A stretch of 63,326 nucleotides of DNA, from NCBI RefSeq assembly GCF_001715975.1, contig NZ_MARB01000026.1, positions 1-63,326 of the forward strand, in the 5' to 3' direction. Numbering within the stretch: the first letter of the stretch is position 1; every line of letters begins with the position of its first letter. This DNA is from Candidatus Thiodiazotropha endolucinida. GTDB taxonomy: Bacteria > Pseudomonadota > Gammaproteobacteria > Chromatiales > Chromatiaceae. Below, piece by piece: positions 1-63,326 of the stretch. A model generated the notes under the pieces. That model did not search any database, was not told the origin of the DNA, and saw only the letters and a list, made by a program, of their open reading frames with translations. Position numbers and translations under genes: made by a program.

Positions 1-162
1 CGAGGTGTAGTTATGCTACATGAGCGAATGATAACGCCGCTGGGCGCAAAAACAGCCCCAGCCCTTCGGGTTGCGCCCCGAAGGAAGTGCCCTTGGGGTG
101 CGCCTTGATTGGCGCTTTTTCAGGCACAACAGGGCGTATTGGATTAGTGTTAACAGGCCCTA
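1..162 (-). mobile_element. MITE-like repeat, copy A (cut by window edge)
   Basis: Reverse-oriented copy of the interspersed 231-bp element described at copy B. The 162 bases in the window are, as read by eye, the exact reverse complement of the first 162 bases of copy B (9734-9895). It ends in the terminal repeat with CCCTA at 158-162. The remaining part, about 69 bases, would lie left of the window. It contains no reading frame of note. Its end lies 160 bp upstream of greB. Confidence 0.85.
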
Positions 163-203
163 AGCACCCGCATGACTGCTATTGTTATGTCTGAGAAGAG
201 ATA

Positions 204-247
204 ATCGGGCTAGTGCCCGATCACTGGCACTAGTGTTAACCGACCCT
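204..247 (+). repeat. Hairpin plus solitary terminal-repeat end
   Basis: A perfect 18-nt palindrome (ATCGGGC, loop TAGT, GCCCGAT) occupies 204-221. It is followed at 231-247 by TAGTGTTAACCGACCCT, which matches the outer end of the MITE terminal repeat at most positions. Together they look like a decayed element end between copy A and greB. No T-run follows the hairpin on either strand, so a terminator role is not supported. Confidence 0.45.
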
Positions 248-322
248 GGTGGCTATGCTGATATAGGACTTTGACCTAACATCACACACAAGTTTCAAAT
301 CACACCCTGGCCGGGTTGAAAG

Positions 323-823
323 ATGGGACGATACAGACCACCTGCTCCAGCAAAATCCCCCTACATTACACAAACCGGGTATGACCTTCTTAAACAGGAA
401 GAACAGGCCCTATGGATTCGTCGACGCAAAGTCACCCAGGCACTGGCGGCAGCGGCTGCGGAGGGGGACCGTTCCGAAAATGCGGAATATATCTACCGCA
501 AAAAGGAGTTGCGAGAGATTGATTGGCGTATCCGATACTTGCAGAAAAGAGTGCCTGTTCTGAAAGTCGTCAATCAGCTGCCAGGCGATCAACGACAGGT
601 CTTTTTTTCCGCCCGGGTGCGTTTGCAATGCAAAGACGGAAACGAACAGAGTTATCGGATTGTTGGGCCCGATGAGATCGGTATACAAGCCGATTACATC
701 AGCCTGGACTCACCCCTTGCACAGGCCCTGATGGGACGAAGCCTGGACGACCAGGTCACAGTCGAAACACCGAACGGTACGAAACAGTACTGGATTGTCG
801 AAATCCGCTACGATGAGAATTGA
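323..823 (+). CDS. greB: Transcription elongation factor GreB
   Basis: Cleavage-stimulating factor that enters the RNA polymerase secondary channel and rescues backtracked complexes. The 166-residue product has the two-part Gre architecture. An N-terminal coiled coil (about residues 14-85) carries the acidic tip motif EGDRSENAEY at 47-56, and a C-terminal FKBP-like domain (about 90-166) binds polymerase. Length and the basic coiled coil (WIRRRKVTQ, QKRVP) favour GreB over GreA. It stands alone, with MITE copy A upstream and the convergent srkA downstream. No strong Shine-Dalgarno is seen, so the start rests on the family N-terminus. Confidence 0.93.
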   Translation: MGRYRPPAPAKSPYITQTGYDLLKQEEQALWIRRRKVTQALAAAAAEGDRSENAEYIYRKKELREIDWRIRYLQKRVPVLKVVNQLPGDQRQVFFSARVRLQCKDGNEQSYRIVGPDEIGIQADYISLDSPLAQALMGRSLDDQVTVETPNGTKQYWIVEIRYDEN

Positions 824-881
824 ACTTCAAATGGCGAAAACACGGCGACAGGCACATACAAATTCACGCCGTTGGCCGGGC

Positions 882-1874
882 TCACCAGGCAATAGGTGGC
901 TCATCCATTTTTGCCAGCTGCTCACGCAGCGTCAAAATATGCTCCTCCCAGAACGCCATGCTATCGAACCAGGGAAAGGCTTTGGGAAAAGCGGGATCGT
1001 ACCAGCGCCTGGCCAGCCATCCTGCGTAGTGGACCAGCCTCATGGTGCGTAATGCCTCCATCAAATGGAGCTCTGCGGGATTGAAATCGTAAAACTGGCT
1101 GTACCCTTCCAGCAGATCAGCCGCCCGCTCGCTCATATAGGCGCGATCGCCGGACAGAAACATCCATAGATCCTGTATCGCGGGCCCCATTCTGGCATCA
1201 TCGAAATCGACAATTTGCGGCCCCTCATCACGCCACAGGATATTACCGGGATGGCAATCGCCATGTAATCGTATGGTTTGGAAGGACCCGGCCCTGGCAT
1301 AACAACCCTCTATCCGCTCGATCAGGTCGGCAAGCAGGGTTTCATAGGCGGTCACCAGATGGCCGGGGATAAAATCGTGTTCCAGCAGAAACGCACTCGG
1401 CCGGTGCATAAAGCTATCCAAATCGATATTCGGCCGATGTTCAAAGCCACGGGTTGAGCCCAGCAGATGTATCCTGGCTATAAACCGGCCCAGCTGCACC
1501 AGATGGTTGGGATCATCCAGTTCCGGTGCACGTCCACCTTTACAGGGATAGAGAGCAAAACGGTTACCCTGATGATGCAGGAGGGTGTTCCCGTCATTAT
1601 CAATAATGGGTGCGATGACCGGAATCTCCTGCTCTGCCAGTTCAAGGGTAAACCGGTGCTCCTCCAGGATTGCCTGATCGCTCCAACGATTTGGACGATA
1701 AAACTTGGCCACCAACGACGACCCTTCTTCCAGGCCGACTTGATAAACCCTGTTCTCATAACTGTTGAGCGCAAGCATCTGACCGCTGCAACTGACGCCT
1801 GTCGATTCTACGGCATCGAGTAACACATCGGGTGTCAGTTTGGCAAACGCTTGCTCTTGTGAATCCACTTTCAT
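882..1874 (-). CDS. srkA: Stress response kinase A (SrkA/YihE family)
   Basis: Cytoplasmic Ser/Thr kinase of the aminoglycoside phosphotransferase fold, known in enterobacteria to protect against envelope and oxidative stress. The 330-residue length fits the family. The catalytic loop HGDCHPGN is at 204-211 and the metal-binding IVDFDDARMG at 221-230, with the typical C-terminal helices (AGWLARRW). It converges with greB, with only about 60 bp between the two stops, and is divergent from tpm. Confidence 0.92.
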   Translation of the reverse strand: MKVDSQEQAFAKLTPDVLLDAVESTGVSCSGQMLALNSYENRVYQVGLEEGSSLVAKFYRPNRWSDQAILEEHRFTLELAEQEIPVIAPIIDNDGNTLLHHQGNRFALYPCKGGRAPELDDPNHLVQLGRFIARIHLLGSTRGFEHRPNIDLDSFMHRPSAFLLEHDFIPGHLVTAYETLLADLIERIEGCYARAGSFQTIRLHGDCHPGNILWRDEGPQIVDFDDARMGPAIQDLWMFLSGDRAYMSERAADLLEGYSQFYDFNPAELHLMEALRTMRLVHYAGWLARRWYDPAFPKAFPWFDSMAFWEEHILTLREQLAKMDEPPIAW

Positions 1875-2041
1875 TTTCTGATCGATACTCTTTTTGACTC
1901 TCCACCGTTATGATTGACAGCTGATCGACTGGTTTTGTCGCATTTCCTGTTGATATTTATCGATCTATCGACGCTTGCTCCCTGCAAAGCCAGGTTCATA
2001 TGAACCATCGAGCGTAGTAATATCTTTGCCTACCGCCGATC

Positions 2042-2064
2042 GGATTAGTGTTAACAGGGCCTAA
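2042..2064 (-). repeat. Solitary MITE terminal repeat upstream of tpm
   Basis: GGATTAGTGTTAACAGGGCC followed by TAAG matches the outer end of the 231-bp element's terminal repeat, with one G inserted or exchanged near the tip. No second end or internal hairpin is recognisable between srkA and tpm, so it appears to be a solo end or relic. It lies only 13 bp upstream of the chosen tpm start, inside the probable 5' leader. A GTG inside it would extend tpm by 10 codons; that longer frame is probably an accident of the repeat. Confidence 0.6.
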
Positions 2065-2077
2065 GACAGGCAGCATC

Positions 2078-2755
2078 ATGAATTCAACTGACGACAGCTT
2101 CAAGACGCCAAACGACAACTGGCTGCAGCGCTGGCAGGATAATAACATCGGTTGGCATCATACCGAGTTTAATCAGCATTTGCTCAACCATTGGCATGCG
2201 CTCTATCTACCCCAAGGATCGCTGGTCCTGGCCCCTTTATGCGGCAAAAGCAGGGATATGGCCTGGTTGGCCAGCCAGGGATACCGGATACGCGGGATCG
2301 AGTTGAGCCCACTGGCGGTTGAGGCATTCTTCGAAGAGCAAGCGCTAGATCCCAGCATTGAAACCAGAGGCAGCTTTGAATGCTGGTGTGATGGACCCTA
2401 CGAAATATATTGTGGTGACATTTTCGACCTGGAACAACTGGACAACAGCGATGTGGATGCTGTTTATGACCGAGCCTCCCTGGTCGCCCTGAATCCGCAG
2501 CAGCGTACCCGGTATGCCCGAATGTTGCTGCATATGCTGCCGATGCAGTCAAAGGTCTTGCTGATTACCATGGAGTACCCCCAGGGGGAGATGGAAGGCC
2601 CTCCGTTCAGTGTTTCCGATGATGAAGTAAGCACGTTATTTTCAGAGCGCTTCTCCATCCAGCATCTGCACAGCCTGAATATTCTGCAAGACACCGAACG
2701 TTACCTGGACCGGGGTGTCAGCCATATGTTGGAGCATGTCTATCTCCTGAAATAA
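2078..2755 (+). CDS. tpm: Thiopurine S-methyltransferase
   Basis: SAM-dependent methyltransferase (225 aa from this start). Bacterial Tpm enzymes methylate thiopurines and oxidized tellurium or selenium compounds. The N-terminus WLQRWQDNNIGWH is the family signature, followed by the SAM-binding strand LVLAPLCGKSRDM and the segment GIELSPLAVEAFF. The upstream GTG at 2048 lies in a repeat end and is rejected; the ATG at 2078 gives the normal family length. The stop is 7 bp from the stop of the convergent yaeQ. Confidence 0.93.
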   Translation: MNSTDDSFKTPNDNWLQRWQDNNIGWHHTEFNQHLLNHWHALYLPQGSLVLAPLCGKSRDMAWLASQGYRIRGIELSPLAVEAFFEEQALDPSIETRGSFECWCDGPYEIYCGDIFDLEQLDNSDVDAVYDRASLVALNPQQRTRYARMLLHMLPMQSKVLLITMEYPQGEMEGPPFSVSDDEVSTLFSERFSIQHLHSLNILQDTERYLDRGVSHMLEHVYLLK

Positions 2756-2762
2756 CCGGATC

Positions 2763-3302
2763 TCAGGGGAACCACTCCTGAACATCGATGGTTACAGTCC
2801 GCTGATCGTCTGACAGCCAAACCTGGTTGTCCTGTACCGTGGCATGCAGGGACATATTGCGTTGAGCAAGCGATTCCAACCGTGTATCACCGACAACGGC
2901 CAGCATGGCTATTCGTAAATTGGAGAATCGGCGCACCATATCCTGCTGCTGCGACCACCAAACATTGGCGCTTTTTTCTGCATACAGATAGACAATCACC
3001 TGCTTCGCCAAACCACATGCACGCCGCAGGCGCTTTTCATCCAACTGCCCCAGTTCAATCCAAGACTCAATCTCATCGCTCAGACTCTTGCGCCAGAGAT
3101 CAGGTTCGTCATCGGTAGACAACCCTTTAGTGAAACAGAGTGCGGCATCGGCATTCAACGTAAATGCAAGCAAGCGAACCATCAACCGCTCATCCGTTTC
3201 CGATGGATGCCTTGCCAGCGTCAGGTTATAGGTCTGATAGTGTCCCCGCTCCATATCGGACACCTGAACCTCCACTTTAAACACAGTTGCCTTCAGTGCC
3301 AA
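2763..3302 (-). CDS. yaeQ: YaeQ family protein
   Basis: Conserved 179-residue protein of the YaeQ family, which has a PD-(D/E)XK nuclease-like fold and no firmly established biochemical role. The start MALKATVFKVEVQVSDMERGHY, the segment HPSETDERLMVRLLAF and the C-terminal TVTIDVQEW are family hallmarks. It lies 40 bp downstream of gltA on the same strand and may share its transcript. The length is normal and nothing is broken. Confidence 0.92.
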   Translation of the reverse strand: MALKATVFKVEVQVSDMERGHYQTYNLTLARHPSETDERLMVRLLAFTLNADAALCFTKGLSTDDEPDLWRKSLSDEIESWIELGQLDEKRLRRACGLAKQVIVYLYAEKSANVWWSQQQDMVRRFSNLRIAMLAVVGDTRLESLAQRNMSLHATVQDNQVWLSDDQRTVTIDVQEWFP

Positions 3303-3342
3303 TATATACAGCCTTTGTTCTGCCTGTTCATTTTTCGGACTA

Positions 3343-4641
3343 CTATGATCGCCTGTTGAGAGAAACGAAATCTCGACGGGGCGGCCCCGTATAGACCTGG
3401 CGAGGACGGCCTATTCTTTGCAATGGATCGCTCATCATCTCCATCCAGTGAGACACCCAACCAACCGTCCGTGCGATTGCGAACATCACAGTAAACATAT
3501 TGTTGGGAATATTCAATGCACGATAGATAATCCCGGAATAGAAATCCACGTTGGGATAGAGCTTGCGTTTCACGAAGTATTCATCTTCCAGGGCAATCTC
3601 CTCCAGCTTAAGCGCCAATTCAAACAGGGGGTTGTTATTGTCTGCCAGTTCAGTGAGCACCTTTTTACACATTTCCCTCAGGATGTTGGCGCGTGGGTCG
3701 TAGTTTTTATAAACCCGATGGCCAAACCCCATCAAGCGAAACGGATCGTTTTTGTCTTTTGCCTTGGCAATATATTTGTCGATATTGGAGACATCACCTA
3801 TTTCTGTCAGCATTTCCAGCACCGCTTCGTTGGCACCGCCGTGAGCAGGCCCCCATAGTGACGCGATGCCTGCAGCAATACAGGCAAATGGATTGGCCAG
3901 AGAACTACCGGCCAGGCGAACTGTTGAAGTACTGGCATTCTGTTCATGATCGGCATGCAGAATGAACAGAAGATTCATTGCCTCTACGGCAATTGGATTG
4001 GGATGGTAGGGTTCACAGGGTGTTGCAAACATCATATGCAGCAGATTACCGCAATATGAGAGTTCATTATCCGGGTAGACAATCGGCTCACCCACGTTGT
4101 GCTTATAGCTGGCGGCGGCAATTGTCGGTATCTTTGCAATCAGTCGATGAGCGGATATTTCACGATGTCGGGGGCTGTTGATATCCAGGGAGTCGTGGTA
4201 AAAAGCCGAAAGCGATCCTACAACTCCGACCATGATAGCCATGGGATGGGCATCATAGTGAAAACCGCCGAAAAATTCCTTCAGCCGTTCGTTCAGCATT
4301 GTATGGTGTGTGATGATATCATCGAACTCATGGAGCTGGGTCCGGTTCGGCAACTCGCCATACAGCAGAAGAAAGACCACTTCCAGGTAGTCGGCCTCTT
4401 TCGCCAACTGTTCGATGGGATAACCGCGATATTCCAGCACCCCGGCTTCTCCATCGATATAGGTGATACTGCTTTGGCAACTGGCCGTTGACATAAACCC
4501 CGGATCATAAGTCAACAGTCCCTGGTCCCGATAGAGCCTTGTCACATCGACGGCCGGCGGACCGACGACCGGTTGTATCACATCAAGGTCTATACCTTCT
4601 TGCTCCCTATCCTTTTGTATTAATTGATATTTAGCTGTCAT
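3343..4641 (-). CDS. gltA: Citrate synthase, type II
   Basis: Condenses acetyl-CoA with oxaloacetate at the entry of the TCA cycle. The 432-residue length is that of the hexameric, NADH-sensitive proteobacterial form. Visible active-site elements are [12 protein letters not shown] (His267), [14 protein letters not shown] (His318) and the catalytic Asp in NVDFYSG. The N-terminal extension with GLLTYDPGF and [11 protein letters not shown] is typical of GltA. A good ribosome-binding site, GGGAGAA, lies 6 nt before the ATG. About 210 bp of non-coding sequence upstream should hold the promoter. Confidence 0.97.
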
Positions 4642-4853
4642 TGTTATTCTCCCGATTTGTTACGGGCATTACCTTGCCTATCTCAGCAATGCACAACATA
4701 TAGCATGGCAAAGGATCTCATTATTAGACAGGTGGGATTTGTTGATGTTCTGTGACAGGCAGGTACGAATGATTTCTACCCGGTTACCTTTTACTCCAGG
4801 CAATTGCATAAACAACTGTCTGAAGGTATGAGTGGATAGGTAGATGGGATAAT

Positions 4854-5270
4854 CTAATCTTCCACCTTGCGTCGCAGTGCCTTCTGCCTGCCGCGCCTGG
4901 TTTTACTATCCAGTCTACGCCTGTTGGATGCCTTTGTCGGTTTTGTCGGAATGCGCTTTTTGGGTTTCGTCAAAACCCTTGCGATCAACCGTTGCAGTCG
5001 ATCCAGGGCATCCTGGCGATTCCTCTCCTGATCCCGATACCGCTGTGCTTTGATGATGACAACCCCATCCTTATTGATACGCTTGTCACTGAGCTTCAAC
5101 AACCTTTCACGATAACGCTCAGGTAAGGAGGAGGCAGTTATATCAAATCGCAAATGGATGGCGGATGCGACTTTATTGACATTTTGTCCACCTGAACCTT
5201 GTGAACGAACAGCGCTAATTTCAATCTCACTGTCAGGAATCGTAACGTTTCTGGATATTGCAAGTGTCAT
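4854..5270 (-). CDS. arfB: Alternative ribosome-rescue factor ArfB (YaeJ)
   Basis: Peptidyl-tRNA hydrolase that frees ribosomes stalled on non-stop mRNA. It has the GGQ motif of class-I release factors in the context GSGGQNVNKVAS (GGQ at 27-29) but no codon-recognition domain. A strongly basic C-terminal tail (SKTRRGRQKALRRK) is the element known to enter the empty mRNA channel. At 138 aa it is family-sized. It is a monocistronic gene divergent from the sugar dehydrogenase. Confidence 0.94.
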   Translation of the reverse strand: MTLAISRNVTIPDSEIEISAVRSQGSGGQNVNKVASAIHLRFDITASSLPERYRERLLKLSDKRINKDGVVIIKAQRYRDQERNRQDALDRLQRLIARVLTKPKKRIPTKPTKASNRRRLDSKTRRGRQKALRRKVED

Positions 5271-5532
5271 GGGATCAGTCGGATAAATGTATAACTTATT
5301 TACATATTATTATTGTCGCCTGATTACCGAGCCAGAATCTATTCGGGTTATCCTGCTAATATCGATAGGGTCTGACTATCAGGCCCCGCATGAAATTACA
5401 CCTATGACATCCATGTTTTTTTCAATCTATACTCGTGTGATACTCACCTGAGTCAATTATCGGATATCGTTTACATCAGAAGACCAGGATCAATCTCTTT
5501 ATCAAATGGCCTTGGGAAAACTGAGGATCTCA

Positions 5533-6663
5533 ATGAAAGACTATCACAAATATATAATTTTACTGGCGGCACTGCTTGTACAATTATCGACTGCAGCACC
5601 GGCTGAAACCATCGCCACTGAGAAGCATCGCCTTGGTTACGAAACAGTCGTCGAGGGTCTTTCCAATCCTTGGTCGCTCGCTTTTCTACCTGACGGCAGC
5701 ATGCTGATCAGCGAACGCAACGGAACCCTGCGCATCGTCAACACGCTAGGTAAACTTGAGACAAAGCCCATTGAGGGGCTCCCCGATATCAACCAACATG
5801 GACAGGGTGGCCTCCTTGATGTCGTGCTGCATCCAAAATTCAAGGACAACCGTTGGGTCTACTTCTCCTATGCCGAGCGGGATGGAAAATCCTACGGAAC
5901 CACGGTAGCCCGTGGCAGACTGGAAGGCCGTCGCCTTCAACAACTAGAAACCATATTTCGTATGGCACGTAAAACCACTTCCCGCCACCATTTCGGATCG
6001 CGCCTGGTATTTGACCCGCAGGGTTATTTATATATCACCCTGGGTGACCGGGGAGATCGCGAACGGGCACAGGATCTGAACGATCATGCTGGCTCTGTCA
6101 TACGACTCAATGACGACGGGAGCATTCCGCATCAGAATCCATTCATTGAAAACGACAGTGGCTTACCGGAAATCTACAGCTATGGTCATAGAAACATCCA
6201 GGGTGCGGCGTTGCACCCGATGAATGGCAGGCTGTGGACCCACGAACACGGGCCACAAGGCGGGGACGAGATAAACATACCCGATCCTGGAGCCAATCAC
6301 GGCTGGCCTGTCATCACCTATGGGGTAAATTATGTCACTGGGACTAAGATCGGCGAAGGTACAGCAAAGGCCGGCATGGTTCAGCCGATCCACTACTGGG
6401 TTCCATCCATCGCCCCATCCGGAATGGCCTTTTACACCGGCGACATCTTCAAAAACTGGAAGGGAAACCTGTTCGTCGGCTCACTAAAATTTCAGCAACT
6501 GGTGAGACTTGAACTCGATGGCGAGAAGGTGATCCATGAGGAGCGTCTACTCACCGGAAATTTGGGTAGGATTCGCGATATACGACAGGGACCGGATGGG
6601 CTTATCTATCTGTTGACTGATTCACATGATGGAAAACTGATTCGATTATTTCCCACACCTTAG
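5533..6663 (+). CDS. Exported PQQ-dependent aldose sugar dehydrogenase (YliI-like)
   Basis: Six-bladed beta-propeller of the soluble glucose/sorbosone dehydrogenase family, predicted periplasmic. From the ATG at 5533 the protein is 376 aa and starts with a clear signal peptide (MKDYHKYIILLAALL, cleavage after about APA). GAGG at 5523-5526 supports this start over the ATG at 5506. Family blocks include LSNPWSLAFLPDGSMLISER, GQGGLLDVVLHP, the PQQ/Ca-site region SRHHFGSRLVF, YSYGHRNIQGAALHP and HEHGPQGGDEIN. The substrate is unknown, and no PQQ biosynthesis gene lies in the window. Confidence 0.9.
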   Translation: MKDYHKYIILLAALLVQLSTAAPAETIATEKHRLGYETVVEGLSNPWSLAFLPDGSMLISERNGTLRIVNTLGKLETKPIEGLPDINQHGQGGLLDVVLHPKFKDNRWVYFSYAERDGKSYGTTVARGRLEGRRLQQLETIFRMARKTTSRHHFGSRLVFDPQGYLYITLGDRGDRERAQDLNDHAGSVIRLNDDGSIPHQNPFIENDSGLPEIYSYGHRNIQGAALHPMNGRLWTHEHGPQGGDEINIPDPGANHGWPVITYGVNYVTGTKIGEGTAKAGMVQPIHYWVPSIAPSGMAFYTGDIFKNWKGNLFVGSLKFQQLVRLELDGEKVIHEERLLTGNLGRIRDIRQGPDGLIYLLTDSHDGKLIRLFPTP

Positions 6664-6786
6664 ACCACACCAAGACTTACTGTTTTTACCTGGTTATTAA
6701 CTATATATAGCTGTTCTCAAAGGTAAAACAGTGAATTTAACTGGTACATTTAATACCCAAGATGCCTGATCCTGCATTCATGTAAC

Positions 6787-6819
6787 ATCTCCTCTCAAGC
6801 TGGATAGAAGTGAGGAGAT
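6787..6819. repeat. Inverted repeat in the histidine-kinase leader
   Basis: ATCTCCTC (6787-6794) and GAGGAGAT (6812-6819) form an 8-bp perfect inverted repeat around a 17-nt loop, 67 bp before the kinase start. It could be a weak terminator of the preceding gene or a regulatory hairpin; no T-run follows on the + strand. Confidence 0.3.
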
Positions 6820-6885
6820 AGTGTATGTTCCTTTTTTACTATAGTCCTCCTGCCATCCCACTTCTTGCACTCACACTAGATCGTA

Positions 6886-8994
6886 ATGCTCGGATCAAGT
6901 CACGATTCTGAATATAGCCCCAATACAAGGCAGGAACTCCATCAAGGCGTTGTCAGGCTGATCTTCATCACCCTTTTTACAACCTATATATTTATCCTGA
7001 AATCAACACTGGTTCCTGACAACGTTGGAAATCCCCAACTGTATGCATCAGCCGGTTACACCCTCTTTTCCATCGTCATCCTGCTCAGTTTTATTCCATG
7101 GCCATCTCCCTCAAGGCTGAGGCGGTTGTATACCCTGTTCGGCGACAATGCCATCGTCTTTTATGGTCTCTACACCATGGGTGAATACGGTACGCCTCTG
7201 TTCGCCATCATGTTGCTTATCACTGTAGGCTACGGTGTCAGATTTGGGCTGCCCTACCTGTATGCAGCTACAGCACTCTCTAACATCGGCTTTTTCATAG
7301 CCATTAGAACCGCCGAATTTTGGCTGAATCTGAAGTTCCTCAGTTACAGCCTGCTGGCAACCAATATCATTATCCCCGTATTCGTTGCCTATCTCTTGAG
7401 AAATCTCCTGGTCGCGAAAAAGCAGGCGCAGGCTGCCAATGAGGCTAAATCGCAATTTATCGCAAACATGAGCCATGAAATCCGCACCCCTTTGACAGGC
7501 ATCATAGGAGTCAGCGAATTGATGCTCCGCCAGCCTCAGTCCAAGGGTACCAAGAAAAACATCTCGATTATTGAAAGTGCATCCAAACACCTTTTGTCGA
7601 TCCTGAATGATATTTTGGATTTCTCGAAGATTGAAGCAGGTCATTTAAGGATTAACAATATACCGTTTGACCTGCATGCATTGATCATCTTCGTACGTAA
7701 CAGTTATTTGGCAAGCGCTCATGGGAAATCATTGAAATTCAACATGGAAGTTTCAGCCGACATCCCGAGACATGTCATCGGAGACCAGACCAGATTGCGG
7801 CAAGTTCTGATGAATCTGATAAGCAATGCAATCAGGTTCACAAACACGGGGGAGATCACTCTTAAAATCAGTGAAATATCCGGACAGGACAATAATCACC
7901 TGATTCATTTCGAAGTCTCTGATACGGGAGTGGGTATCAGTCAAGATCAACTCAAAGTAATTTTTGACAGATTCACACAACTCGATAATTCGGATGCAAG
8001 GGCGACTGGCGGCACCGGGCTCGGAATGGCGATAGCCTATGACCTGGTTGATCTGATGGGCAGTAAATTGTCGGTCGAGAGCCAACCAGGTATAGGTAGC
8101 CGTTTTTTCTTTGATCTGGCTTTGCAGGAGGTTAATGAAGAAGAGTTCGAAGTAAAAGAAAAAGTTACTGCAACCATTATTACCAACAGCGTAGAATTTT
8201 CAGAAATTGCAGGTCAGCACCTCTCTGATAAGCAGATAGATTTCAGCTTGATGCATGAGCATTCTGAGATCGTTGAGTTTATCACCGATCACCAGAGCAA
8301 GACGCCATTGCCGGTAGTCATATTCGATGAGTCCTGTTTACTGCACGATACTACGGGGGATTTCTATCAGCTGCTTGTCAATCCTGTTATAAGTCATTCA
8401 ACAATCCTTGTTCGTGACGATCGCAAATCCATGGGTGAGCTCTTCAAGATACACAACGCCGCCATTATTGTTGATGACATCAACCACTCCAGGCAATTGC
8501 ATAACGCAATCAACTATGTAAATTGCCTGAAAGCGGATAGCGTCTCAAGTTTCGCATCGATTGGCAACGTGATGCCTGCCAACAGAAATTTACGGCTGCT
8601 GATAGCAGAAGACAGCTCCATCAACCGCTACCTCATTGATGAAACATTGAAACGTGCAGGCTATGACGTGTATATGCATGAAAGTGGTGAAAGTGCACTG
8701 GATCAGCTGTTAAAAGACCCCGTAGATATGGCCATCCTTGATATGCAAATGCCTGTTGTCACTGGCATTGATATCGTAAAACAAGTACGAAAAAGCAAAA
8801 CTGTCAATCGAACCGTGCCAATCATCATACTAACCGCCAACAAGACTCGCGAGGCACGCAAAAAATCCATCGATGCGGGCGCGAATGCCTTCCTTACCAA
8901 ACCGATAGATACAAGCCAGTTCATGCGGACCATTCAAGACCTGCTGCACGAGACCAGCAGACATGATGAAGTATCTTCTATTCAATCCAGCTGA
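6886..8994 (+). CDS. RpfC-like hybrid sensor histidine kinase
   Basis: Membrane sensor kinase of 702 aa. About five hydrophobic segments span residues 22-170, with short loops and no large periplasmic domain, as in RpfC-type sensors. Then come HisKA ([17 protein letters not shown], phospho-accepting His197), HATPase (N, G1 and G2 boxes: [25 protein letters not shown]), a receiver-like region without recognisable acidic pocket (about 425-550), and a canonical receiver ([11 protein letters not shown], phospho-Asp619 in AILDMQMPV, Lys in FLTKPID). No Hpt domain follows and no rpfF/rpfG neighbour exists, so ligand and output are unknown. No clear Shine-Dalgarno precedes the ATG. Confidence 0.88.
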
Positions 8995-9213
8995 CGATCG
9001 AAATACTTACTGATCACCGCGAGACTCCTGGATCCGGCTGCTGAAGAAATCCGTGATGCTGAGGAGGCTCCGCCAATCCCTGAGGCTGATCGATTACTCA
9101 CAGAGTTTTTGGGAAAGCAATGTCACTTGAGCAATCCGGGAATGTCAATGGCGCCACAGAAAAACTCAAAGAATTTCTGTTGTTTGAATCATCACTTCGT
9201 CATCAGGACATTG
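8995..9213 (+). other. Non-coding or decayed coding stretch after the kinase
   Basis: The frame of the kinase stays open past its stop and reads LLDPAAEEIRDAEEA and similar charged sequence for about 35 codons. The adjacent frame from an ATG at 9120 then reads an amphipathic 42-codon stretch (NGATEKLKEFLLF). The composition is coding-like but matches no family I recognise, and the pieces are in different frames. It may be the remnant of a lost 3' domain or gene, or chance. Confidence 0.25.
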
Positions 9214-9687
9214 CTAAACAATCATCCTTTTCAAACCCCTTGCCATGACAACCCCAGTCTCGACACCGCTGTAATAACGTGTATCTGTTTCAATCACTGA
9301 GTAACCCAGCGCCTCATAGAACTGTATAGCACCTTTGTTTTGCTCTCTTACCTGAACAAACACATTAAACGCACCGGAGGTTAAAGCCACCTTCTCCAGC
9401 CAGCGCACAATATCGCTGCCGATTTTCATGCGCCGGTATTTACGCTTGACCGCAAGCAGATCCAGATTGGCCTGATGTTCGTAGTAGGTCATAATGCCAA
9501 AATCCACCAAGGTAGAGCCTGATCTGGCCACCACTACGTTTTTACTTCTGTGTCGAATGAGTTCGGTGATTTTTTTGGGTGTGTACCTCCAACCCAGGCC
9601 ATACTCGATTTCGTTCTTGGACAATACACCGATTTCGACAGCATCGGATAGGCTGGCAAACGCTATTTCAGTTCTCTCTTCTAACAC
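9214..9687 (-). CDS. GNAT family N-acetyltransferase
   Basis: 157-residue RimI-like acetyl-CoA-dependent N-acyltransferase of unknown substrate. The acetyl-CoA-binding motif A appears as LAVKRKYRRMKIGSDIVRWL, and motif B as VREQNKGAIQFYEALGY followed by YYSGVETGVVMARGL. The start is a GTG with no good Shine-Dalgarno. A MITE copy and a solitary MITE end occupy the 5' side from position 9703 onward, so the promoter or start may have been altered by the insertion. Confidence 0.85.
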   Translation of the reverse strand: MLEERTEIAFASLSDAVEIGVLSKNEIEYGLGWRYTPKKITELIRHRSKNVVVARSGSTLVDFGIMTYYEHQANLDLLAVKRKYRRMKIGSDIVRWLEKVALTSGAFNVFVQVREQNKGAIQFYEALGYSVIETDTRYYSGVETGVVMARGLKRMIV

Positions 9688-9702
9688 GGCTATTAGGAGC
9701 TT

Positions 9703-9720
9703 TTAGGGCCTGTTATCACC
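9703..9720 (+). repeat. Solitary MITE terminal-repeat fragment
   Basis: TTAGGGCCTGTTATCACC copies the outer end of the terminal repeat with one change (ATC for AAC). It lies 14 bp left of complete copy B and in the same orientation, and about 15 bp upstream of the GNAT start. It may be the remnant of an earlier insertion at the same site. Confidence 0.6.
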
Positions 9721-9733
9721 CGTATCAATGTAT

Positions 9734-9964
9734 TAGGGCCTGTTAACACTAATCCAATACGCCCTGTTGTGCCTGAAAAAGCGCCAATCAAGGCGCACCC
9801 CAAGGGCACTTCCTTCGGGGCGCAACCCGAAGGGCTGGGGCTGTTTTTGCGCCCAGCGGCGTTATCATTCGCTCATGTAGCATAACTACACCTCGCTCAT
9901 TCTGCCTTGCTGGGCACGAAAACAGCCCCAGCAGGGCGTATTGGATTAGTGTTAACAGGCCCTA
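9734..9964 (+). mobile_element. MITE-like repeat, copy B (complete, 231 bp)
   Basis: Reference copy. Perfect 34-bp terminal inverted repeats lie at 9733-9766 and 9932-9965; the outer sequence is TAGGGCCTGTTAACACTAAT. A TA flanks each side, consistent with a TA target duplication as made by IS630/Tc1-type transposases. Inside are hairpins at 9781-9796 (GCGCC/GGCGC), 9812-9833 (CCTTCGGG/CCCGAAGG) and a 21-bp arm pair 9837-9857 / 9909-9929 with two mismatches. No open frame is credible. It fills the gap between the GNAT gene and the stop of the DUF1318 gene. Non-autonomous: no transposase lies in the window. Confidence 0.85.
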
Positions 9965-9989
9965 ATAGGCATTCAAACTGTCTTCTGTT

Positions 9990-10622
9990 CTATTTTTGCC
10001 GCCATTTTCCCTTCCCGTCCTGGTGCCAATATCCCTTAGGCGCCTCTTCCACCCACACCCTGGAAAACGTATCACGGATATTTTTTTCCCACTGCGGCTG
10101 CCCATTGGCTCGCGCGATCTCGGCGTACAGGGCCTTACGGTCGCCATTTTCATCCGCGACCATTTTCTTCACCTTATTGCGTTCACGCAGCGGTATCAGT
10201 TTCAGATCCCGTACGGCCACCAGTCCGTTATTGGTGAATCCCAGTGCGCCTGACCGGTAGTGGGCCGCCAATCCGCTCTGCCGGCTCGACATCGATGCGC
10301 GCAGCTTGCGAATTGCCGGGGAGTCTATATCGATATCAGGTGTGGCCGCCTGGGCGGTCGGCACCATGAAATCGAGGATCCCACCCAGGGTATTGGAGAA
10401 TGTGGATTCGAGTATCTCCTGCAGCGACTGTTGATCATCCTTGTTCTTTTCCTCTTTGGGTGCGCTCTTCTGCTGCTCAGGTTTCGCCTCTTCACCCAGT
10501 ACGTCGCGCACAATGGTGCGCGCGGCCTCTTCCGCGGCAGCCGCCGAAAAATAGATATTGATCGTGACACAGGCCACCAGGCCCAGGGCCATGAAGGGAT
10601 AACCAATAAAGCGCTTCAACAT
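9990..10622 (-). CDS. DUF1318 (YdbL-like) lipoprotein
   Basis: 210-residue envelope protein. The N-terminus has a short basic stretch, a hydrophobic segment and a lipobox LVAC with Cys18, so it is probably a lipoprotein. A charged linker (about 45-70) follows. The C-terminal domain (about 100-210) has the DUF1318 pattern IRKLRASMSSR, GFTNNGLVAVRD, LRERNKVKKMV and ENGDRKALYAEIARANG. It lies downstream of the YdbH-like gene on the same strand, as ydbL does in the E. coli ydbH-ynbE-ydbL operon. Function is inferred from that neighbourhood only. Confidence 0.8.
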   Translation of the reverse strand: MLKRFIGYPFMALGLVACVTINIYFSAAAAEEAARTIVRDVLGEEAKPEQQKSAPKEEKNKDDQQSLQEILESTFSNTLGGILDFMVPTAQAATPDIDIDSPAIRKLRASMSSRQSGLAAHYRSGALGFTNNGLVAVRDLKLIPLRERNKVKKMVADENGDRKALYAEIARANGQPQWEKNIRDTFSRVWVEEAPKGYWHQDGKGKWRQK

Positions 10623-10733
10623 TGTTACATTCCTTAATTCGTTAAATCGGCTGTTAATGTTTTCAAATCATGAGTATGACTATAATTGACACGGAGAAAA
10701 GCTCAACATCCATCCCACATAGCCCGATTGCCG

Positions 10734-12821
10734 CTACCTGACTTCCATTCCTTCGACACGGATACTCTTCAGGCGTTCCAACAGCGTCTTCCAGGCCACC
10801 TGGCGATTTCTCGCAATCACGTCGATTCTCGGCAGGCCGGACCCTTTGACGATGTAATAACCGCCATCCGGGTGCTTCATTCCGTCCAGCTCTGCCACGT
10901 TGCCGTTCAGTTTAGCCTGCAACTCTATACGGTCATATCGAAATTCCTTGAAAAATCCGAGAAATGTACTCGACAGGCCACTGCCTACACCATTGCCCAA
11001 AGCGGTCAGGTTATCCACCGCCCGCTGACTGATTCGATGAGGTGTCTGGTCTTTTTCAGGCGTGTTAAAGCGCGCATTAAAGGCGATGGGTTCCCAACTG
11101 GCAAGACGCAGATCCGCAATCTCACCCTCAAGGCCACCCTCTATATGTCCAAAGGAGAAGGTTTGTGTAATCCGGGCAAGATCCAGCCCCCGCAAATGCA
11201 TATTCGCCGAAAGCTCCGGAACCCTTCCGAGAGGGTCCTCGATAAGCAGCTCATCCACGCTGATCTTGCCGCCAAACACATCAACGACCAGCTCCCCATC
11301 CATCTCCAGCCTTTTCTGATGATAGCGAACATTTGGAATCGTACCCTGCAGCATCCCCTCCATGGGTGGCCACTCAAAGGCCTCGGCGAGTGCCCCAAGT
11401 GAGATATCCCTGAATTGAGCACTGGTGGTCCACCTGGGACTATCGCCTAGCAGGTCCAGGAGATGAAGTTTATCGATATGGAGGAGGCCGAGCATCAATG
11501 GGATCTCCACAGGCGCTTCCAACGCCACCTCCCCCTGTTGCGCATGGGCGTGAATTTCCAATGCGCCAAAATCGATGCGATAGAGCTGACCGCCTTCTAT
11601 CCTTAGGTGTGATTTAGCGGGATTTTTCTCTCTACCCCATGTCAGGCTGCCATTGATGTCATACAATGCGAACAGGCCTCGCCTGTCATCCAGGTTTACA
11701 TCCTTGAGGTCGGCATGCAGTGTTTGCAGTTGTCCATTCTTGAGCCCGATCCGCGAGTGCAGCATTCCGCCTGCCTCTACGTCATCCGCCATGGTGCCGA
11801 TCAGCATCGGCTGGAAAAAGACACGGTACAGGCTATCGACGTTATCACTTTGCAGATCTATATCCGCCTGCAATATCGCCATTTTCGACGTGTCGATATC
11901 AATCCTGGCCCGTGATTCCATTACCCGGGGTACCTTGACCATCGCCTCATCGACCTGCACGACTTGCGCTGCAGGTTTCCAACGCCCCTGCAGTTGGAGC
12001 GACAATGGCTCCTCGAGTACTTCCATATAGAATGGATCCGCATAAAACTGGCCGCCGGTGAGTATGAAACCGCTACTCCCCACCCAGTCACTCCCCTTTC
12101 GTTTGGCTTTGATATCCAGTCGGAACCGTCCGTCTTCAGCAACGTGAAGTCCTTCGGCATCTGCATATGAAAATTTGGATACCTGGATGTCCATATCAAT
12201 GTGCTCAGGCCGGGACTGATTGCCTGCAACCTGTGCAGTGATTTGTGCGCGGCCTGACAGCTCGGAATCCGATGGCAGAGACCTGGCGGCAAACGCTTTG
12301 CGCAAGGCATCGAGTTTCAGATCTTTACCCTTGAACGCCAGCTCCCAACTGCCTTCCTTCAGCTCGAGTTCGACACTGATCCTGCCACTCGCCAGCTTGA
12401 AACCTTGAGCCTTGAGCTTTAGCCGCTCGCTGTCGATAAACTCCCCGCTCACACGAAGCTCCTGTGGCCCATAGGGGGAAGCACCGATGCTCAATCGACC
12501 GTCATGACAGTGATAGGTACGCTGAACAGTTTGAAGAGGACAGTCCAGACGAATACCTTCGATCTTTCCCGGCAGAGCATCATGTCTCAAAGAGGCGGCC
12601 GTCATATGAACGGTCAATTGTTGGCCGCTCTCAAGATTAAGGTCTAAATTCACATCTTCCATGACCCAGCCCGTCGCACTCAATCTCTGGACCGACAAAC
12701 CCATATTCAAACCGGCCTCTGTGTGCAACGATGTGCTGCTCAACAAAACCAGCCCGACAAACCCTATTAAGATTGCGTGATATTGACCCATGGAAATCGC
12801 GATGTCTGGAGTAAACTCCAT
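10734..12821 (-). CDS. YdbH/AsmA-like envelope protein
   Basis: Roughly 695-residue protein with one N-terminal hydrophobic segment (about residues 12-35) and a long body of alternating beta strands without enzymatic motifs, the look of AsmA-like bridge proteins such as YdbH, TamB and YhdP. Members of that group are known to carry phospholipids between inner and outer membranes. The start at 12821 is preceded by AGGTG and preferred over the ATG 12 nt upstream. Context with a DUF1318 lipoprotein supports YdbH. No ynbE-sized gene fits in the 111 bp between the two genes. Confidence 0.65.
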   Translation of the reverse strand: MEFTPDIAISMGQYHAILIGFVGLVLLSSTSLHTEAGLNMGLSVQRLSATGWVMEDVNLDLNLESGQQLTVHMTAASLRHDALPGKIEGIRLDCPLQTVQRTYHCHDGRLSIGASPYGPQELRVSGEFIDSERLKLKAQGFKLASGRISVELELKEGSWELAFKGKDLKLDALRKAFAARSLPSDSELSGRAQITAQVAGNQSRPEHIDMDIQVSKFSYADAEGLHVAEDGRFRLDIKAKRKGSDWVGSSGFILTGGQFYADPFYMEVLEEPLSLQLQGRWKPAAQVVQVDEAMVKVPRVMESRARIDIDTSKMAILQADIDLQSDNVDSLYRVFFQPMLIGTMADDVEAGGMLHSRIGLKNGQLQTLHADLKDVNLDDRRGLFALYDINGSLTWGREKNPAKSHLRIEGGQLYRIDFGALEIHAHAQQGEVALEAPVEIPLMLGLLHIDKLHLLDLLGDSPRWTTSAQFRDISLGALAEAFEWPPMEGMLQGTIPNVRYHQKRLEMDGELVVDVFGGKISVDELLIEDPLGRVPELSANMHLRGLDLARITQTFSFGHIEGGLEGEIADLRLASWEPIAFNARFNTPEKDQTPHRISQRAVDNLTALGNGVGSGLSSTFLGFFKEFRYDRIELQAKLNGNVAELDGMKHPDGGYYIVKGSGLPRIDVIARNRQVAWKTLLERLKSIRVEGMEVR

Positions 12822-12881
12822 ATTACACCTCATTCCATCACTTTATTTATTATTGAGTGGGAGTTGATTGGAGAATAATCA

Positions 12882-13076
12882 GTGTTCACCCCGAAGAATG
12901 TGGCAGTTGTTTTAATCCTCGTTTTCATCGTCAGTCTGGCATCCTGGTCAAAACTGCGTTTCGTTGACGAGAGTGATCATGAAGAACAGCGCTGGCGTAT
13001 CGAGGATTACCCCGGATTCACGGAAAAGAAGTCTGCCGCAACAGGCTATAAGGACATTGAACACTCCAACCAATAG
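12882..13076 (+). CDS. Small single-span membrane protein, unknown function
   Basis: 64-residue frame with a GTG start preceded by GGAG at good spacing. Residues 7-24 (NVAVVLILVFIVSLASW) form one membrane segment; the rest is charged and hydrophilic. It is transcribed divergently from the YdbH-like gene, with about 60 bp between the starts. I do not recognise the family. The ribosome-binding site and clean topology make a real gene likely but not certain. Confidence 0.5.
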   Translation: MFTPKNVAVVLILVFIVSLASWSKLRFVDESDHEEQRWRIEDYPGFTEKKSAATGYKDIEHSNQ

Positions 13077-13336
13077 ACTTTGTTAAATCCTGAGCGCCTA
13101 TCTAGTTGAATAATCACCTCTTGATTAGTTTTTGTCGCTCCCTCTTCCTATCCAGTAAAGCCTAATTTATTTCTTTTAATTCATACAATTACACGGCTAT
13201 CTATAGCTTTATTCAGATCCCCCTAAGAAATCAAATTATCCTAATATATTATAATATGCTAATTTAACGTTTCTTAAGGATTCTTGTTCGTATTGGACCA
13301 TTGCGCGACCTGCGCAAAGAAAAAGGGGTAATTTTC

Positions 13337-14878
13337 ATGGCCAAAAGATCTCAAGCAACCAAACAATCCGTCACCACCGACACAGCTAAAGATACCGAAC
13401 AGAAAGAGAACCTGATTGATTTAGAGGAGAGAGCTCCCTCTGCAGCATTACCGAATGAGCTCAACAACAAGATTGGTAAAATCGACTCTGACCTGGATGA
13501 CCTCAGAAGTCAATTGAGCAAGACCAATCGCAGTGTAAAGACCAGCCTCTCACACCTGAGCGACAAGGGTAGCGATCTGACGACCAAGGTCTCCGAGACC
13601 TATCAGCAACTTGGTTCACTCGACGATGCCTACAAATCCCTGTCTGAAAAGTCCGCCACCATCAGCAAGGATATCAAGACCGTCTCAAAGCAGATCAATC
13701 AGGTCAGTGAAAAGTCAGACAGCGATATTGGATTGTTAAGCGATGGCTACCAGTCCCTGCTGGCCCGCACCGATGAGCTGGCGAAAAAATCGAAACAGAC
13801 CACTCAGACGCTGAATAAAAGCATCAAAGACAACGCCAAAATGCTGCAAGAGCTCGAAAGCGCACTGGTGGCTGAAATTGACAGCCTGGCCAAACACAGC
13901 AAAGAGCGGGATCAAGACCTGGCTGACAAGAGCGATGAAATCAGCAATGACCTGACTAAGGCACAGGATGAAATCAAATCCAACCAGGCCCGCCTGCTGA
14001 AATTGCAGGCAGTGGATCAGGCATTAGAGAAACGAGTGGCCGAGGTAGAGGGTACAGCAGGGGATCTGACCAAGAAGAGCAGAGAGCTCTCGAGATCAAC
14101 AACTATATTGAATAAACGCAGCTCTGAGCTTTCTGATGCGATAGATGATCTTCGGACCCGTACGGAAGAGCATAGTGAGCAAATCACCGATCTTCAGGAG
14201 CGTGTTGAAAAAGGCGCCAGGGCATTGGTATCCCTGATAATGCTGGAAAAGCGCCATTTCCGCATCCTGGGCGGGATGATTGCACTGCTTGTTCTCGGCT
14301 TGCTCGTCTTCATGGGCACTGAATATGCCAATTGGCGCTCTGAGACACAAACCAACACAGCACTGCAATCGGACATCGTCACGACCAATACCCATCTTGC
14401 CGCGACCAATTCTCAACTGAGCCAGCTCAGTAATCAGACAGCCGAAGCGGATAGCGCCATACAGAGTGAAATATCCGATATTAACGACCGACTGATTACA
14501 ATTGGCGACCAGGTGGACACCCTAGATGGGCGTGTCACCAATATGCGCCCGCATCAGACCTTCGGTAGTGACAATACCATTCATGGTTCCGCGTGGATCA
14601 CCAAGCAGTCAGCCACTAACCATACTATTCATATTGCCACGCTGAGTGACAAGCAAGCGATCTACAAACTGGCGGAGCGTTATCACAGCCACCTGAAAAA
14701 AGACCTTGCTTACTTGCCTGTAAAGAGCAAAAACAGACAACTATATGCGATGATTTACGGCAACTTTTCCACTGCTGCCGATGCCGAGTCAGCGCTGAAC
14801 AGACTGCCAAGGATGATTCAAAGACATCGCCCTTCAGTCCATTCGATGGGTCAGGTCCAGTCATTCATAGCGAAATAA
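13337..14878 (+). CDS. Coiled-coil membrane protein with SPOR-like C-terminus
   Basis: 513-residue protein. Residues 1 to about 300 are almost entirely charged heptad-like coiled coil with no hydrophobic segment. One transmembrane segment (about 310-331, ILGGMIALLVLGLLVF) follows, then a second short coiled coil and a C-terminal domain (about 427-510) with SPOR-like spacing (HIATLSDKQAIYKLAERY, YAMIYGNFSTAADAESAL). SPOR domains bind denuded septal peptidoglycan. Predicted topology: long cytoplasmic coiled coil, periplasmic SPOR domain, reminiscent of DamX but much richer in coiled coil. The ATG at 13337 has AAGGGGT upstream and is preferred to the TTG at 13301. Confidence 0.75.
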   Translation: MAKRSQATKQSVTTDTAKDTEQKENLIDLEERAPSAALPNELNNKIGKIDSDLDDLRSQLSKTNRSVKTSLSHLSDKGSDLTTKVSETYQQLGSLDDAYKSLSEKSATISKDIKTVSKQINQVSEKSDSDIGLLSDGYQSLLARTDELAKKSKQTTQTLNKSIKDNAKMLQELESALVAEIDSLAKHSKERDQDLADKSDEISNDLTKAQDEIKSNQARLLKLQAVDQALEKRVAEVEGTAGDLTKKSRELSRSTTILNKRSSELSDAIDDLRTRTEEHSEQITDLQERVEKGARALVSLIMLEKRHFRILGGMIALLVLGLLVFMGTEYANWRSETQTNTALQSDIVTTNTHLAATNSQLSQLSNQTAEADSAIQSEISDINDRLITIGDQVDTLDGRVTNMRPHQTFGSDNTIHGSAWITKQSATNHTIHIATLSDKQAIYKLAERYHSHLKKDLAYLPVKSKNRQLYAMIYGNFSTAADAESALNRLPRMIQRHRPSVHSMGQVQSFIAK

Positions 14879-14893
14879 ACGGCTCAAGAACCT

Positions 14894-14935
14894 GGGGTGA
14901 GGCGGGTTCAAACCCAGCCCCCTCACCCATTTTTT
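14894..14935 (+). terminator. Rho-independent terminator of the SPOR-protein gene
   Basis: GGGTGAGG pairs with CCTCACCC around an inner GGG/CCC stem (GGGTTCAAACCC) and is followed by ATTTTTT. It lies 16 bp after the stop codon. Confidence 0.85.
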
Positions 14936-15108
14936 CATACCTGAGCTCGACCCCTCTCACTGCTCAGTACCAGCGATATCTTTGATTATTAATCCGTCGC
15001 TTTAATAAAAGTCCGTATTGCAATCTGTAACAAGATCCAGCTACTGAGGATTGTCATTGCACCCTTGTAAACCCTGCCTGTACTCTCATACCGATTTGAG
15101 GACATGCA

Positions 15109-15531
15109 ATGAGTTTGGATCGCGGCACAAAAATCTACGCAGCTGTTCTCACCAGCATCTGCTTCGGTATACTGCTGGCGTGGCTGCTGACATTGGACTT
15201 TCGCCTAGGTGTGATCGATGACATGTTGCAGCGGGACCCCCTGATATCGTCCTACCCCTACCCATTCAGGGCGATGCGGATCAGCGGCACGACTGCAATT
15301 ATCTCCTCCCCCAGGTCGAACACTATGCCTGCCGTAAGGTTTATCGGTCTCATAAAGCCGAGCCTGAAAAACTTGAGCGATCAAGATCCCAAGCTTATCG
15401 CGGCACAGAAGCAGCTTGCGGCAGTCCAGTCCAAAGTGCACAAACTGGTACTTGACCGGGAAGATATCGATAGGGTCGAATGGCGCATTGACAAGGAGTG
15501 GTTTGCAGAGAAGGGAATCTGGTTGGATTAA
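15109..15531 (+). CDS. Hypothetical membrane-anchored protein
   Basis: 140-residue protein with one N-terminal transmembrane segment (about residues 9-30, IYAAVLTSICFGILLAWLL) and a soluble remainder, probably periplasmic, ending in a short amphipathic helix and EWFAEKGIWLD. No family recognised. It has its own upstream region after the terminator at 14.9 kb and is convergent with the haemoglobin gene. Composition is like that of neighbouring genes. Confidence 0.6.
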   Translation: MSLDRGTKIYAAVLTSICFGILLAWLLTLDFRLGVIDDMLQRDPLISSYPYPFRAMRISGTTAIISSPRSNTMPAVRFIGLIKPSLKNLSDQDPKLIAAQKQLAAVQSKVHKLVLDREDIDRVEWRIDKEWFAEKGIWLD

Positions 15532-15614
15532 GCTTTAGGATACGCGTGTAAGACGATTTATCAATATCTATGTTATACCTGACTTCAACCGCTTGCTATT
15601 GAGCGCTCGTCTTA

Positions 15615-16052
15615 TCATTGATTCTTGCCGGAAGAGATAATCCTGAAGGGCGTATCCTGCACCTCTTCATCCCGGTTGCGCATGAAATCCGCCGTTCTGA
15701 AGAATGACTGGTTAAGCTCTTCCTGCAGCTTTGCATCCAGATCCATCACCGACAGAGCCTTACGCATACAGTAGATCCACTGATCTCGTTCCTCGATACC
15801 GATACTGAAAGGAAGATGCCTGGCACGCAGCCTGGGATGGCCATACTTCTGTACATAGAGATCGGGGCCACCCAGCCAGCCGGATAGAAATAGGAACAGC
15901 TTTTCACGTGATATTTTAAGGCTCTTGGCATGTAGATCACGTATCTTTTTTGCCTCCTGTTGCTGGTCCATCAGATTATAAAACCTGTCCACCAGTTCCC
16001 TGACTGCCGCCTCGCCGCCGATTCTCTCATAGGGCGTTTGATCTTGACTCAT
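15615..16052 (-). CDS. Truncated haemoglobin, group II
   Basis: Small 2/2 globin (145 aa) that binds O2 or NO. The opening TPYERIGGEAAVRELVDRFYNLM, the sequence SREKLFLFLSGWLGGPDLYVQKYGHPRLRARHLPF with the proximal His in the HPRLRARH region, and the Trp in RDQWIYCMRKAL are group-II (GlbO) features. The ATG at 16052 with AAGG 9 nt upstream is preferred to the GTG two codons earlier. Group-II globins are usually linked to oxidative or nitrosative protection. Confidence 0.92.
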   Translation of the reverse strand: MSQDQTPYERIGGEAAVRELVDRFYNLMDQQQEAKKIRDLHAKSLKISREKLFLFLSGWLGGPDLYVQKYGHPRLRARHLPFSIGIEERDQWIYCMRKALSVMDLDAKLQEELNQSFFRTADFMRNRDEEVQDTPFRIISSGKNQ

Positions 16053-16262
16053 CGACACAAACCTTGAAAAACTGAATTTTTTAGTGGTGTATCCAATAAA
16101 CAGATAGGATATAAATAGAGTCTAACCGGGCACGCTGAGAGAATTCAAGAATCTCCACGGACAGTAGCTACGCGACGATTGAACAGAGCAGACTAGGGAA
16201 CGTCACTTAATAGCCTGTCTTGATGCCATCATGCGGATTAAAGCCAGAGAACAATATCTGAA

Positions 16263-17231
16263 ATGAGTGAAACCAGCCTATATGCAGAGCGGCCGGCAAT
16301 CGGTGTCAGCGCCTGCCTGCTTGGGCACAATGTTCGCTATGATGGAGGGCACAAACGGGATAGATACATCGTCGAAAAACTGGGAAAACATATGGAATTA
16401 CTACCCATCTGCCCGGAAGCCGCAATCGGACTCGGCGTCCCTCGTCCCACCATACATCTGGTCGGTGATATTCAGCAGCCTCGACTTGTCGGAGTCTCCG
16501 ATCCCAACTTGGATGTCACTGACAAGATGAAACAATTTGCCCTCAAACAGGTCCGAGAACTGAACCACATCAGTGGTTATATATTGAAAAAGAACTCTCC
16601 CAGCTGTGGTATGGAGAGGGTGAAGGTGTACACTGAAACCGGACAGCAATGCATAAGGAAAGGTACAGGTGTTTTTGCCAGAGTACTGATGCAACAACAT
16701 CCTTTGCTTCCGATTGAGGAGGAGGGCCGTCTCAATGACAGCGTACTGAAAGAGAACTTCGTCAATCGTGTCTACGTCTGTCACCGCTGGAGAAAACTAC
16801 AGTCCACACAGATGACGCCCGCAAGCCTGATCGCTTTCCACACTGAACATAAATATCTGGTCATGGCTCACTCACAGGCAGCTTATCAGCGTCTTGGCAA
16901 ACTCGTTTCAAATCTGCCTAGAAAGCGACTGACTAAGATTACCGATGATTATATTCAAGAGTTGATGAATACGCTGAAGCGTCGTGTCACCAGAAAAAGA
17001 CACGTCAATGTACTGCAACATATCATGGGTTATCTGAAACAGCATATCAGCCGCGATGACAAAGCAGAATTAACAGCCAGCATCGAGTCCTACCGGCGGG
17101 GCGAAACACCTCTCATCGTACCGATCACCTTGCTCAGGCACTACTTCAGGCATCATCCTGACAGTTACATGTCAAAACAGGTCTACCTTCAGCCACACCC
17201 GGATTCCTTGGGACTTAGAAATAGTATTTAA
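16263..17231 (+). CDS. TudS-like (DUF523) / DUF1722 fusion protein
   Basis: 322 aa with two domains. The N-terminal DUF523 (about 10-155) carries three conserved cysteines in SACLLG (Cys18), CPEAAIGLGVPRP (Cys50) and NSPSCGMERV (Cys115). In characterised DUF523 enzymes such as TudS these hold a [4Fe-4S] cluster for desulfuration of 2-thiouracil. The C-terminal DUF1722 (about 185-305) contains the family pattern around RRVTRKRHVNVLQHIMGYLK and PLIVPITLLRHYFRHH. The role of the fused form is not established; scavenging or repair of sulfur-containing bases is an inference. Confidence 0.88.
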   Translation: MSETSLYAERPAIGVSACLLGHNVRYDGGHKRDRYIVEKLGKHMELLPICPEAAIGLGVPRPTIHLVGDIQQPRLVGVSDPNLDVTDKMKQFALKQVRELNHISGYILKKNSPSCGMERVKVYTETGQQCIRKGTGVFARVLMQQHPLLPIEEEGRLNDSVLKENFVNRVYVCHRWRKLQSTQMTPASLIAFHTEHKYLVMAHSQAAYQRLGKLVSNLPRKRLTKITDDYIQELMNTLKRRVTRKRHVNVLQHIMGYLKQHISRDDKAELTASIESYRRGETPLIVPITLLRHYFRHHPDSYMSKQVYLQPHPDSLGLRNSI

Positions 17232-17376
17232 AACATCCCAGAGTTACTGAATGCAATCATGATGGTCCGATGCATTCGCAGAATATATTCCCGGCACATT
17301 TCTCTTTAAACGGACTGAATTACGATGAGAGTTTTTTTGCGAGACTCCTCTGATTCCAGGATTGACTGATGCCGTT

Positions 17377-17847
17377 TCAGCTTAGTTCACCAGACTCGAC
17401 ATCTTGCACAAACAGCCTTGAATCCGCCTCTCTCAGACGTCTGCACACTTCGCGACCCAGGTTCATATAGATCAATGTATACTGATCTGAATCCGTATTA
17501 TAAAGTTCAGCCAATTGTGCTGCCGTCACCTGTATTGCGCTGCTGTCCACCAGCGCCACAACCTCCGCACTGCGCGGCTTGCAATCCATCAGCGCCATTT
17601 CGCCGAAGCAGTCCCCCTCATGCAGTTCTCTCAGCTTGTAACGGTTTCCATTCCAGTAACGATAGACGGCCACCTCTCCCTGTTCGATGATATATATGGA
17701 ATTATCCAGATCACCTTCGCGGAAAAAATAACCACCTTTAATCACCTCAACACTCTTAGCCTTGTCGAGTATCGAATTGAGTGTTGCTTTATTTACACCA
17801 CCAAATATCGGCATATCCTGCAGGATTCGCAATTTATCAGGCAACAT
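17377..17847 (-). CDS. Cyclic nucleotide-binding domain protein (no HTH)
   Basis: 156 residues made up of one cNMP-binding domain: FFREGDLDNSIYIIEQGEVAVYR and the phosphate-binding cassette region GDCFGEMALMDCKPRSAEV, then a short C-terminal helix. There is no helix-turn-helix, so it is not a CRP-type regulator by itself and may act as a stand-alone sensor or partner subunit. A strong Shine-Dalgarno (GGGAGGG) precedes the ATG. It is flanked by about 150 and 270 bp of non-coding sequence. Confidence 0.88.
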   Translation of the reverse strand: MLPDKLRILQDMPIFGGVNKATLNSILDKAKSVEVIKGGYFFREGDLDNSIYIIEQGEVAVYRYWNGNRYKLRELHEGDCFGEMALMDCKPRSAEVVALVDSSAIQVTAAQLAELYNTDSDQYTLIYMNLGREVCRRLREADSRLFVQDVESGELS

Positions 17848-18116
17848 TCTTTACCCTCCCGCATGCGTTGTTATCTCCTCGTAAGAAAGGATTAGCACAC
17901 AATAGCCAACTGATCTACGTAATCTGAACATCGTTAGTGTGATCATAAAGCGTAGTCAAAATAGTGGTTGCCGGCTCAAAACAGCGACTAATGCACTAAA
18001 ATCAATAAAAAAACGGGCTGTAACCACCGATTATTGTTTGACGCTTCCTGATTTGGTCCACTGCTTTTTTTGCAATTTAGTATTCAGCCAGACAGCCTCC
18101 AGCTAGAGAACGACAC

Positions 18117-18845
18117 ATGAATGACACATTTGGTCTTGTTATTATCGGAGATGAAATACTCATTGGTAACAGAGAGGACAGTCATCTCGCTCATTTCAAG
18201 AAACTGTTACACCATAAAGGTCTGCGATTAAGCCGATGCTGGTTGCTGCCGGACGAGGAAAGCAACCTGATCGATCATTTGAGTTTCTCCATGACCCAGG
18301 CTGATCCTGTATTCGTCTGTGGAGGTATTGGTGCCACACCGGATGATCTGACCCGTGCCTGTGCCGCCGCAGCTGCCGATGTCCCACTGGCACTTCACCC
18401 TGAGGCAGTCGCATTGATTGAGGAACGCTATGGAATGGCAGCCCGTCCAAATCGCATACAGATGGCGAATCTACCGCAGGGTGCAAAGCTCATCCCCAAT
18501 CCTTACAACCAGATCCCGGGCTTTTCTCTCAATCGGCACTATTTTCTACCTGGGTTTCCGCAGATGGCCTGGCCAATGGCCGAGTGGATATTGGATGAAT
18601 ACTATCCCGCAAAAAATCTCACGCTGAATGAACGCTCACTGCAAGTCCTCGACACACCTGAGAGTGCGCTTGTTGATATTATGAAGCGTTTCAACGAACG
18701 TTTTCCCGGAATCAAACTCTTCAGCCTTCCAGTACTCGGTGAAAATGGATACGTTGAACTCGGTATTCGAGGCAGGGGCGATTTAGGGCAGGCCTTTATG
18801 GGCCTGCAAGAGAGCTTGCGGACCAAGCAGATCCCTTTTCGCTGA
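18117..18845 (+). CDS. CinA-like molybdopterin-binding domain protein
   Basis: 242-residue protein of the COG1058 group, the MoaB/Mog-like fold found at the N-terminus of CinA. Characteristic segments are LVIIGDEILIGNREDSHL, VFVCGGIGATPDDLTR, NQIPGFSL and YFLPGFPQMAWPM. The C-terminal nicotinamide-nucleotide amidase domain of full CinA is absent, so this is the short stand-alone form. Its substrate is not known. It converges with the peroxiredoxin gene. Confidence 0.87.
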   Translation: MNDTFGLVIIGDEILIGNREDSHLAHFKKLLHHKGLRLSRCWLLPDEESNLIDHLSFSMTQADPVFVCGGIGATPDDLTRACAAAAADVPLALHPEAVALIEERYGMAARPNRIQMANLPQGAKLIPNPYNQIPGFSLNRHYFLPGFPQMAWPMAEWILDEYYPAKNLTLNERSLQVLDTPESALVDIMKRFNERFPGIKLFSLPVLGENGYVELGIRGRGDLGQAFMGLQESLRTKQIPFR

Positions 18846-18876
18846 TAGGGTGTAATGCAACTTCACTATCAAACGC

Positions 18877-19395
18877 TCATATCAACGAAGCTAAGGCTTG
18901 GGTTACCTCGTCACTATGAACGCTTGGATCGACCTTACGGAATATTTTGGCGATACAACCGGTTGGGTCAATAATAACCGTATGACGCTTGGCCAGTTTT
19001 ACTGGTCCCAGTTTAAAGAGTGCGCCATAGCTGGCAGCAACTTCTCCTGTGCTGTCCGACAGCAGGGGAAAAGCGATATTGAATTTATCTGAAAACCGTA
19101 AATGGCTTGCCACGCCATCCGTGCTGATCCCCAGCAGATCGACACCCATTTGATTCAACCGGGCCAATTCATCCCGAAATGAACAGGCTTCCCTGCTGCA
19201 GCCGGGTGTATCATCTTTAGGGTAGAAATAGAGTACCAGCCAACGTCCGCGATAATCATCCAGGCCATGCAATTTTCCATTCTGATCAGGCAAACTGAAG
19301 CCCGGTGCGGGTTGATCTACCCTGGCCTGGCAGATTGCTTGACTGAGCGAGAACACCCCCACTGCAAATGGCAGCTGTGAATACCGAGTGAACAT
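18877..19395 (-). CDS. Bcp/PrxQ-type peroxiredoxin, probably exported
   Basis: 172-residue thiol peroxidase. Peroxidatic Cys66 sits in FYPKDDTPGCSREAC, with the resolving Cys71 five residues on, the PrxQ arrangement. Other marks are GISTDGVASHLRF, FPLLSDSTGEVAASYG and RHTVIIDPTG. Residues 1-24 are hydrophobic and end in AICQA, which looks like a signal peptide, unusual for cytoplasmic Bcp; periplasmic location is therefore likely but not certain. The upstream intergenic region holds MITE copy C. Confidence 0.87.
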   Translation of the reverse strand: MFTRYSQLPFAVGVFSLSQAICQARVDQPAPGFSLPDQNGKLHGLDDYRGRWLVLYFYPKDDTPGCSREACSFRDELARLNQMGVDLLGISTDGVASHLRFSDKFNIAFPLLSDSTGEVAASYGALFKLGPVKLAKRHTVIIDPTGCIAKIFRKVDPSVHSDEVTQALASLI

Positions 19396-19592
19396 GATGG
19401 CAGCTCTCTAGGTTCAATCAGAGATCGAAATCAGATCAATTACCTTAATAAGTTTACGGCATATCAGACAGCATTTTTATGTAGTGGATCGCTACAAACT
19501 ATATATACTGCACTATCTGTAAATAGGATCATACGTGATCCCTTTCACCGATTCGAGTCGCTTGCCTCGGGTGGTGTTTGTCTATTTCATAG

Positions 19593-19826
19593 TAGGGCCC
19601 GCTAACACTAACCCAATGGGCTCTGTTGCTCTTGAAAATGCGCCAATCAAGGCGTACCCCAAGGGTACTTCCTTCGGGGCGCACCCCAAGGGTACTTCCT
19701 TCGGGGCGCAATCTGTAGGGCTGAGGCTATTTTTCCGCCCAGCGGCGATATCATTCGCTCATGCTGCCTTGCTGGACAGAAAAATAGCCCCAGCAGAGCC
19801 CATTGGGTTAGTGTTAGCAGACCCTA
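19593..19826 (+). mobile_element. MITE-like repeat, copy C (complete, 234 bp, diverged)
   Basis: Terminal repeats open with TAGGGCCCGCTAACACTAAC on the left and close with GTTAGTGTTAGCAGACCCTA on the right. They differ from copy B, but most of the changes are shared by both ends. Relative to B it has a 27-bp tandem duplication (19652-19678 and 19679-19705, one mismatch) and lacks 24 bp between two CGCTCAT direct repeats, which accounts exactly for 234 versus 231 bp. It lies in the divergent region between the peroxiredoxin and NDUFA9-like genes, 72 bp before the latter's start. Confidence 0.82.
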
Positions 19827-19898
19827 AATTACGCGGCAAGAACAAATCTCTATTAAAATGAAAAGATCACACAGCCTAAAAAATCAGGGAGCGGTATC

Positions 19899-20837
19899 AT
19901 GAAGGTTGCACTACTGGGCGGCACTGGTTTTGTCGGACACTACCTGACAGAGAAATTACTGCAGCATGGTCATATGCCCAGGTTGCTGGTCAGAGAGGGC
20001 TCGCCACATTTTTCCAAGCAAACTCAGCCTTTTGAGTGGGTACGGGGTGACATCGAGGACAATAAAACACTCCGTCGTCTGCTCACCGGGGTTGATGCCG
20101 TAATCTACAATATCGGGATTCTCAGAGAAAATCCCTCGAAGGGAATAACATTCGAAAAGCTCCAACATGAGTGGGTTGTCAAGACTGCCGAGCTGGCGAA
20201 CGATCAGCAAGTGAAACGTTTTATACTGATGAGCGCCAATGGCGTCGATCTCGGCTTGACACCCTATCAGAAGACAAAATTGGCAGCGGAAAAGCATCTC
20301 CCCGGCAGCGGTCTTGATTGGACTGTTTTTCGTCCTTCTGTAATTTTCGGGAATCCTTACGGAAAATTGGAATTCGTCACCATGCTGAAGCGGGATATCA
20401 TAGACTCTCCCCTGCCCGCGCCACTTTTTTATGAAGGCCTGCTACCGTCCAATCCCGGCGGTTTTCAGCTGTCTCCAGTGCATGTCGAGGATGTCGCCGA
20501 ATGCTTTGTGTCATGCCTTGATAAGCCTGAGACTTACAGCGATATCTATACCCTGGGAGGTCCACAGAGGCTGACCTGGAAAGAGATACTGACCATCATT
20601 GCCAAAACCCTCGGAAGAAGGAAACTGATGCTGCCAGTGCCCGCTTTTGCACCCACTTTGGCGGCAACGGCACTCGACAGATTTCCCTGGTTTCCGATCA
20701 GTCGTGACCAGATTCGCATGCTATTGAAAGGGAATGTCTGCAGTGGTGAGAGAATCTTCAAACTCTGTGATATACAGCCTCATAGTTTTGACGAAGAGAC
20801 ACTGAACTATATCGCAGCCCAAACCGGGGAAGGCTAG
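19899..20837 (+). CDS. NAD(P)-binding NDUFA9-like/epimerase family protein
   Basis: 312-residue extended short-chain dehydrogenase of the atypical complex-I NDUFA9-like subgroup. The nucleotide-binding GGTGFVGHYLTEKLL is at residues 7-21; RGDIEDNKTLRRLL, GVDAVIYNIGIL, MSANGV and DWTVFRPSVIFG follow. The usual catalytic YxxxK is present only as PYQKTKLAAEK. A strong Shine-Dalgarno (GGGAGCGG) supports the start. The physiological substrate is unknown; related proteins bind NADPH and may act in quinone or lipid metabolism. Confidence 0.85.
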   Translation: MKVALLGGTGFVGHYLTEKLLQHGHMPRLLVREGSPHFSKQTQPFEWVRGDIEDNKTLRRLLTGVDAVIYNIGILRENPSKGITFEKLQHEWVVKTAELANDQQVKRFILMSANGVDLGLTPYQKTKLAAEKHLPGSGLDWTVFRPSVIFGNPYGKLEFVTMLKRDIIDSPLPAPLFYEGLLPSNPGGFQLSPVHVEDVAECFVSCLDKPETYSDIYTLGGPQRLTWKEILTIIAKTLGRRKLMLPVPAFAPTLAATALDRFPWFPISRDQIRMLLKGNVCSGERIFKLCDIQPHSFDEETLNYIAAQTGEG

Positions 20838-20863
20838 ATAGAGCCAAATCAGAGTTGATCGCT

Positions 20864-22081
20864 CTATAAAGAGGCTTCGCGGTTCGATGGATTGAATATC
20901 CTCAATATCAGATATCCGATGACCGCGGAGAGACCGGAACCGAGCAATATGCCGAGCCGGTCACCCATGATAATACTGCTTGTTCCACCCTGTTCAAATG
21001 CCAGCGAGGCGATAAAGAGGCTCATGGTGAAACCGATTCCGCACAAAATTGTGGTGGCGTAAAAACCCGACCAGCTGGCCCCGTTCGGCAGTTTGGCAAA
21101 GCCAAGCATGATGGCAACGCCGCAAAACAGCATGATGCCAATCTGCTTGCCAACAAAGAGTCCCGCCGCGATACCCAAGGGTATGGGTTCCAGCAGAGCA
21201 TCAAAGGTTAAACCTGACAAAGAAACACCTGCATTGGAAAATGCGAACAGGGGTACAATCAACAGTGCCACCCATTGATGCAGCCCATGCTCCACCTCGC
21301 GGAGAGGTGAACGATCGCTGTTTTTAGGATCTTTGATAGGAATCATGAGTCCGATAATCACACCGGCCAGGGTGGCATGTACACCCGATTTCAATACAGC
21401 CACCCAGAGAATCACACCGACCATCACATAGGCTGAGACCCGGGAGACATGCAGCATATTCAGGACAAAGAGGACGACGATTGACACCAGGGCGATAATC
21501 AGACTGGCAAACGAGAGGTCTGCAGTGTAAAAAATAGCGATGATGATAATTGCACCCAGATCATCAAAAATCGCCAGCGCCATTAAAAAGACCCGAAGTG
21601 AAACAGGTACACGTTTCCCCAATAGAGATATGACTCCAAGTGCGAAGGCTATATCCGTGGCGGCGGGAATTGCCCAGCCATTCAATGCTACCGGATCACT
21701 TTGATTCAGCCAGTAGTAGATGGCAGCCGGGACCAGCATGCCGCCGATAGCACCCAATCCGGGTAGAATGATCTGATCGAGACGGGAAAGTTCACCTTCA
21801 AGAAACTCGCGCTTCACTTCGAGTCCGATCAACATGAAGAATACGGCCATTAAACCGTCGTTGATCCATAACAACAGCGGTTTTGCGAGTTGCAGCTCAC
21901 CGATACGAATCTCAACCGGTGTATCCAGTAACGCATCATAGAACCAACTCAAAGGCGAGTTCTCGAGTATCATCGCCAAGATGGCGGCAAATATCAGAAG
22001 GATTCCGCTGGAGGAATCCTGACGCATGAAATCCTGCAGCCACTTCGATATTTCTGATGAGTACTCTCGCTCTTTTTCCAT
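20864..22081 (-). CDS. nhaA: Na+/H+ antiporter NhaA
   Basis: 405-residue inner-membrane antiporter with about 12 hydrophobic segments. Ion-binding acids are the pair in LAIFDDLGAI (Asp173-Asp174) and Asp143 in PAATDIAFALGV, equivalent to the E. coli Asp163/164 and Asp133. WINDGLMAVFFMLIGLEVKREFLEGELS is the family signature. Its Shine-Dalgarno AGGGGAA sits directly at the edge of MITE copy D, whose end is 16 bp before the ATG, so the element lies in the nhaA leader or promoter. Confidence 0.96.
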   Translation of the reverse strand: MEKEREYSSEISKWLQDFMRQDSSSGILLIFAAILAMILENSPLSWFYDALLDTPVEIRIGELQLAKPLLLWINDGLMAVFFMLIGLEVKREFLEGELSRLDQIILPGLGAIGGMLVPAAIYYWLNQSDPVALNGWAIPAATDIAFALGVISLLGKRVPVSLRVFLMALAIFDDLGAIIIIAIFYTADLSFASLIIALVSIVVLFVLNMLHVSRVSAYVMVGVILWVAVLKSGVHATLAGVIIGLMIPIKDPKNSDRSPLREVEHGLHQWVALLIVPLFAFSNAGVSLSGLTFDALLEPIPLGIAAGLFVGKQIGIMLFCGVAIMLGFAKLPNGASWSGFYATTILCGIGFTMSLFIASLAFEQGGTSSIIMGDRLGILLGSGLSAVIGYLILRIFNPSNREASL

Positions 22082-22097
22082 ATACCGTCGCTTCCCC

Positions 22098-22328
22098 TAG
22101 GGCCTGTTAACACTATTCCAATTGGCCCTGTTGTGCCTGAAAAAGCGCCAATCAAGGCGCACCCCAAGGGCACTTCCTTCGGGGCGCAACCCGAAGGGCT
22201 GGGGCTATTTTTCCGCCCAGCGGCGTTATCATTCGCTCATGTAGCATAACTACACCTCGCTCATTCTGCCTTGCTGGGCAAAAAAATAGTCCCAGCAGGG
22301 CCGATTGGATTAGTGTTAACAGGCCCTA
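22098..22328 (+). mobile_element. MITE-like repeat, copy D (complete, 231 bp)
   Basis: Same length as copy B. The terminal repeats are TAGGGCCTGTTAACACTATT on the left and its near-complement on the right with CCCTA at the end; one mismatch and one G-T pair separate the two ends over about 34 bp. The internal 21-bp arms carry CTATTTTT where B has CTGTTTTT, with the matching change in the right arm. The flanks extend the symmetry (CC before, GG after). It stands immediately upstream of nhaA. Confidence 0.85.
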
Positions 22329-22601
22329 GGATGTAGATTCTTGCAAAATCCTGAATTCAGCTTGTGAAAAACAAGGTTATCAAATAAACAGACAATATAT
22401 CTCTCACGATTAAATGCTCAGCCGCATGACGCCATACCATGTCAACATCCGCTGATTCATCCATTTATACTATCACTACTCCAGCATAAAATGATCTACA
22501 GCTCATAGGTGTTTATGTCGCATTAGTAGCGATATTTATTCAATAACAACGAATGGTGCCTACCGCTAAATCAAGTACACTTCAAAAAATCTCTATCGAG
22601 C

Positions 22602-22653
22602 AAAAAAAAGGGGTGCCTGGCGGCACCCCTAAAAAACCGGTAGAGACTACCGG
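22602..22653 (-). terminator. Terminator of phaC, with a second hairpin
   Basis: AGGGGTGCC and GGCACCCCT form a 9-bp stem with a 4-nt loop, bordered by A-runs that read as T-runs on either strand, so the terminator may work in both directions. Beside it, CCGGTAG and CTACCGG (22637-22653) form a 7-bp hairpin with a 3-nt loop. Both follow the phaC stop. The rest of 22329-22601 holds no gene I can support. Confidence 0.85.
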
Positions 22654-22677
22654 CGGAGGATCATACTGTTGCGACGG

Positions 22678-23745
22678 TCAGGAACGCTCATCCAGCCACT
22701 TACCGATTGCCGGCGGCACCTGCTTTTGCGCCTTTCCGCTGACATAGATACCGATGTGTCCACCCGGGAAGGAGAGCTCGGTGTAGTCCTTGCTGCCGGT
22801 CAGGTTGCGCAGTGCACGAGAGGAATCGGGCGGCACCAGGTGGTCCTGTTCGGCATAGATATTAAGTACGGGACAGGTAACGTTCCTCAAATCTACCGGG
22901 CGATCACCTATCGTCACACCGCCCTCCAGAAAACCGTTTTTCTGATAAAAATCCTTCACGAATTGCCTGAAAGTCTCACCCGCCTGATCCGGGCTGTCGA
23001 AGATCCATTTTTCCATGCGCAGGAAGTTTTTCAGTTTATCCTCATCCTCCAACACATCCACCATACTCAGATATTTCTGGCCGGTGAGGCTGAAAGGCTT
23101 GAGTGAGAGAAAAGTCCAGTTCAGGAGTTCACCCGGCACATTGCCCAGGGTGTCGATCAACAGATCCACATCCATTTGCTGAACCCACGCGGAGAGCATA
23201 TTGTCAGGGGTCTGAAAATCGACCGGCGTGACCATGGTAATCAGATTTTTGACTTTGTCGGGATGCAGTGAGGTGTAACAGAGGCTGAAAGCACCACCCT
23301 GACAGATCCCCAGAATATTGATCTTATCGAGTTTATGGCGCTTACGGATCACATCCACACAACGGTTCAGATAGCCGTTGATATAGTCATCCATGGTCAT
23401 TGCACGATCCGCTTCATCGGGATATCCCCAATCTATCAGGTAGACATCCTGTCCCGCGGCAAGGAGATTACGCACGGTCGAACGATTCTCCTGAATATCC
23501 GTCATATAGGGGCGGTTTACCAATGCATAGACAATCAATGTCGGTACGGAGCTCTGTACTACATCGGCAGGTGACTCATAGCGATAGAGCCGTAATTTAT
23601 CTTCCCGATAGACCTCTACTTTGGGTGTGACACCGGTATCGATCTTCTCGGCATTCAAAAGATTTTCGACCCCTTTACCCAGCTTGCGGCTGTAGTCATA
23701 CATCTCTTCGGCCAACTGATCGGGGCGTATGTTAAATGGTTGCAC
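22678..23745 (-). CDS. phaC: Poly(3-hydroxyalkanoate) synthase class III, PhaC subunit
   Basis: Catalytic subunit that polymerizes 3-hydroxybutyryl-CoA at the granule surface together with PhaE. The 355-residue length is that of class III. Lipase-like box GICQGG with nucleophile Cys148 (chosen numbering), plus AEQDHLVPP (Asp) and FPGGHIGIYVSG (His), complete the triad. The start is set at the GTG at 23745: GAGGAG lies 7 nt upstream and the resulting N-terminus MQPFNIRPDQLAEEM aligns with known PhaC starts, whereas the TTG at 23760 overlaps the Shine-Dalgarno. It lies downstream of phaE in the same operon. Confidence 0.95.
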   Translation of the reverse strand: MQPFNIRPDQLAEEMYDYSRKLGKGVENLLNAEKIDTGVTPKVEVYREDKLRLYRYESPADVVQSSVPTLIVYALVNRPYMTDIQENRSTVRNLLAAGQDVYLIDWGYPDEADRAMTMDDYINGYLNRCVDVIRKRHKLDKINILGICQGGAFSLCYTSLHPDKVKNLITMVTPVDFQTPDNMLSAWVQQMDVDLLIDTLGNVPGELLNWTFLSLKPFSLTGQKYLSMVDVLEDEDKLKNFLRMEKWIFDSPDQAGETFRQFVKDFYQKNGFLEGGVTIGDRPVDLRNVTCPVLNIYAEQDHLVPPDSSRALRNLTGSKDYTELSFPGGHIGIYVSGKAQKQVPPAIGKWLDERS

Positions 23746-23852
23746 GTCTATTCTCCTCAAGTCCTAGATCTGCTCGCTACAGCATTTCAGCAAACAGGCC
23801 ATTTGTTCATTTCACACGGGTGAATCCACTAACGCATGTCACTGCAGTCAGC

Positions 23853-24923
23853 CTAGTTCTTCTTGGCAGCCGCCTTCTTTTTCGCAACAGCCTTTTTCTT
23901 CGGCGTGGAGCTCCGCTTGGTCGGTGCAGTTTGTTGCTTGTTGGTGGCAAGACTACGCAGTTCGATCATCTGCTCTTTCAACAGTTCGATCTCGGCATGC
24001 ATTGCCTTACTTTCACGGCGTGATTCCTGGAGTCTGTCCTGCAGGGTTCGCAGCTCTCTGCGGGTTGGCATATTCATGCCACCCAGTGCCTCATCCACCA
24101 GCTGTCCAAGCTTATGCTTCAGCGCCATCAGGCTGTTGACCAGGCGACCGTGAATTTTGGCGTACTCAGGCGTCATCACCTGTTCACCATAGACCTCCTC
24201 ACTGCTTCCAACCCAGAGATCATAGAGTCCACGCGCGCTATCCACCTGATTGCCTTCATCAATCAACGCATCGATCTTCTCTTTCAATCGATTCGCCGAA
24301 AGCATGCCCAGGTTGGAAAAGAATCCCATGTACTCACCCAGGCAACGCTGGTATTCAACCACTCGCTGCGTCAGTTGCTTATACTGTCTCTCCTCTTCAC
24401 GGGTGTAGCCGAGACCGGGAGCGCTGAGAAAGCGGTCCAGATCACCCGTATGAGGCATATTGCGCAGTAGGTCACCAGGCATCAGCGACAGTGAGGAGAT
24501 CATGCGCTGCCAGTTGTCCATCGGCATTTCCCAGAACGCCATCATCTTATGTAACGCGTCATCACCCGCAGACTCGGTATTCCCGAAAATGCCCTCCATG
24601 TTTCCGCTGAACAGCTTCTGCAGGTCGGCGACCGTACGATTGGCCGTATCCATCCAGTCATTACTATGACCGGCATTCTTGTAATAGCCCTCTGCCATTC
24701 GGAAATAACTTTGGGTCTGTTCCATCATCTTGTTCATGAAATCACGGGTCATATCATTGGCCCCGGGTGACAGGCCCTGCCACCAATGCTCCATGGCACT
24801 CTCCAGGGGCGATTTTACCGGCTGCTTCATGCCCATTGCCTGACGGCTCATATCGGTCCAGGTTTCCCAGTATTTCTGCTGGGTCTTCATCCAGTCCTCG
24901 TTCCAGAATGCAGATTCACTCAT
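23853..24923 (-). CDS. phaE: PHA synthase class III, PhaE subunit
   Basis: Accessory subunit (356 aa) required for activity of class III PhaC. The N-terminus MSESAFWNEDWMKTQQKYWETWTDM and the block GDLDRFLSAPGLGYTREEERQYKQL are typical. The C-terminal region is a coiled coil (about 280-325) followed by a lysine/alanine-rich tail like that of histone-H1-type proteins, which could help the granule contact DNA (inference). It is the first gene of the phaE-phaC operon, divergent from phaA with 299 bp between the starts. Confidence 0.93.
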   Translation of the reverse strand: MSESAFWNEDWMKTQQKYWETWTDMSRQAMGMKQPVKSPLESAMEHWWQGLSPGANDMTRDFMNKMMEQTQSYFRMAEGYYKNAGHSNDWMDTANRTVADLQKLFSGNMEGIFGNTESAGDDALHKMMAFWEMPMDNWQRMISSLSLMPGDLLRNMPHTGDLDRFLSAPGLGYTREEERQYKQLTQRVVEYQRCLGEYMGFFSNLGMLSANRLKEKIDALIDEGNQVDSARGLYDLWVGSSEEVYGEQVMTPEYAKIHGRLVNSLMALKHKLGQLVDEALGGMNMPTRRELRTLQDRLQESRRESKAMHAEIELLKEQMIELRSLATNKQQTAPTKRSSTPKKKAVAKKKAAAKKN

Positions 24924-25072
24924 GGTCTAGTCCCGTGTTTGCGACGCAGTGTCGATTAATATCATTGATTGAATGTGTCGAAGTAAGGCCCGGTTGAGTC
25001 CAGATAGCCAAACGGCCATCCCAGACATAACAAAACCTAAACTCGACACTCATGCCTAAATAAGCTAGCAAT

Positions 25073-25096
25073 AAAATTTGTGCGCTGCAACATTTT
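25073..25096. promoter_or_regulatory. Candidate PHA-regulator operator, phaE-phaA intergenic region
   Basis: An AAAATTTGTGCGCTGC core with an imperfect right half (AACATTTT) closely matches the perfect palindrome at 27192-27214 upstream of the phasin gene. Sharing of such a long motif between two pha promoters and its TGC/GCA core, which resembles PhaR-binding sequences described in other bacteria, suggest binding by the PhaR encoded here. It would be placed to control both phaE-phaC and phaA. Confidence 0.55.
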
Positions 25097-25222
25097 TTGC
25101 TACAACTTAGGCGGCATTCAGCATTCAGATACCCAGAAAGCTGATGTGAAACGCCATTCGGTGTCCGTTTTGAGCCTTATGACGGGCCATTCAATAAACA
25201 TAAAACATGAGGATTACCCAAC

Positions 25223-26407
25223 GTGAGTGAGAATATCGTCATCGTCGGCGCAGCCCGAAGCGCCATCGGTTCGTTTGGTGGCAGCCTGGCCGGTATACCT
25301 GGCCATCAGCTGGGAGCATCTATTATCAAGGGACTGCTTGAGCGTACCGGTGTCGGGCCGGAACAGGTGGATGAAGTGATTCTTGGCCAGGTCCTGACCG
25401 CAGGAACCGGACAGAATCCCGCCCGTCAGGCAGCTATCGCGGCCGGATTGCCCGTTGAAACATCAGCCCTGACCATCAACAAAGTCTGTGGCAGCGGCCT
25501 AAAAGCTGTACATTTAGCTATGCAGGCCGTGGCTTGCGGTGATGCCGACATCGTCATTGCCGGAGGTCAGGAAAACATGAGCATGGCGCCCCATCTACTC
25601 CCCAATTCACGCAATGGCAGTAAAATGGGCGATTGGAAAATGATCGACAGCATGATCGTCGATGGCCTTTGGGACGCATTCAACAACTATCACATGGGCA
25701 CCACAGCCGAGAATATTGCAGGTAAATTCAATCTCAGCCGTGAAGATCAAGATGCCTTTGCCGCTGCATCGCAACAGAAGGCGGAGGCGGCACTGAATGA
25801 GCGTGTATTCGCTGATGAGATCATTCCTATCGAAATCCCACAACGCCGAGGAGATCCCATCGTCTTCGATCGTGATGAGTTTCCGCGTCCGGGCACTACG
25901 GCCGAGTCTCTCGGCAAACTGCGCCCTGCCTTTTCTAAGGAAGGCAGCGTCACTGCAGGTAACGCCTCCGGAATCAACGATGGGGCTGCTGCTGTCATGG
26001 TGATGAGCGAGACCAAGGCAAAAGCGCTGGGGCTCACACCAATGGTACGGGTCGTCGCCTTTGCATCGGCCGGTGTCGATCCCTCAATCATGGGCACCGG
26101 TCCCATTCCCGCCTCTACCAAGTGTCTGGACAAGGCGGGGTGGAAGGTCGATGACCTCGACAGGATCGAGGCAAACGAAGCCTTTGCGGCCCAGGCCATG
26201 TGTGTAAATCAGGAGATGGGCTGGGATAGCTCGAAAGTGAATGTCCACGGTGGCGCCATTGCCTTGGGACACCCGATTGGGGCATCCGGCTGCCGTGTGT
26301 TGGTCACCCTGTTGCATGAGATGAAGCGCAGCGACTCCCAAAAAGGCCTCGCAACCTTGTGTATCGGGGGTGGCCAAGGTGTCGCCATGGCGGTCGAAAA
26401 AGTCTGA
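25223..26407 (+). CDS. phaA: Acetyl-CoA acetyltransferase (beta-ketothiolase)
   Basis: Condenses two acetyl-CoA to acetoacetyl-CoA, the first step of PHB synthesis. 394 aa with the nucleophilic Cys in [17 protein letters not shown], the [10 protein letters not shown] motif with His, and the second active-site Cys in [12 protein letters not shown]. The start is a GTG with GAGG 11 nt upstream. First gene of the phaA-phaR-phasin-phaB set on the + strand. Confidence 0.95.
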
Positions 26408-26641
26408 ATCAAGCCTGAAAATGCGGGTTATTGCTGAAAAAAGCGGTTTTTAATCTGCAAATGGGTTGGGTATGGCAGGAACCATATCCAACCCATATTC
26501 AGTTCCGGCACACCAGTCCCGAGAGCCTGAATAAGTGGTTTTACCGCTGATTTCCACACTTTCAGTGCCTCATTTAATATTCTCGGTGCCTTGTTTGAGG
26601 TAAACTGGTCGCCAACGATATCCAGGAACAGTTGCAGGGTC

Positions 26642-27097
26642 ATGTCTGAGCGCATCATAAAGAAATATCCCAACCGTCGGTTGTACGATACTGAACAAAG
26701 CAAATACATCACATTGACGCAGCTCCGCCAACTGATCATCAGCGGTGAATCGATCAAAGTCGTGGATTCCACCTCCGAGGAGGACATAACACGCAATATC
26801 CTGCTACAGATAATCCTGGAGACGGAATCTGGCGGTCAGCCCCTATTCACCGCCAACATGCTTTCCCAGATCATCCGTTTCTATGGCGGCACCCTGCAAG
26901 GGATTTTCGGCAACTATTTGGAGCAGAGCCTTGGGCTCTTTACAGCGCAGCAGGAGCAGCTAAAAAATAATCTGGGCGAAGACCCGTTTACTGCGATGAC
27001 AAATCTGGCCCAGAGCAATATGAAAATGTGGACCGATTTGCAGAAAGATTTTTTGACAGCCGCAGGTTTTCCCAACACAAAAAAAGAAGATTCCTAG
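26642..27097 (+). CDS. phaR: PHA synthesis repressor PhaR
   Basis: 151-residue regulator that, in studied species, binds both nascent PHA and the phasin promoter and releases DNA when polymer is present. The N-terminal DNA-binding domain is unmistakable: RIIKKYPNRRLYDTEQSKYITLTQL and VVDSTSEEDITRNILLQII. The C-terminal half carries the PHB-accumulation regulatory segments (FTANMLSQIIRFYGG). The ATG at 26642 starts exactly at the conserved N-terminus; an in-frame upstream TTG is rejected. It lies between phaA and the phasin gene it probably controls. Confidence 0.94.
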   Translation: MSERIIKKYPNRRLYDTEQSKYITLTQLRQLIISGESIKVVDSTSEEDITRNILLQIILETESGGQPLFTANMLSQIIRFYGGTLQGIFGNYLEQSLGLFTAQQEQLKNNLGEDPFTAMTNLAQSNMKMWTDLQKDFLTAAGFPNTKKEDS

Positions 27098-27191
27098 TAT
27101 CCCCCCCTTAAATTACACCATAACTTCTTGATATTAATAGTATTAGTCAAGATCCTCATAGGCATACCCAAGAAATCGCATGAAAAACAGA

Positions 27192-27214
27192 AAATTTGTG
27201 CGGTGCACAAATTT
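27192..27214. promoter_or_regulatory. Perfect 23-bp operator-like palindrome before the phasin promoter
   Basis: AAATTTGTGC and GCACAAATTT are perfect inverted arms around 3 bp, ending just 3 bp before the -35 box. A close copy lies upstream of phaA. The position overlapping or touching the promoter fits repressor binding, most simply by PhaR. Confidence 0.65.
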
Positions 27215-27217
27215 CTC

Positions 27218-27246
27218 TTGACAGCCGCTTTCCAGTGGACTATGCT
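27218..27246 (+). promoter_or_regulatory. Sigma-70 promoter of the phasin gene with TGC repeats
   Basis: TTGACA (27218-27223), 17-bp spacer, TATGCT (27241-27246): close to consensus. From the -10 onward the leader carries two copies of TGCTGCANTGCA, spaced 16 bp, an additional candidate site for PhaR, which prefers TGC-rich DNA in other species. Confidence 0.7.
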
Positions 27247-27291
27247 GCACTGCAACAATGCTGCAATGCACAACCAACAGGAGCATATATC

Positions 27292-27663
27292 ATGGCTAAA
27301 GCGAAAGAGAACATCGAGATGATGAGTGATTTAAACACAGCCGGTTACGAGAGTTTCCGTCAGCTGAGCGACATCAGCCTGAAGGCTTGGAATCAGGTTA
27401 TGGAAGCTCAGATGAACACCCTGAATACCCTCATGAACACCAGCATGGAACAACTGAAGCTTGTTTCCGAAGCCAAAGACTACCAAGAGGTCGTCCGTGG
27501 TCAGATGGATCTTTCCCGTAAACTGGGTGAAGACCTGATGAGCAAGACCCGCGAGGCTGTCGAGCTGAGCCAGAAGACCGGCGAAGAGGTCCGCGGCTGG
27601 TATGAGAGCAACCTGGCAACCGCAAACGAAAAGATCAGCAAAGTCGCTGAGAAGGCCGCTTAA
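27292..27663 (+). CDS. phaP: Phasin family protein
   Basis: 123-residue amphipathic, helix-only protein expected to coat PHA granules. It has the phasin pattern GYESFRQLSDISLKAWNQVMEAQMNTLNTLM and the repeating heptads LSRKLGEDLMSKTREAVELSQKTGEEV. No cysteine and no enzyme motif. The ATG at 27292 has AGGAGC upstream; the longer frame runs through the promoter and is rejected. It has its own strong promoter and its own terminator, consistent with high expression. Confidence 0.9.
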   Translation: MAKAKENIEMMSDLNTAGYESFRQLSDISLKAWNQVMEAQMNTLNTLMNTSMEQLKLVSEAKDYQEVVRGQMDLSRKLGEDLMSKTREAVELSQKTGEEVRGWYESNLATANEKISKVAEKAA

Positions 27664-27693
27664 TCGCGCCATTGCTTGATTGACCTATCGATA

Positions 27694-27718
27694 ACCGGCG
27701 GCCCTGCCGCCGGTTTTT
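27694..27718 (+). terminator. Rho-independent terminator after the phasin gene
   Basis: ACCGGCGGC, loop CCT, GCCGCCGGT, then TTTTT: a 9-bp GC-rich stem 31 bp after the phasin stop. It separates phaP from phaB. Confidence 0.9.
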
Positions 27719-27911
27719 CATTAACCTGAATCTGTAGCTTGATCGGTGATGAAGCATGCAGGCACCTGATTCGACTACAGGGATAATGTTGCAGGAAGAA
27801 CGGCTTAATCAGATTGAATTGGGATTTTTTTGCCAGAGCGGTCAATTAGTTGAATAACGCTAACTGGTCACTCTAGAGATTTAGGCTACCAGACATTGAG
27901 GAAGTATAAGA

Positions 27912-28661
27912 ATGAGCTGTAAAGATAAACTCGCTGTAGTCACTGGTGGTATGGGCGGTATCGGTACCGCAATCTGTTTACGTCTCGCCCGGGAAGGGGC
28001 AAAAGTCGTCGCCACCTGCCATCCATCGGAAGTGGACCAGGTGGATAGCTGGGTAGAGAAACAGAAGGATCAGGGTGCGGAAGTTGATGTTATTGCTGGA
28101 GATGTTTCCACCTCTGAGGGTGGGTCCGCTTTGATGAGTGAGATTGTCGAAAAATACGGTTCGGTGGATATCCTGGTCAACTGTGCCGGTATCACCCGGG
28201 ATTCGACCATGAAAAAGATGACCTCTGAGCAGTGGGATGCAGTCATCGATACCAATTTGAGCAGTGCCTTCTATGTTACCAGTCCAGTCTGGAACGGCAT
28301 GATCGAACGTGGATTCGGCCGGGTCATCAATATCTCTTCTGTGAACGGTCAGAGGGGACAATTCGGTCAAGCCAACTACTCTGCAGCCAAGGCGGGTATG
28401 CATGGTTTTACCATGGCACTGGCCTACGAAGGTGCAGCAAAGGGTGTGACGATCAATACAATTTCACCCGGCTATATCGAAACCGCGATGACCGCAGCAA
28501 TGCGGGATGACGTTCGCGACGCCATAATCAGTGGTATACCCATGCGGCGCATGGGGCAGCCAGAGGAGATCGCCCATGCCGTGGCCTTCCTCGCAGACGA
28601 CTCGAGTACCTATATCACCGGCGCCAATCTGCCTGTCAATGGCGGCCTGTTTATCCATTAA
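27912..28661 (+). CDS. phaB: Acetoacetyl-CoA reductase
   Basis: NADPH-dependent short-chain dehydrogenase (249 aa) reducing acetoacetyl-CoA to (R)-3-hydroxybutyryl-CoA for PhaEC. It has the nucleotide-binding TGGMGGIGTAICLRLAREGAKV, NCAGITRDSTM, catalytic Ser in NISSVNGQRGQFGQ and YxxxK in NYSAAKAGMHGF; ISPGYIETAM and the C-terminal GANLPVNGGLFIH are typical of PhaB. GAGGAAG lies 7 nt before the ATG. Confidence 0.95.
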   Translation: MSCKDKLAVVTGGMGGIGTAICLRLAREGAKVVATCHPSEVDQVDSWVEKQKDQGAEVDVIAGDVSTSEGGSALMSEIVEKYGSVDILVNCAGITRDSTMKKMTSEQWDAVIDTNLSSAFYVTSPVWNGMIERGFGRVINISSVNGQRGQFGQANYSAAKAGMHGFTMALAYEGAAKGVTINTISPGYIETAMTAAMRDDVRDAIISGIPMRRMGQPEEIAHAVAFLADDSSTYITGANLPVNGGLFIH

Positions 28662-28694
28662 TCATATCACTTCTCCCTCAAGTGATCTTTCCTA

Positions 28695-28723
28695 CCCGGC
28701 ATCCCCTGCCGGGTTTTTTTTTT
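28695..28723 (+). terminator. Rho-independent terminator after phaB
   Basis: CCCGGCA, loop TCCCC, TGCCGGG, followed by ten T residues, 33 bp after the phaB stop. It closes the PHA locus. Confidence 0.93.
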
Positions 28724-28864
28724 AAAAGCAGGTAACAATTCATCCGACAGTTTGAATCGGAAGCGGTAACCAGCCGGAATATTGAAGAAATCAGGTGGAA
28801 GGATTGGTCTCGTCTGAATCGTCAGCCGTTTTTGACGCTCAGCAGTAACGACCGGCACACCAAG

Positions 28865-29027
28865 TTACTCGCCATGCCATGAGGGAAGTCCGGTTTCAAG
28901 TGATCGGATGACATCAAGGTCGGCCAAAGCGTGCTCAAAACCTGATATCGTAGGGATCACTATCAAATGGATCAGGCCATGCAGGATCTTCAGGCCATGT
29001 ATTCAGCTGTTCTCGTAGTTTCAACAT
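28865..29027 (-). pseudogene. Possible frameshifted small gene
   Basis: An ATG at 29027, preceded by GGAG, opens a 30-codon frame (MLKLREQLNTWPEDPAWPDP and on to YDIRF) that ends in TGA. One base over, the frame continues with FEHALADLDVIRSLETGLP to a TAA at 28865. Both parts look coding, acidic and proline-rich, and together need one 1-nt frameshift. I do not recognise the family. It could be a decayed gene, a sequencing error, or two accidental frames. The remainder of 28724-29331 shows nothing I can support. Confidence 0.35.
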
Positions 29028-29331
29028 GCCGCTGCTCCGCGATTAACCTCTTACTAAAATACATGCAATATAATTGCCAAAACAGTAATCCTTTGATTTA
29101 TTGCCTGCTTATACGAGATTGCTGAAGATTTTCTAACTGCTTTGTAAAGAAAATCGACGGTGACGCCATTAAAAAAATCGCAGATTCGTTAATATTCAAC
29201 AAAATTTCGCTATCTTATTGATTGAAATGCAATCCGATTTTGATCAGGTCTGTCAAACTAACCGACACCTTATGTGAACTACAAAATGTCGGATTTCTGG
29301 AATAAAACGAGTGAAGGATCGGTGAGTGACA

Positions 29332-29532
29332 ATGCAAAAGTTCCTGTTTGGATTGGCGATAACCGCACTCTTGTTAGGTCTGCTTTGGCCATGGATCGAT
29401 AAAATCCCTTTTGGACGATTACCGGGTGATATTGTGGTGGAGCGGGAAAACTTTCGTTTCTACCTCCCCTTAACCAGCATGCTGCTGGTAAGCGCACTGA
29501 TCACTCTTATTTTATGGCTGATTCGCCGCTAG
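29332..29532 (+). CDS. DUF2905 family small membrane protein
   Basis: 66 residues with two hydrophobic helices separated by a conserved loop containing PFGRLPGDIVVERENFRFY, the DUF2905 signature. Predicted inner-membrane hairpin protein; no function is known. The ATG at 29332 follows GGTGA at 6 nt, and its N-terminus (MQKFLFGLAI) fits the family; a GTG two codons earlier is also possible. Confidence 0.87.
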   Translation: MQKFLFGLAITALLLGLLWPWIDKIPFGRLPGDIVVERENFRFYLPLTSMLLVSALITLILWLIRR

Positions 29533-29550
29533 GGATTTTCACACCCTATT

Positions 29551-29568
29551 GCCTGTCAACACTAAAAT
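29551..29568 (+). repeat. Short terminal-repeat-like fragment
   Basis: GCCTGTCAACACTAA matches the MITE terminal repeat (GCCTGTTAACACTAA) at 14 of 15 positions, in the gap between the DUF2905 gene and the next stop codon. No other element part is visible, so it is either a decayed end or chance. Confidence 0.35.
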
Positions 29569-29574
29569 CTCTGA

Positions 29575-30273
29575 TTATTCACAGGCACTGAAGTAGTCAG
29601 AGTCATCGACCAGTGCATCACGACATTGCGCGCTTGCATAGGTGAATCCGCCTGGAACACTGTGCATGTCCTGCTGTTCCATTGAGATCAACTGGCTCGC
29701 TGCATTGCAAGCCTCTCTTGATGCGCATTGATTATCACTGCCACATACCTTGTCATGCAGTTTTTCACAGGGTGTCTCATGCCCGGATGAACGTCTATCG
29801 CAGGCCTGAAAAAAGGTCTCATTTCCCAATGCTTCAAGGCATTGTGTAGAGCTTTCAAGAATAACACCTGACCAACTGCTGCTCAGCTCAGTACGCTCCA
29901 TCGCAAACAGTTGGCGTGCGGGATCGCATGCGGGACTGGAATCGCACTCATTGTGCATACCGCAAACTTTTTTCACCAACTGCATGCAGGCTGCATTCAG
30001 GCGATCTCGCTCCTGTTCCCGCTGAGCATCGATAATGACACGGTCTTTGACGACAACACCATCGCGTACAATGATTACTGCCCCGTTGTCGAGTTTGTGT
30101 ACTCCATCCCATAGTGGGGTGGTCTCTCCCCCCGCGGTGCGGGACACCTTATTGGTATCCGAATCGATGGAAATATGGCTGCCATCCTGTAGTTGACCTT
30201 GCCACGATGAGGTATCGGCAATTACCGCAAGAGGCAATATACAAAAAACTGTGATGATGTGGCGCAACTGCAT
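29575..30273 (-). CDS. Secreted cysteine-rich protein with duplicated 6-Cys module
   Basis: 232-residue protein with a signal peptide (MQLRHIITVFCILPLAVIA). The ATG at 30273 follows AAGGGTGA and is preferred to one 18 nt upstream. The mature N-terminal part (about 20-75) is beta-rich (GSHISIDSDTNKVSR, VIIVRDGVVVKDRVI). Two copies of a roughly 66-residue module follow, each with six cysteines in the same order and shared words (KVCG, AC-x2-A-x-QL-x2-ME, QC-x2-AL, F-x-AC). The Cys spacing suggests disulfides in the periplasm or outside. No family recognised. Confidence 0.7.
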   Translation of the reverse strand: MQLRHIITVFCILPLAVIADTSSWQGQLQDGSHISIDSDTNKVSRTAGGETTPLWDGVHKLDNGAVIIVRDGVVVKDRVIIDAQREQERDRLNAACMQLVKKVCGMHNECDSSPACDPARQLFAMERTELSSSWSGVILESSTQCLEALGNETFFQACDRRSSGHETPCEKLHDKVCGSDNQCASREACNAASQLISMEQQDMHSVPGGFTYASAQCRDALVDDSDYFSACE

Positions 30274-30359
30274 GCTACTCACCCTTCGCAATTCATCTAT
30301 TTCAGCATCAGAATATCATAATTTTTCCCTTAAGCTGAGTGGTTCGAACAATCCCCCCA

Positions 30360-32495
30360 TTACCCCCTTCGCCAGGCATGGTATTGCTCCACCCATGACA
30401 AAAGCTTTTCCGGCTTATGGGCACGTTTCCAGGCTCCGGCGGCATATTTGTTGGCCTCGAACAGCGTCGGGTAGATATGAATCGTGCCGAGTATCTTGTT
30501 CAAGCCAAAGCCGTGTTTCATGGCTGCTGTGAATTCTCCGATCAGTTCACCTGCATTCTCGCCCACGATAGTTGCCCCAAGCACCCGGTCCTTGCCGGGT
30601 GGCGTCAGTACCTTCACCATACCGCGGGTCTCACCTTCCGCAATCGCCCGATCCAATTCGGAAAGATCAAATTTCGTTACCTCGTACTCGATACCCTCCT
30701 GATTCGCCTCCTGCTCATTGAGCCCCACCCGTGCCACCTCCGGATCGGTAAAGGTCGCAAACGGGATCACCGAGTAGTCCACCTTAAAGCGACGAAATAT
30801 CCCAAACAGGCTGTTCACTGCCGCGTACCAAGCCTGATGGCCGGCGGTATGGGTGAACTGGTATGGACCCGCCACATCACCACAGGCATAGATAGTTGGA
30901 ATAGATGTCTGGAGGTACTCATCGGTCTCAATGGTACCGTTCGGGTTGAGTGCCACATTCAACTCCTCGAGGCCGAATCCGCCGGTATTGGGTTTCCGGC
31001 CGACGGCAACCAGCACCTGATCGAACGGCACTTTTTTCTGTGTGTCATTGTGTTCACAGATCAATAAGTTTTCACCCTCCTCTTTGACGAATTCCACCGC
31101 CTTGTGCCCAACCAGCAGGTTGATGCCCTCCTCCTTGAATTGTTGTGTCACCAGATCCGCCACATCTTCATCCTCTCGTATCATCAACCTGGGCATCATT
31201 TCGACAATGGTGACCCTGCTGCCGAACCGGGCAAAGGCCTGAGACAACTCGCATCCTATCGGACCGCCCCCCAATACCAGCAGTCTTTCGGGCAGTTCGC
31301 GCATTTTCCAAAGATTGTCCGAGGTAAGGTAATCGAATTGATCAATACCGCTTATCGGTGGCACGAAGGGGCCGGCACCAGTGGCAACGATGATATGAGG
31401 GGTTCGAATTTCTATACCGTTGACCTCCACGCTGTAGGGTGATGTGATACGCGCCTCACCCTCGATGACCTCCACACCGAGCCCCGTATAGCGTTCCACG
31501 GAGTCGTGAGGCTCAACCTCCTTGACGACTCTTTGCACCCGTTCCATGATGTTGCTGAAGTTGTACTTGACATCGATGGCATCAAAGCCCCACTCCTGAG
31601 CCCTGCGACTCTGACTCAGAATGCGCGCGCTACGGATCAGCGCCTTGGAAGGCACGCAACCTGTATTCAGGCAGTCACCCCCCATCTTGTGTTTTTCAAT
31701 CAGCGTCACCCGCGATTTCACAGCCGCGGCTATATATGCCGAGACCAGTCCCGCGGAACCGCCTCCAATCACCACCAGGTTTTGATCGAATGCCTCCGGG
31801 CGTTCCCAATCCTTCAACGCCTTGCGCTGTTTTAACAATGTGACTAACTTTTTTGCCAGTAACGGAAAGAGTCCCAGCAACACAAAGGATCCGATCAAAC
31901 CCGGTGAGAGAATTCCGGATGCCGAATCGAGAGTAGCGAGCTGTGTACCCGCATTTACATAGACCACTGTTCCAGCCAACATACCGACCTGGCTGACCCA
32001 ATAGAAAGTCCAGGTGCGAATAGGCGTCAAACCCATCAACAGATTGATCACGAAAAATGGAAAAATCGGTACCAACCTCAGGGTAAAGAGATAGAAGGCG
32101 CCATCCTTCCGCATTCCCTCATTGATCGCCTTTAAACGGTCACCATAACGATCCTGCACCGTATCCTTAAGCAGAAAACGGGCAATCAGAAAGGCAAGCG
32201 TGGCACCGATAGTGGAGGCAAATGAAACCAGTACCAAGCCCCACAACAAGCCGAAAACCGCACCTATTGCCAAAGTCATGACAGCCGCACCGGGAAGTGA
32301 CAGCGCAGTGACAGCCACATAAACGATAAAGAAAACCACTGTGGCCAGTAATGGGTTTGAATCCTTCCACGAGATGATTCCATCTCGTTGGGATTTCAGA
32401 TAGTCGAGCGTCAGGACCTTGTCCAGATCAAACAGAAAAAAGGCGAACACCAGCAGTGCCACTAAGAGCAGGACGATCAGTTTACGGGGATCCAT
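30360..32495 (-). CDS. VTT-domain / flavin disulfide oxidoreductase fusion
   Basis: 711 aa. Residues 1 to about 220 are a TVP38/TMEM64 (VTT/DedA-like) membrane domain with several helices and the motif FLIARFLLKDTVQ. Residues about 235-711 are a class-I pyridine nucleotide-disulfide oxidoreductase: FAD-binding VVIGGGSAGLVSAYIAA, redox pair in GGDCLNTGCVPSK, NAD-binding LVLGGGPIGCELSQAFARFG, second FAD motif YACGDVAG and the C-terminal dimerization domain with HIYPTLFEANKYAAGAWKR (no His-x4-Glu pair of lipoamide dehydrogenase is evident). It is closest to mercuric-reductase-like proteins. Substrate unknown; a membrane-linked thiol or quinone reductase is an inference. Confidence 0.88.
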   Translation of the reverse strand: MDPRKLIVLLLVALLVFAFFLFDLDKVLTLDYLKSQRDGIISWKDSNPLLATVVFFIVYVAVTALSLPGAAVMTLAIGAVFGLLWGLVLVSFASTIGATLAFLIARFLLKDTVQDRYGDRLKAINEGMRKDGAFYLFTLRLVPIFPFFVINLLMGLTPIRTWTFYWVSQVGMLAGTVVYVNAGTQLATLDSASGILSPGLIGSFVLLGLFPLLAKKLVTLLKQRKALKDWERPEAFDQNLVVIGGGSAGLVSAYIAAAVKSRVTLIEKHKMGGDCLNTGCVPSKALIRSARILSQSRRAQEWGFDAIDVKYNFSNIMERVQRVVKEVEPHDSVERYTGLGVEVIEGEARITSPYSVEVNGIEIRTPHIIVATGAGPFVPPISGIDQFDYLTSDNLWKMRELPERLLVLGGGPIGCELSQAFARFGSRVTIVEMMPRLMIREDEDVADLVTQQFKEEGINLLVGHKAVEFVKEEGENLLICEHNDTQKKVPFDQVLVAVGRKPNTGGFGLEELNVALNPNGTIETDEYLQTSIPTIYACGDVAGPYQFTHTAGHQAWYAAVNSLFGIFRRFKVDYSVIPFATFTDPEVARVGLNEQEANQEGIEYEVTKFDLSELDRAIAEGETRGMVKVLTPPGKDRVLGATIVGENAGELIGEFTAAMKHGFGLNKILGTIHIYPTLFEANKYAAGAWKRAHKPEKLLSWVEQYHAWRRG

Positions 32496-32888
32496 GGGCT
32501 TGTACCTTACTAAACAATATGCATTTTTTTTGATCTACGCTCTATCCTAGCAGATGGATTCAAAAGGGTTTGTATAGGATTTCAACAAATCTACAGCGAG
32601 TGACTACGAAAAATCGCGTATCCCAAAGTGGAGGGCAGACCAGCCTCAAATGCGGTGGGAAAGTGATTTGGTCGAAATCCGAAACTTACAATGCCGGGAA
32701 ATGGATAGATGGATCAAGGAAGTTCTGAGCAAATCTGATCGAGTCAGAATGTGAACGGATATTCCTTGATCAAGGCGTCAATTGCATATCAAAGTCGGCC
32801 AATTACCAAGACTGATAAAAATAGAGGTGGCTTTTATTCAGCTGCAAGGCAACCGTCCATGGCTTATTCAGAGCTTCTTTGATTATTA
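32496..32888. other. Intergenic region without recognised gene
   Basis: About 390 bp between lapE and the oxidoreductase fusion. No supported reading frame or RNA. One 10-bp perfect inverted repeat is visible (GATCAAGGAA at 32712-32721 and TTCCTTGATC at 32762-32771, 40 bp apart) with no T-run. The left part should hold the promoter of the oxidoreductase gene. Confidence 0.5.
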
Positions 32889-34334
32889 TTATTGTAGTGA
32901 AACCGGTTGTTCCAGGACCGACTTCAATGGAGCCACTTCATCCGAAACAGTGCTTTTATTGGCCACATCGCTATAGGCCTGGTGTAGCTTTTCACCATCT
33001 TCTACGGTCTCAGGTAGAGTTATGTCGAGATGTGCCTTCAACTTATTGATAGCTACAATCAGGCGATATTGGGAGAATATGTGATCGTACCAGGTCTTGG
33101 CTTTTTCTCTCTTTGCCTCATACAACTCATTCTCAGAGTCCAGTAAATCGAGCAATGAGCGCTTACCGAGGTTAAACTGCCTGGCATAGGCATCACGGGT
33201 CTTTTCACTGGCAAGTACATGTTCCTGTTGAAACACCAGTTGCTTTTGAGTGACATCATAGGCCGACCACGACAACCTGACGCTTTCCACAACCTGGCGA
33301 TAGGTGTTGTTGCGAATCTCTTTGGCTTCGTTGACCAAATGGGCATTTTGCCTGTTACGTGCCCGATCCTTACCACCGGCAAACAAATTGTAACGCATCC
33401 GAGGCATTGCCGTGAGATCGTCATCACGCCCTTCCACGCCATCCAGATCATCACCGTATCTTGCCCCGAGTTCAAGATCCAGGCGCGGATAGTGAGCACT
33501 TTTGGATGCCTTGTATTGAGCCACAGCAGCAGTAACATCAGCGTTCGCTGATTTCAATGTCGGATGATTTTCAAGTGCAAGCTGTATGGCAGCATCCTGA
33601 GTTTGCGGCAGAATCTCATTCACCGCATCTATGGGTTCGAGCGCTTTCGGCAACAACCCTACCACACGTAGAAAGTTTGTTTCTGCGTCTTTGAGATTCA
33701 CTTCGTCAGATAGCATATTTGCCGAGGCAGAAGCACGTCGACCCGTAATCTGTGCCAGGTCTGAAGTTCTGCCAACACCGGAATTGCTTCTCAGTTCCAC
33801 CTGATCGTAGATTCTTGCATGGGCCTGTAGATTTTCCGATGAAAGCGCCATCAGATCCCGATGCAGAAGGACTTGTATATAGGTATCCACAGCTTTAAGT
33901 CCAAGTTTTTCACTGGCGCTCTCAAGCACTCTTCGCTGTGCTTCAACCCTGGCATTCTGACGATCCACCTCACTTTGAGTGGCAAATCCGTCAAACAACA
34001 TTTGATTCAGCGTCAAACTGGCTTCTTTACGAGTCAGAGAGCGATAGTCATCACCGCTGGCCCGGGTCGTATTATTGTCAGTCCGCTCATACCCCGCTGC
34101 TGCATTCAAGTCGATAGACGGCATATAGCCAGATTTTGCCTGATCCAACTCTTCTAGACGGGATAGATGCTGGTTGGATTCCACCAGCACCTCAGGATTG
34201 GTTATGATTGCATGCTCCACCGCTGTACGCAGATCCAAAGCATATGCAGGACTAAAAAGAATAAAAAACAGGGCTGTGATACCAGACTTCACGAACAAGT
34301 TACCAACCATATGTACGTCAATATTTAAAATCAT
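32889..34334 (-). CDS. lapE: TolC-family outer-membrane channel of the adhesin exporter (LapE-like)
   Basis: 481-residue outer-membrane efflux protein with a signal peptide (ITALFFILFSPAYA) and two TolC repeats. LDLRTAVEHAIITNPEVLVESNQ, YERTDNNTTRASG, LRSNSGVGRTSDLAQITGR and YARQFNLGKRSLLDLLDSENEL are typical of the AggA/LapE branch. It sits downstream of lapA on the same strand, behind a terminator, so it probably has separate or read-through expression. Role in LapA export is inferred from family and neighbours. Confidence 0.9.
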   Translation of the reverse strand: MILNIDVHMVGNLFVKSGITALFFILFSPAYALDLRTAVEHAIITNPEVLVESNQHLSRLEELDQAKSGYMPSIDLNAAAGYERTDNNTTRASGDDYRSLTRKEASLTLNQMLFDGFATQSEVDRQNARVEAQRRVLESASEKLGLKAVDTYIQVLLHRDLMALSSENLQAHARIYDQVELRSNSGVGRTSDLAQITGRRASASANMLSDEVNLKDAETNFLRVVGLLPKALEPIDAVNEILPQTQDAAIQLALENHPTLKSANADVTAAVAQYKASKSAHYPRLDLELGARYGDDLDGVEGRDDDLTAMPRMRYNLFAGGKDRARNRQNAHLVNEAKEIRNNTYRQVVESVRLSWSAYDVTQKQLVFQQEHVLASEKTRDAYARQFNLGKRSLLDLLDSENELYEAKREKAKTWYDHIFSQYRLIVAINKLKAHLDITLPETVEDGEKLHQAYSDVANKSTVSDEVAPLKSVLEQPVSLQ

Positions 34335-34646
34335 TTTTCAATTTTTGTGAACCAGTTAGCATTCAATATCGGCATATTAGCAGCTAACTTAAACGCTAGA
34401 TTAAAGGTATTTCCATTGCGTGAAGCATAGTGGCGGCTGCGCTATCTTCCATCTTCAACAATCAATCCCTTTCGACTGTCAAATACCAAACCTTGTTTGC
34501 GCAAATCAGCATAACATGAAACATTTTTTATTTAAATACAATTAGTTACAATAATTTTGCAATCTACATACACGAATACCAATGATCAAGCTGTATGCTG
34601 TAAAACTATGTGAATTTTTATTTACACACCCTGCTACCCTCACAGC

Positions 34647-34672
34647 AAAAAAAGGGCCCGCATGGGGCCCTT
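34647..34672 (-). terminator. Rho-independent terminator of lapA
   Basis: On the - strand AAGGGCCC and GGGCCCTT form an 8-bp stem with a short loop, followed by seven T residues, 32 bp after the lapA stop. The remaining 34335-34646 is AT-rich and shows no gene; it should contain the lapE promoter. Confidence 0.88.
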
Positions 34673-34703
34673 AACTGTATAAATTCGATTCAGCTGTGAC
34701 GGG

Positions 34704-37700
34704 TTAAAGAATCGTCACATTCACCTGGTCTTCTATCAACAGGGTCACGCTATCATCCGTATTGAGATATTCGATAAAGGTATGACCATTTTGGGTGACT
34801 GAATTACCCGATTCATGCCAATCGTTCGTCAGTTCCACACTGTCAGAGGTGTCACCCAGAACCTCCAGCAAATTATCATTGTCAGTCATAGTCAACACAT
34901 CAGTGACACTCAGATTCAAGATGTCGTGATTGCCTACTGTGAGATCTATCCTCTCAATGTTTCTGATATTGGATATGCTACTGAAGTCAAGGTCATCGTT
35001 ATCAGGTGCAATGAGTGTGTCGAAACCGGCATTCCCGGTGATTAGACTATCAGCAGAATCGAAGATCAGCGTATCATTTCCGCCGCCGCCGCGTAATTGG
35101 TCACTCCCTGACCCACCATCAAGAACATCATCGCCGCCACGACCTCGCAAGGTATCATTCCCTTCATATCCAGATAGATACTCATCTGCAGCAGTACCTC
35201 TCAAGATATCAGCAAGAGCCGATCCATCGATACTCTGGTAACCGCCGATTGTTATGGTCAGTGTCGCACTGGAAATATCACCATCCTCATCCGTAATCGA
35301 ATAGCTGAAAGTATCAGTAATCGTATCCCCGGGGGCCAAATCATCTTTGGTATCACGGTTCAATTGGAAGGAGTAGGCGCCGCTGGAATCAACTGTCAGA
35401 TTGCCATATGGGCTTGTTGTATCACCCCAGATCACATTGGATACGGATCCATCACCACCTGTTATGTTTGACACGCTCCCCGTAACCACGGGAAGAGTAT
35501 CAGTGGAAACGATACTCCCCATGATCTCAAACGGATTCACCGCCTGTTCGTCTGTTCGAATGGTGGATACGATCTGACCATTGGCATCCATGAATCCATC
35601 CACTCTGACCTCATACTCCTGACCGCCAATGGAAAACGTCACCGCTTGAGCGGGCAACGTTATGATATCTCTTGGATCAGCACCGTTATTTGGTGTCTCA
35701 TTATGATCCATCAAGACATCGAACTGTACTGTGGTTGGGATATCATTGACCACCACATCCATTTCAATGGTAAGAGTGACCTGATCCAGTGTGGATGAGT
35801 TGCTATATATAGGCCAGTTATTGTGCGAAAAATCCGCTAGCTTGAACGATTCCCCAATCAGCACACTTTCGCCACCCCCAGTAAATACTGGGTTGTCTAC
35901 CAAACTATATCCTGATTGAGATCCACCACTTGGGACACTGCCCCATAACAGATTATCAATAAATCCGTCTGTATCCGTATCTTGCTGGGTCACATCTCCC
36001 GTGCCATTGATGAACACAGGATTGGTCCAACCAGCGGCGAGATTTTGTATTCCCAGTGAGTCAACTCCGATATATATATTGGCGGAAATATTACCTGCTT
36101 TTGGAGCATCATCTTCAAGCTGAATAGTAAGCGGTGCAGACACACTATCCGTACCATCATCTACAGTAACATCCACATCGAAAGAAATAACATCTTCCTG
36201 GCCGACAACCGGGTGATCCACCCTATCCGATAATGTAACAGTATAATTTCCAGCCTGATCTATGGATATGCGTAGAACTTCTGAACCTCCCGCAGAACCT
36301 ATGAGCAAATCAGTCCCATCACCCGTCCAGGTTATGGGCTGACCATAAGATGTCATAGCGACTCCAGGCTCTGTCAATGACACGGTCAAGGTATCTCCTT
36401 CAGGATCACTTACAGACATACTACCGCTGTCAGTTACACTATCAGTTGTATCAGTTGGTGTGCCTGTGTTATCAGGCATTCCGTTAACCAAACCCTCTTC
36501 AGAAACCGCAGCTGTTGTAGGAGTTATTTCAGGTAGATCATTAACCTCTTTAACAGTGACCGTCACCGTGGCAGTATCAGTGCCACCGTTACCATCGTCG
36601 ATGGTATAGGTGAAGGTGTCGGTGCCGTTGAAGTCTGGGTCCGGCGTGTATACTGGGTTACCTGATACCGGGTCGATTGCAACCGAGCCATTGGCACCTT
36701 GAGTGACCGCTGTCACGGTCAGCGTATCGCCATCCGGATCGCTGTCGTTCGGTAAAACATCGACAGTGACAGAAACATCCTCATCCGTATCAATAGCGTC
36801 ATCCACAGCCACAGGGGCATCATTGACTGCACCCACGGTCACAGTGACGGTCGCGGTATCGGTGCCACCATTGCCATCGTCGATGGTGTAGGTGAAGGTA
36901 TCGGTCCCATTGAAGTCTGGGTCAGGTGTGTAAACAGGGTTACCTGAAACAGGATCGATGGCAACCGAGCCATTGGTACCTTGAGTGACCGCAGTCACGG
37001 TCAGTGTATCGCCATCTGGATCACTGTCGTTCGGCAACACGTCAACGGTGACCGGGGTATCTTCGTTAGTGCCTACCGCATCATCAGTGGCGATCGGTGC
37101 ATCATTCACCGCACCCACAGTGACTGTCACGGTCGCGGTATCGGTACCGCCATTACCGTCATCGATGGTATAGGTGAAGGTGTCGGTACCATTGAAATCT
37201 GCATCCGGCGTATAGATCGGATTACCACTGACTGGATCAATCATCACCATGCCATTGGTTCCCTGAGTCACAGCGGTGACTGTCAGCACATCACCGTCTG
37301 GATCACTGTCGTTCGGCAACACATCCACTGTAACAGGCGTATCTTCGTTAGTGCCGACTGCATCGTCGGTGGCAATCGGTGCATCGTTCACCGCACCCAC
37401 AGTGACCGTCACCGTGGCGGTATCGGTCCCACCATTCCCGTCGTCGATGGTATAGGTGAAGGTATCGGTGCCATTGAAATCCGCATTCGGAGTATAGACT
37501 GGGTTGCCTGAAACAGGATCGATGGATACTGATCCATTTGTACCCTGAGTCACAGCAGTGATCGTCAGAGCATCACCATCCGGGTCGCTGTCATTGGGCA
37601 GTACATTGACTGTGACTGGAACATCCTCATCCGTTCCGATGCTGTCATCCACAGCCACAGGGGCGTCATTCACCGCACCCACAGTGACCGTCACGGTCGC

Positions 37701-40700
37701 AGTATCGGTACCGCCATTGCCATCATCGATGGTATAGGTGAAGGTATCCGTGCCATTAAAGTCTGGGTCAGGTGTGTAAACAGGATTACCTGATACCGGA
37801 TCGATAGCAACCGACCCATTGGTACCTTGAGTGACCGCAGTCACGGTCAGTGTATCGCCATCTGGATCACTGTCGTTCGGCAACACGTCAACGGTGACCG
37901 GGGTATCTTCGTTAGTGCCTACCGCATCATCAGTGGCGATCGGTGCATCATTCACCGCACCCACAGTGACTGTCACGGTCGCGGTATCCGTCCCACCATT
38001 GCCGCCGTCGATGGTGTAGGTGAAGGTATCCGTGCCATTGAAATCCGCATTCGGTGTATAGATTGGGTTGCCTGAAACAGGATCGATGGATACCGATCCG
38101 TTTGTACCCTGAGTCACAGCGGTGACGGTCAGGGTGTCACCGTCTGGATCACTGTCATTGGGCAGTACGTCAACGGTGACTGGCGTATCTTCGTTGGTAC
38201 CAACCGTGTCGACGGTAGCAATCGGTGCGTCATTCACGGCACCTACGGTCACAGTAACGGTCGCGGTATCGGTGCCACCATTGCCATCGTCGATGGTATA
38301 GGTGAAGGTATCGGTGCCATTGAAATCCGCATTTGGCGTATAGACCGGATTGCCTGAAACAGGATCGATAGCAACCGACCCATTGGTACCTTGAGTGACC
38401 GCTGTCACGGTCAGAGCATCACCATCCGGATCACTGTCATTGGGGAGTACGTCAACGGTGACCGGTGTATCTTCGTTCGTACCCACCGCATCATCAGTGG
38501 CAATCGGTGCGTCATTCACCGCACCCACGGTCACAGTAACGGTCGCGGTATCGGTCCCACCATTGCCGTCGTCGATGGTATAGGTGAAGGTATCGGTGCC
38601 ATTGAAATCCGCATTCGGGGTATAGACTGGGTTGCCTGAAACAGGATCGATGGATACCGATCCGTTTGTACCCTGAGTCACAGCGGTGACCGTCAGCAAA
38701 TCGCCATCCGGATCGCTGTCGTTCGGCAACACATCCACCGTTACAGGCGTGTCTTCGTTCGTACCCACCGCATCATCAGTGGCGATCGGTGCATCATTCA
38801 CCGCACCCACAGTGACCGTCACCGTGGCTGTATCGGTCCCACCATTGCCATCGTCGATGGTATAGGTGAAGGTGTCGGTACCATTGAAATCTGCATCCGG
38901 TGTATAGATCGGATTGCCACTGACTGGGTCAATCGTCACAGTACCATTAGTTCCCTGGGTCACGGCTGTGACGGTCAGGGTGTCACCGTCCGGATCACTG
39001 TCATTGGGGAGTACGTCAACGGTGACCGGTGTATCTTCGTTCGTACCAACCGTATCATCGGTAGCAACCGGTGCATCATTGACTGCACCCACGGTCACAG
39101 TAACGGTCGCGGTATCGGTGCCACCATTGCCATCGTCGATGGTGTAGGTGAAGGTATCGGTCCCATTAAAGTCTGGGTCAGGTGTGTAAACCGGATTACC
39201 TGATACCGGATCGATAGCAACCGACCCATTGGTACCTTGGGTCACAGCAGTCACGGTCAGTGTATCACCATCCGGATCACTGTCATTGGGGAGTACGTCA
39301 ACGGTGACCGGGGTATCTTCGTTCGTACCAACCGTGTCGTCGGTGGCGATCGGTACATCATTCACCGCACCTACTGTTACGGTCACCGTGGCTGTATCAG
39401 TCCCGCCGTTGCCATCATCGATGGTGTAGGTAAAGGTGTCCGTGCCGATATAATTCGTGTTTGGTGTATAAACCGGGTTGCCACTGATTGGATCTATGGT
39501 AACTGAGCCATTTGAGCCCTGGGTTATGGCGATAACTGTCAGCGCGTCACCGTCTGGATCACTGTCATTTGGCAGTACATTGACTGTGACTGGAAGATCC
39601 TCATCTGTTCCGATGCTGTCATCAACTGCCACTGGTGCATCATTGACTGCACCCACGGTCACAGTGACGGTCGCGGTATCCGTACCACCATTGCCATCAT
39701 CGATGGTGTAGGTAAAGGTGTCCGTGCCGATGAAATTCGTGTTTGGTGTATAAACCGGGTTGCCACTGATTGGATCTATGGTAACCGAACCATTTGAGCC
39801 CTGGGTTATGGCGATAACTGTCAGCGCGTCACCATCTGGATCACTGTCATTTGGCAGTACATTGACAGTGACTGGAACATCCTCATCTGTTCCAATGCTG
39901 TCATCCACAGCCACAGGGGCATCATTGACTGCACCCACGGTCACAGTGACGGTCGCGGTATCCGTCCCACCATTACCGTCGTCGATGGTGTAGGTGAAGG
40001 TATCCGTACCGTTGAAGTCCGCATTCGGGGTATAGACCGGATTGCCACTGACCGGATCAATGGCAACACTACCGTTGGTACCCTGAGTCACGGTGGTGAC
40101 AGTGAGGGTATCACCGTCTGGGTCACTGTCATTAGGCAGTACGTCAACGGTGACCGGGGTATCCTCGTTAGTCCCCACGGTGTCGTCGATTGCAACAGGC
40201 GCATCGTTTACACCACCTACAGTCACAGTCACCGTTGCTGTATCCGTACCACCATTGCCATCTGTAATTGTATAGGTAAAAGTATCGATTCCTGTAAAAG
40301 TCGGTGCTGGAGTATAAATAGGATTACCGGTAACCGGATCAATAGTGACTGATCCGTTAGTCCCTTGGGTGACCGAGGTGATGCTCAGCACATCTCCTTC
40401 CGGATCTGAATCATTTGTGAGTACATCAATAGTGATTGGAGTATTCTCATTTGTACTCGCGCTGTCGCCAATGGCAACAGGCCCATCATTTACACCTGCC
40501 ACCGCAATCATTACTGTGGCTGTATCAAACCCCCCATTTCCGTCACTGACTGTATATGTAAAAGAGTCTGTCCCAGTAAAACCGGCATTGGGTGTATATT
40601 GATATGAGCCATTAGAATTTTGGACCAGCGTACCATTGGATGGCTGCGTGTTGCCTGTAACTAAGAGCCGATCTCCCTCTGGATCTGAGTCATTTCCGAG

Positions 40701-42530
40701 CACAAAAATACCTACCGGGGTATTCTCCTGAGTTGCGACTATGTCATTTTCTGCATCGGGTGGGTCATTAACAGGAATAACGTGGATTATGGAAACTGCG
40801 GTATCGCTATTGCCATCACCGTCATTAACTGTAATGTTGATAATACGATCAACTGTTTGTGGATAATCACTGGTATTAACAAAATGAATTGCTTGAAGGG
40901 CTTGTTCGTAATCCGCAAGACTTGCTGTGCCCGTTAATGTTACAGAGATATCATCAACTGTTGCTGTAATACCAATCGGCAGACCGCGCACGATCAACTG
41001 ATCAAATGACTGATGATTGGTTAATATAATGGTTGCACTCTCGATATTTGTATCATCGACATCAGTAATAACGACATCTTCGTCTACAATCGATACTGCC
41101 GATCCATCCTCAATAAAGGTTGTTTCATAACCGTTTCCGGGCGCACTGCTGTCATCACTATCCAAATCGATTACCGCAACATCATTAACACCTACGACTT
41201 CTATGCGGGCAACTGCAATGTCGCTATCGAGTTCCCCATCATTCACCGTAACTTGTATGAGACGAGTCTCAGGAGATGGATTTTGGCTTGTATTCTCAAA
41301 AGTAATAGCTTGTATGGCGCTCTGATAGTCTGCCAAAGAAGCTTCACCACTGATTGTGATGGTATGGCCATCGACCACTGCTGACAGGCCTGCCGGCATA
41401 TTGCCAAATGCCAGTACATCGCCCGATTGAGGGTTAGTCAATGTTACTGTTGCACTCTGTAATGTCTCATCATCAACATCCGATACTGCAGCATCAAAAT
41501 CGGCAATTGAGATTGCAGACTCACCTTCGGTGAAGATTGTCAGGTAATCATAACCACTGTCAGTCGAATCATTACTGTCGAGGTCTATAACTGGGGGATC
41601 ATTGACCGCTTGAACTGTGATAGTTGTGACAGCCGTATTACTGTCAAACTCACCATCATTAACTGTCACTTCTATTATACGAGGTGTTTCATCAGGATTA
41701 TCTGTAGTATTGATAAACCCGATATCGCGTATCGCCTGGGCATACACCTGCGGTGTAGCAGTGCCACTCAACAAAACAGTGATGACACCGGGCACACTAC
41801 TGTCCACCTCAACATTCAAACCGGTAATCGCTGATACATCCAACTGATCGCCAAACTGAGCATTCGTCAGTACGATTCTTGCACTTTCCAGTACCGTGCC
41901 ATCCGGATTGGAGACCTGGATATCCGCATCGGCGATGGGCAAAGGATCGCCATTCTCCGTAAAGTGGCTGAGATAGCCGACACCCACCTGTGAATTGTCG
42001 TCACCATCCAGATCAATGGTGGGCAGAAGGTCAATAATCGTTGACGACTCATCGGATTGGGCAAAACTGATTGTCAATCCTGCAGTTTCAAATCCGCTCT
42101 CGGGTGTTGTCTGAGCGCCTGTCCGTTCAACAGTGACAAAACTTGAACCTTCGTTGCCTGTTGGAGAATCACCAGGACCGGCAGCCGGCGCCTCTTGAAT
42201 GGCTGTTGGGTCTTCACCCAACAAGATTGCCTGTTGAATTGCATCGATTGACGCTGCATATTCAGATCCATCCTCGGGAGTGGTTGTCTGGTAGACGTCG
42301 GCATCGAGCAGGCCCTGTGAATTACGGCCCAAGGTCAGGTTGCCACCGTCATTGAATACAATCTCGATGCTCCCGAGCTCGCCTGTCGCGATCTGTTCAT
42401 CGGCAAAGACAAGGTCGCCAACCTGGAGAATTCTGGTAACGCCATCACTGCCGGTTGCCTTCACTTCACCAATTACCTGGCGAACGAAACCAATAACCTG
42501 TCCGGTTGTCTGGGTTGCTTGAATAGCCAT
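34704..42530 (-). CDS. lapA: Giant RTX adhesin, LapA-like, 2608 aa
   Basis: Type-I-secreted biofilm adhesin. Residues 1 to about 100 are the retention module that plugs the outer-membrane channel (GQVIGFVRQVIGEVKATG, DGGNLTLGRNSQGLLDADVY). A LapG-type cleavage site follows in EAPAAGPGD (AAG at 116-118). Next come three cadherin-like modules of about 140 residues, one Big/cadherin-like module of 93, then 14 tandem 94-residue modules with LPNDSDPDGD, a C-terminal region with larger beta domains, RTX nonapeptides (GNDTLRGRGGDDVLDGG) and a terminal secretion signal. Regular Asp-rich linkers imply Ca2+ binding. No vWA domain is seen. Preceded by 175 bp with a palindrome that may control it. Confidence 0.93.
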   Translation of the reverse strand: MAIQATQTTGQVIGFVRQVIGEVKATGSDGVTRILQVGDLVFADEQIATGELGSIEIVFNDGGNLTLGRNSQGLLDADVYQTTTPEDGSEYAASIDAIQQAILLGEDPTAIQEAPAAGPGDSPTGNEGSSFVTVERTGAQTTPESGFETAGLTISFAQSDESSTIIDLLPTIDLDGDDNSQVGVGYLSHFTENGDPLPIADADIQVSNPDGTVLESARIVLTNAQFGDQLDVSAITGLNVEVDSSVPGVITVLLSGTATPQVYAQAIRDIGFINTTDNPDETPRIIEVTVNDGEFDSNTAVTTITVQAVNDPPVIDLDSNDSTDSGYDYLTIFTEGESAISIADFDAAVSDVDDETLQSATVTLTNPQSGDVLAFGNMPAGLSAVVDGHTITISGEASLADYQSAIQAITFENTSQNPSPETRLIQVTVNDGELDSDIAVARIEVVGVNDVAVIDLDSDDSSAPGNGYETTFIEDGSAVSIVDEDVVITDVDDTNIESATIILTNHQSFDQLIVRGLPIGITATVDDISVTLTGTASLADYEQALQAIHFVNTSDYPQTVDRIINITVNDGDGNSDTAVSIIHVIPVNDPPDAENDIVATQENTPVGIFVLGNDSDPEGDRLLVTGNTQPSNGTLVQNSNGSYQYTPNAGFTGTDSFTYTVSDGNGGFDTATVMIAVAGVNDGPVAIGDSASTNENTPITIDVLTNDSDPEGDVLSITSVTQGTNGSVTIDPVTGNPIYTPAPTFTGIDTFTYTITDGNGGTDTATVTVTVGGVNDAPVAIDDTVGTNEDTPVTVDVLPNDSDPDGDTLTVTTVTQGTNGSVAIDPVSGNPVYTPNADFNGTDTFTYTIDDGNGGTDTATVTVTVGAVNDAPVAVDDSIGTDEDVPVTVNVLPNDSDPDGDALTVIAITQGSNGSVTIDPISGNPVYTPNTNFIGTDTFTYTIDDGNGGTDTATVTVTVGAVNDAPVAVDDSIGTDEDLPVTVNVLPNDSDPDGDALTVIAITQGSNGSVTIDPISGNPVYTPNTNYIGTDTFTYTIDDGNGGTDTATVTVTVGAVNDVPIATDDTVGTNEDTPVTVDVLPNDSDPDGDTLTVTAVTQGTNGSVAIDPVSGNPVYTPDPDFNGTDTFTYTIDDGNGGTDTATVTVTVGAVNDAPVATDDTVGTNEDTPVTVDVLPNDSDPDGDTLTVTAVTQGTNGTVTIDPVSGNPIYTPDADFNGTDTFTYTIDDGNGGTDTATVTVTVGAVNDAPIATDDAVGTNEDTPVTVDVLPNDSDPDGDLLTVTAVTQGTNGSVSIDPVSGNPVYTPNADFNGTDTFTYTIDDGNGGTDTATVTVTVGAVNDAPIATDDAVGTNEDTPVTVDVLPNDSDPDGDALTVTAVTQGTNGSVAIDPVSGNPVYTPNADFNGTDTFTYTIDDGNGGTDTATVTVTVGAVNDAPIATVDTVGTNEDTPVTVDVLPNDSDPDGDTLTVTAVTQGTNGSVSIDPVSGNPIYTPNADFNGTDTFTYTIDGGNGGTDTATVTVTVGAVNDAPIATDDAVGTNEDTPVTVDVLPNDSDPDGDTLTVTAVTQGTNGSVAIDPVSGNPVYTPDPDFNGTDTFTYTIDDGNGGTDTATVTVTVGAVNDAPVAVDDSIGTDEDVPVTVNVLPNDSDPDGDALTITAVTQGTNGSVSIDPVSGNPVYTPNADFNGTDTFTYTIDDGNGGTDTATVTVTVGAVNDAPIATDDAVGTNEDTPVTVDVLPNDSDPDGDVLTVTAVTQGTNGMVMIDPVSGNPIYTPDADFNGTDTFTYTIDDGNGGTDTATVTVTVGAVNDAPIATDDAVGTNEDTPVTVDVLPNDSDPDGDTLTVTAVTQGTNGSVAIDPVSGNPVYTPDPDFNGTDTFTYTIDDGNGGTDTATVTVTVGAVNDAPVAVDDAIDTDEDVSVTVDVLPNDSDPDGDTLTVTAVTQGANGSVAIDPVSGNPVYTPDPDFNGTDTFTYTIDDGNGGTDTATVTVTVKEVNDLPEITPTTAAVSEEGLVNGMPDNTGTPTDTTDSVTDSGSMSVSDPEGDTLTVSLTEPGVAMTSYGQPITWTGDGTDLLIGSAGGSEVLRISIDQAGNYTVTLSDRVDHPVVGQEDVISFDVDVTVDDGTDSVSAPLTIQLEDDAPKAGNISANIYIGVDSLGIQNLAAGWTNPVFINGTGDVTQQDTDTDGFIDNLLWGSVPSGGSQSGYSLVDNPVFTGGGESVLIGESFKLADFSHNNWPIYSNSSTLDQVTLTIEMDVVVNDIPTTVQFDVLMDHNETPNNGADPRDIITLPAQAVTFSIGGQEYEVRVDGFMDANGQIVSTIRTDEQAVNPFEIMGSIVSTDTLPVVTGSVSNITGGDGSVSNVIWGDTTSPYGNLTVDSSGAYSFQLNRDTKDDLAPGDTITDTFSYSITDEDGDISSATLTITIGGYQSIDGSALADILRGTAADEYLSGYEGNDTLRGRGGDDVLDGGSGSDQLRGGGGNDTLIFDSADSLITGNAGFDTLIAPDNDDLDFSSISNIRNIERIDLTVGNHDILNLSVTDVLTMTDNDNLLEVLGDTSDSVELTNDWHESGNSVTQNGHTFIEYLNTDDSVTLLIEDQVNVTIL
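36543..40490 (-). repeat. Tandem array of 14 repeats, 282 bp each, inside lapA
   Basis: The boundaries (codons for Val-Asn-Asp) recur every 282 bp from 36543 to 40490, giving 3948 bp, exactly 14 units. Thirteen are nearly identical at protein level and the first is more diverged. Variants are shared in a mosaic way (units 3, 4 and 11 carry GTDEDVPVTVNV or its close form; units 5, 10, 13 and 14 carry YTPDPDFNG; units 6 and 12 YTPDADFNG), pointing to recombination between units. Antisense frames seen here are by-products of the repeat. Confidence 0.92.
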
Positions 42531-42635
42531 CTTTGCCTCTACGATTCAGATCAATTTAGTTTGCTACGAGTATCAGGCAGATACACCTGGTCACCCTATC
42601 AGGGATAATTTTCGTAAAAAATCATCAGCTCGCCT

Positions 42636-42653
42636 ATTGTACCTTGGTACAAT
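42636..42653. promoter_or_regulatory. 18-bp palindrome upstream of lapA
   Basis: ATTGTACC-TT-GGTACAAT, a perfect inverted repeat 106 bp before the lapA start. Size and symmetry suit a dimeric helix-turn-helix protein of the LuxR/NarL type, one of which is encoded next door. The surrounding 42531-42705 is AT-rich and probably the lapA promoter. Confidence 0.55.
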
Positions 42654-42705
42654 ATGTATCTTTTTGAATTAATTGAATATTTTTTGTAATTTATGGAAGC
42701 CGCGA

Positions 42706-43467
42706 TCAACTATTGATCAACAGGCCAAGCTGGAGGCGATCTTTAGTCGATGTTTTCCTAAAAATAGAGCTGAGATGGGCTTTGACAGTTCTTTCAGTGA
42801 TGTCGAGTTTTTTGGCAATCACCTTGTTACTATCTCCGGAACCTACTAGTTGCGCTATCTCACGCTCACGATCAGTTAGCTTTGACAGTGTTGATTCTCT
42901 ATCCGATTCCCTTGCCTGATCTTCATCCTTGGGCGGACTTACCGAGCTCAACCTGCTCATCAGCTTGAATAACAGGCTTCGCCCCACCCATACTTCTCCC
43001 ATCCGCACCAATTCAACAGCCTTGACCAGAAGCGCCTTGGAGATATAGCGATTGCAGTACCCTTTAACACCATGTGAGATCAGGTAGAGCCCTTCCTCAT
43101 CATTTGGTATAGTTGAAAGAATAATAAAGGCGACATCTTTAAATCGCTGGCAGAGCAACTGTGGAATTTCCCGGTAGTCCTTGTTGAACAGTTCCAGATC
43201 AACGAGTACCACATCGGTCTGATAAGTTTTCAGGTTGCTGATCAGCATTTCGCGGGATGATACGACTGTTAGTTCCCCTACCTCACTCAGTGATTCATGC
43301 CAGCGTTTCGCAATGCCTTCATCCGGGCTGCAAAGCAGGATCTTATTGGTGATGGGAATGACCTTTTGTTGTGAATCGCCGCTCACATCAGCATTGCGAT
43401 TTTCATTCCCATCTGAACCAATACCTGAAATCTCGTCAGTATTAGGATTGATCGATAACTGCATCAC
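42706..43467 (-). CDS. LuxR/NarL-type response regulator in the lap operon
   Basis: 253 aa. After a polar N-terminal extension of about 40 residues there is a receiver-like domain (about 42-160) with Asp90 in VVLVDLELFN and an acidic start LLCSPDEG, where only part of the usual acidic pocket is kept. The C-terminal HTH (about 195-248) is LTDREREIAQLVGSGDSNKVIAKKLDITERTVKAHLSSI, a clear NarL/LuxR match. It starts 1 bp after the lapC stop, so the two are co-transcribed, and it ends 175 bp before lapA. Control of lapA is an inference. No partner kinase lies adjacent. Confidence 0.87.
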   Translation of the reverse strand: MMQLSINPNTDEISGIGSDGNENRNADVSGDSQQKVIPITNKILLCSPDEGIAKRWHESLSEVGELTVVSSREMLISNLKTYQTDVVLVDLELFNKDYREIPQLLCQRFKDVAFIILSTIPNDEEGLYLISHGVKGYCNRYISKALLVKAVELVRMGEVWVGRSLLFKLMSRLSSVSPPKDEDQARESDRESTLSKLTDREREIAQLVGSGDSNKVIAKKLDITERTVKAHLSSIFRKTSTKDRLQLGLLINS

Positions 43468-43468
43468 C

Positions 43469-44857
43469 TTATCGTTCTCTCAGTGCCCTGCCTTTCGCGC
43501 GCAATAATGGTTTGAAAAGATATTCGAGAACACTCTTTTTCCCGGTAAGAATATCGACCTCTGCCTGCATTCCGGGGATGATCGGCAATGCCTTCTCCTG
43601 GGTACCCAGGTCTGTTTTATCGGTTCTTACCCGTACAAGATAATAACTCTCCTGTTCGTGCTCCTCCTTGATAGTATCGGCACTGATATGCTCAACTTTA
43701 CCCGTAAGCGCTCCATAGATGGCAAAATCATAGGCTGTCAGTTTTACAGTCGCTTTCTGGCCTGGATGTAAAAATGCAATGTCTTTTGGACCGACCTTGG
43801 CCTCAACAAGCAAAGAGTCGTCCAATGGCACAATTTCCATCAATTCCATACCAGGCTGTATGACACCACCCAGAGTGTTGATCATGACCTGTTTGACCGT
43901 ACCCTTCACAGGTGAACGGACCGCGGTACGGGTTACCCTGTCTTCCAACGCTACGCTGGTCTCCTTAAGCTTGGAGAGTTCCGCAAGTACATCATTCAGT
44001 TCAGCATGTGCTTCATTTTTGAAACGAATTAAAATCTCAGAGACCTTCTGTTCTGCCTCTTCCAGGCGGGATTTCATACGAGGAATAGTCAATTTAGCTG
44101 TCTCGAGTTCCCCTTCCAGTTCGCTGACCTCCCTTTCAAGCCGCAGGATTTCAACTTCCGAAATGGCACCTGCATCCAGAAGCGGTTTTGACAGGTCCAA
44201 CTCTCTGGTCACTAATGACAGATTCCGTTTCAATCTTACACTTTTTACCTCAAGTCCTCTTATCTCCTGTTTAATCTGCTCAACCTGCTTGGACAGAATT
44301 GAACGATTGGTCTTCAACTCTTTCTGTCGTGAATTGAACAAGCCCTGCTCCTGATCTACCAAAGCTGGATACTTTTCAGCCATACCCGACGGCGCCTCAA
44401 ATGCCTTACTGTCGGTCTCCGCCTGTAGCCTGGCGGCTTTGGCTTTCAACGCCCAGAACTGTAACTGTGTTTCCCTCAAGGAAGAGGAGAATCGTGTGTC
44501 ATCTATCTGTAGCAGAACCTGCCCCTGCTCAACAGTATCTCCATCCTGTACGTATAATGCAGAAAGTATTCCCCCCTCTAGATTCTGAATAACCTGTATC
44601 TGACTGGAGGGAATTACCTTGCCGGCTCCCCTTGTCACCTCGTCCAACTCGGCCCAGCTGGCCCAAGCGATGGCCAAAATGACTATCAAAAACACCACCC
44701 ACAAAATAGTCCGCCCACCCCGAGGGGCCTGCACCAGCAGTGCGGCAGTCTTATCATCCATGAAATCGTTGTCGCCATTACCTGGTTTTTCAGACCTAAA
44801 CGACAAAGGATCTGCCTGTCTTTCGACTTCTATTGTTTGAGACTCAGTATCCATCAT
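43469..44857 (-). CDS. lapC: HlyD-family membrane fusion protein (LapC-like)
   Basis: 462-residue periplasmic adaptor of a type-I secretion system. A cytoplasmic N-terminus of about 48 residues is followed by one transmembrane helix (ILWVVFLIVILAIAWASWA), a biotinyl-lipoyl half motif (QNLEGGILSALYVQDGDTVEQGQVLLQID), long coiled-coil hairpins (about 150-300) and the second lipoyl/beta-barrel half (VKGTVKQVMINTLGGVIQPGMELMEIVP). The segment before the end (YYLVRVRTDKT, PGMQAEVDILTGKKSVLEYLFKPL) is typical for HlyD/LapC. The gene lies 36 bp after lapB and 1 bp before the regulator. Confidence 0.94.
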   Translation of the reverse strand: MMDTESQTIEVERQADPLSFRSEKPGNGDNDFMDDKTAALLVQAPRGGRTILWVVFLIVILAIAWASWAELDEVTRGAGKVIPSSQIQVIQNLEGGILSALYVQDGDTVEQGQVLLQIDDTRFSSSLRETQLQFWALKAKAARLQAETDSKAFEAPSGMAEKYPALVDQEQGLFNSRQKELKTNRSILSKQVEQIKQEIRGLEVKSVRLKRNLSLVTRELDLSKPLLDAGAISEVEILRLEREVSELEGELETAKLTIPRMKSRLEEAEQKVSEILIRFKNEAHAELNDVLAELSKLKETSVALEDRVTRTAVRSPVKGTVKQVMINTLGGVIQPGMELMEIVPLDDSLLVEAKVGPKDIAFLHPGQKATVKLTAYDFAIYGALTGKVEHISADTIKEEHEQESYYLVRVRTDKTDLGTQEKALPIIPGMQAEVDILTGKKSVLEYLFKPLLRAKGRALRER

Positions 44858-44893
44858 TCAATTCAAGTGTCTCGGCATCTGAAATTACGCCAT

Positions 44894-47104
44894 TCATTTA
44901 GAAACCTCTGCCGGCTTGGCGGAATTGCCACCCCGGCTCTGTTTCAAGGCCTCAAGCACTTGCGCTTTAGGGCCGTCGGCAATCACCCTGCCCCCATCGA
45001 TAACGATCAGTCGATCCACCAGTTCGAGCAATGATGAACGATGGGTCACCAGAATCAAGGTCTTATCCTCTGCATATTTGGAAAGTTGACGTTTCAGGAT
45101 CGCCTCGGTGCTGTTATCCATCGAATTGCTGGGCTCATCCAACATCAGTACAGGAGGATCGAGTAAAAGAGCTCGTGCTATGGCTATGGCCTGACGCTGT
45201 CCTCCTGATAGATGTTCGCCCCGCTCTCCCACTTGCATATCAAAACCATGTGGGTGCTGATTGACAAAATCCATCACACCGGCAATTTGTGCCACTTGTA
45301 GAATATCGTTGTCATCCGCGTAGGGTGCACCTAGAACAATATTGTCCCTGACACTGCCATAAAAGAGCATGATGTCCTGAGGCACGTAACCGATACTGCG
45401 CCGGAGATCTGCAGGATCTACCTGTCTTAGATCAGCCCCATCAATACGCACTGCGCCGGAATCAGGATCGTAAAGCCCCTGCATAAGCTTTTCGATTGTG
45501 GTCTTCCCGGAACCCACCTTACCGATAATGGCGACCTTCTCACCGGACGAAATCGACATGGAGACATTTCTCAATGTCGCCTTTTCCTCACCAGGATAGG
45601 TGAATGTGACATCATCCAGTTCAATATCACCCTGGAATTGCTCACGGCTGAGAAATGATTTTCCTTCCGGTCGTTCAACAGGCAATTCCATCACACTGTT
45701 GAGACTTCCGAGCGCGGTCTTCGCCTGGTAGTAACGCACAGCAAGATTAGCCACCTGTGCCATTGGAGCCATGGCTCGTCCCACCAAAATCACTCCGGCT
45801 ATCAAGGCCCCCATGCTGAGCTCTCCTTCAGCAATCAGATAGACCCCGAGGACCACTATTCCCACCTGTGACATCTGTTGAAAGAAAGTTGCCACATTGG
45901 AAACCGAAGCAGACAGCAAACGTGAACGAACCCCCCACTGTGCGATGTGACCAGTCAGCTGTTCCCACTTTCGCTGCACTTCACTCTCGGCACCAAGATG
46001 CTTAATGGTTTCGACTGCGGTCAAGGATTCGATCAATGTCGCTCCCTTTTGTGCCGATGCACGATACGTGGCTTCAACCGATCGCCTGAGTGGAGACTGG
46101 ATCAGTATCCCATAGAGAATCACGATTGGAATACAGACTACAGGCACATATACCAATGGCCCGCCAATAAACCAAATAACCAGGATAAACAATAAAACAA
46201 AGGGCAGATCGACCAGGGTCACAACAGTAGCCGAGGTAATGAAATCCCGGATACTTTCAAATTCACGCAGATTATTGGCGAATGCACCAACAGAAGGTGG
46301 ACGTGCCGCCATTTTAATACCGAGAACACGTTCGAACAGCATGGAAGAAAGCAAAATATCCGACTTTTTCCCGGCAACGTCAATAAAGTAACCACGGAGA
46401 CTCCGCATAACTATATCAAAGGAATAGACGATAAAAATACCAATCGCCAACACCCATAGCGTCTCAATTGCATTGTTCGGCACCACTCGGTCATAGACGT
46501 TCATGATAAATAGGGGACTTGCCAAGGCGAACAAATTGATAAGTAGTGACGAGACAAGCACGTCTCTGTAGATTCGCCATGATTTTACCAGTGTTCCCCA
46601 AAACCAATGGCGGGTGTTTAGTCTCAAAACCTCTGGAGTCCGGTCATCAAAGCGATGTTCCAAGCGGATAAAGATTGCATATCCCGAGTACTGCTGCTCA
46701 AGGTCATCGATGGCTATCTGATGTGTACCCTCCCCACTCTCAGGTTGCATTATGGTCAATTGATTGCCATCTGCACTACGCTCCATCAAGACACAACTCT
46801 GCCTGTTCTTGAGCAACAATACGGCGGGGAGCACCAGGGAATTGATTTTTTGTATGGAACGCCGAACAATCCTTGCACTGAGTTGAGCACGTTCAGCCGC
46901 ACGCAGGAAAAGTTCAGGTGTCAGGCGATGATTCTCCAGCGGCAATCCGGCACGCAAGGCATCATGTGAGTGAACACGCCCATAATAGCGGGTTAGAAAA
47001 ACCAGACAATCCAGTAGCGGATCATCAAATGCAGATCCATCTGTTGGGTGTTTCCACTCCTCTATCACATCCTGTTGCTGTTGTTGTGCTTTAATATCTG
47101 ACAT
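44894..47104 (-). CDS. lapB: Type I secretion ABC transporter (LapB-like)
   Basis: 736 aa in the order C39-like domain (about 25-150, peptidase-degenerate), six-helix membrane domain (about 170-470) and ATPase (about 490-720). ATPase motifs: Walker A IGKVGSGKTTIEKL, Q-loop YVPQDIMLFYGSV, signature HLSGGQRQAIAIARALLLDP, Walker B VLMLDEPSNSMDN and switch His in ILVTHRSSLL. The degenerate C39 domain is usual for RTX exporters, where it serves as a docking site. First gene of the lapB-lapC-regulator run; divergent from the small gene at 47.2 kb with 73 bp between them. Confidence 0.95.
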   Translation of the reverse strand: MSDIKAQQQQQDVIEEWKHPTDGSAFDDPLLDCLVFLTRYYGRVHSHDALRAGLPLENHRLTPELFLRAAERAQLSARIVRRSIQKINSLVLPAVLLLKNRQSCVLMERSADGNQLTIMQPESGEGTHQIAIDDLEQQYSGYAIFIRLEHRFDDRTPEVLRLNTRHWFWGTLVKSWRIYRDVLVSSLLINLFALASPLFIMNVYDRVVPNNAIETLWVLAIGIFIVYSFDIVMRSLRGYFIDVAGKKSDILLSSMLFERVLGIKMAARPPSVGAFANNLREFESIRDFITSATVVTLVDLPFVLLFILVIWFIGGPLVYVPVVCIPIVILYGILIQSPLRRSVEATYRASAQKGATLIESLTAVETIKHLGAESEVQRKWEQLTGHIAQWGVRSRLLSASVSNVATFFQQMSQVGIVVLGVYLIAEGELSMGALIAGVILVGRAMAPMAQVANLAVRYYQAKTALGSLNSVMELPVERPEGKSFLSREQFQGDIELDDVTFTYPGEEKATLRNVSMSISSGEKVAIIGKVGSGKTTIEKLMQGLYDPDSGAVRIDGADLRQVDPADLRRSIGYVPQDIMLFYGSVRDNIVLGAPYADDNDILQVAQIAGVMDFVNQHPHGFDMQVGERGEHLSGGQRQAIAIARALLLDPPVLMLDEPSNSMDNSTEAILKRQLSKYAEDKTLILVTHRSSLLELVDRLIVIDGGRVIADGPKAQVLEALKQSRGGNSAKPAEVSK

Positions 47105-47177
47105 GGATTGTATCGTGACACTTGCTTTTAAATAGATGACTGCCAGGATCTAAAAAATTAATTGTCGAGGAATCTCT

Positions 47178-47516
47178 ATGTTGTATGCGAAACGTGATAA
47201 TGATGGCAATATCATCAATCTCTCGGACACCCCTTCTGCTGGCGCCGATGAGGAGGTAAGTGCCACAGATGACGAGGTTATCGGATTTATATTCAACAAC
47301 AGTTCCACCACTCTTTCGAAAAAGTTACTCTCTGAGACCGATACAGGGATGATCCGCATCGTCGAGGATCTGATCGAGCTGCTTATTCAGAAAAACCTGA
47401 TTATGTTCACCGATCTGCCTAACGCCGCCCAGCAAAAAATCTTGATGCGAAACCAGATTCGATCAGTATTTCAGCCCGGTGATCCACTTCTCGTCGACGA
47501 TGACGAACTCCTTTAA
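47178..47516 (+). CDS. Small conserved acidic protein in the lap region
   Basis: 112-residue soluble protein (MLYAKRDNDGNIINLSDTP, then an acidic stretch, a helical part IVEDLIELLIQKNLIMFTDLPNAAQQKIL and acidic end). Similar small proteins are sometimes labelled as tryptophan-synthase-beta-like in databases, a label with no functional support here. It is on the opposite strand to all lap genes, between divergent lapB and convergent lapD. Its place within the cluster hints at a link with adhesin control, but this is guesswork. Confidence 0.7.
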   Translation: MLYAKRDNDGNIINLSDTPSAGADEEVSATDDEVIGFIFNNSSTTLSKKLLSETDTGMIRIVEDLIELLIQKNLIMFTDLPNAAQQKILMRNQIRSVFQPGDPLLVDDDELL

Positions 47517-47595
47517 TTCCTTAGCGTCACATGAAGTAAATTCTTTAAGTTTCTTGGTGTTGCAGAACAGATAGAGGATTACCTGGCATTGACGA

Positions 47596-49554
47596 TTACA
47601 CCGGCTTGCCTAAAAAGTAGCCCTGCCCACCCACCAGATTGAGTTGCTGCAGAATTTCCCAAGTCTGTTCCGTTTCCACGTTCTCTCCTACCACTTTTAT
47701 CTCCAGTCCGTGCGCAATATAGACCAATGCCTCAATAAAAAACTGGTTCTCTGCACTTGCCTGAAGTTCCCTGAGATAGCTGCCATCGATCTTCAGAAAA
47801 TCAACTTTTATTGTCTTTAAATAGCCGAATGCACTATGGCTACGGCCAAAATGGTCAAGGGAAAAGGCCGCTCCATAGCGTTTGATCAATTGAATAAACC
47901 GGTTTACGTCATCCAGCTGCGACACAGCGCCATACTCCGGCATCTCAAAGATCAATCGCTGTGAAATCTCCGAATTATCATCCAGCTGCCGTTCAAGCCA
48001 GGCAAAAAATGCATTGTTTTTCAAACATATGGGAGAGATATTAATGGCATAATGGGTATTGTCGTCAATCTCTTTCCGTAATCGTTCAAGAATTTTTACG
48101 ATCACCATCTTGTCGATCTCAGGCGTCAAACCGAGTCTATCTGCATGGGGGATAAACAAACCTGCGGACAAAAGTTGAGCTTCACACCGCTCATTCTCCT
48201 CCTTGATTCGCACATAGACCTCATGGTGAAGGATCGTATTATCCCGACAGGCAAACACCGGCTGGAACTGCAGGACAAATTTATCGGATGCCAATGCGCT
48301 TTTTATAGTCGTGTGCCAATCGGTCGCCCCCTTGACACTGGAATTATCCAATTCACCGGGCATGTAGAGATGCCATGAATTTGGGCCTTCGCTTTGTGCG
48401 GTACGGAGTGACATATCCGCTTGCGAGAACAATTCGGAAAGATTCTGAGAGCCGTTGTATGCGGCCAATCCAATATGCCCCACATCCTGGCTGAGCGCAT
48501 GGCTGGTATCGGCAAGTCCGGACAGCGCGCTAGACAAAGCCGGGCCCAGTTTGGCTGCCTCGACCACGCCCATATCTTCGAGAAACAGTGCAAAATCTCC
48601 GCCGCTCAAGTGTGCCAGATAACTTTTGTTTAGCGACTTGCTTACCGACCGCAGTACCTCCGCGGTCTGTTTCAGCAGTTCATCACCGGCCTGATAACCG
48701 TGATTCTCATTTATTTCCTTGAGATTTTTGAGTTCTATCAGTGCCAGTAAACCACTGGAGCACTCCTCTGGCGATGCCAGCAGATTTTTAATGGTGTTGT
48801 TGAAAAAACGTTTATTGGTAAGATTGGTAACCGGATTGCGGGATGCCTGGCGGTGCAGGCCCTCGGTCAACCGTTCCAGCCTTTCGATCATCCCCTTGAC
48901 CTTTGTGGACATCCGATTCATTGCCAGGACGATGCGGCGTAGGTCCAAGGTCCTGGGTAGTGTCTCAATTATTGGAAATTCCCGATTGACGATGGCATTC
49001 GCCTGTTGCTCCACCTGCCTCAAAGGCTTGAGCACCAATTGTAAGGAGAGTAAACCCAAAAGCAGGACCACCAAGGCACTGACCAGAAACCACCTGAAGA
49101 TTTCGACACTAGTCTGCCACAATTGTCGATGGGCAAAACCGGGATGACTCTGCACGACAACTTTTCCGGCCTGTACCCATCCCGACATTACGATAGCCTC
49201 ACCTATCGGCGTGCTGAGAGGAAATTGTTCAATAAACCACGGAGGCACGCCTTCTAGTGTGACTGCCAGTTTGCGCTCAACCAGTGGCGCCCCTTGCATA
49301 TCCTGTACTACAACAAGACGGTAATATCCCCGATCGAAGATCGCATCGGTCATGGATGTGACCGTGGCAAGATCCTTTTCAGCCATATGCTTTGAAATCG
49401 ACAAACCCAGAGATGTTGCCGTGTCCTGTGCGTGGGACTCCAATTGTGATTCAAGATAGGCACGTGTGTTTTGTACACTGATATAGAAGGTACCGACGAA
49501 GACCAGTACCAGCAGTACAGTGATCAAAATTATCAATTGTCGCGACAACGTCAT
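47596..49554 (-). CDS. lapD: c-di-GMP receptor LapD (degenerate GGDEF-EAL)
   Basis: 652-residue inner-membrane receptor. TM1 (about 5-26), a periplasmic LapD/MoxY-type domain with Trp126 in SGWVQAG (the residue that grips LapG in Pseudomonas fluorescens), TM2 (about 152-175), HAMP, a GGDEF domain with LSGGDFALFLED in place of GGDEF, and an EAL domain with HEVYVRI in place of EAL. Both enzymes are thus expected to be inactive, with the EAL domain a c-di-GMP sensor that signals outward. It lies 104 bp downstream of lapG on the same strand. Confidence 0.94.
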   Translation of the reverse strand: MTLSRQLIILITVLLVLVFVGTFYISVQNTRAYLESQLESHAQDTATSLGLSISKHMAEKDLATVTSMTDAIFDRGYYRLVVVQDMQGAPLVERKLAVTLEGVPPWFIEQFPLSTPIGEAIVMSGWVQAGKVVVQSHPGFAHRQLWQTSVEIFRWFLVSALVVLLLGLLSLQLVLKPLRQVEQQANAIVNREFPIIETLPRTLDLRRIVLAMNRMSTKVKGMIERLERLTEGLHRQASRNPVTNLTNKRFFNNTIKNLLASPEECSSGLLALIELKNLKEINENHGYQAGDELLKQTAEVLRSVSKSLNKSYLAHLSGGDFALFLEDMGVVEAAKLGPALSSALSGLADTSHALSQDVGHIGLAAYNGSQNLSELFSQADMSLRTAQSEGPNSWHLYMPGELDNSSVKGATDWHTTIKSALASDKFVLQFQPVFACRDNTILHHEVYVRIKEENERCEAQLLSAGLFIPHADRLGLTPEIDKMVIVKILERLRKEIDDNTHYAINISPICLKNNAFFAWLERQLDDNSEISQRLIFEMPEYGAVSQLDDVNRFIQLIKRYGAAFSLDHFGRSHSAFGYLKTIKVDFLKIDGSYLRELQASAENQFFIEALVYIAHGLEIKVVGENVETEQTWEILQQLNLVGGQGYFLGKPV

Positions 49555-49658
49555 GATCTTTTCACCCTATACCCATCGATGATGACAGCATCGATGGTCT
49601 ATTGGAACCATTAATTCGTAATCAGCCGTGTATGTTGTGTATGTTGCGTATTTTCTTA

Positions 49659-50435
49659 TCAACGCTTCGCCTCCTGCTGCATTCTTTGTTTTAGCTCCTG
49701 CCACAGGCTAAGCCGGGTTGAAGAACCAACCTTTTTTCCCCTACCCAGGCTTTTCGCCAGCCATAATCCGTCGGCATTGAAGCTATATACCGGTGTGAGA
49801 TCGAGGCGGTTGCTGGCTGACAGCAACTGAGGATTGAGATTATCCAACACCTTGGGTATGGAGGAAGGTTGAGGATAGTAGGTCAACACCATGTGGGATT
49901 GATTCAACTTGACCGATTTCACATACATAATGCGCAACTTCTCTTCCGCCACACCCATCTCCTTCAAGGTGAAATACTTGGCGATAGAGTAATCCTCACA
50001 GTCTCCCCCCTTTCGCACCAGCAGTTCCAATGGGGTTGCCCAATAATCTTCCTTGCCCCACAGATCGGCATCGGACTGGTAGGGGATTTGATTAAAGAAG
50101 TCGTTGACACGCTGTAACTTCTCGATTTCATCAAAATGACTGCTTTCCAGCATCAATCGGCGCCAGGATTCGACCCGATCCCCCGCCTGATCACCAAAAT
50201 TCTGCTTCGCCCAGGAAACGACCTCATCCGTCAGATCGATGCTTTCAGCAAAGGCAATCGCTACTCCCAGCCAGAGTATCGTAGAGATCAGAAAGGCTGG
50301 AATCGACCGTTGTCTATGTTCCTTAAAACGTAAATAACCCGTCACCAATACACCTGAATTCCAGCGGTTGGCGGTAGGGTGGCTGTATTCAATCCACTTG
50401 ACGGCCACCTCATCCCGATAGATCGCGAGATGCAA
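49659..50435 (-). CDS. lapG: Periplasmic adhesin protease LapG
   Basis: Transglutaminase-like cysteine protease (258 aa as annotated) that releases the adhesin by cutting its N-terminal retention module. Catalytic triad: Cys146 in RKGGDCEDYSIAKY, His181 in SHMVLTYY, Asp198 in VLDNLN. The acidic segment DADLWGKEDYW matches the Ca2+-binding region known in LapG. A signal/anchor segment (about 44-63, IPAFLISTILWLGVAIAFA) directs export. The real start may be nearer this signal, since the first 30 residues look unlike a signal peptide; no clear ribosome-binding site decides it. Confidence 0.93.
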   Translation of the reverse strand: MHLAIYRDEVAVKWIEYSHPTANRWNSGVLVTGYLRFKEHRQRSIPAFLISTILWLGVAIAFAESIDLTDEVVSWAKQNFGDQAGDRVESWRRLMLESSHFDEIEKLQRVNDFFNQIPYQSDADLWGKEDYWATPLELLVRKGGDCEDYSIAKYFTLKEMGVAEEKLRIMYVKSVKLNQSHMVLTYYPQPSSIPKVLDNLNPQLLSASNRLDLTPVYSFNADGLWLAKSLGRGKKVGSSTRLSLWQELKQRMQQEAKR

Positions 50436-50451
50436 GACCTGTTAACAGGTC
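50436..50451. repeat. 16-bp palindrome resembling two fused MITE tips
   Basis: GACCTGTTAACAGGTC is perfectly palindromic. Its core CCTGTTAACAGG is what results if the GGCCTGTTAAC tips of two terminal repeats meet, so it could be a minimal relic. It lies at the very start of the lapG frame on its 5' side. Chance is possible. Confidence 0.35.
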
Positions 50452-50647
50452 CCGGGGAAGACTAGTGAATGACCGGAATCTATCTGGAAGGCTTGGAGAG
50501 GTTCTCTCTGAGCCACGACAGGAATAGCCAAGAGTCTCCTTCGGGTACACTCCAGTACTTCTTTATCTTCCTTAGGATTATGTCGACTGTTTGGCCGATA
50601 TCTTGACCAGATGGGCCGGAGATTACCCCGGCCCTTAGAATACAAAT

Positions 50648-53413
50648 CTACTGCTGTTGGAGACTGGCATGGGCAGCCGCCAATCTGGCGACCGGCACCC
50701 TGGGAGCCGAGCAGGAGACATAATTGAGCCCGGCACGATGGCAGAACGCGATCGAGCTGGGATGACCGCCATGTTCGCCACAAATACCGACGCTTAATTT
50801 CGAGTTTTTCTGGCGTCCCCAGTCCACAGCCAGCTGCATGAGTTTGCCGACACCTTTCTCATCCAGCACCTCGAAGGGATTGTCCTTGAGAATGTCGTTC
50901 TGGTTATACATCGGCAGAAACTTGTTCTCGGCATCCTCACGGGAGAAAGAGAAGGTTGCCTGAGTCAGATCATTGGTGCCGAAGGAGAAGAACTCCGCCT
51001 CCTCCACCAGTGAATCGGCTCGCATGCAGGCCCGCACCACTTCAATCATGGTGCCGAAACGGAAGTTGATCTTCTGCCCATATTTCGCCTCAACATCGAC
51101 GCGAATCTCATCCACCATCGCCTTGACACGCTTCAACTCCTCGGCGGTACAGACCTGGGGTACCATCATCTGGGGATGCACCTCAAGATCTTTGGCGGCA
51201 CACTCCGCTGCCGCTTCAAGGATGGCACGGATCTGCATGCTATAGATCTCGGGGAATGTGATGCCGAGACGGACACCGCGATGCCCCAGCATGGGATTGG
51301 TCTCAGTCAGTGTCCGCACCTTGCGCAGCATCGTCTCTTTTTTCTCGATCGCCTGCTCCACCAGGCTCTCATCCACCATATGACGCAGTGAATCGGCCTC
51401 TTGTCTGGCAAGTTCCGGGTCCTGTAGCAACATCATGCTGCCGGCGAGCACATTCATGCCGCGCACCGAATTACGCAGATGGTGCAATTCGTTCAGATCG
51501 CTCAACAGCTGTTGCTCAGTGGGCAAGAACTCATGGATGGGGGGATCGAGAAGCCGGATGGTCACCGGTTTGGGCGACATCACTTCGAGAATCTCCTTGA
51601 AGTCGCTGCGTTGCATCGGCAGTAGTTTATCCAGGGCGGCCTGGCGTTGAGCAGGTGTCTCAGCAACGATCATCTCGATCACCACCGGCAGGCGGTCGAC
51701 CGCATTGAACATCCGTTCTGTTCGACACAGACCGATCCCCATGGCGCCATACTTCAGTGCCCGGCCGGCATCTGTCGCCGTATCCGCATTCGCCATCACA
51801 CGCAGATAAGCGGCCTCATCGGCCCATCTCAACAGCCGGTTCAGCTCTTCGGTGAAATCGGGCTCGACCATGGGAATCTGTCCCAGAAAGACGTTACCGC
51901 TGCTACCGTCGATGGTGATCATGTCGCCCTCGCGGATTACAGTGCCCTTGGCCACGGCCTCACGGCGCTGCACATCGACACTTATTCCCTCTGCACCGGC
52001 CACGCAGGGCTTACCCATGCCCCGTGCCACCACTGCCGCATGGGAGGTCTTACCGCCACGACTGGTGAGTATCCCTTCCGAGGCGAAGAAACCGTGTATA
52101 TCCTCAGGCTTGGTCTCTTCTCGCAGCAGAATCACTTTCTGTCCCTGCTCTTTGCCCATCAACTCCGCCCGGTCAGCGTCGAACACCGCCAATCCGCTGG
52201 CTGCACCGGGCGATGCAGGCAGACCCTGAGCCACTGGTTCAGCCTTGTTTTCATTGTTCAACCGGGGATAGAGCATCTGTTCAAGATAGATGGGGTCGAT
52301 CCGCAGTAACGCCTGCTCCTTGCTGATCAAATCCTCCTCGACCATCTCCACGGAGGTGCGCACCATGGCGGTGGCGTTCATCTTGCCGTTCCTCGTCTGC
52401 AGGCAGTACAGGGTGCCGCGTTCGATCGTGAACTCGAAATCCTGCACCTCTTTGTAGTGACTCTCCAGTTTCTGACGCAGCTCCTCGAGCTGTTCCGCCA
52501 TTTCCGGCATCTCTTCCGCCAGACGGGCAATCGGCTTGGGGGTACGGATACCGGCTACTACATCCTCTCCCTGGGCATTCACCAGATACTCGCCGAATAG
52601 CTTGTTCTCACCGGTACCCGGGTTGCGGGTGAAGGCTACCCCGGTGGCTGAATCATTCCCCCTATTGCCAAACACCATGGTACAGACATTTACTGCCGTG
52701 CCGTTGGCCATGTCCGGGGTGATATTGAATTGACGCCGGTAATCGACGGCACGCTTGCCCATCCAAGAGCCGAATACTGCCTTGATAGCGATCTCCAGCT
52801 GATCATAGGGGTCTTCCGGAAACGGCCGGCCGGTATGCTTTTCGAAGACCTTGAGAAAGCGATCACAGATCTCCTTCAGGTCATCCGCAGAGAGTCCTAC
52901 GTCCTCGGTGACATGGGCATTTTGTTTAACCGCCTCAAACTCTTCATCAAAGGCCTCATCCGGCACACTCAGTGCAACCTTGCCGAACAGCTGGATGAAT
53001 CGGCGATAGGCATCATATCCGAAACGTTGATCCCCGGTCTGTTCGATCACACCCTCGAGGGTATTACTGTTGAGCCCCAGATTGAGAATGGTGTCCATCA
53101 TACCGGGCATGGACATTGCCGAACCGGAACGTACAGAAACCAACAGGGGATTTGCGGCATCACCGAAACCCTTGCCTGTGGCTGCTTCGACCTGCTCCAT
53201 ATGAGTGCGCACACCATTCATCAGATTATCGGGCAGGGTCTTGGATTCATTGGCCAGGTAATCGAGACACGCCTCTGTACTGATTACAAATCCGGGTGGA
53301 ACATTCAACCCAAACTGTGTCATTTCACAAAGGTTTGCCCCTTTTCCCCCCAACAATTTCTTGTTCTTGCCATCTCCCTCGTGAAATGCATAGACATGTC
53401 GTTTTTGACTCAT
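50648..53413 (-). CDS. ppdK: Pyruvate, phosphate dikinase
   Basis: Interconverts pyruvate + ATP + Pi and PEP + AMP + PPi. 921 aa with the N-terminal ATP-grasp region (GGKGANLCEMTQFGLNVPPGFVI), central phosphohistidine domain (LTSRGGKTSHAAVVARGMGKPCVAGAEG, phospho-His) and C-terminal PEP/pyruvate barrel (SFGTNDLTQATFSFSRED, GICGEHGGHPSSI with a catalytic Cys). Full length and intact. A GC-rich hairpin at 50613-50634 follows the stop but lacks a T-run. It is divergent from valS with 165 bp between starts. Confidence 0.96.
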   Translation of the reverse strand: MSQKRHVYAFHEGDGKNKKLLGGKGANLCEMTQFGLNVPPGFVISTEACLDYLANESKTLPDNLMNGVRTHMEQVEAATGKGFGDAANPLLVSVRSGSAMSMPGMMDTILNLGLNSNTLEGVIEQTGDQRFGYDAYRRFIQLFGKVALSVPDEAFDEEFEAVKQNAHVTEDVGLSADDLKEICDRFLKVFEKHTGRPFPEDPYDQLEIAIKAVFGSWMGKRAVDYRRQFNITPDMANGTAVNVCTMVFGNRGNDSATGVAFTRNPGTGENKLFGEYLVNAQGEDVVAGIRTPKPIARLAEEMPEMAEQLEELRQKLESHYKEVQDFEFTIERGTLYCLQTRNGKMNATAMVRTSVEMVEEDLISKEQALLRIDPIYLEQMLYPRLNNENKAEPVAQGLPASPGAASGLAVFDADRAELMGKEQGQKVILLREETKPEDIHGFFASEGILTSRGGKTSHAAVVARGMGKPCVAGAEGISVDVQRREAVAKGTVIREGDMITIDGSSGNVFLGQIPMVEPDFTEELNRLLRWADEAAYLRVMANADTATDAGRALKYGAMGIGLCRTERMFNAVDRLPVVIEMIVAETPAQRQAALDKLLPMQRSDFKEILEVMSPKPVTIRLLDPPIHEFLPTEQQLLSDLNELHHLRNSVRGMNVLAGSMMLLQDPELARQEADSLRHMVDESLVEQAIEKKETMLRKVRTLTETNPMLGHRGVRLGITFPEIYSMQIRAILEAAAECAAKDLEVHPQMMVPQVCTAEELKRVKAMVDEIRVDVEAKYGQKINFRFGTMIEVVRACMRADSLVEEAEFFSFGTNDLTQATFSFSREDAENKFLPMYNQNDILKDNPFEVLDEKGVGKLMQLAVDWGRQKNSKLSVGICGEHGGHPSSIAFCHRAGLNYVSCSAPRVPVARLAAAHASLQQQ

Positions 53414-53578
53414 TTTCTTAGATATCCTCTATTTATTATCTGAACTGACCCATACCGAATTCATTCTGAAAAACCCGACTACCTTGTCTGCCGCATGATT
53501 AAAGCACCCGATAACTACCCACATTCGCACCAAGCAGTATAATACTCCCTTTTTGTTGCCGAACCATTAACGAGATCC

Positions 53579-56443
53579 ATGGAAAAAACCTACGACCCCC
53601 ACGCCATTGAGCAACGCTGGTACCAAATCTGGGAAGAACGCGGCTATTTCGCCCCAGGCCAGACCGGCAGTGACAGCTACTGCATCATGATTCCACCACC
53701 CAATGTCACCGGCAGCCTGCACATGGGACATGGATTCAACAACACAATCATGGATACGCTGATCCGCTACCACCGTATGAAGGGCGACAAAACCCTGTGG
53801 CAGGCGGGCTCCGACCATGCCGGAATCGCCACCCAGATGGTGGTCGAACGCCAGCTGGAGGCGGAGAACAAGAAACGTCACGATCTGGGAAGGGAAAAAT
53901 TCATCGAACGGATCTGGGAGTGGAAGGGAGAGTCCGGCGGCAATATTTCCCGCCAACTGCGCAGGCTAGGCTCATCGCTGGATTGGCAGCACGAACGCTT
54001 TACCATGGATGAGGGACTCTCCGATGCAGTCAGGGAGGTATTTATCCGGCTCTATGAGGAGGGCTTGATCTATCGCGGAAAACGTCTGGTCAACTGGGAC
54101 CCCAAGTTACACACCGCAGTCTCCGACCTGGAGGTCCTGTCGGAAGAAGAGTATGGCCATATGTGGCATATGCGCTATCCGCTGACCAACGGTCAGGGCA
54201 ATCTGATCGTCGCTACAACCCGTCCCGAGACCATGCTCGGCGACTGTGCAGTGGCGGTAAACCCCAGTGACGAACGCTATAAACACCTGATCGGTGAACT
54301 GCTCGAACTGCCCCTTACCGGACGCCGTATCCCAATCATCGCCGACGAAGAACATGTGGATCCGGAGTTCGGTACGGGCTGCGTCAAAATCACCCCCGCC
54401 CACGACTTCAATGACTACGCGGTCTGGCAGCGCCACCGGGATGAGATCACTATCAGTGAACAGATCCACGGCGGTCTGATCAATATCTTCACCGTGGATG
54501 CCTCGATACGCGAAAATGGCGAGACTGAAGGCAGTCTGATGCCGGAAAAGTATATCGGCATGGATCGCTATGATGCACGTAAGCAGATCGTTGCCGATCT
54601 TGAGGAACAGGGGTTACTGGAGAAGATCGATGATCACAAACTGGTGGTGCCCAGAGGAGACCGCTCCGGAGCAGTCATCGAACCCTTCCTGACGGATCAG
54701 TGGTACGTCAAGATCGCCCCCCTGGCCAAGCCCGCCATCGAAGCGGTGGAGAGCGGCAAGATCCGCTTCGTCCCCGATAACTGGAAAAACACCTATTACG
54801 AATGGATGCGCAACATCCAGGACTGGTGTATCAGCCGCCAGATCTGGTGGGGGCATCGCATTCCTGCCTGGTATGACGATCAGGGCAATGTTTATGTCGG
54901 TCGTTCCGAGGCGGAGGTCCGCGCTCGTCACAATCTTGATGACGACTATCCACTACAACAGGACGAGGATGTCCTAGACACCTGGTTCAGCTCCGCACTC
55001 TGGCCCTTCTCCACGCTGGGATGGCCGCAACAGACCGAACGACTCAAAGATTTCTACCCTACCAGCGTCCTGGTCACGGCCTTTGACATCATCTTCTTCT
55101 GGGTCGCACGCATGATCATGATGGGCATTAAATTCATGGGAGAGGTCCCCTTCCATGAGGTCTATATCCATGGTCTGATCCGCGATGGTCACGGGGACAA
55201 GATGTCAAAATCCAAAGGCAATGTACTCGATCCCATCGATCTTATCGACGGCATCGAACTGGAAAAGCTGGTGGAGAAGCGCACCAGCGGCATGATGCAG
55301 CCACAACTTGCTAAAAAGATTGAAAAGCAGACCCGCAAGGAGTTTCCCGACGGCATACCCAGCTTCGGCACAGACGCCCTGCGTTTCACCTTTGCCGCCC
55401 TGGCCGCCACAGGTCGCGACATCAAGTTCGACCTGGGACGTATCGAGGGTTACCGCAACTTCTGCAACAAACTGTGGAACGCCACCCGCTATGTGATGAT
55501 GAATGTGGAAGGGCAGGATTGCGGCGTGCAGGGGATAACAACCGGTCACTCCGAGCCATCCGCCAAACTGGAACGATCGGTTGCCGACCGCTGGATCATG
55601 TCGCGCCTGCAAAAAACCAAGCAGACAGTAACGGAAGCCATTGAGGGTTACCGCTTCGACCATGCCGCCCAGGCAATCTACGAGTTCACCTGGAATGAGT
55701 ATTGCGATTGGTACCTGGAACTGAGTAAACCGGTACTCAATGACGAGAATGCATCTGACGAAGCGAAGCGCGGAACACGACGCACCCTGGTCAGGGTACT
55801 GGAGAATCTGTTGCGCCTGACTCATCCGATCATGCCATTCATCACTGAAGAGATCTGGCAGCGTGTTGCCCCCATCGCCGGTGTCATCGGAGAAGAACAG
55901 GAGGGGGCCACGATCATGCAACAACCCTTTCCCACACAACGTAAATCCTTGATCGATGATGAAGCGGAGATTGAAATGGCCTGGGTGATGCAGTTCATCC
56001 TGGGCATTCGAAAGATCAAAGGTGAACAGAACATCTCGCCGGGAAAACCGGTACCGGTACTCCTGGCCGATGCCAGTGAGCATGACAGTGCCCTGGCAGA
56101 GCAACATCGACATTATCTCGACTTCCTTGCCAAAACCGAATCTATCGAAGTACTGGCTGATGACGAACAAGGACCTGAATCGGCCACCGCTTTGGTGGGT
56201 GAGATGAAGGTATTGATTCCGCTTGCGGGCTTGATCGACAAGGAAGCTGAAATCAAGCGTCTGGAAAAGGAGACCGGACGACTGCAATCCGATGTGGACC
56301 GCATCGAAAAGAAACTGGCCAATGCCAGCTTTGTCGATAAAGCGCCAGAAGCCGTGGTAGAGAAGGAGCGCGAAAAACTGGGGGAGGCCAAAGGTGCCCT
56401 CGAAACCCTGTGCGTACAGCTGGAAAAAATCAGAAACCTGTAG
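53579..56443 (+). CDS. valS: Valyl-tRNA synthetase
   Basis: Class-I aminoacyl-tRNA synthetase of 954 aa, normal for the family. HIGH-type motif in [19 protein letters not shown]1 editing domain ([31 protein letters not shown]), KMSKS in [17 protein letters not shown], anticodon-binding domain, and the C-terminal coiled coil ([21 protein letters not shown] to the end) that is diagnostic of ValRS. The ATG at 53579 gives the standard [15 protein letters not shown] start. Confidence 0.97.
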
Positions 56444-56448
56444 CAACT

Positions 56449-56471
56449 CCCCCCATCCTACTTATGGGGGG
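56449..56471 (+). terminator. Hairpin after valS
   Basis: CCCCCCAT, 7-nt loop, ATGGGGGG: perfect 8-bp stem five bases after the valS stop. Only TATT follows instead of a T-run, so termination may be partial. Confidence 0.5.
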
Positions 56472-56496
56472 TATTGTGAAAGCAAGCCGCAAATGC

Positions 56497-56540
56497 TCGC
56501 GAATATTTTTTCCGCAAATGAACGCAGATTTAATTATTTA
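56497..56540 (+). repeat. Short interspersed AAATGAACGC motif, left copy
   Basis: GCGAATATTTTTTCCGCAAATGAACGCAGATTTA-type sequence. An inverted relative is at 58871-58917 (read on the - strand as CACAAATGAACGCGAATAA). The two copies bracket the tautomerase and aidB genes. Sequences of this kind occur widely as short intergenic repeats in bacteria. No hairpin of note. Confidence 0.4.
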
Positions 56541-56728
56541 CTCTGCAGCACTGTACAATTTGGGCCTTACCCTATTGCATTGACTATACCCTCTAATGAA
56601 GGAAGGTAGGCAATCAAACCCTCCTAGGTCTTGTTGCCACATTGCCACTTTCCACTTCTCTTCCTATATTCAAAATATTCGCCAAAACCGGATGTTAGCA
56701 TTTAAGACTACTGAGATGAGGTGGGTTA

Positions 56729-57127
56729 ATGCCGCATTTACAATTTGAAGTAAACAAAATGATTACAGACATAGAGAAGCAGGCAATCGCTTCCCAGGTG
56801 TGCTCGCTTTTTGCCGAGGTTATGGATACAGGCACAGATCATATTGCAGTTTCGATTCGTAAGCTCGGTACCCACAATCTTTCAATTGGACGCGTTAAAG
56901 AACCGGAAAAAGGCGTTGCTGTCATCAATGCAGATATCAGAGACGGTCGCAATATTGAGCAACGAAGAACCCTGGCGCTAGGCTTTATGGAGATATTGAA
57001 TAAAACTCTTGATATTCCGAAACAACATACTTACGTCACCTTTACCGAGCATAAAGGAGAGGATTTCCATCTTTTCGAAAAATATCTGGCCAGTTGGCGG
57101 CAGGGAGAAGATCCCTTGGCGGAATAG
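56729..57127 (+). CDS. Tautomerase/MIF superfamily protein
   Basis: 132-residue protein starting Met-Pro, so the mature N-terminal Pro1 used as the catalytic base by this superfamily is present. The pattern MPHLQFEVNKMI, HIAVSIRKLG and DIRDGRNIEQRRTLALGFMEIL fits a 4-oxalocrotonate-tautomerase/5-carboxymethyl-2-hydroxymuconate isomerase-like fold. Substrate unknown. It lies 52 bp upstream of aidB on the same strand and could be co-transcribed. Confidence 0.78.
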   Translation: MPHLQFEVNKMITDIEKQAIASQVCSLFAEVMDTGTDHIAVSIRKLGTHNLSIGRVKEPEKGVAVINADIRDGRNIEQRRTLALGFMEILNKTLDIPKQHTYVTFTEHKGEDFHLFEKYLASWRQGEDPLAE

Positions 57128-57179
57128 ACATATTATCATCTGGATTCATGCCCATCCTCCCATGGCAGAGGATCAAATT

Positions 57180-58832
57180 ATGCAACAACGTAAAGTGACG
57201 TTCGATACACACAAGGTCTTGAACCAGCCACCCCCCCTGGAGAAATATAACGCTTACCGATCAGACGCCATATTGCAGCACTATATAAAAACATTTGGTG
57301 GGGAATGGGGAGAGGAGAGACTAGAGGCATACGGTCAACTTGTCGGATACGAGCTGCAAGAGGCGGGTTTTGACGCCAATGCCTATAAACCCGAGTTTCA
57401 TAGTCATGATCGCTTTGGTCATCGCGTCGATTTTATAAAATACCATCCCGCCTATCACCGTTTAATGGCAGCGGCAATCGATGCGGGACACCATAACCTG
57501 CCATGGGTTGTGCTAAAAACCGGTGCGCATGTGGTCAGGGCCGGGATCGAATATCTACACACACAAGCGGACCCGGGCAGCGGATGCCCACTCACCATGA
57601 CCTTCTCCTCCATACTCACCATCAGACATCAACCCGATATCGCACAAGCGTGGATACCGAAAATCACAGCAGCTCTCTATGATCCGAGAAATCTGCCCTA
57701 TTATGAAAAACAGGGCTTGACCAACGGCATGGCGATGACGGAAAAACAGGGAGGTTCGGATGTCCGCGCCAACACCACCAGGGCCTCCCCCATTGACGCA
57801 CCCGGTCCGGGTGAAAGCTATGAACTCGTGGGTCACAAGTGGTTCTGCTCAGCACCCATGTCAGACGCCTTTCTCACGCTCGCCAATACGGATAGCGGTC
57901 TATCCTGCTTTCTGCTGCCGCGCTGGCGCCCGGACGGAACGAAAAACGCCATCCATATTCAACGTTTGAAAAACAAGATGGGTAATGTATCGAACGCATC
58001 AGCAGAAATAGAGTATGGCGGCGCCTTTGCCTGGATGATCGGTGAGGAGGGCCGAGGTGTCAGGACCATTCTGGAAATGGTCGCCATGACACGCTTTGAT
58101 TGCATGGTCGGATCATCGGCGATCATGGGGCATGCGGCTGCGCAAGCGCTGCATCACACTGGTGCACGCACAGCCTTTGGACGAAATCTGCAAGACCACC
58201 CCCTGATGCAAAACGTCCTGGCCGATCTGGCAATTGAAGCGGAGGCCTCACTGGCCATCAGCATGCGGCTGGCCCACGCACTGGACAAAGATAGTGATGA
58301 TGAACGCCTGCTGTTTCGCATCGGGACTGCTATCGGCAAGTATTGGATATGCAAACGTGCTGCTCAGCATACCTATGAAGCCATGGAATCGGTAGGTGGT
58401 GTGGCCGTAGTGGAAGACAATGTTCTCGCTCGTCTCTATAGGGAGTCACCCATTAATGCCATATGGGAGGGTTCGGGAAATATCCAATGTCTGGATGTCG
58501 TCCGCGCCCTGGAGAAGAATCCGAACACACTCGATATTTTTCTTATCGAACTCGAGAAAGCAAAAAATCATCTTGATCTCTATGACGAAGCGCTGGGTGA
58601 ATTCAAACAACAACTGTTGATGAAAAGCCAGAATGAATACGCACTGCGCCAATTTGTCGAAACCATGGCACTGCTCTGGCAGGCTGCTACGCTGATTCAG
58701 TTTTCGGATGCAACCATCGCAGAGTCATTTATCCTCAGCCGATTAGCCCATCACCACAGTTATATGTACGGCACGCTACCCGAACATATCCCCTTCAGAA
58801 CCATCATACAGCGTGCCAAACCCAAGATTTGA
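57180..58832 (+). CDS. aidB: AidB-like acyl-CoA dehydrogenase family protein
   Basis: 550-residue flavoprotein of the AidB group, linked in E. coli to the alkylation-damage response. Conserved parts: THKVLNQPPPLEKYNAYRSD at the N-terminus, FAD-site GMAMTEKQGGSDVRANTT, GHKWFCSAPMSDAFLTLA, LKNKMGNVSNASAEIEYGGAFAWMIGEEGRGVRTI and YRESPINAIWEGSGNIQCLDVVRAL. The ATG at 57180 has GAGG 8 nt upstream and gives the usual length; the frame remains open into the upstream gene without meaning. No ada/alkB neighbour is present. Confidence 0.92.
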   Translation: MQQRKVTFDTHKVLNQPPPLEKYNAYRSDAILQHYIKTFGGEWGEERLEAYGQLVGYELQEAGFDANAYKPEFHSHDRFGHRVDFIKYHPAYHRLMAAAIDAGHHNLPWVVLKTGAHVVRAGIEYLHTQADPGSGCPLTMTFSSILTIRHQPDIAQAWIPKITAALYDPRNLPYYEKQGLTNGMAMTEKQGGSDVRANTTRASPIDAPGPGESYELVGHKWFCSAPMSDAFLTLANTDSGLSCFLLPRWRPDGTKNAIHIQRLKNKMGNVSNASAEIEYGGAFAWMIGEEGRGVRTILEMVAMTRFDCMVGSSAIMGHAAAQALHHTGARTAFGRNLQDHPLMQNVLADLAIEAEASLAISMRLAHALDKDSDDERLLFRIGTAIGKYWICKRAAQHTYEAMESVGGVAVVEDNVLARLYRESPINAIWEGSGNIQCLDVVRALEKNPNTLDIFLIELEKAKNHLDLYDEALGEFKQQLLMKSQNEYALRQFVETMALLWQAATLIQFSDATIAESFILSRLAHHHSYMYGTLPEHIPFRTIIQRAKPKI

Positions 58833-58870
58833 GACAGTATAGATATTGATATCCAATGAGTTATGATTTC

Positions 58871-58917
58871 CTATTTGCGAATATTTGCAATTATTCGCGT
58901 TCATTTGTGGCTAAAAA
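58871..58917 (-). repeat. Short interspersed AAATGAACGC motif, right copy
   Basis: Inverted counterpart of the motif at 56497-56540; it includes TTCGCGTTCATTTGTGGC on the + strand. It sits in the short gap between aidB and the dioxygenase gene. Confidence 0.4.
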
Positions 58918-58944
58918 TCTGTACCAAAAACGCTGCTTATCATG

Positions 58945-59604
58945 CTACATGGAGGGATGAAGCCCTAACACGATATCAAAGCGGCCGGCCAGGGCACCCG
59001 ACTCGATTTCCGGTGCCGGATCGAGCGGTACGGTTACGGAGGCGCGGGATAGTGGATTCCGCACTCTGTTGAGGATGAAATCAGTGTCGTTTCCCGGCTC
59101 ATTCGCCACATACATCTGAGTGGTGAAACCCTCTATACCGTCACCGATCACACGAAAGTGGATATGCGGTGTCCGACCCGGATAGGAGACGGGACGGATG
59201 GTACGAAACCGATAGCCACCGTTACCGTCAACGACAGTACGGCCGAATCCCTGAAAATCCGGATCAGCAACTCCCCCCCGATCACGTGAATGGTGGTAAT
59301 AACCAAAAGCATCACACTGCCAGATCTCGACTTGGGCATCAGTTAAGGGTTGACCGTCGGAATCAAGCAGGCGGCCGAAAATGTGCGTGACCTGCCCCCT
59401 GGCGGGACGGCTCCTGCCCTCGACATCGACCAGATTGTTATCATTGTCCAACAGAATACGGGTAGGGTAGAAAGGTCCGGCTGTCTGATAAGGTGTGGGT
59501 ATTAGCGCAGCAGCGATAGCCGCACCCGGCAGGACCGATAGTGAAACAAGCGAAATAGTGTCCAGAAGCAGTTCGCGCCGATTGCAGTTGCCATTCAGCT
59601 TCAT
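58945..59604 (-). CDS. Exported intradiol ring-cleavage dioxygenase
   Basis: 219-residue member of the protocatechuate 3,4-dioxygenase beta-like family. The Fe(III) ligands are visible: Tyr in DAFGYYHHS, Tyr in RPVSYPGRTPHIHF and the two His of HIHF. Residues 1-32 contain a twin-Arg (NRREL) and a hydrophobic stretch (TISLVSLSVLPGAAIAAA), so Tat- or Sec-dependent export is likely, as in extracytoplasmic members of the family. The classical cytoplasmic pca pathway genes are absent, so the substrate, possibly an aromatic released outside the cell, is unknown. Confidence 0.87.
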   Translation of the reverse strand: MKLNGNCNRRELLLDTISLVSLSVLPGAAIAAALIPTPYQTAGPFYPTRILLDNDNNLVDVEGRSRPARGQVTHIFGRLLDSDGQPLTDAQVEIWQCDAFGYYHHSRDRGGVADPDFQGFGRTVVDGNGGYRFRTIRPVSYPGRTPHIHFRVIGDGIEGFTTQMYVANEPGNDTDFILNRVRNPLSRASVTVPLDPAPEIESGALAGRFDIVLGLHPSM

Positions 59605-59824
59605 GTTGCCTGTCTCCTGAGATGCAATGAGTCACCCTGAATCAGAAAGACCCTGAGAAAACCTCTAATGCCTTATGATTTCGATTGCTCAACCGGGAAA
59701 GAATTCATCACCGATCAAGATCCACTGACTTGTCTACAGAAGAAATACAGCGATTCTGTAGCCTACTAGCACTGCCAAACCCTAGAGAAGCCCATTTAAA
59801 TTCATGTCTTTCAATAACTTATTT

Positions 59825-59996
59825 ACGGCCTGCCAGCACAATACCAATCAACTCCGTGACGACAGCAGGAGTGAGGCTGTTTTTCACCCGACAGCGTTCT
59901 CATTCGCTCATTTAGAATAACCACAGTTGAATCACTCTTCCTTGCCTGACGGAAAAAACACAACACTACCGACTGTATTTGTGTCAACCGACCCCA
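59825..59996 (+). mobile_element. Decayed MITE-like element
   Basis: The region can be aligned by eye with copy B. A left end GGCCTGCCAGCACAATACCA, the segment GAGGCTGTTTTTCACCCGACAGCG, the conserved TCTCATTCGCTCATTTAG, then CTTCCTTGCCTGACGG and a right end TTTGTGTCAACCGACCCCA all appear in order. The central CCTTCGGG hairpin part is missing and many bases differ, so this is an old, internally deleted copy. The remainder of the 59605-60233 gap shows no gene; the last 100 bp should hold the infA promoter. Confidence 0.6.
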
Positions 59997-60233
59997 GCTG
60001 CCCCATATGCATACACCAGATTGTGCCGCAAAATGCCAGGGCAGCGATCCGTTGCCGGGTGATGAAGCGATGCCAGCCAGATCCCGGATCTTGACATAGC
60101 CATCGAACTCCCTGCATCGGGGTGGAAAAGCGGAACTACTTGCTATATGCGCAAATATACTGATAATGGCGGATTTTTATCTCGGGCGCTGTGCTATAAT
60201 CCGCCCGGTTTTTTAAAATGATCGAGCATTAGT

Positions 60234-60452
60234 ATGGCGAAAGAAGACTTTATTGAGATGGAAGGCACGGTAATCGAGACGTTGCCGAACACCATGTTCC
60301 GCGTGGAACTGGAGAACGGTCACGTAGTGACAGCCCATATCTCAGGCAAGATGCGCAAGCACTACATCCGTATCCTCACCGGAGACAAGGTCACTGTACA
60401 GTTGACCCCTTACGACCTGACCAAAGGACGTATCACCTATCGCGCCCGTTGA
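60234..60452 (+). CDS. infA: Translation initiation factor IF-1
   Basis: 72-residue S1/OB-fold protein that binds the ribosomal A site during initiation. The sequence [19 protein letters not shown] through [18 protein letters not shown] is highly conserved, though Cys/Met usage differs slightly from E. coli. It is convergent with clpA, only 6 bp between the stops, an arrangement common in gammaproteobacteria. Confidence 0.98.
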
Positions 60453-60458
60453 GAACAT

Positions 60459-62732
60459 TCAGTTATCGTCCAGGGTGGCATCGGGTACCTGCTCCCCGAC
60501 AATATCAAACTGCAGCTTGTCATCCGCGACATCAACCTTAACCACCCCTCCACCGGCCAGCTTACCAAACAGCAGCTCTTCGGCCAGGGGCTTTTTGATC
60601 TCATCCTGAATCAGCCTTGCCATCGGCCGGGCGCCCATCTTCGGATCATAGCCATGTTCTGCCAGCCATACCCTGGCTTCCGGTTCGACCACCAGGTTGA
60701 CATGTTTCTCCTGTAGCTGCCCTTCCAATTCGAAAATGAATTTATCGACCACCTTAGCGATATGCTCTGGTGAGAGGCCGGCAAACTGAATGATTGCATC
60801 AAGACGATTTCTGAACTCGGGCGTGAACATTTTCTTGATCACTTCCATGCCGTCGCTGCTATGATCCTGCTTGGTGAAACCGATCGACGAGCGGCTCATC
60901 TCCTGGGCGCCGGCATTGGTGGTCATGATGATCACAACATTGCGGAAGTCCGCCTTGCGGCCATTGTTGTCGGTCAGGGTGCCATGATCCATCACCTGCA
61001 GCAGTAAATTGAAGACATCCGGGTGTGCTTTCTCGATCTCATCGAGCAACAACACACAATGAGGATGCTTTGCAATCTCCTCAGTCAGCAATCCCCCCTG
61101 GTCAAAACCGACATACCCTGGCGGTGCGCCGATCAACCTGGATACTGTGTGGCGTTCCATATACTCGGACATGTCGAAGCGGATCAGTTCCATACACAAG
61201 ATCCTCGCCAGCTGACGACTGATCTCTGTCTTGCCGACACCGGTGGGACCGGTGAAGAGAAAGGAGCCGACCGGCCTGCCTTCATTGACCAGTCCGGATC
61301 GATTCATGCGTATGGCCGCTGTCAATGCATCGATGGCCGGATCCTGGCCGAATACGACCAGCTTCAGGTCACGTGTAAGGTTGCGCAGGGCCTCGGTATC
61401 GGAAGTGGAGACCTTCTTCGGTGGGATCCGCGCAATCTTCGCCACAATAGCCTCGACCTCATCCACGTCGATGACCTTTTTACGCTGTTCCAGCGGTTGC
61501 AGTTGCACATTCGCACCCGCCTCATCGATGACATCGATGGCCTTATCGGGCAGATGGCGGTCGTTGATGTATTTGTCGGAGAGTTCTGCGGCGCTGTTCA
61601 AGGCATCCTGTGTGTACTCGATATGGTGATGCTCCTCGAATCGGGACTTCAGGCCCTTCAGGATCTCCACCGTCTCTGCCACGGTGGGCTCTTCCACATC
61701 GATCTTCTGGAAGCGCCGCGCCAGGGCACGGTCTTTTTCAAAGATTCCCCTGAACTCCTGGTAGGTTGTGGAACCGATACAGCGCAGCTCCCCTGATGCG
61801 AGCACAGGCTTGATCAGGTTCGAGGCATCCATAACCCCACCGGATGCAGCCCCTGCTCCGATAATGGTATGTATCTCGTCGATGAACAAAACCACATCCT
61901 TTTCCCGTTTCAGCTCGGCAAGAACCGCCTTCAGGCGTTTCTCGAAGTCACCACGGTATTTCGTACCTGCAACCAGCGTCCCAAGATCAAGGGCATAGAT
62001 AGTGGCATTGGCAAGTACGTTAGGTACCTCTTTGTCAACGATTTTCTTGGCCAATCCCTCTGCAATAGCGGTTTTGCCTACACCGGCCTCTCCCACCAGC
62101 AGCGGGTTGTTTTTACGCCGTCGGCAGAGTATCTGAACGGTACGTTCAACCTCTTGCAAACGACCGATCAGGGGATCGATCTTACCCTGTTCCGCCAGTT
62201 GATTGAGATTCGTGGCATAGCTCTCCAACGGGCTTGTCTGACCATCCCCTTTGGATTCACTGGATAGTTCGGCCGGCGCCTCATCCTGAATCGTGCCGTC
62301 AACCTTGGAGATGCCGTGAGAGATATAGTTGACCACATCCAGCCGACTTACATTTTGCTCGTTCAGAAAAAAGACCGCCTGTGAGTCCTGTTCATTGAAT
62401 ATCGCCACCAGCACATTGGCGCCGGTGACCTCATTTTTACCCGAGGATTGGACATGAAAAACGGCCCTTTGCAGCACCCGTTGAAATCCTAAGGTGGGTT
62501 GAATCTCCCTCTCATCCCCATCCGGAATCAGTGGTGTTGTCTCTTCAACAAAGCTGCTGATATTCTTTCGCATGCTCTCGATATCCGCCCCACAGGCGCG
62601 CAGTACCGCGACAGCGGTGGGATTGTCCAACAAGGCAAGCAAGAGATGATCCACCGTCATGAACTCATGATGTCGTTCTTTGGCATTCTTGAATGCTTGG
62701 TTCAGGGTAAATTCCAACTCTTTATTCAACAT
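60459..62732 (-). CDS. clpA: ATP-dependent Clp protease ATP-binding subunit ClpA
   Basis: AAA+ unfoldase (757 aa) that feeds ClpP. The N-domain (about 1-145) binds ClpS. D1 has Walker [19 protein letters not shown] and Walker [18 protein letters not shown]2 has [18 protein letters not shown] and [14 protein letters not shown]. The IGF/IGL-type loop for ClpP docking appears as SSIGFTKQD. It follows clpS by 24 bp in one operon. Confidence 0.97.
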
Positions 62733-62756
62733 CTCAGGAACTCCATATAGCGCCGC

Positions 62757-63077
62757 TTATGTCTCCTCCATGGTGCACATCAGCGGGTGCTGGTTGCTGC
62801 GAGAGTAATCATTGACTTGTGACACCTTTGTCTCAGCCACGTCTTTAGTAAACACGCCACACACACCCACACCGCGGGTATGAACATGAAGCATCACTCG
62901 GGTCGCCTTTTCCCTGTCCATGTCAAAAAAGGTTTCCAAAACCAAAACAACAAATTCCATCGGTGTATAGTCATCATTCAGAATAATAACCTTATACAAA
63001 GGAGGTTTTTTGACTTTTGGCACTGCCTCCTGTAATGCTAGACCGTCTTCGTGTGATGTTTGTTCTCGATTACTCAT
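62757..63077 (-). CDS. clpS: ClpS adaptor protein
   Basis: N-end-rule adaptor (106 aa) that delivers substrates to ClpA. The signature [27 protein letters not shown] contains the substrate-pocket Asn-Asp, and the later segment [28 protein letters not shown] is conserved. First gene of clpS-clpA. A MITE end (copy E) begins 153 bp upstream. Confidence 0.97.
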
Positions 63078-63229
63078 AATGGCTGATTCTAGCAGGCCTA
63101 AACGGCCTGAAAAGCGGAATTATATTCGGGATATTTATTTAACTCAGAAGGTATGGTGTAAGCAGATTACAAGTTTCCATTTTACCTAAATTGACGACCT
63201 GATTTGAATACCAAACCGTCAAATGTCGC

Positions 63230-63297
63230 TAGGGCCTGTTAACACTAATCCAATGCACCCTGTTGTGCCTGAAAAAGCGCCAATCAAGACGCGAGGA
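63230..63297 (+). mobile_element. MITE-like repeat, fragment E at the right window edge
   Basis: Begins TAGGGCCTGTTAACACTAAT, has its own variant of the inner terminal repeat (CCAATGCACCCTG), continues TTGTGCCTGAAAAAGCGCCA and AATCAAGACGCG, then departs from the family at about 63298. Either the element is truncated there or an insertion or deletion follows; the window ends before a right terminal repeat could be seen. Confidence 0.7.
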
Positions 63298-63326
63298 GAG
63301 AGGTTTGGTTATTCCAAATGAACGAC

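Follow-up and report, generated by a model that had tools for sequence, protein, structure and literature searches.

The repeats scattered over this contig of Candidatus Thiodiazotropha endolucinida are copies of a MITE family that inserts at TA and duplicates it. The evidence makes it probable that the family is a non-autonomous, IS5/IS427-type MITE of Candidatus Thiodiazotropha, and that the single 33-bp units and 22-bp palindromes that accompany it are scars of lagging-strand replication slippage at the hairpin of longer elements.

Copies in the window contig

The window, that is, the whole stretch of 63,326 nucleotides that was analysed, is the entire contig C26 of a 4.49-Mb genome in 55 contigs (G000). 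Copy B (9734–9964, forward strand) measures 231 bp counting both flanking TA, copy D (22098–22328, forward strand) has the same length and 95% identity to copy B, and copy C (19593–19826, forward strand) is 234 bp long with more diverged ends; the coordinates and lengths originally given for these three copies are correct. Copies A (1–162, reverse strand, outer end at 162) and E (63230–63326, forward strand) had been described as cut by the edge, and so they are, because the assembly broke inside repeats: both ends of the contig lie within copies. The remaining arm of copy A (1–163) is 100% complementary to 9733–9895. Since contigs C6, C9 and C14 also start in, or at most 15 bases from, a family copy, it is clear that the repeat breaks the G000 assembly.

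In addition to these copies, the contig carries several members that are shared with a relative, G005. The decayed copy reported at 59825 is real and spans 59824–59957 (forward strand), with its first end at the same place in G005. An old single end, TAGGGCCTGTTATCACC (9704–9733, forward strand), adjoins copy B upstream and is also common to G005, and a single end motif, TAGGCCCTGTTAACACT (2047–2063, reverse strand), continues as AATCCGATCGGCGGTA, a 33-bp-like unit, at a site where G005 likewise has a single end. Conversely, positions 15917–15922 are an empty site at which G005 has a 269-bp copy (1520832–1521100).

The terminal inverted repeats of copy B are indeed inverted repeats, but they are identical over 33 bases rather than the 34 first proposed. 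As single-stranded DNA, copy B has a predicted folding energy of -86.1 kcal/mol, whereas 200 shuffled sequences average -36.4 (z -13.4). The description as MITE-like and gene-free is borne out by the inverted ends, the recurring length classes described below and the lack of transposase coding, the element being only 231 bp long and encoding nothing. The contig as a whole gave no match to DDE_3, DDE_Tnp_1, Y1 or IS427-type transposases, in agreement with the earlier statement that it has no transposase, and no Rfam family or tRNA was found in the window. Elsewhere on the contig, a 2608-aa ORF (34704–42530, reverse strand) has cadherin-like/bacterial Ig repeats and RTX calcium-binding repeats; it contains a 282-nt unit 14 times, and the G005 alignment suggests a different repeat number there.

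Abundance and distribution

The high copy number anticipated from the window was found in the whole-genome search, in which the end motif TAGGGCCTGTTANCAC occurs 308 times in the 4.49 Mb of G000 (at most 2 mismatches), against 9 occurrences of the reversed-pattern control. Copies in G000 are mainly 231 (230–231), 269 (268–269) or 296 bp long, with rarer lengths such as 204 bp, as scored in 40 of 213 candidates. With at most 1 mismatch, the end motif is present in all 22 genomes of the genus, at 12 to 226 per genome, and a longer motif in a wider search is found in 33 of 210 genomes, which represent 10 of 61 genera, all of them in a single family. A scan of named genomes with the 33-bp unit returned 28 stretches from Candidatus Thiodiazotropha and gammaproteobacterial symbionts of lucinid clams, and also one Sedimenticola and one Chromatiales MAG. 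A limited literature search found no publication combining Thiodiazotropha and MITE and no description of the family, which is consistent with its having been called undescribed.

Insertion at TA and recent turnover

The window and two 200-kb stretches of G000 were compared with G005, which is assembled in one contig and shows 92–96% identity over long alignments. All 12 paired copies of 230–296 bp found in either genome are absent from the other, and the members that are shared are older, shorter or decayed ones, such as a 97-bp member, several single ends and the relic near 59824; the family is thus not a conserved syntenic feature, which had been named as an observation that would refute the original reading. 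Between the flanks at the 12 empty sites there is exactly one TA in 6 cases, and in the other 6 there is TT, T, T, 0 or -8 bases, or a diverged site (copy B). For example, copy D reads CCCC-TA-GGGCC...GGCCC-TA-GGATG when filled, and the empty G005 site reads CCCCTAAGATG. In the window comparison, TA duplication is seen for copies B, C and D and for one G005 copy, as had been predicted from the ends alone. Hence, the 308 end motifs, the absence of all 12 copies from the other genome and the TA empty sites identify this as a MITE family with TA duplication, one that inserts at TA and has turned over recently.

A thirteenth case shows that the family inserts into its own ends. Here a 269-bp G005 copy lies within the end TA of the 97-bp member (L037 4738–4834 versus G005:C1:2904874–2905237), whereas the G000 member has no insert; in G004 the gap is equally large. 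G004 and G005 show 97–99% identity over nine paired loci, and between these two genomes the element differs in length in place at 2 sites, 172 versus 296 bp and 296 versus 269 bp, the former pair needing more than one change.

A candidate partner transposase

The candidate partner comes from another genus of the same family. Genome G105 carries an autonomous-looking 812-bp element (L235:1501–2312, counting both TA) with the ends TAGGGCCTGTTAACACTAATCA and TAGGGCCTGTTAACACTAAATG and the flanks CTA/TAG. At its two ends, 21 and 19 terminal bases are identical to those of the 231-, 269- and 296-bp forms, whereas its interior shares with the MITE interior only matches of 9 bases or less, which is chance level. 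The element has two overlapping frames, which match DUF4096 (E 3e-21) and DDE_Tnp_1 (E 3e-13), both above the Pfam cut-off, and which overlap as AAAAAAAA at an A8 run. Against NF033580 (IS5 transposase) the two ORFs score 104.2 and 99.3, each under the cut-off of 110 because each is half of the protein.

Among the IS427 rows considered in a Paracoccus table, lengths are 832–865 bp; most members of the group have a 2-bp duplication, and a frameshift motif accompanies their two overlapping ORFs (PMC3281130). The 812-bp element fits the IS427 group of the IS5 family, as set out there, in its length and in its two overlapping ORFs with DUF4096 and DDE_Tnp_1 (PMC3281130), and it has 21 and 19 terminal bases in common with the MITE; unlike the group, the MITE has no coding content, and inside it no match to the element exceeds 9 bases. 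The 2-bp TA duplication in this comparison comes from the MITE empty sites, and the 812-bp element itself is flanked by CTA/TAG. The shared ends, together with TA, support IS5/IS427 as the probable class of partner for the family.

When the joined protein was searched against 33 genomes, 8 matched: G105 with open frames, G200 and G011 with broken ones, G113, G109 and G057 with fragments, and G018 and G032 with distant matches (34–43% identity). G011 and G018 belong to the genus of the window, and their partner copies carry related ends. In contrast, G000 had no match to this type of transposase, nor had 20 of the 22 genus genomes, including G004, G005 and G008, and the profile and joined-protein searches of G000 did not find the enzyme that moved its young copies. 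Since G000 is without the partner enzyme, we infer that the MITE was probably mobilised in trans by an IS427-type transposase. A DDE_Tnp_1 relic of IS5 type on contig C12 of G000 was rejected as the partner, as the end motif is absent there at up to 4 mismatches save for one unrelated-looking occurrence.

Several further observations concern IS5-type genes in these genomes. The C12 locus (L031) holds a degraded IS5-type DDE_Tnp_1 gene with apparent parts of other transposases, near a contig end. G018 has a second, distant IS5-type element (L272 1461–2299 and L279 1096–1933) with stop-free frames and the ends TAGGGCCTGTTAACAATAAAG / TAGGGGGCGTTAACAATC. G113 has 14 partner-transposase matches; most are short pieces of the C-terminal part, and several lie at the edges of contigs, which suggests a multi-copy element in its genus.

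Single units and replication strand

The 33-bp unit, TAGGGCCTGTTAACACTMATCCRATNGGCCCTA, consists of the first 32 bases of the GGCCCTG kind of MITE end plus the closing A of the other side. Such units are biased towards one replication strand in the genomes tallied. The direction of the rule, by which units lie on the lagging-strand side, was derived from the mean skew of loci in G001, so that G005, G008 and G002 are its tests. The 40 loci fetched from G001 contain 47 unpaired ends, 42 of which follow the rule (p 2e-8); this tally is used in place of an alternative pattern that undercounts 33-bp units in the same loci (21 of 22 follow the rule). In G005, the origin was placed at the skew flip near 2.955 Mb, beside dnaA, dnaN and gyrB, with the terminus assumed to lie opposite. 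The pattern (at most 3 mismatches) has 104 matches there, and the 100 that were listed comprise 25 unpaired A-ending units, 54 paired ends and 21 other single ends; among these listed matches, 20 of the 25 units are on the lagging-strand side (p 0.004). All eight 33-bp units of G008, six of which are identical, follow the rule by local GC skew. On contig C7 of G002, scanned directly in 11 pieces placed by coordinate, 6 of 7 unpaired ends do so; the skew was positive in all 11 pieces whereas negative skew had been predicted from the matches listed, which were incomplete and covered one strand of C7, so this prediction failed as stated. Two pieces of G002 contig C10, chosen around listed matches, gave 2 of 2 and were excluded from the count.

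Gene direction does not explain the bias: unpaired ends in G001 are co-oriented with the neighbouring genes in 22 of 44 and 30 of 47 cases, and of these 47 ends, 46 are located outside ORFs of at least 100 aa. The bias is not seen among the listed G005 single ends that end otherwise (13 of 21) or for five end-flank joints in G000 (2 of 5). No bias is shown for the orientation of the MITE interior either, with 19 of 29 loci following the rule (p 0.14), one of the 30 loci examined having been dropped for near-zero skew; a pooled tally of 49 of 55 is given no weight here.

Joints and sites of the units

Site comparisons show how these remnants sit in the genome. Of eight 33-bp units in G000 with both flanks found, 5 are also present in G004 or G005, and the site opposite the other 3 is empty with TA; one further unit has no counterpart, and one G005 unit likewise faces a TA empty site. 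Among the 22-bp palindromes, one faces exactly TA and another AA. At none of the sites compared does a full MITE stand opposite a 33-bp unit of the other genome.

Single ends of G000 that lack the closing part were compared in the same way. Fourteen query sites, 13 aligned together and the 97-bp one compared separately, yielded five such ends; L033 and L051:1810, which have internal length differences, were omitted. Judged against the relative's site, all five are a shortened terminal repeat fused to the flank, and microhomology is present at 4 of the 5 joints. In order, the joints share 3, 0, 5, 4 and 5 identical bases, AACA being a near match at the second, and 36, 13, 58, 17 and 0 flank bases are lost; measured against G005, the fifth has 2 shared bases and 3 flank bases gone. 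These five fusions are therefore most simply read as deletions that would start within one repeat and remove what follows of the element. A match of at least 6 bases is found in 14 of 25 units versus 6 of 54 paired ends (p 5e-5) among the matches listed in G005, a test that is only supporting because the search pattern favours such ends.

A slippage model for the units

In the model that we favour, an IS427-type transposase would recognise ~20 bases at the start of the ends (TAGGGCCTGTTAACACTAATC) and insert the element at TA, doubling it. Once inserted, the element forms a long inverted repeat, and exposure as a single strand at the replication fork could let it fold into a hairpin. After copying a portion of one terminal repeat, the nascent lagging strand would slip, its 3' end moving forward to a short match in the flank or at the hairpin's far base. 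The product could be a 33-bp unit, in which the shared GGCCCT of the far terminus links one repeat to the closing A; a 22-bp palindrome through the shared TGTTAACA; or a single end fused to the flank. With the hairpin on the lagging-strand template, the part kept would be what the nascent lagging strand copies first, so that the scars would point one way relative to replication. Lagging-strand slippage is thus a putative maker of the 33-bp units and 22-bp palindromes, and its proposed direction was drawn after the strand bias was known.

Several observations weigh against the model. The main one is that a full MITE and a 33-bp unit were not seen at the same site in any comparison. The 3 of 8 G000 units and the one G005 unit at TA empty sites also fit direct insertion, the six identical units of G008 and the other end classes in which no bias is seen count against it, and G000, G005 and G008 are without the partner transposase although their copies are young. 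Moreover, as evidence for in-place shortening, the 172/296 pair involves multiple steps, and the 27-bp difference of the other pair may have arisen in either direction.

Alternative explanations

Some of the same observations would fit units that are themselves mobile. In this alternative, the 33-bp (and 22-bp) units insert directly at TA with a preference for one fork strand, and the 231–296 bp MITEs are a separate, longer form. The unit and palindrome sites that face exactly TA or AA, the six identical G008 units and the strand bias all speak for it. However, 33 bp would leave scant room for two transposase-bound ends of ~20 bases, cut-and-paste with inverted ends offers no obvious cause for a strand bias, single ends fused to flank resemble deletion joints, and element length has changed in place; we regard direct insertion as unlikely. 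A related proposal, that the 33-bp unit is mobile, TA-inserting and polar with respect to the replication strand through a single-strand or copy mechanism not yet described, seems to us slightly less likely still. One may also argue that the strand-biased units are a selected functional site, such as a chromosome segregation, termination or uptake signal, from which the MITE ends derive. The strong replichore bias in G001, G005 and G008, the location of 46 of 47 unpaired ends in G001 outside ORFs of 100 aa or more and the sharing of 5 of 8 G000 units with G004 or G005 would suit such a site, but end motifs vary from 12 to 226 per genus genome, 3 of 8 unit sites differ among close relatives and orientation is not tied to gene direction, and this explanation is improbable.

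Two other alternatives concern the enzyme. A REP/REPIN system run by a RAYT (Y1) transposase would account for short palindromic repeats between genes, and single-strand transposition would fit the strand bias; Y1_Tnp matches do occur in 21 of the 22 genus genomes. Nevertheless, the only Y1 match in G000 is a 69-position fragment with a stop, the end motif (at most 3 mismatches) is found in none of 20 Y1 loci fetched from among the matches listed, and the family duplicates TA, which together make such a system very improbable. The TA duplication was the reason why the original prediction invoked an IS630/Tc1-mariner mechanism and an IS630 transposase flanked by ends of this family. Neither proposal held: DDE_3 is absent from G000 and present in only 3 of 22 genus genomes, the four DDE_3 loci fetched have no pair of matching TAGGGCCTGTTAACAC ends (in one of them, a lone end-like motif lies ~1.2 kb away from the DDE_3 match), and the ends are borne by an element of IS5-family, IS427 type instead. 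An IS630/Tc1-mariner origin is thus the least credible of these explanations.

Relation to known systems

Correia elements, ERIC/RU-1 and RUP are TA-flanked bacterial MITEs with ends unlike those of this family. They share with it their short length, lack of genes, inverted ends and high copy number between genes, whereas the family described here has in addition an IS5-type element that shares its ends and strand-biased, one-ended remnants. In REPINs, or REP with RAYT, solo units and inverted unit pairs coexist, and solo units occur alongside inverted pairs in this family too; in contrast to REPINs, it has TA duplication and an IS5-type partner, and no link to a RAYT was found. Hairpin-promoted replication slippage between direct repeats was reportedly described by Trinh and Sinden. 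An in vitro assay with 27-bp repeats at the base of the hairpin has established slippage of this kind between short repeats (PMC4134008). The slippage proposed for this family would resemble that system in its hairpin template, short repeats and deletion, and would differ from what is described there in its genome-wide pattern, replication polarity and shorter repeats (PMC4134008).

Implications

As a MITE family, this one is of an ordinary kind, but it is abundant and young, so that its copies can readily serve to mark strains and also break the assemblies of these symbiont genomes. Furthermore, the likely driver of this TA-flanked bacterial MITE is an IS5-type element, whereas TA by itself had suggested IS630/Tc1. 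The one-ended remnants lie outside the original finding and are its most interesting consequence, as they suggest that DNA copying itself trims the element down. To our knowledge, most work on hairpin loss at replication forks has used plasmids or in vitro systems. If the units are slippage scars, they would document naturally, across the genome, on which strand and in which direction hairpins are lost at the replication fork.
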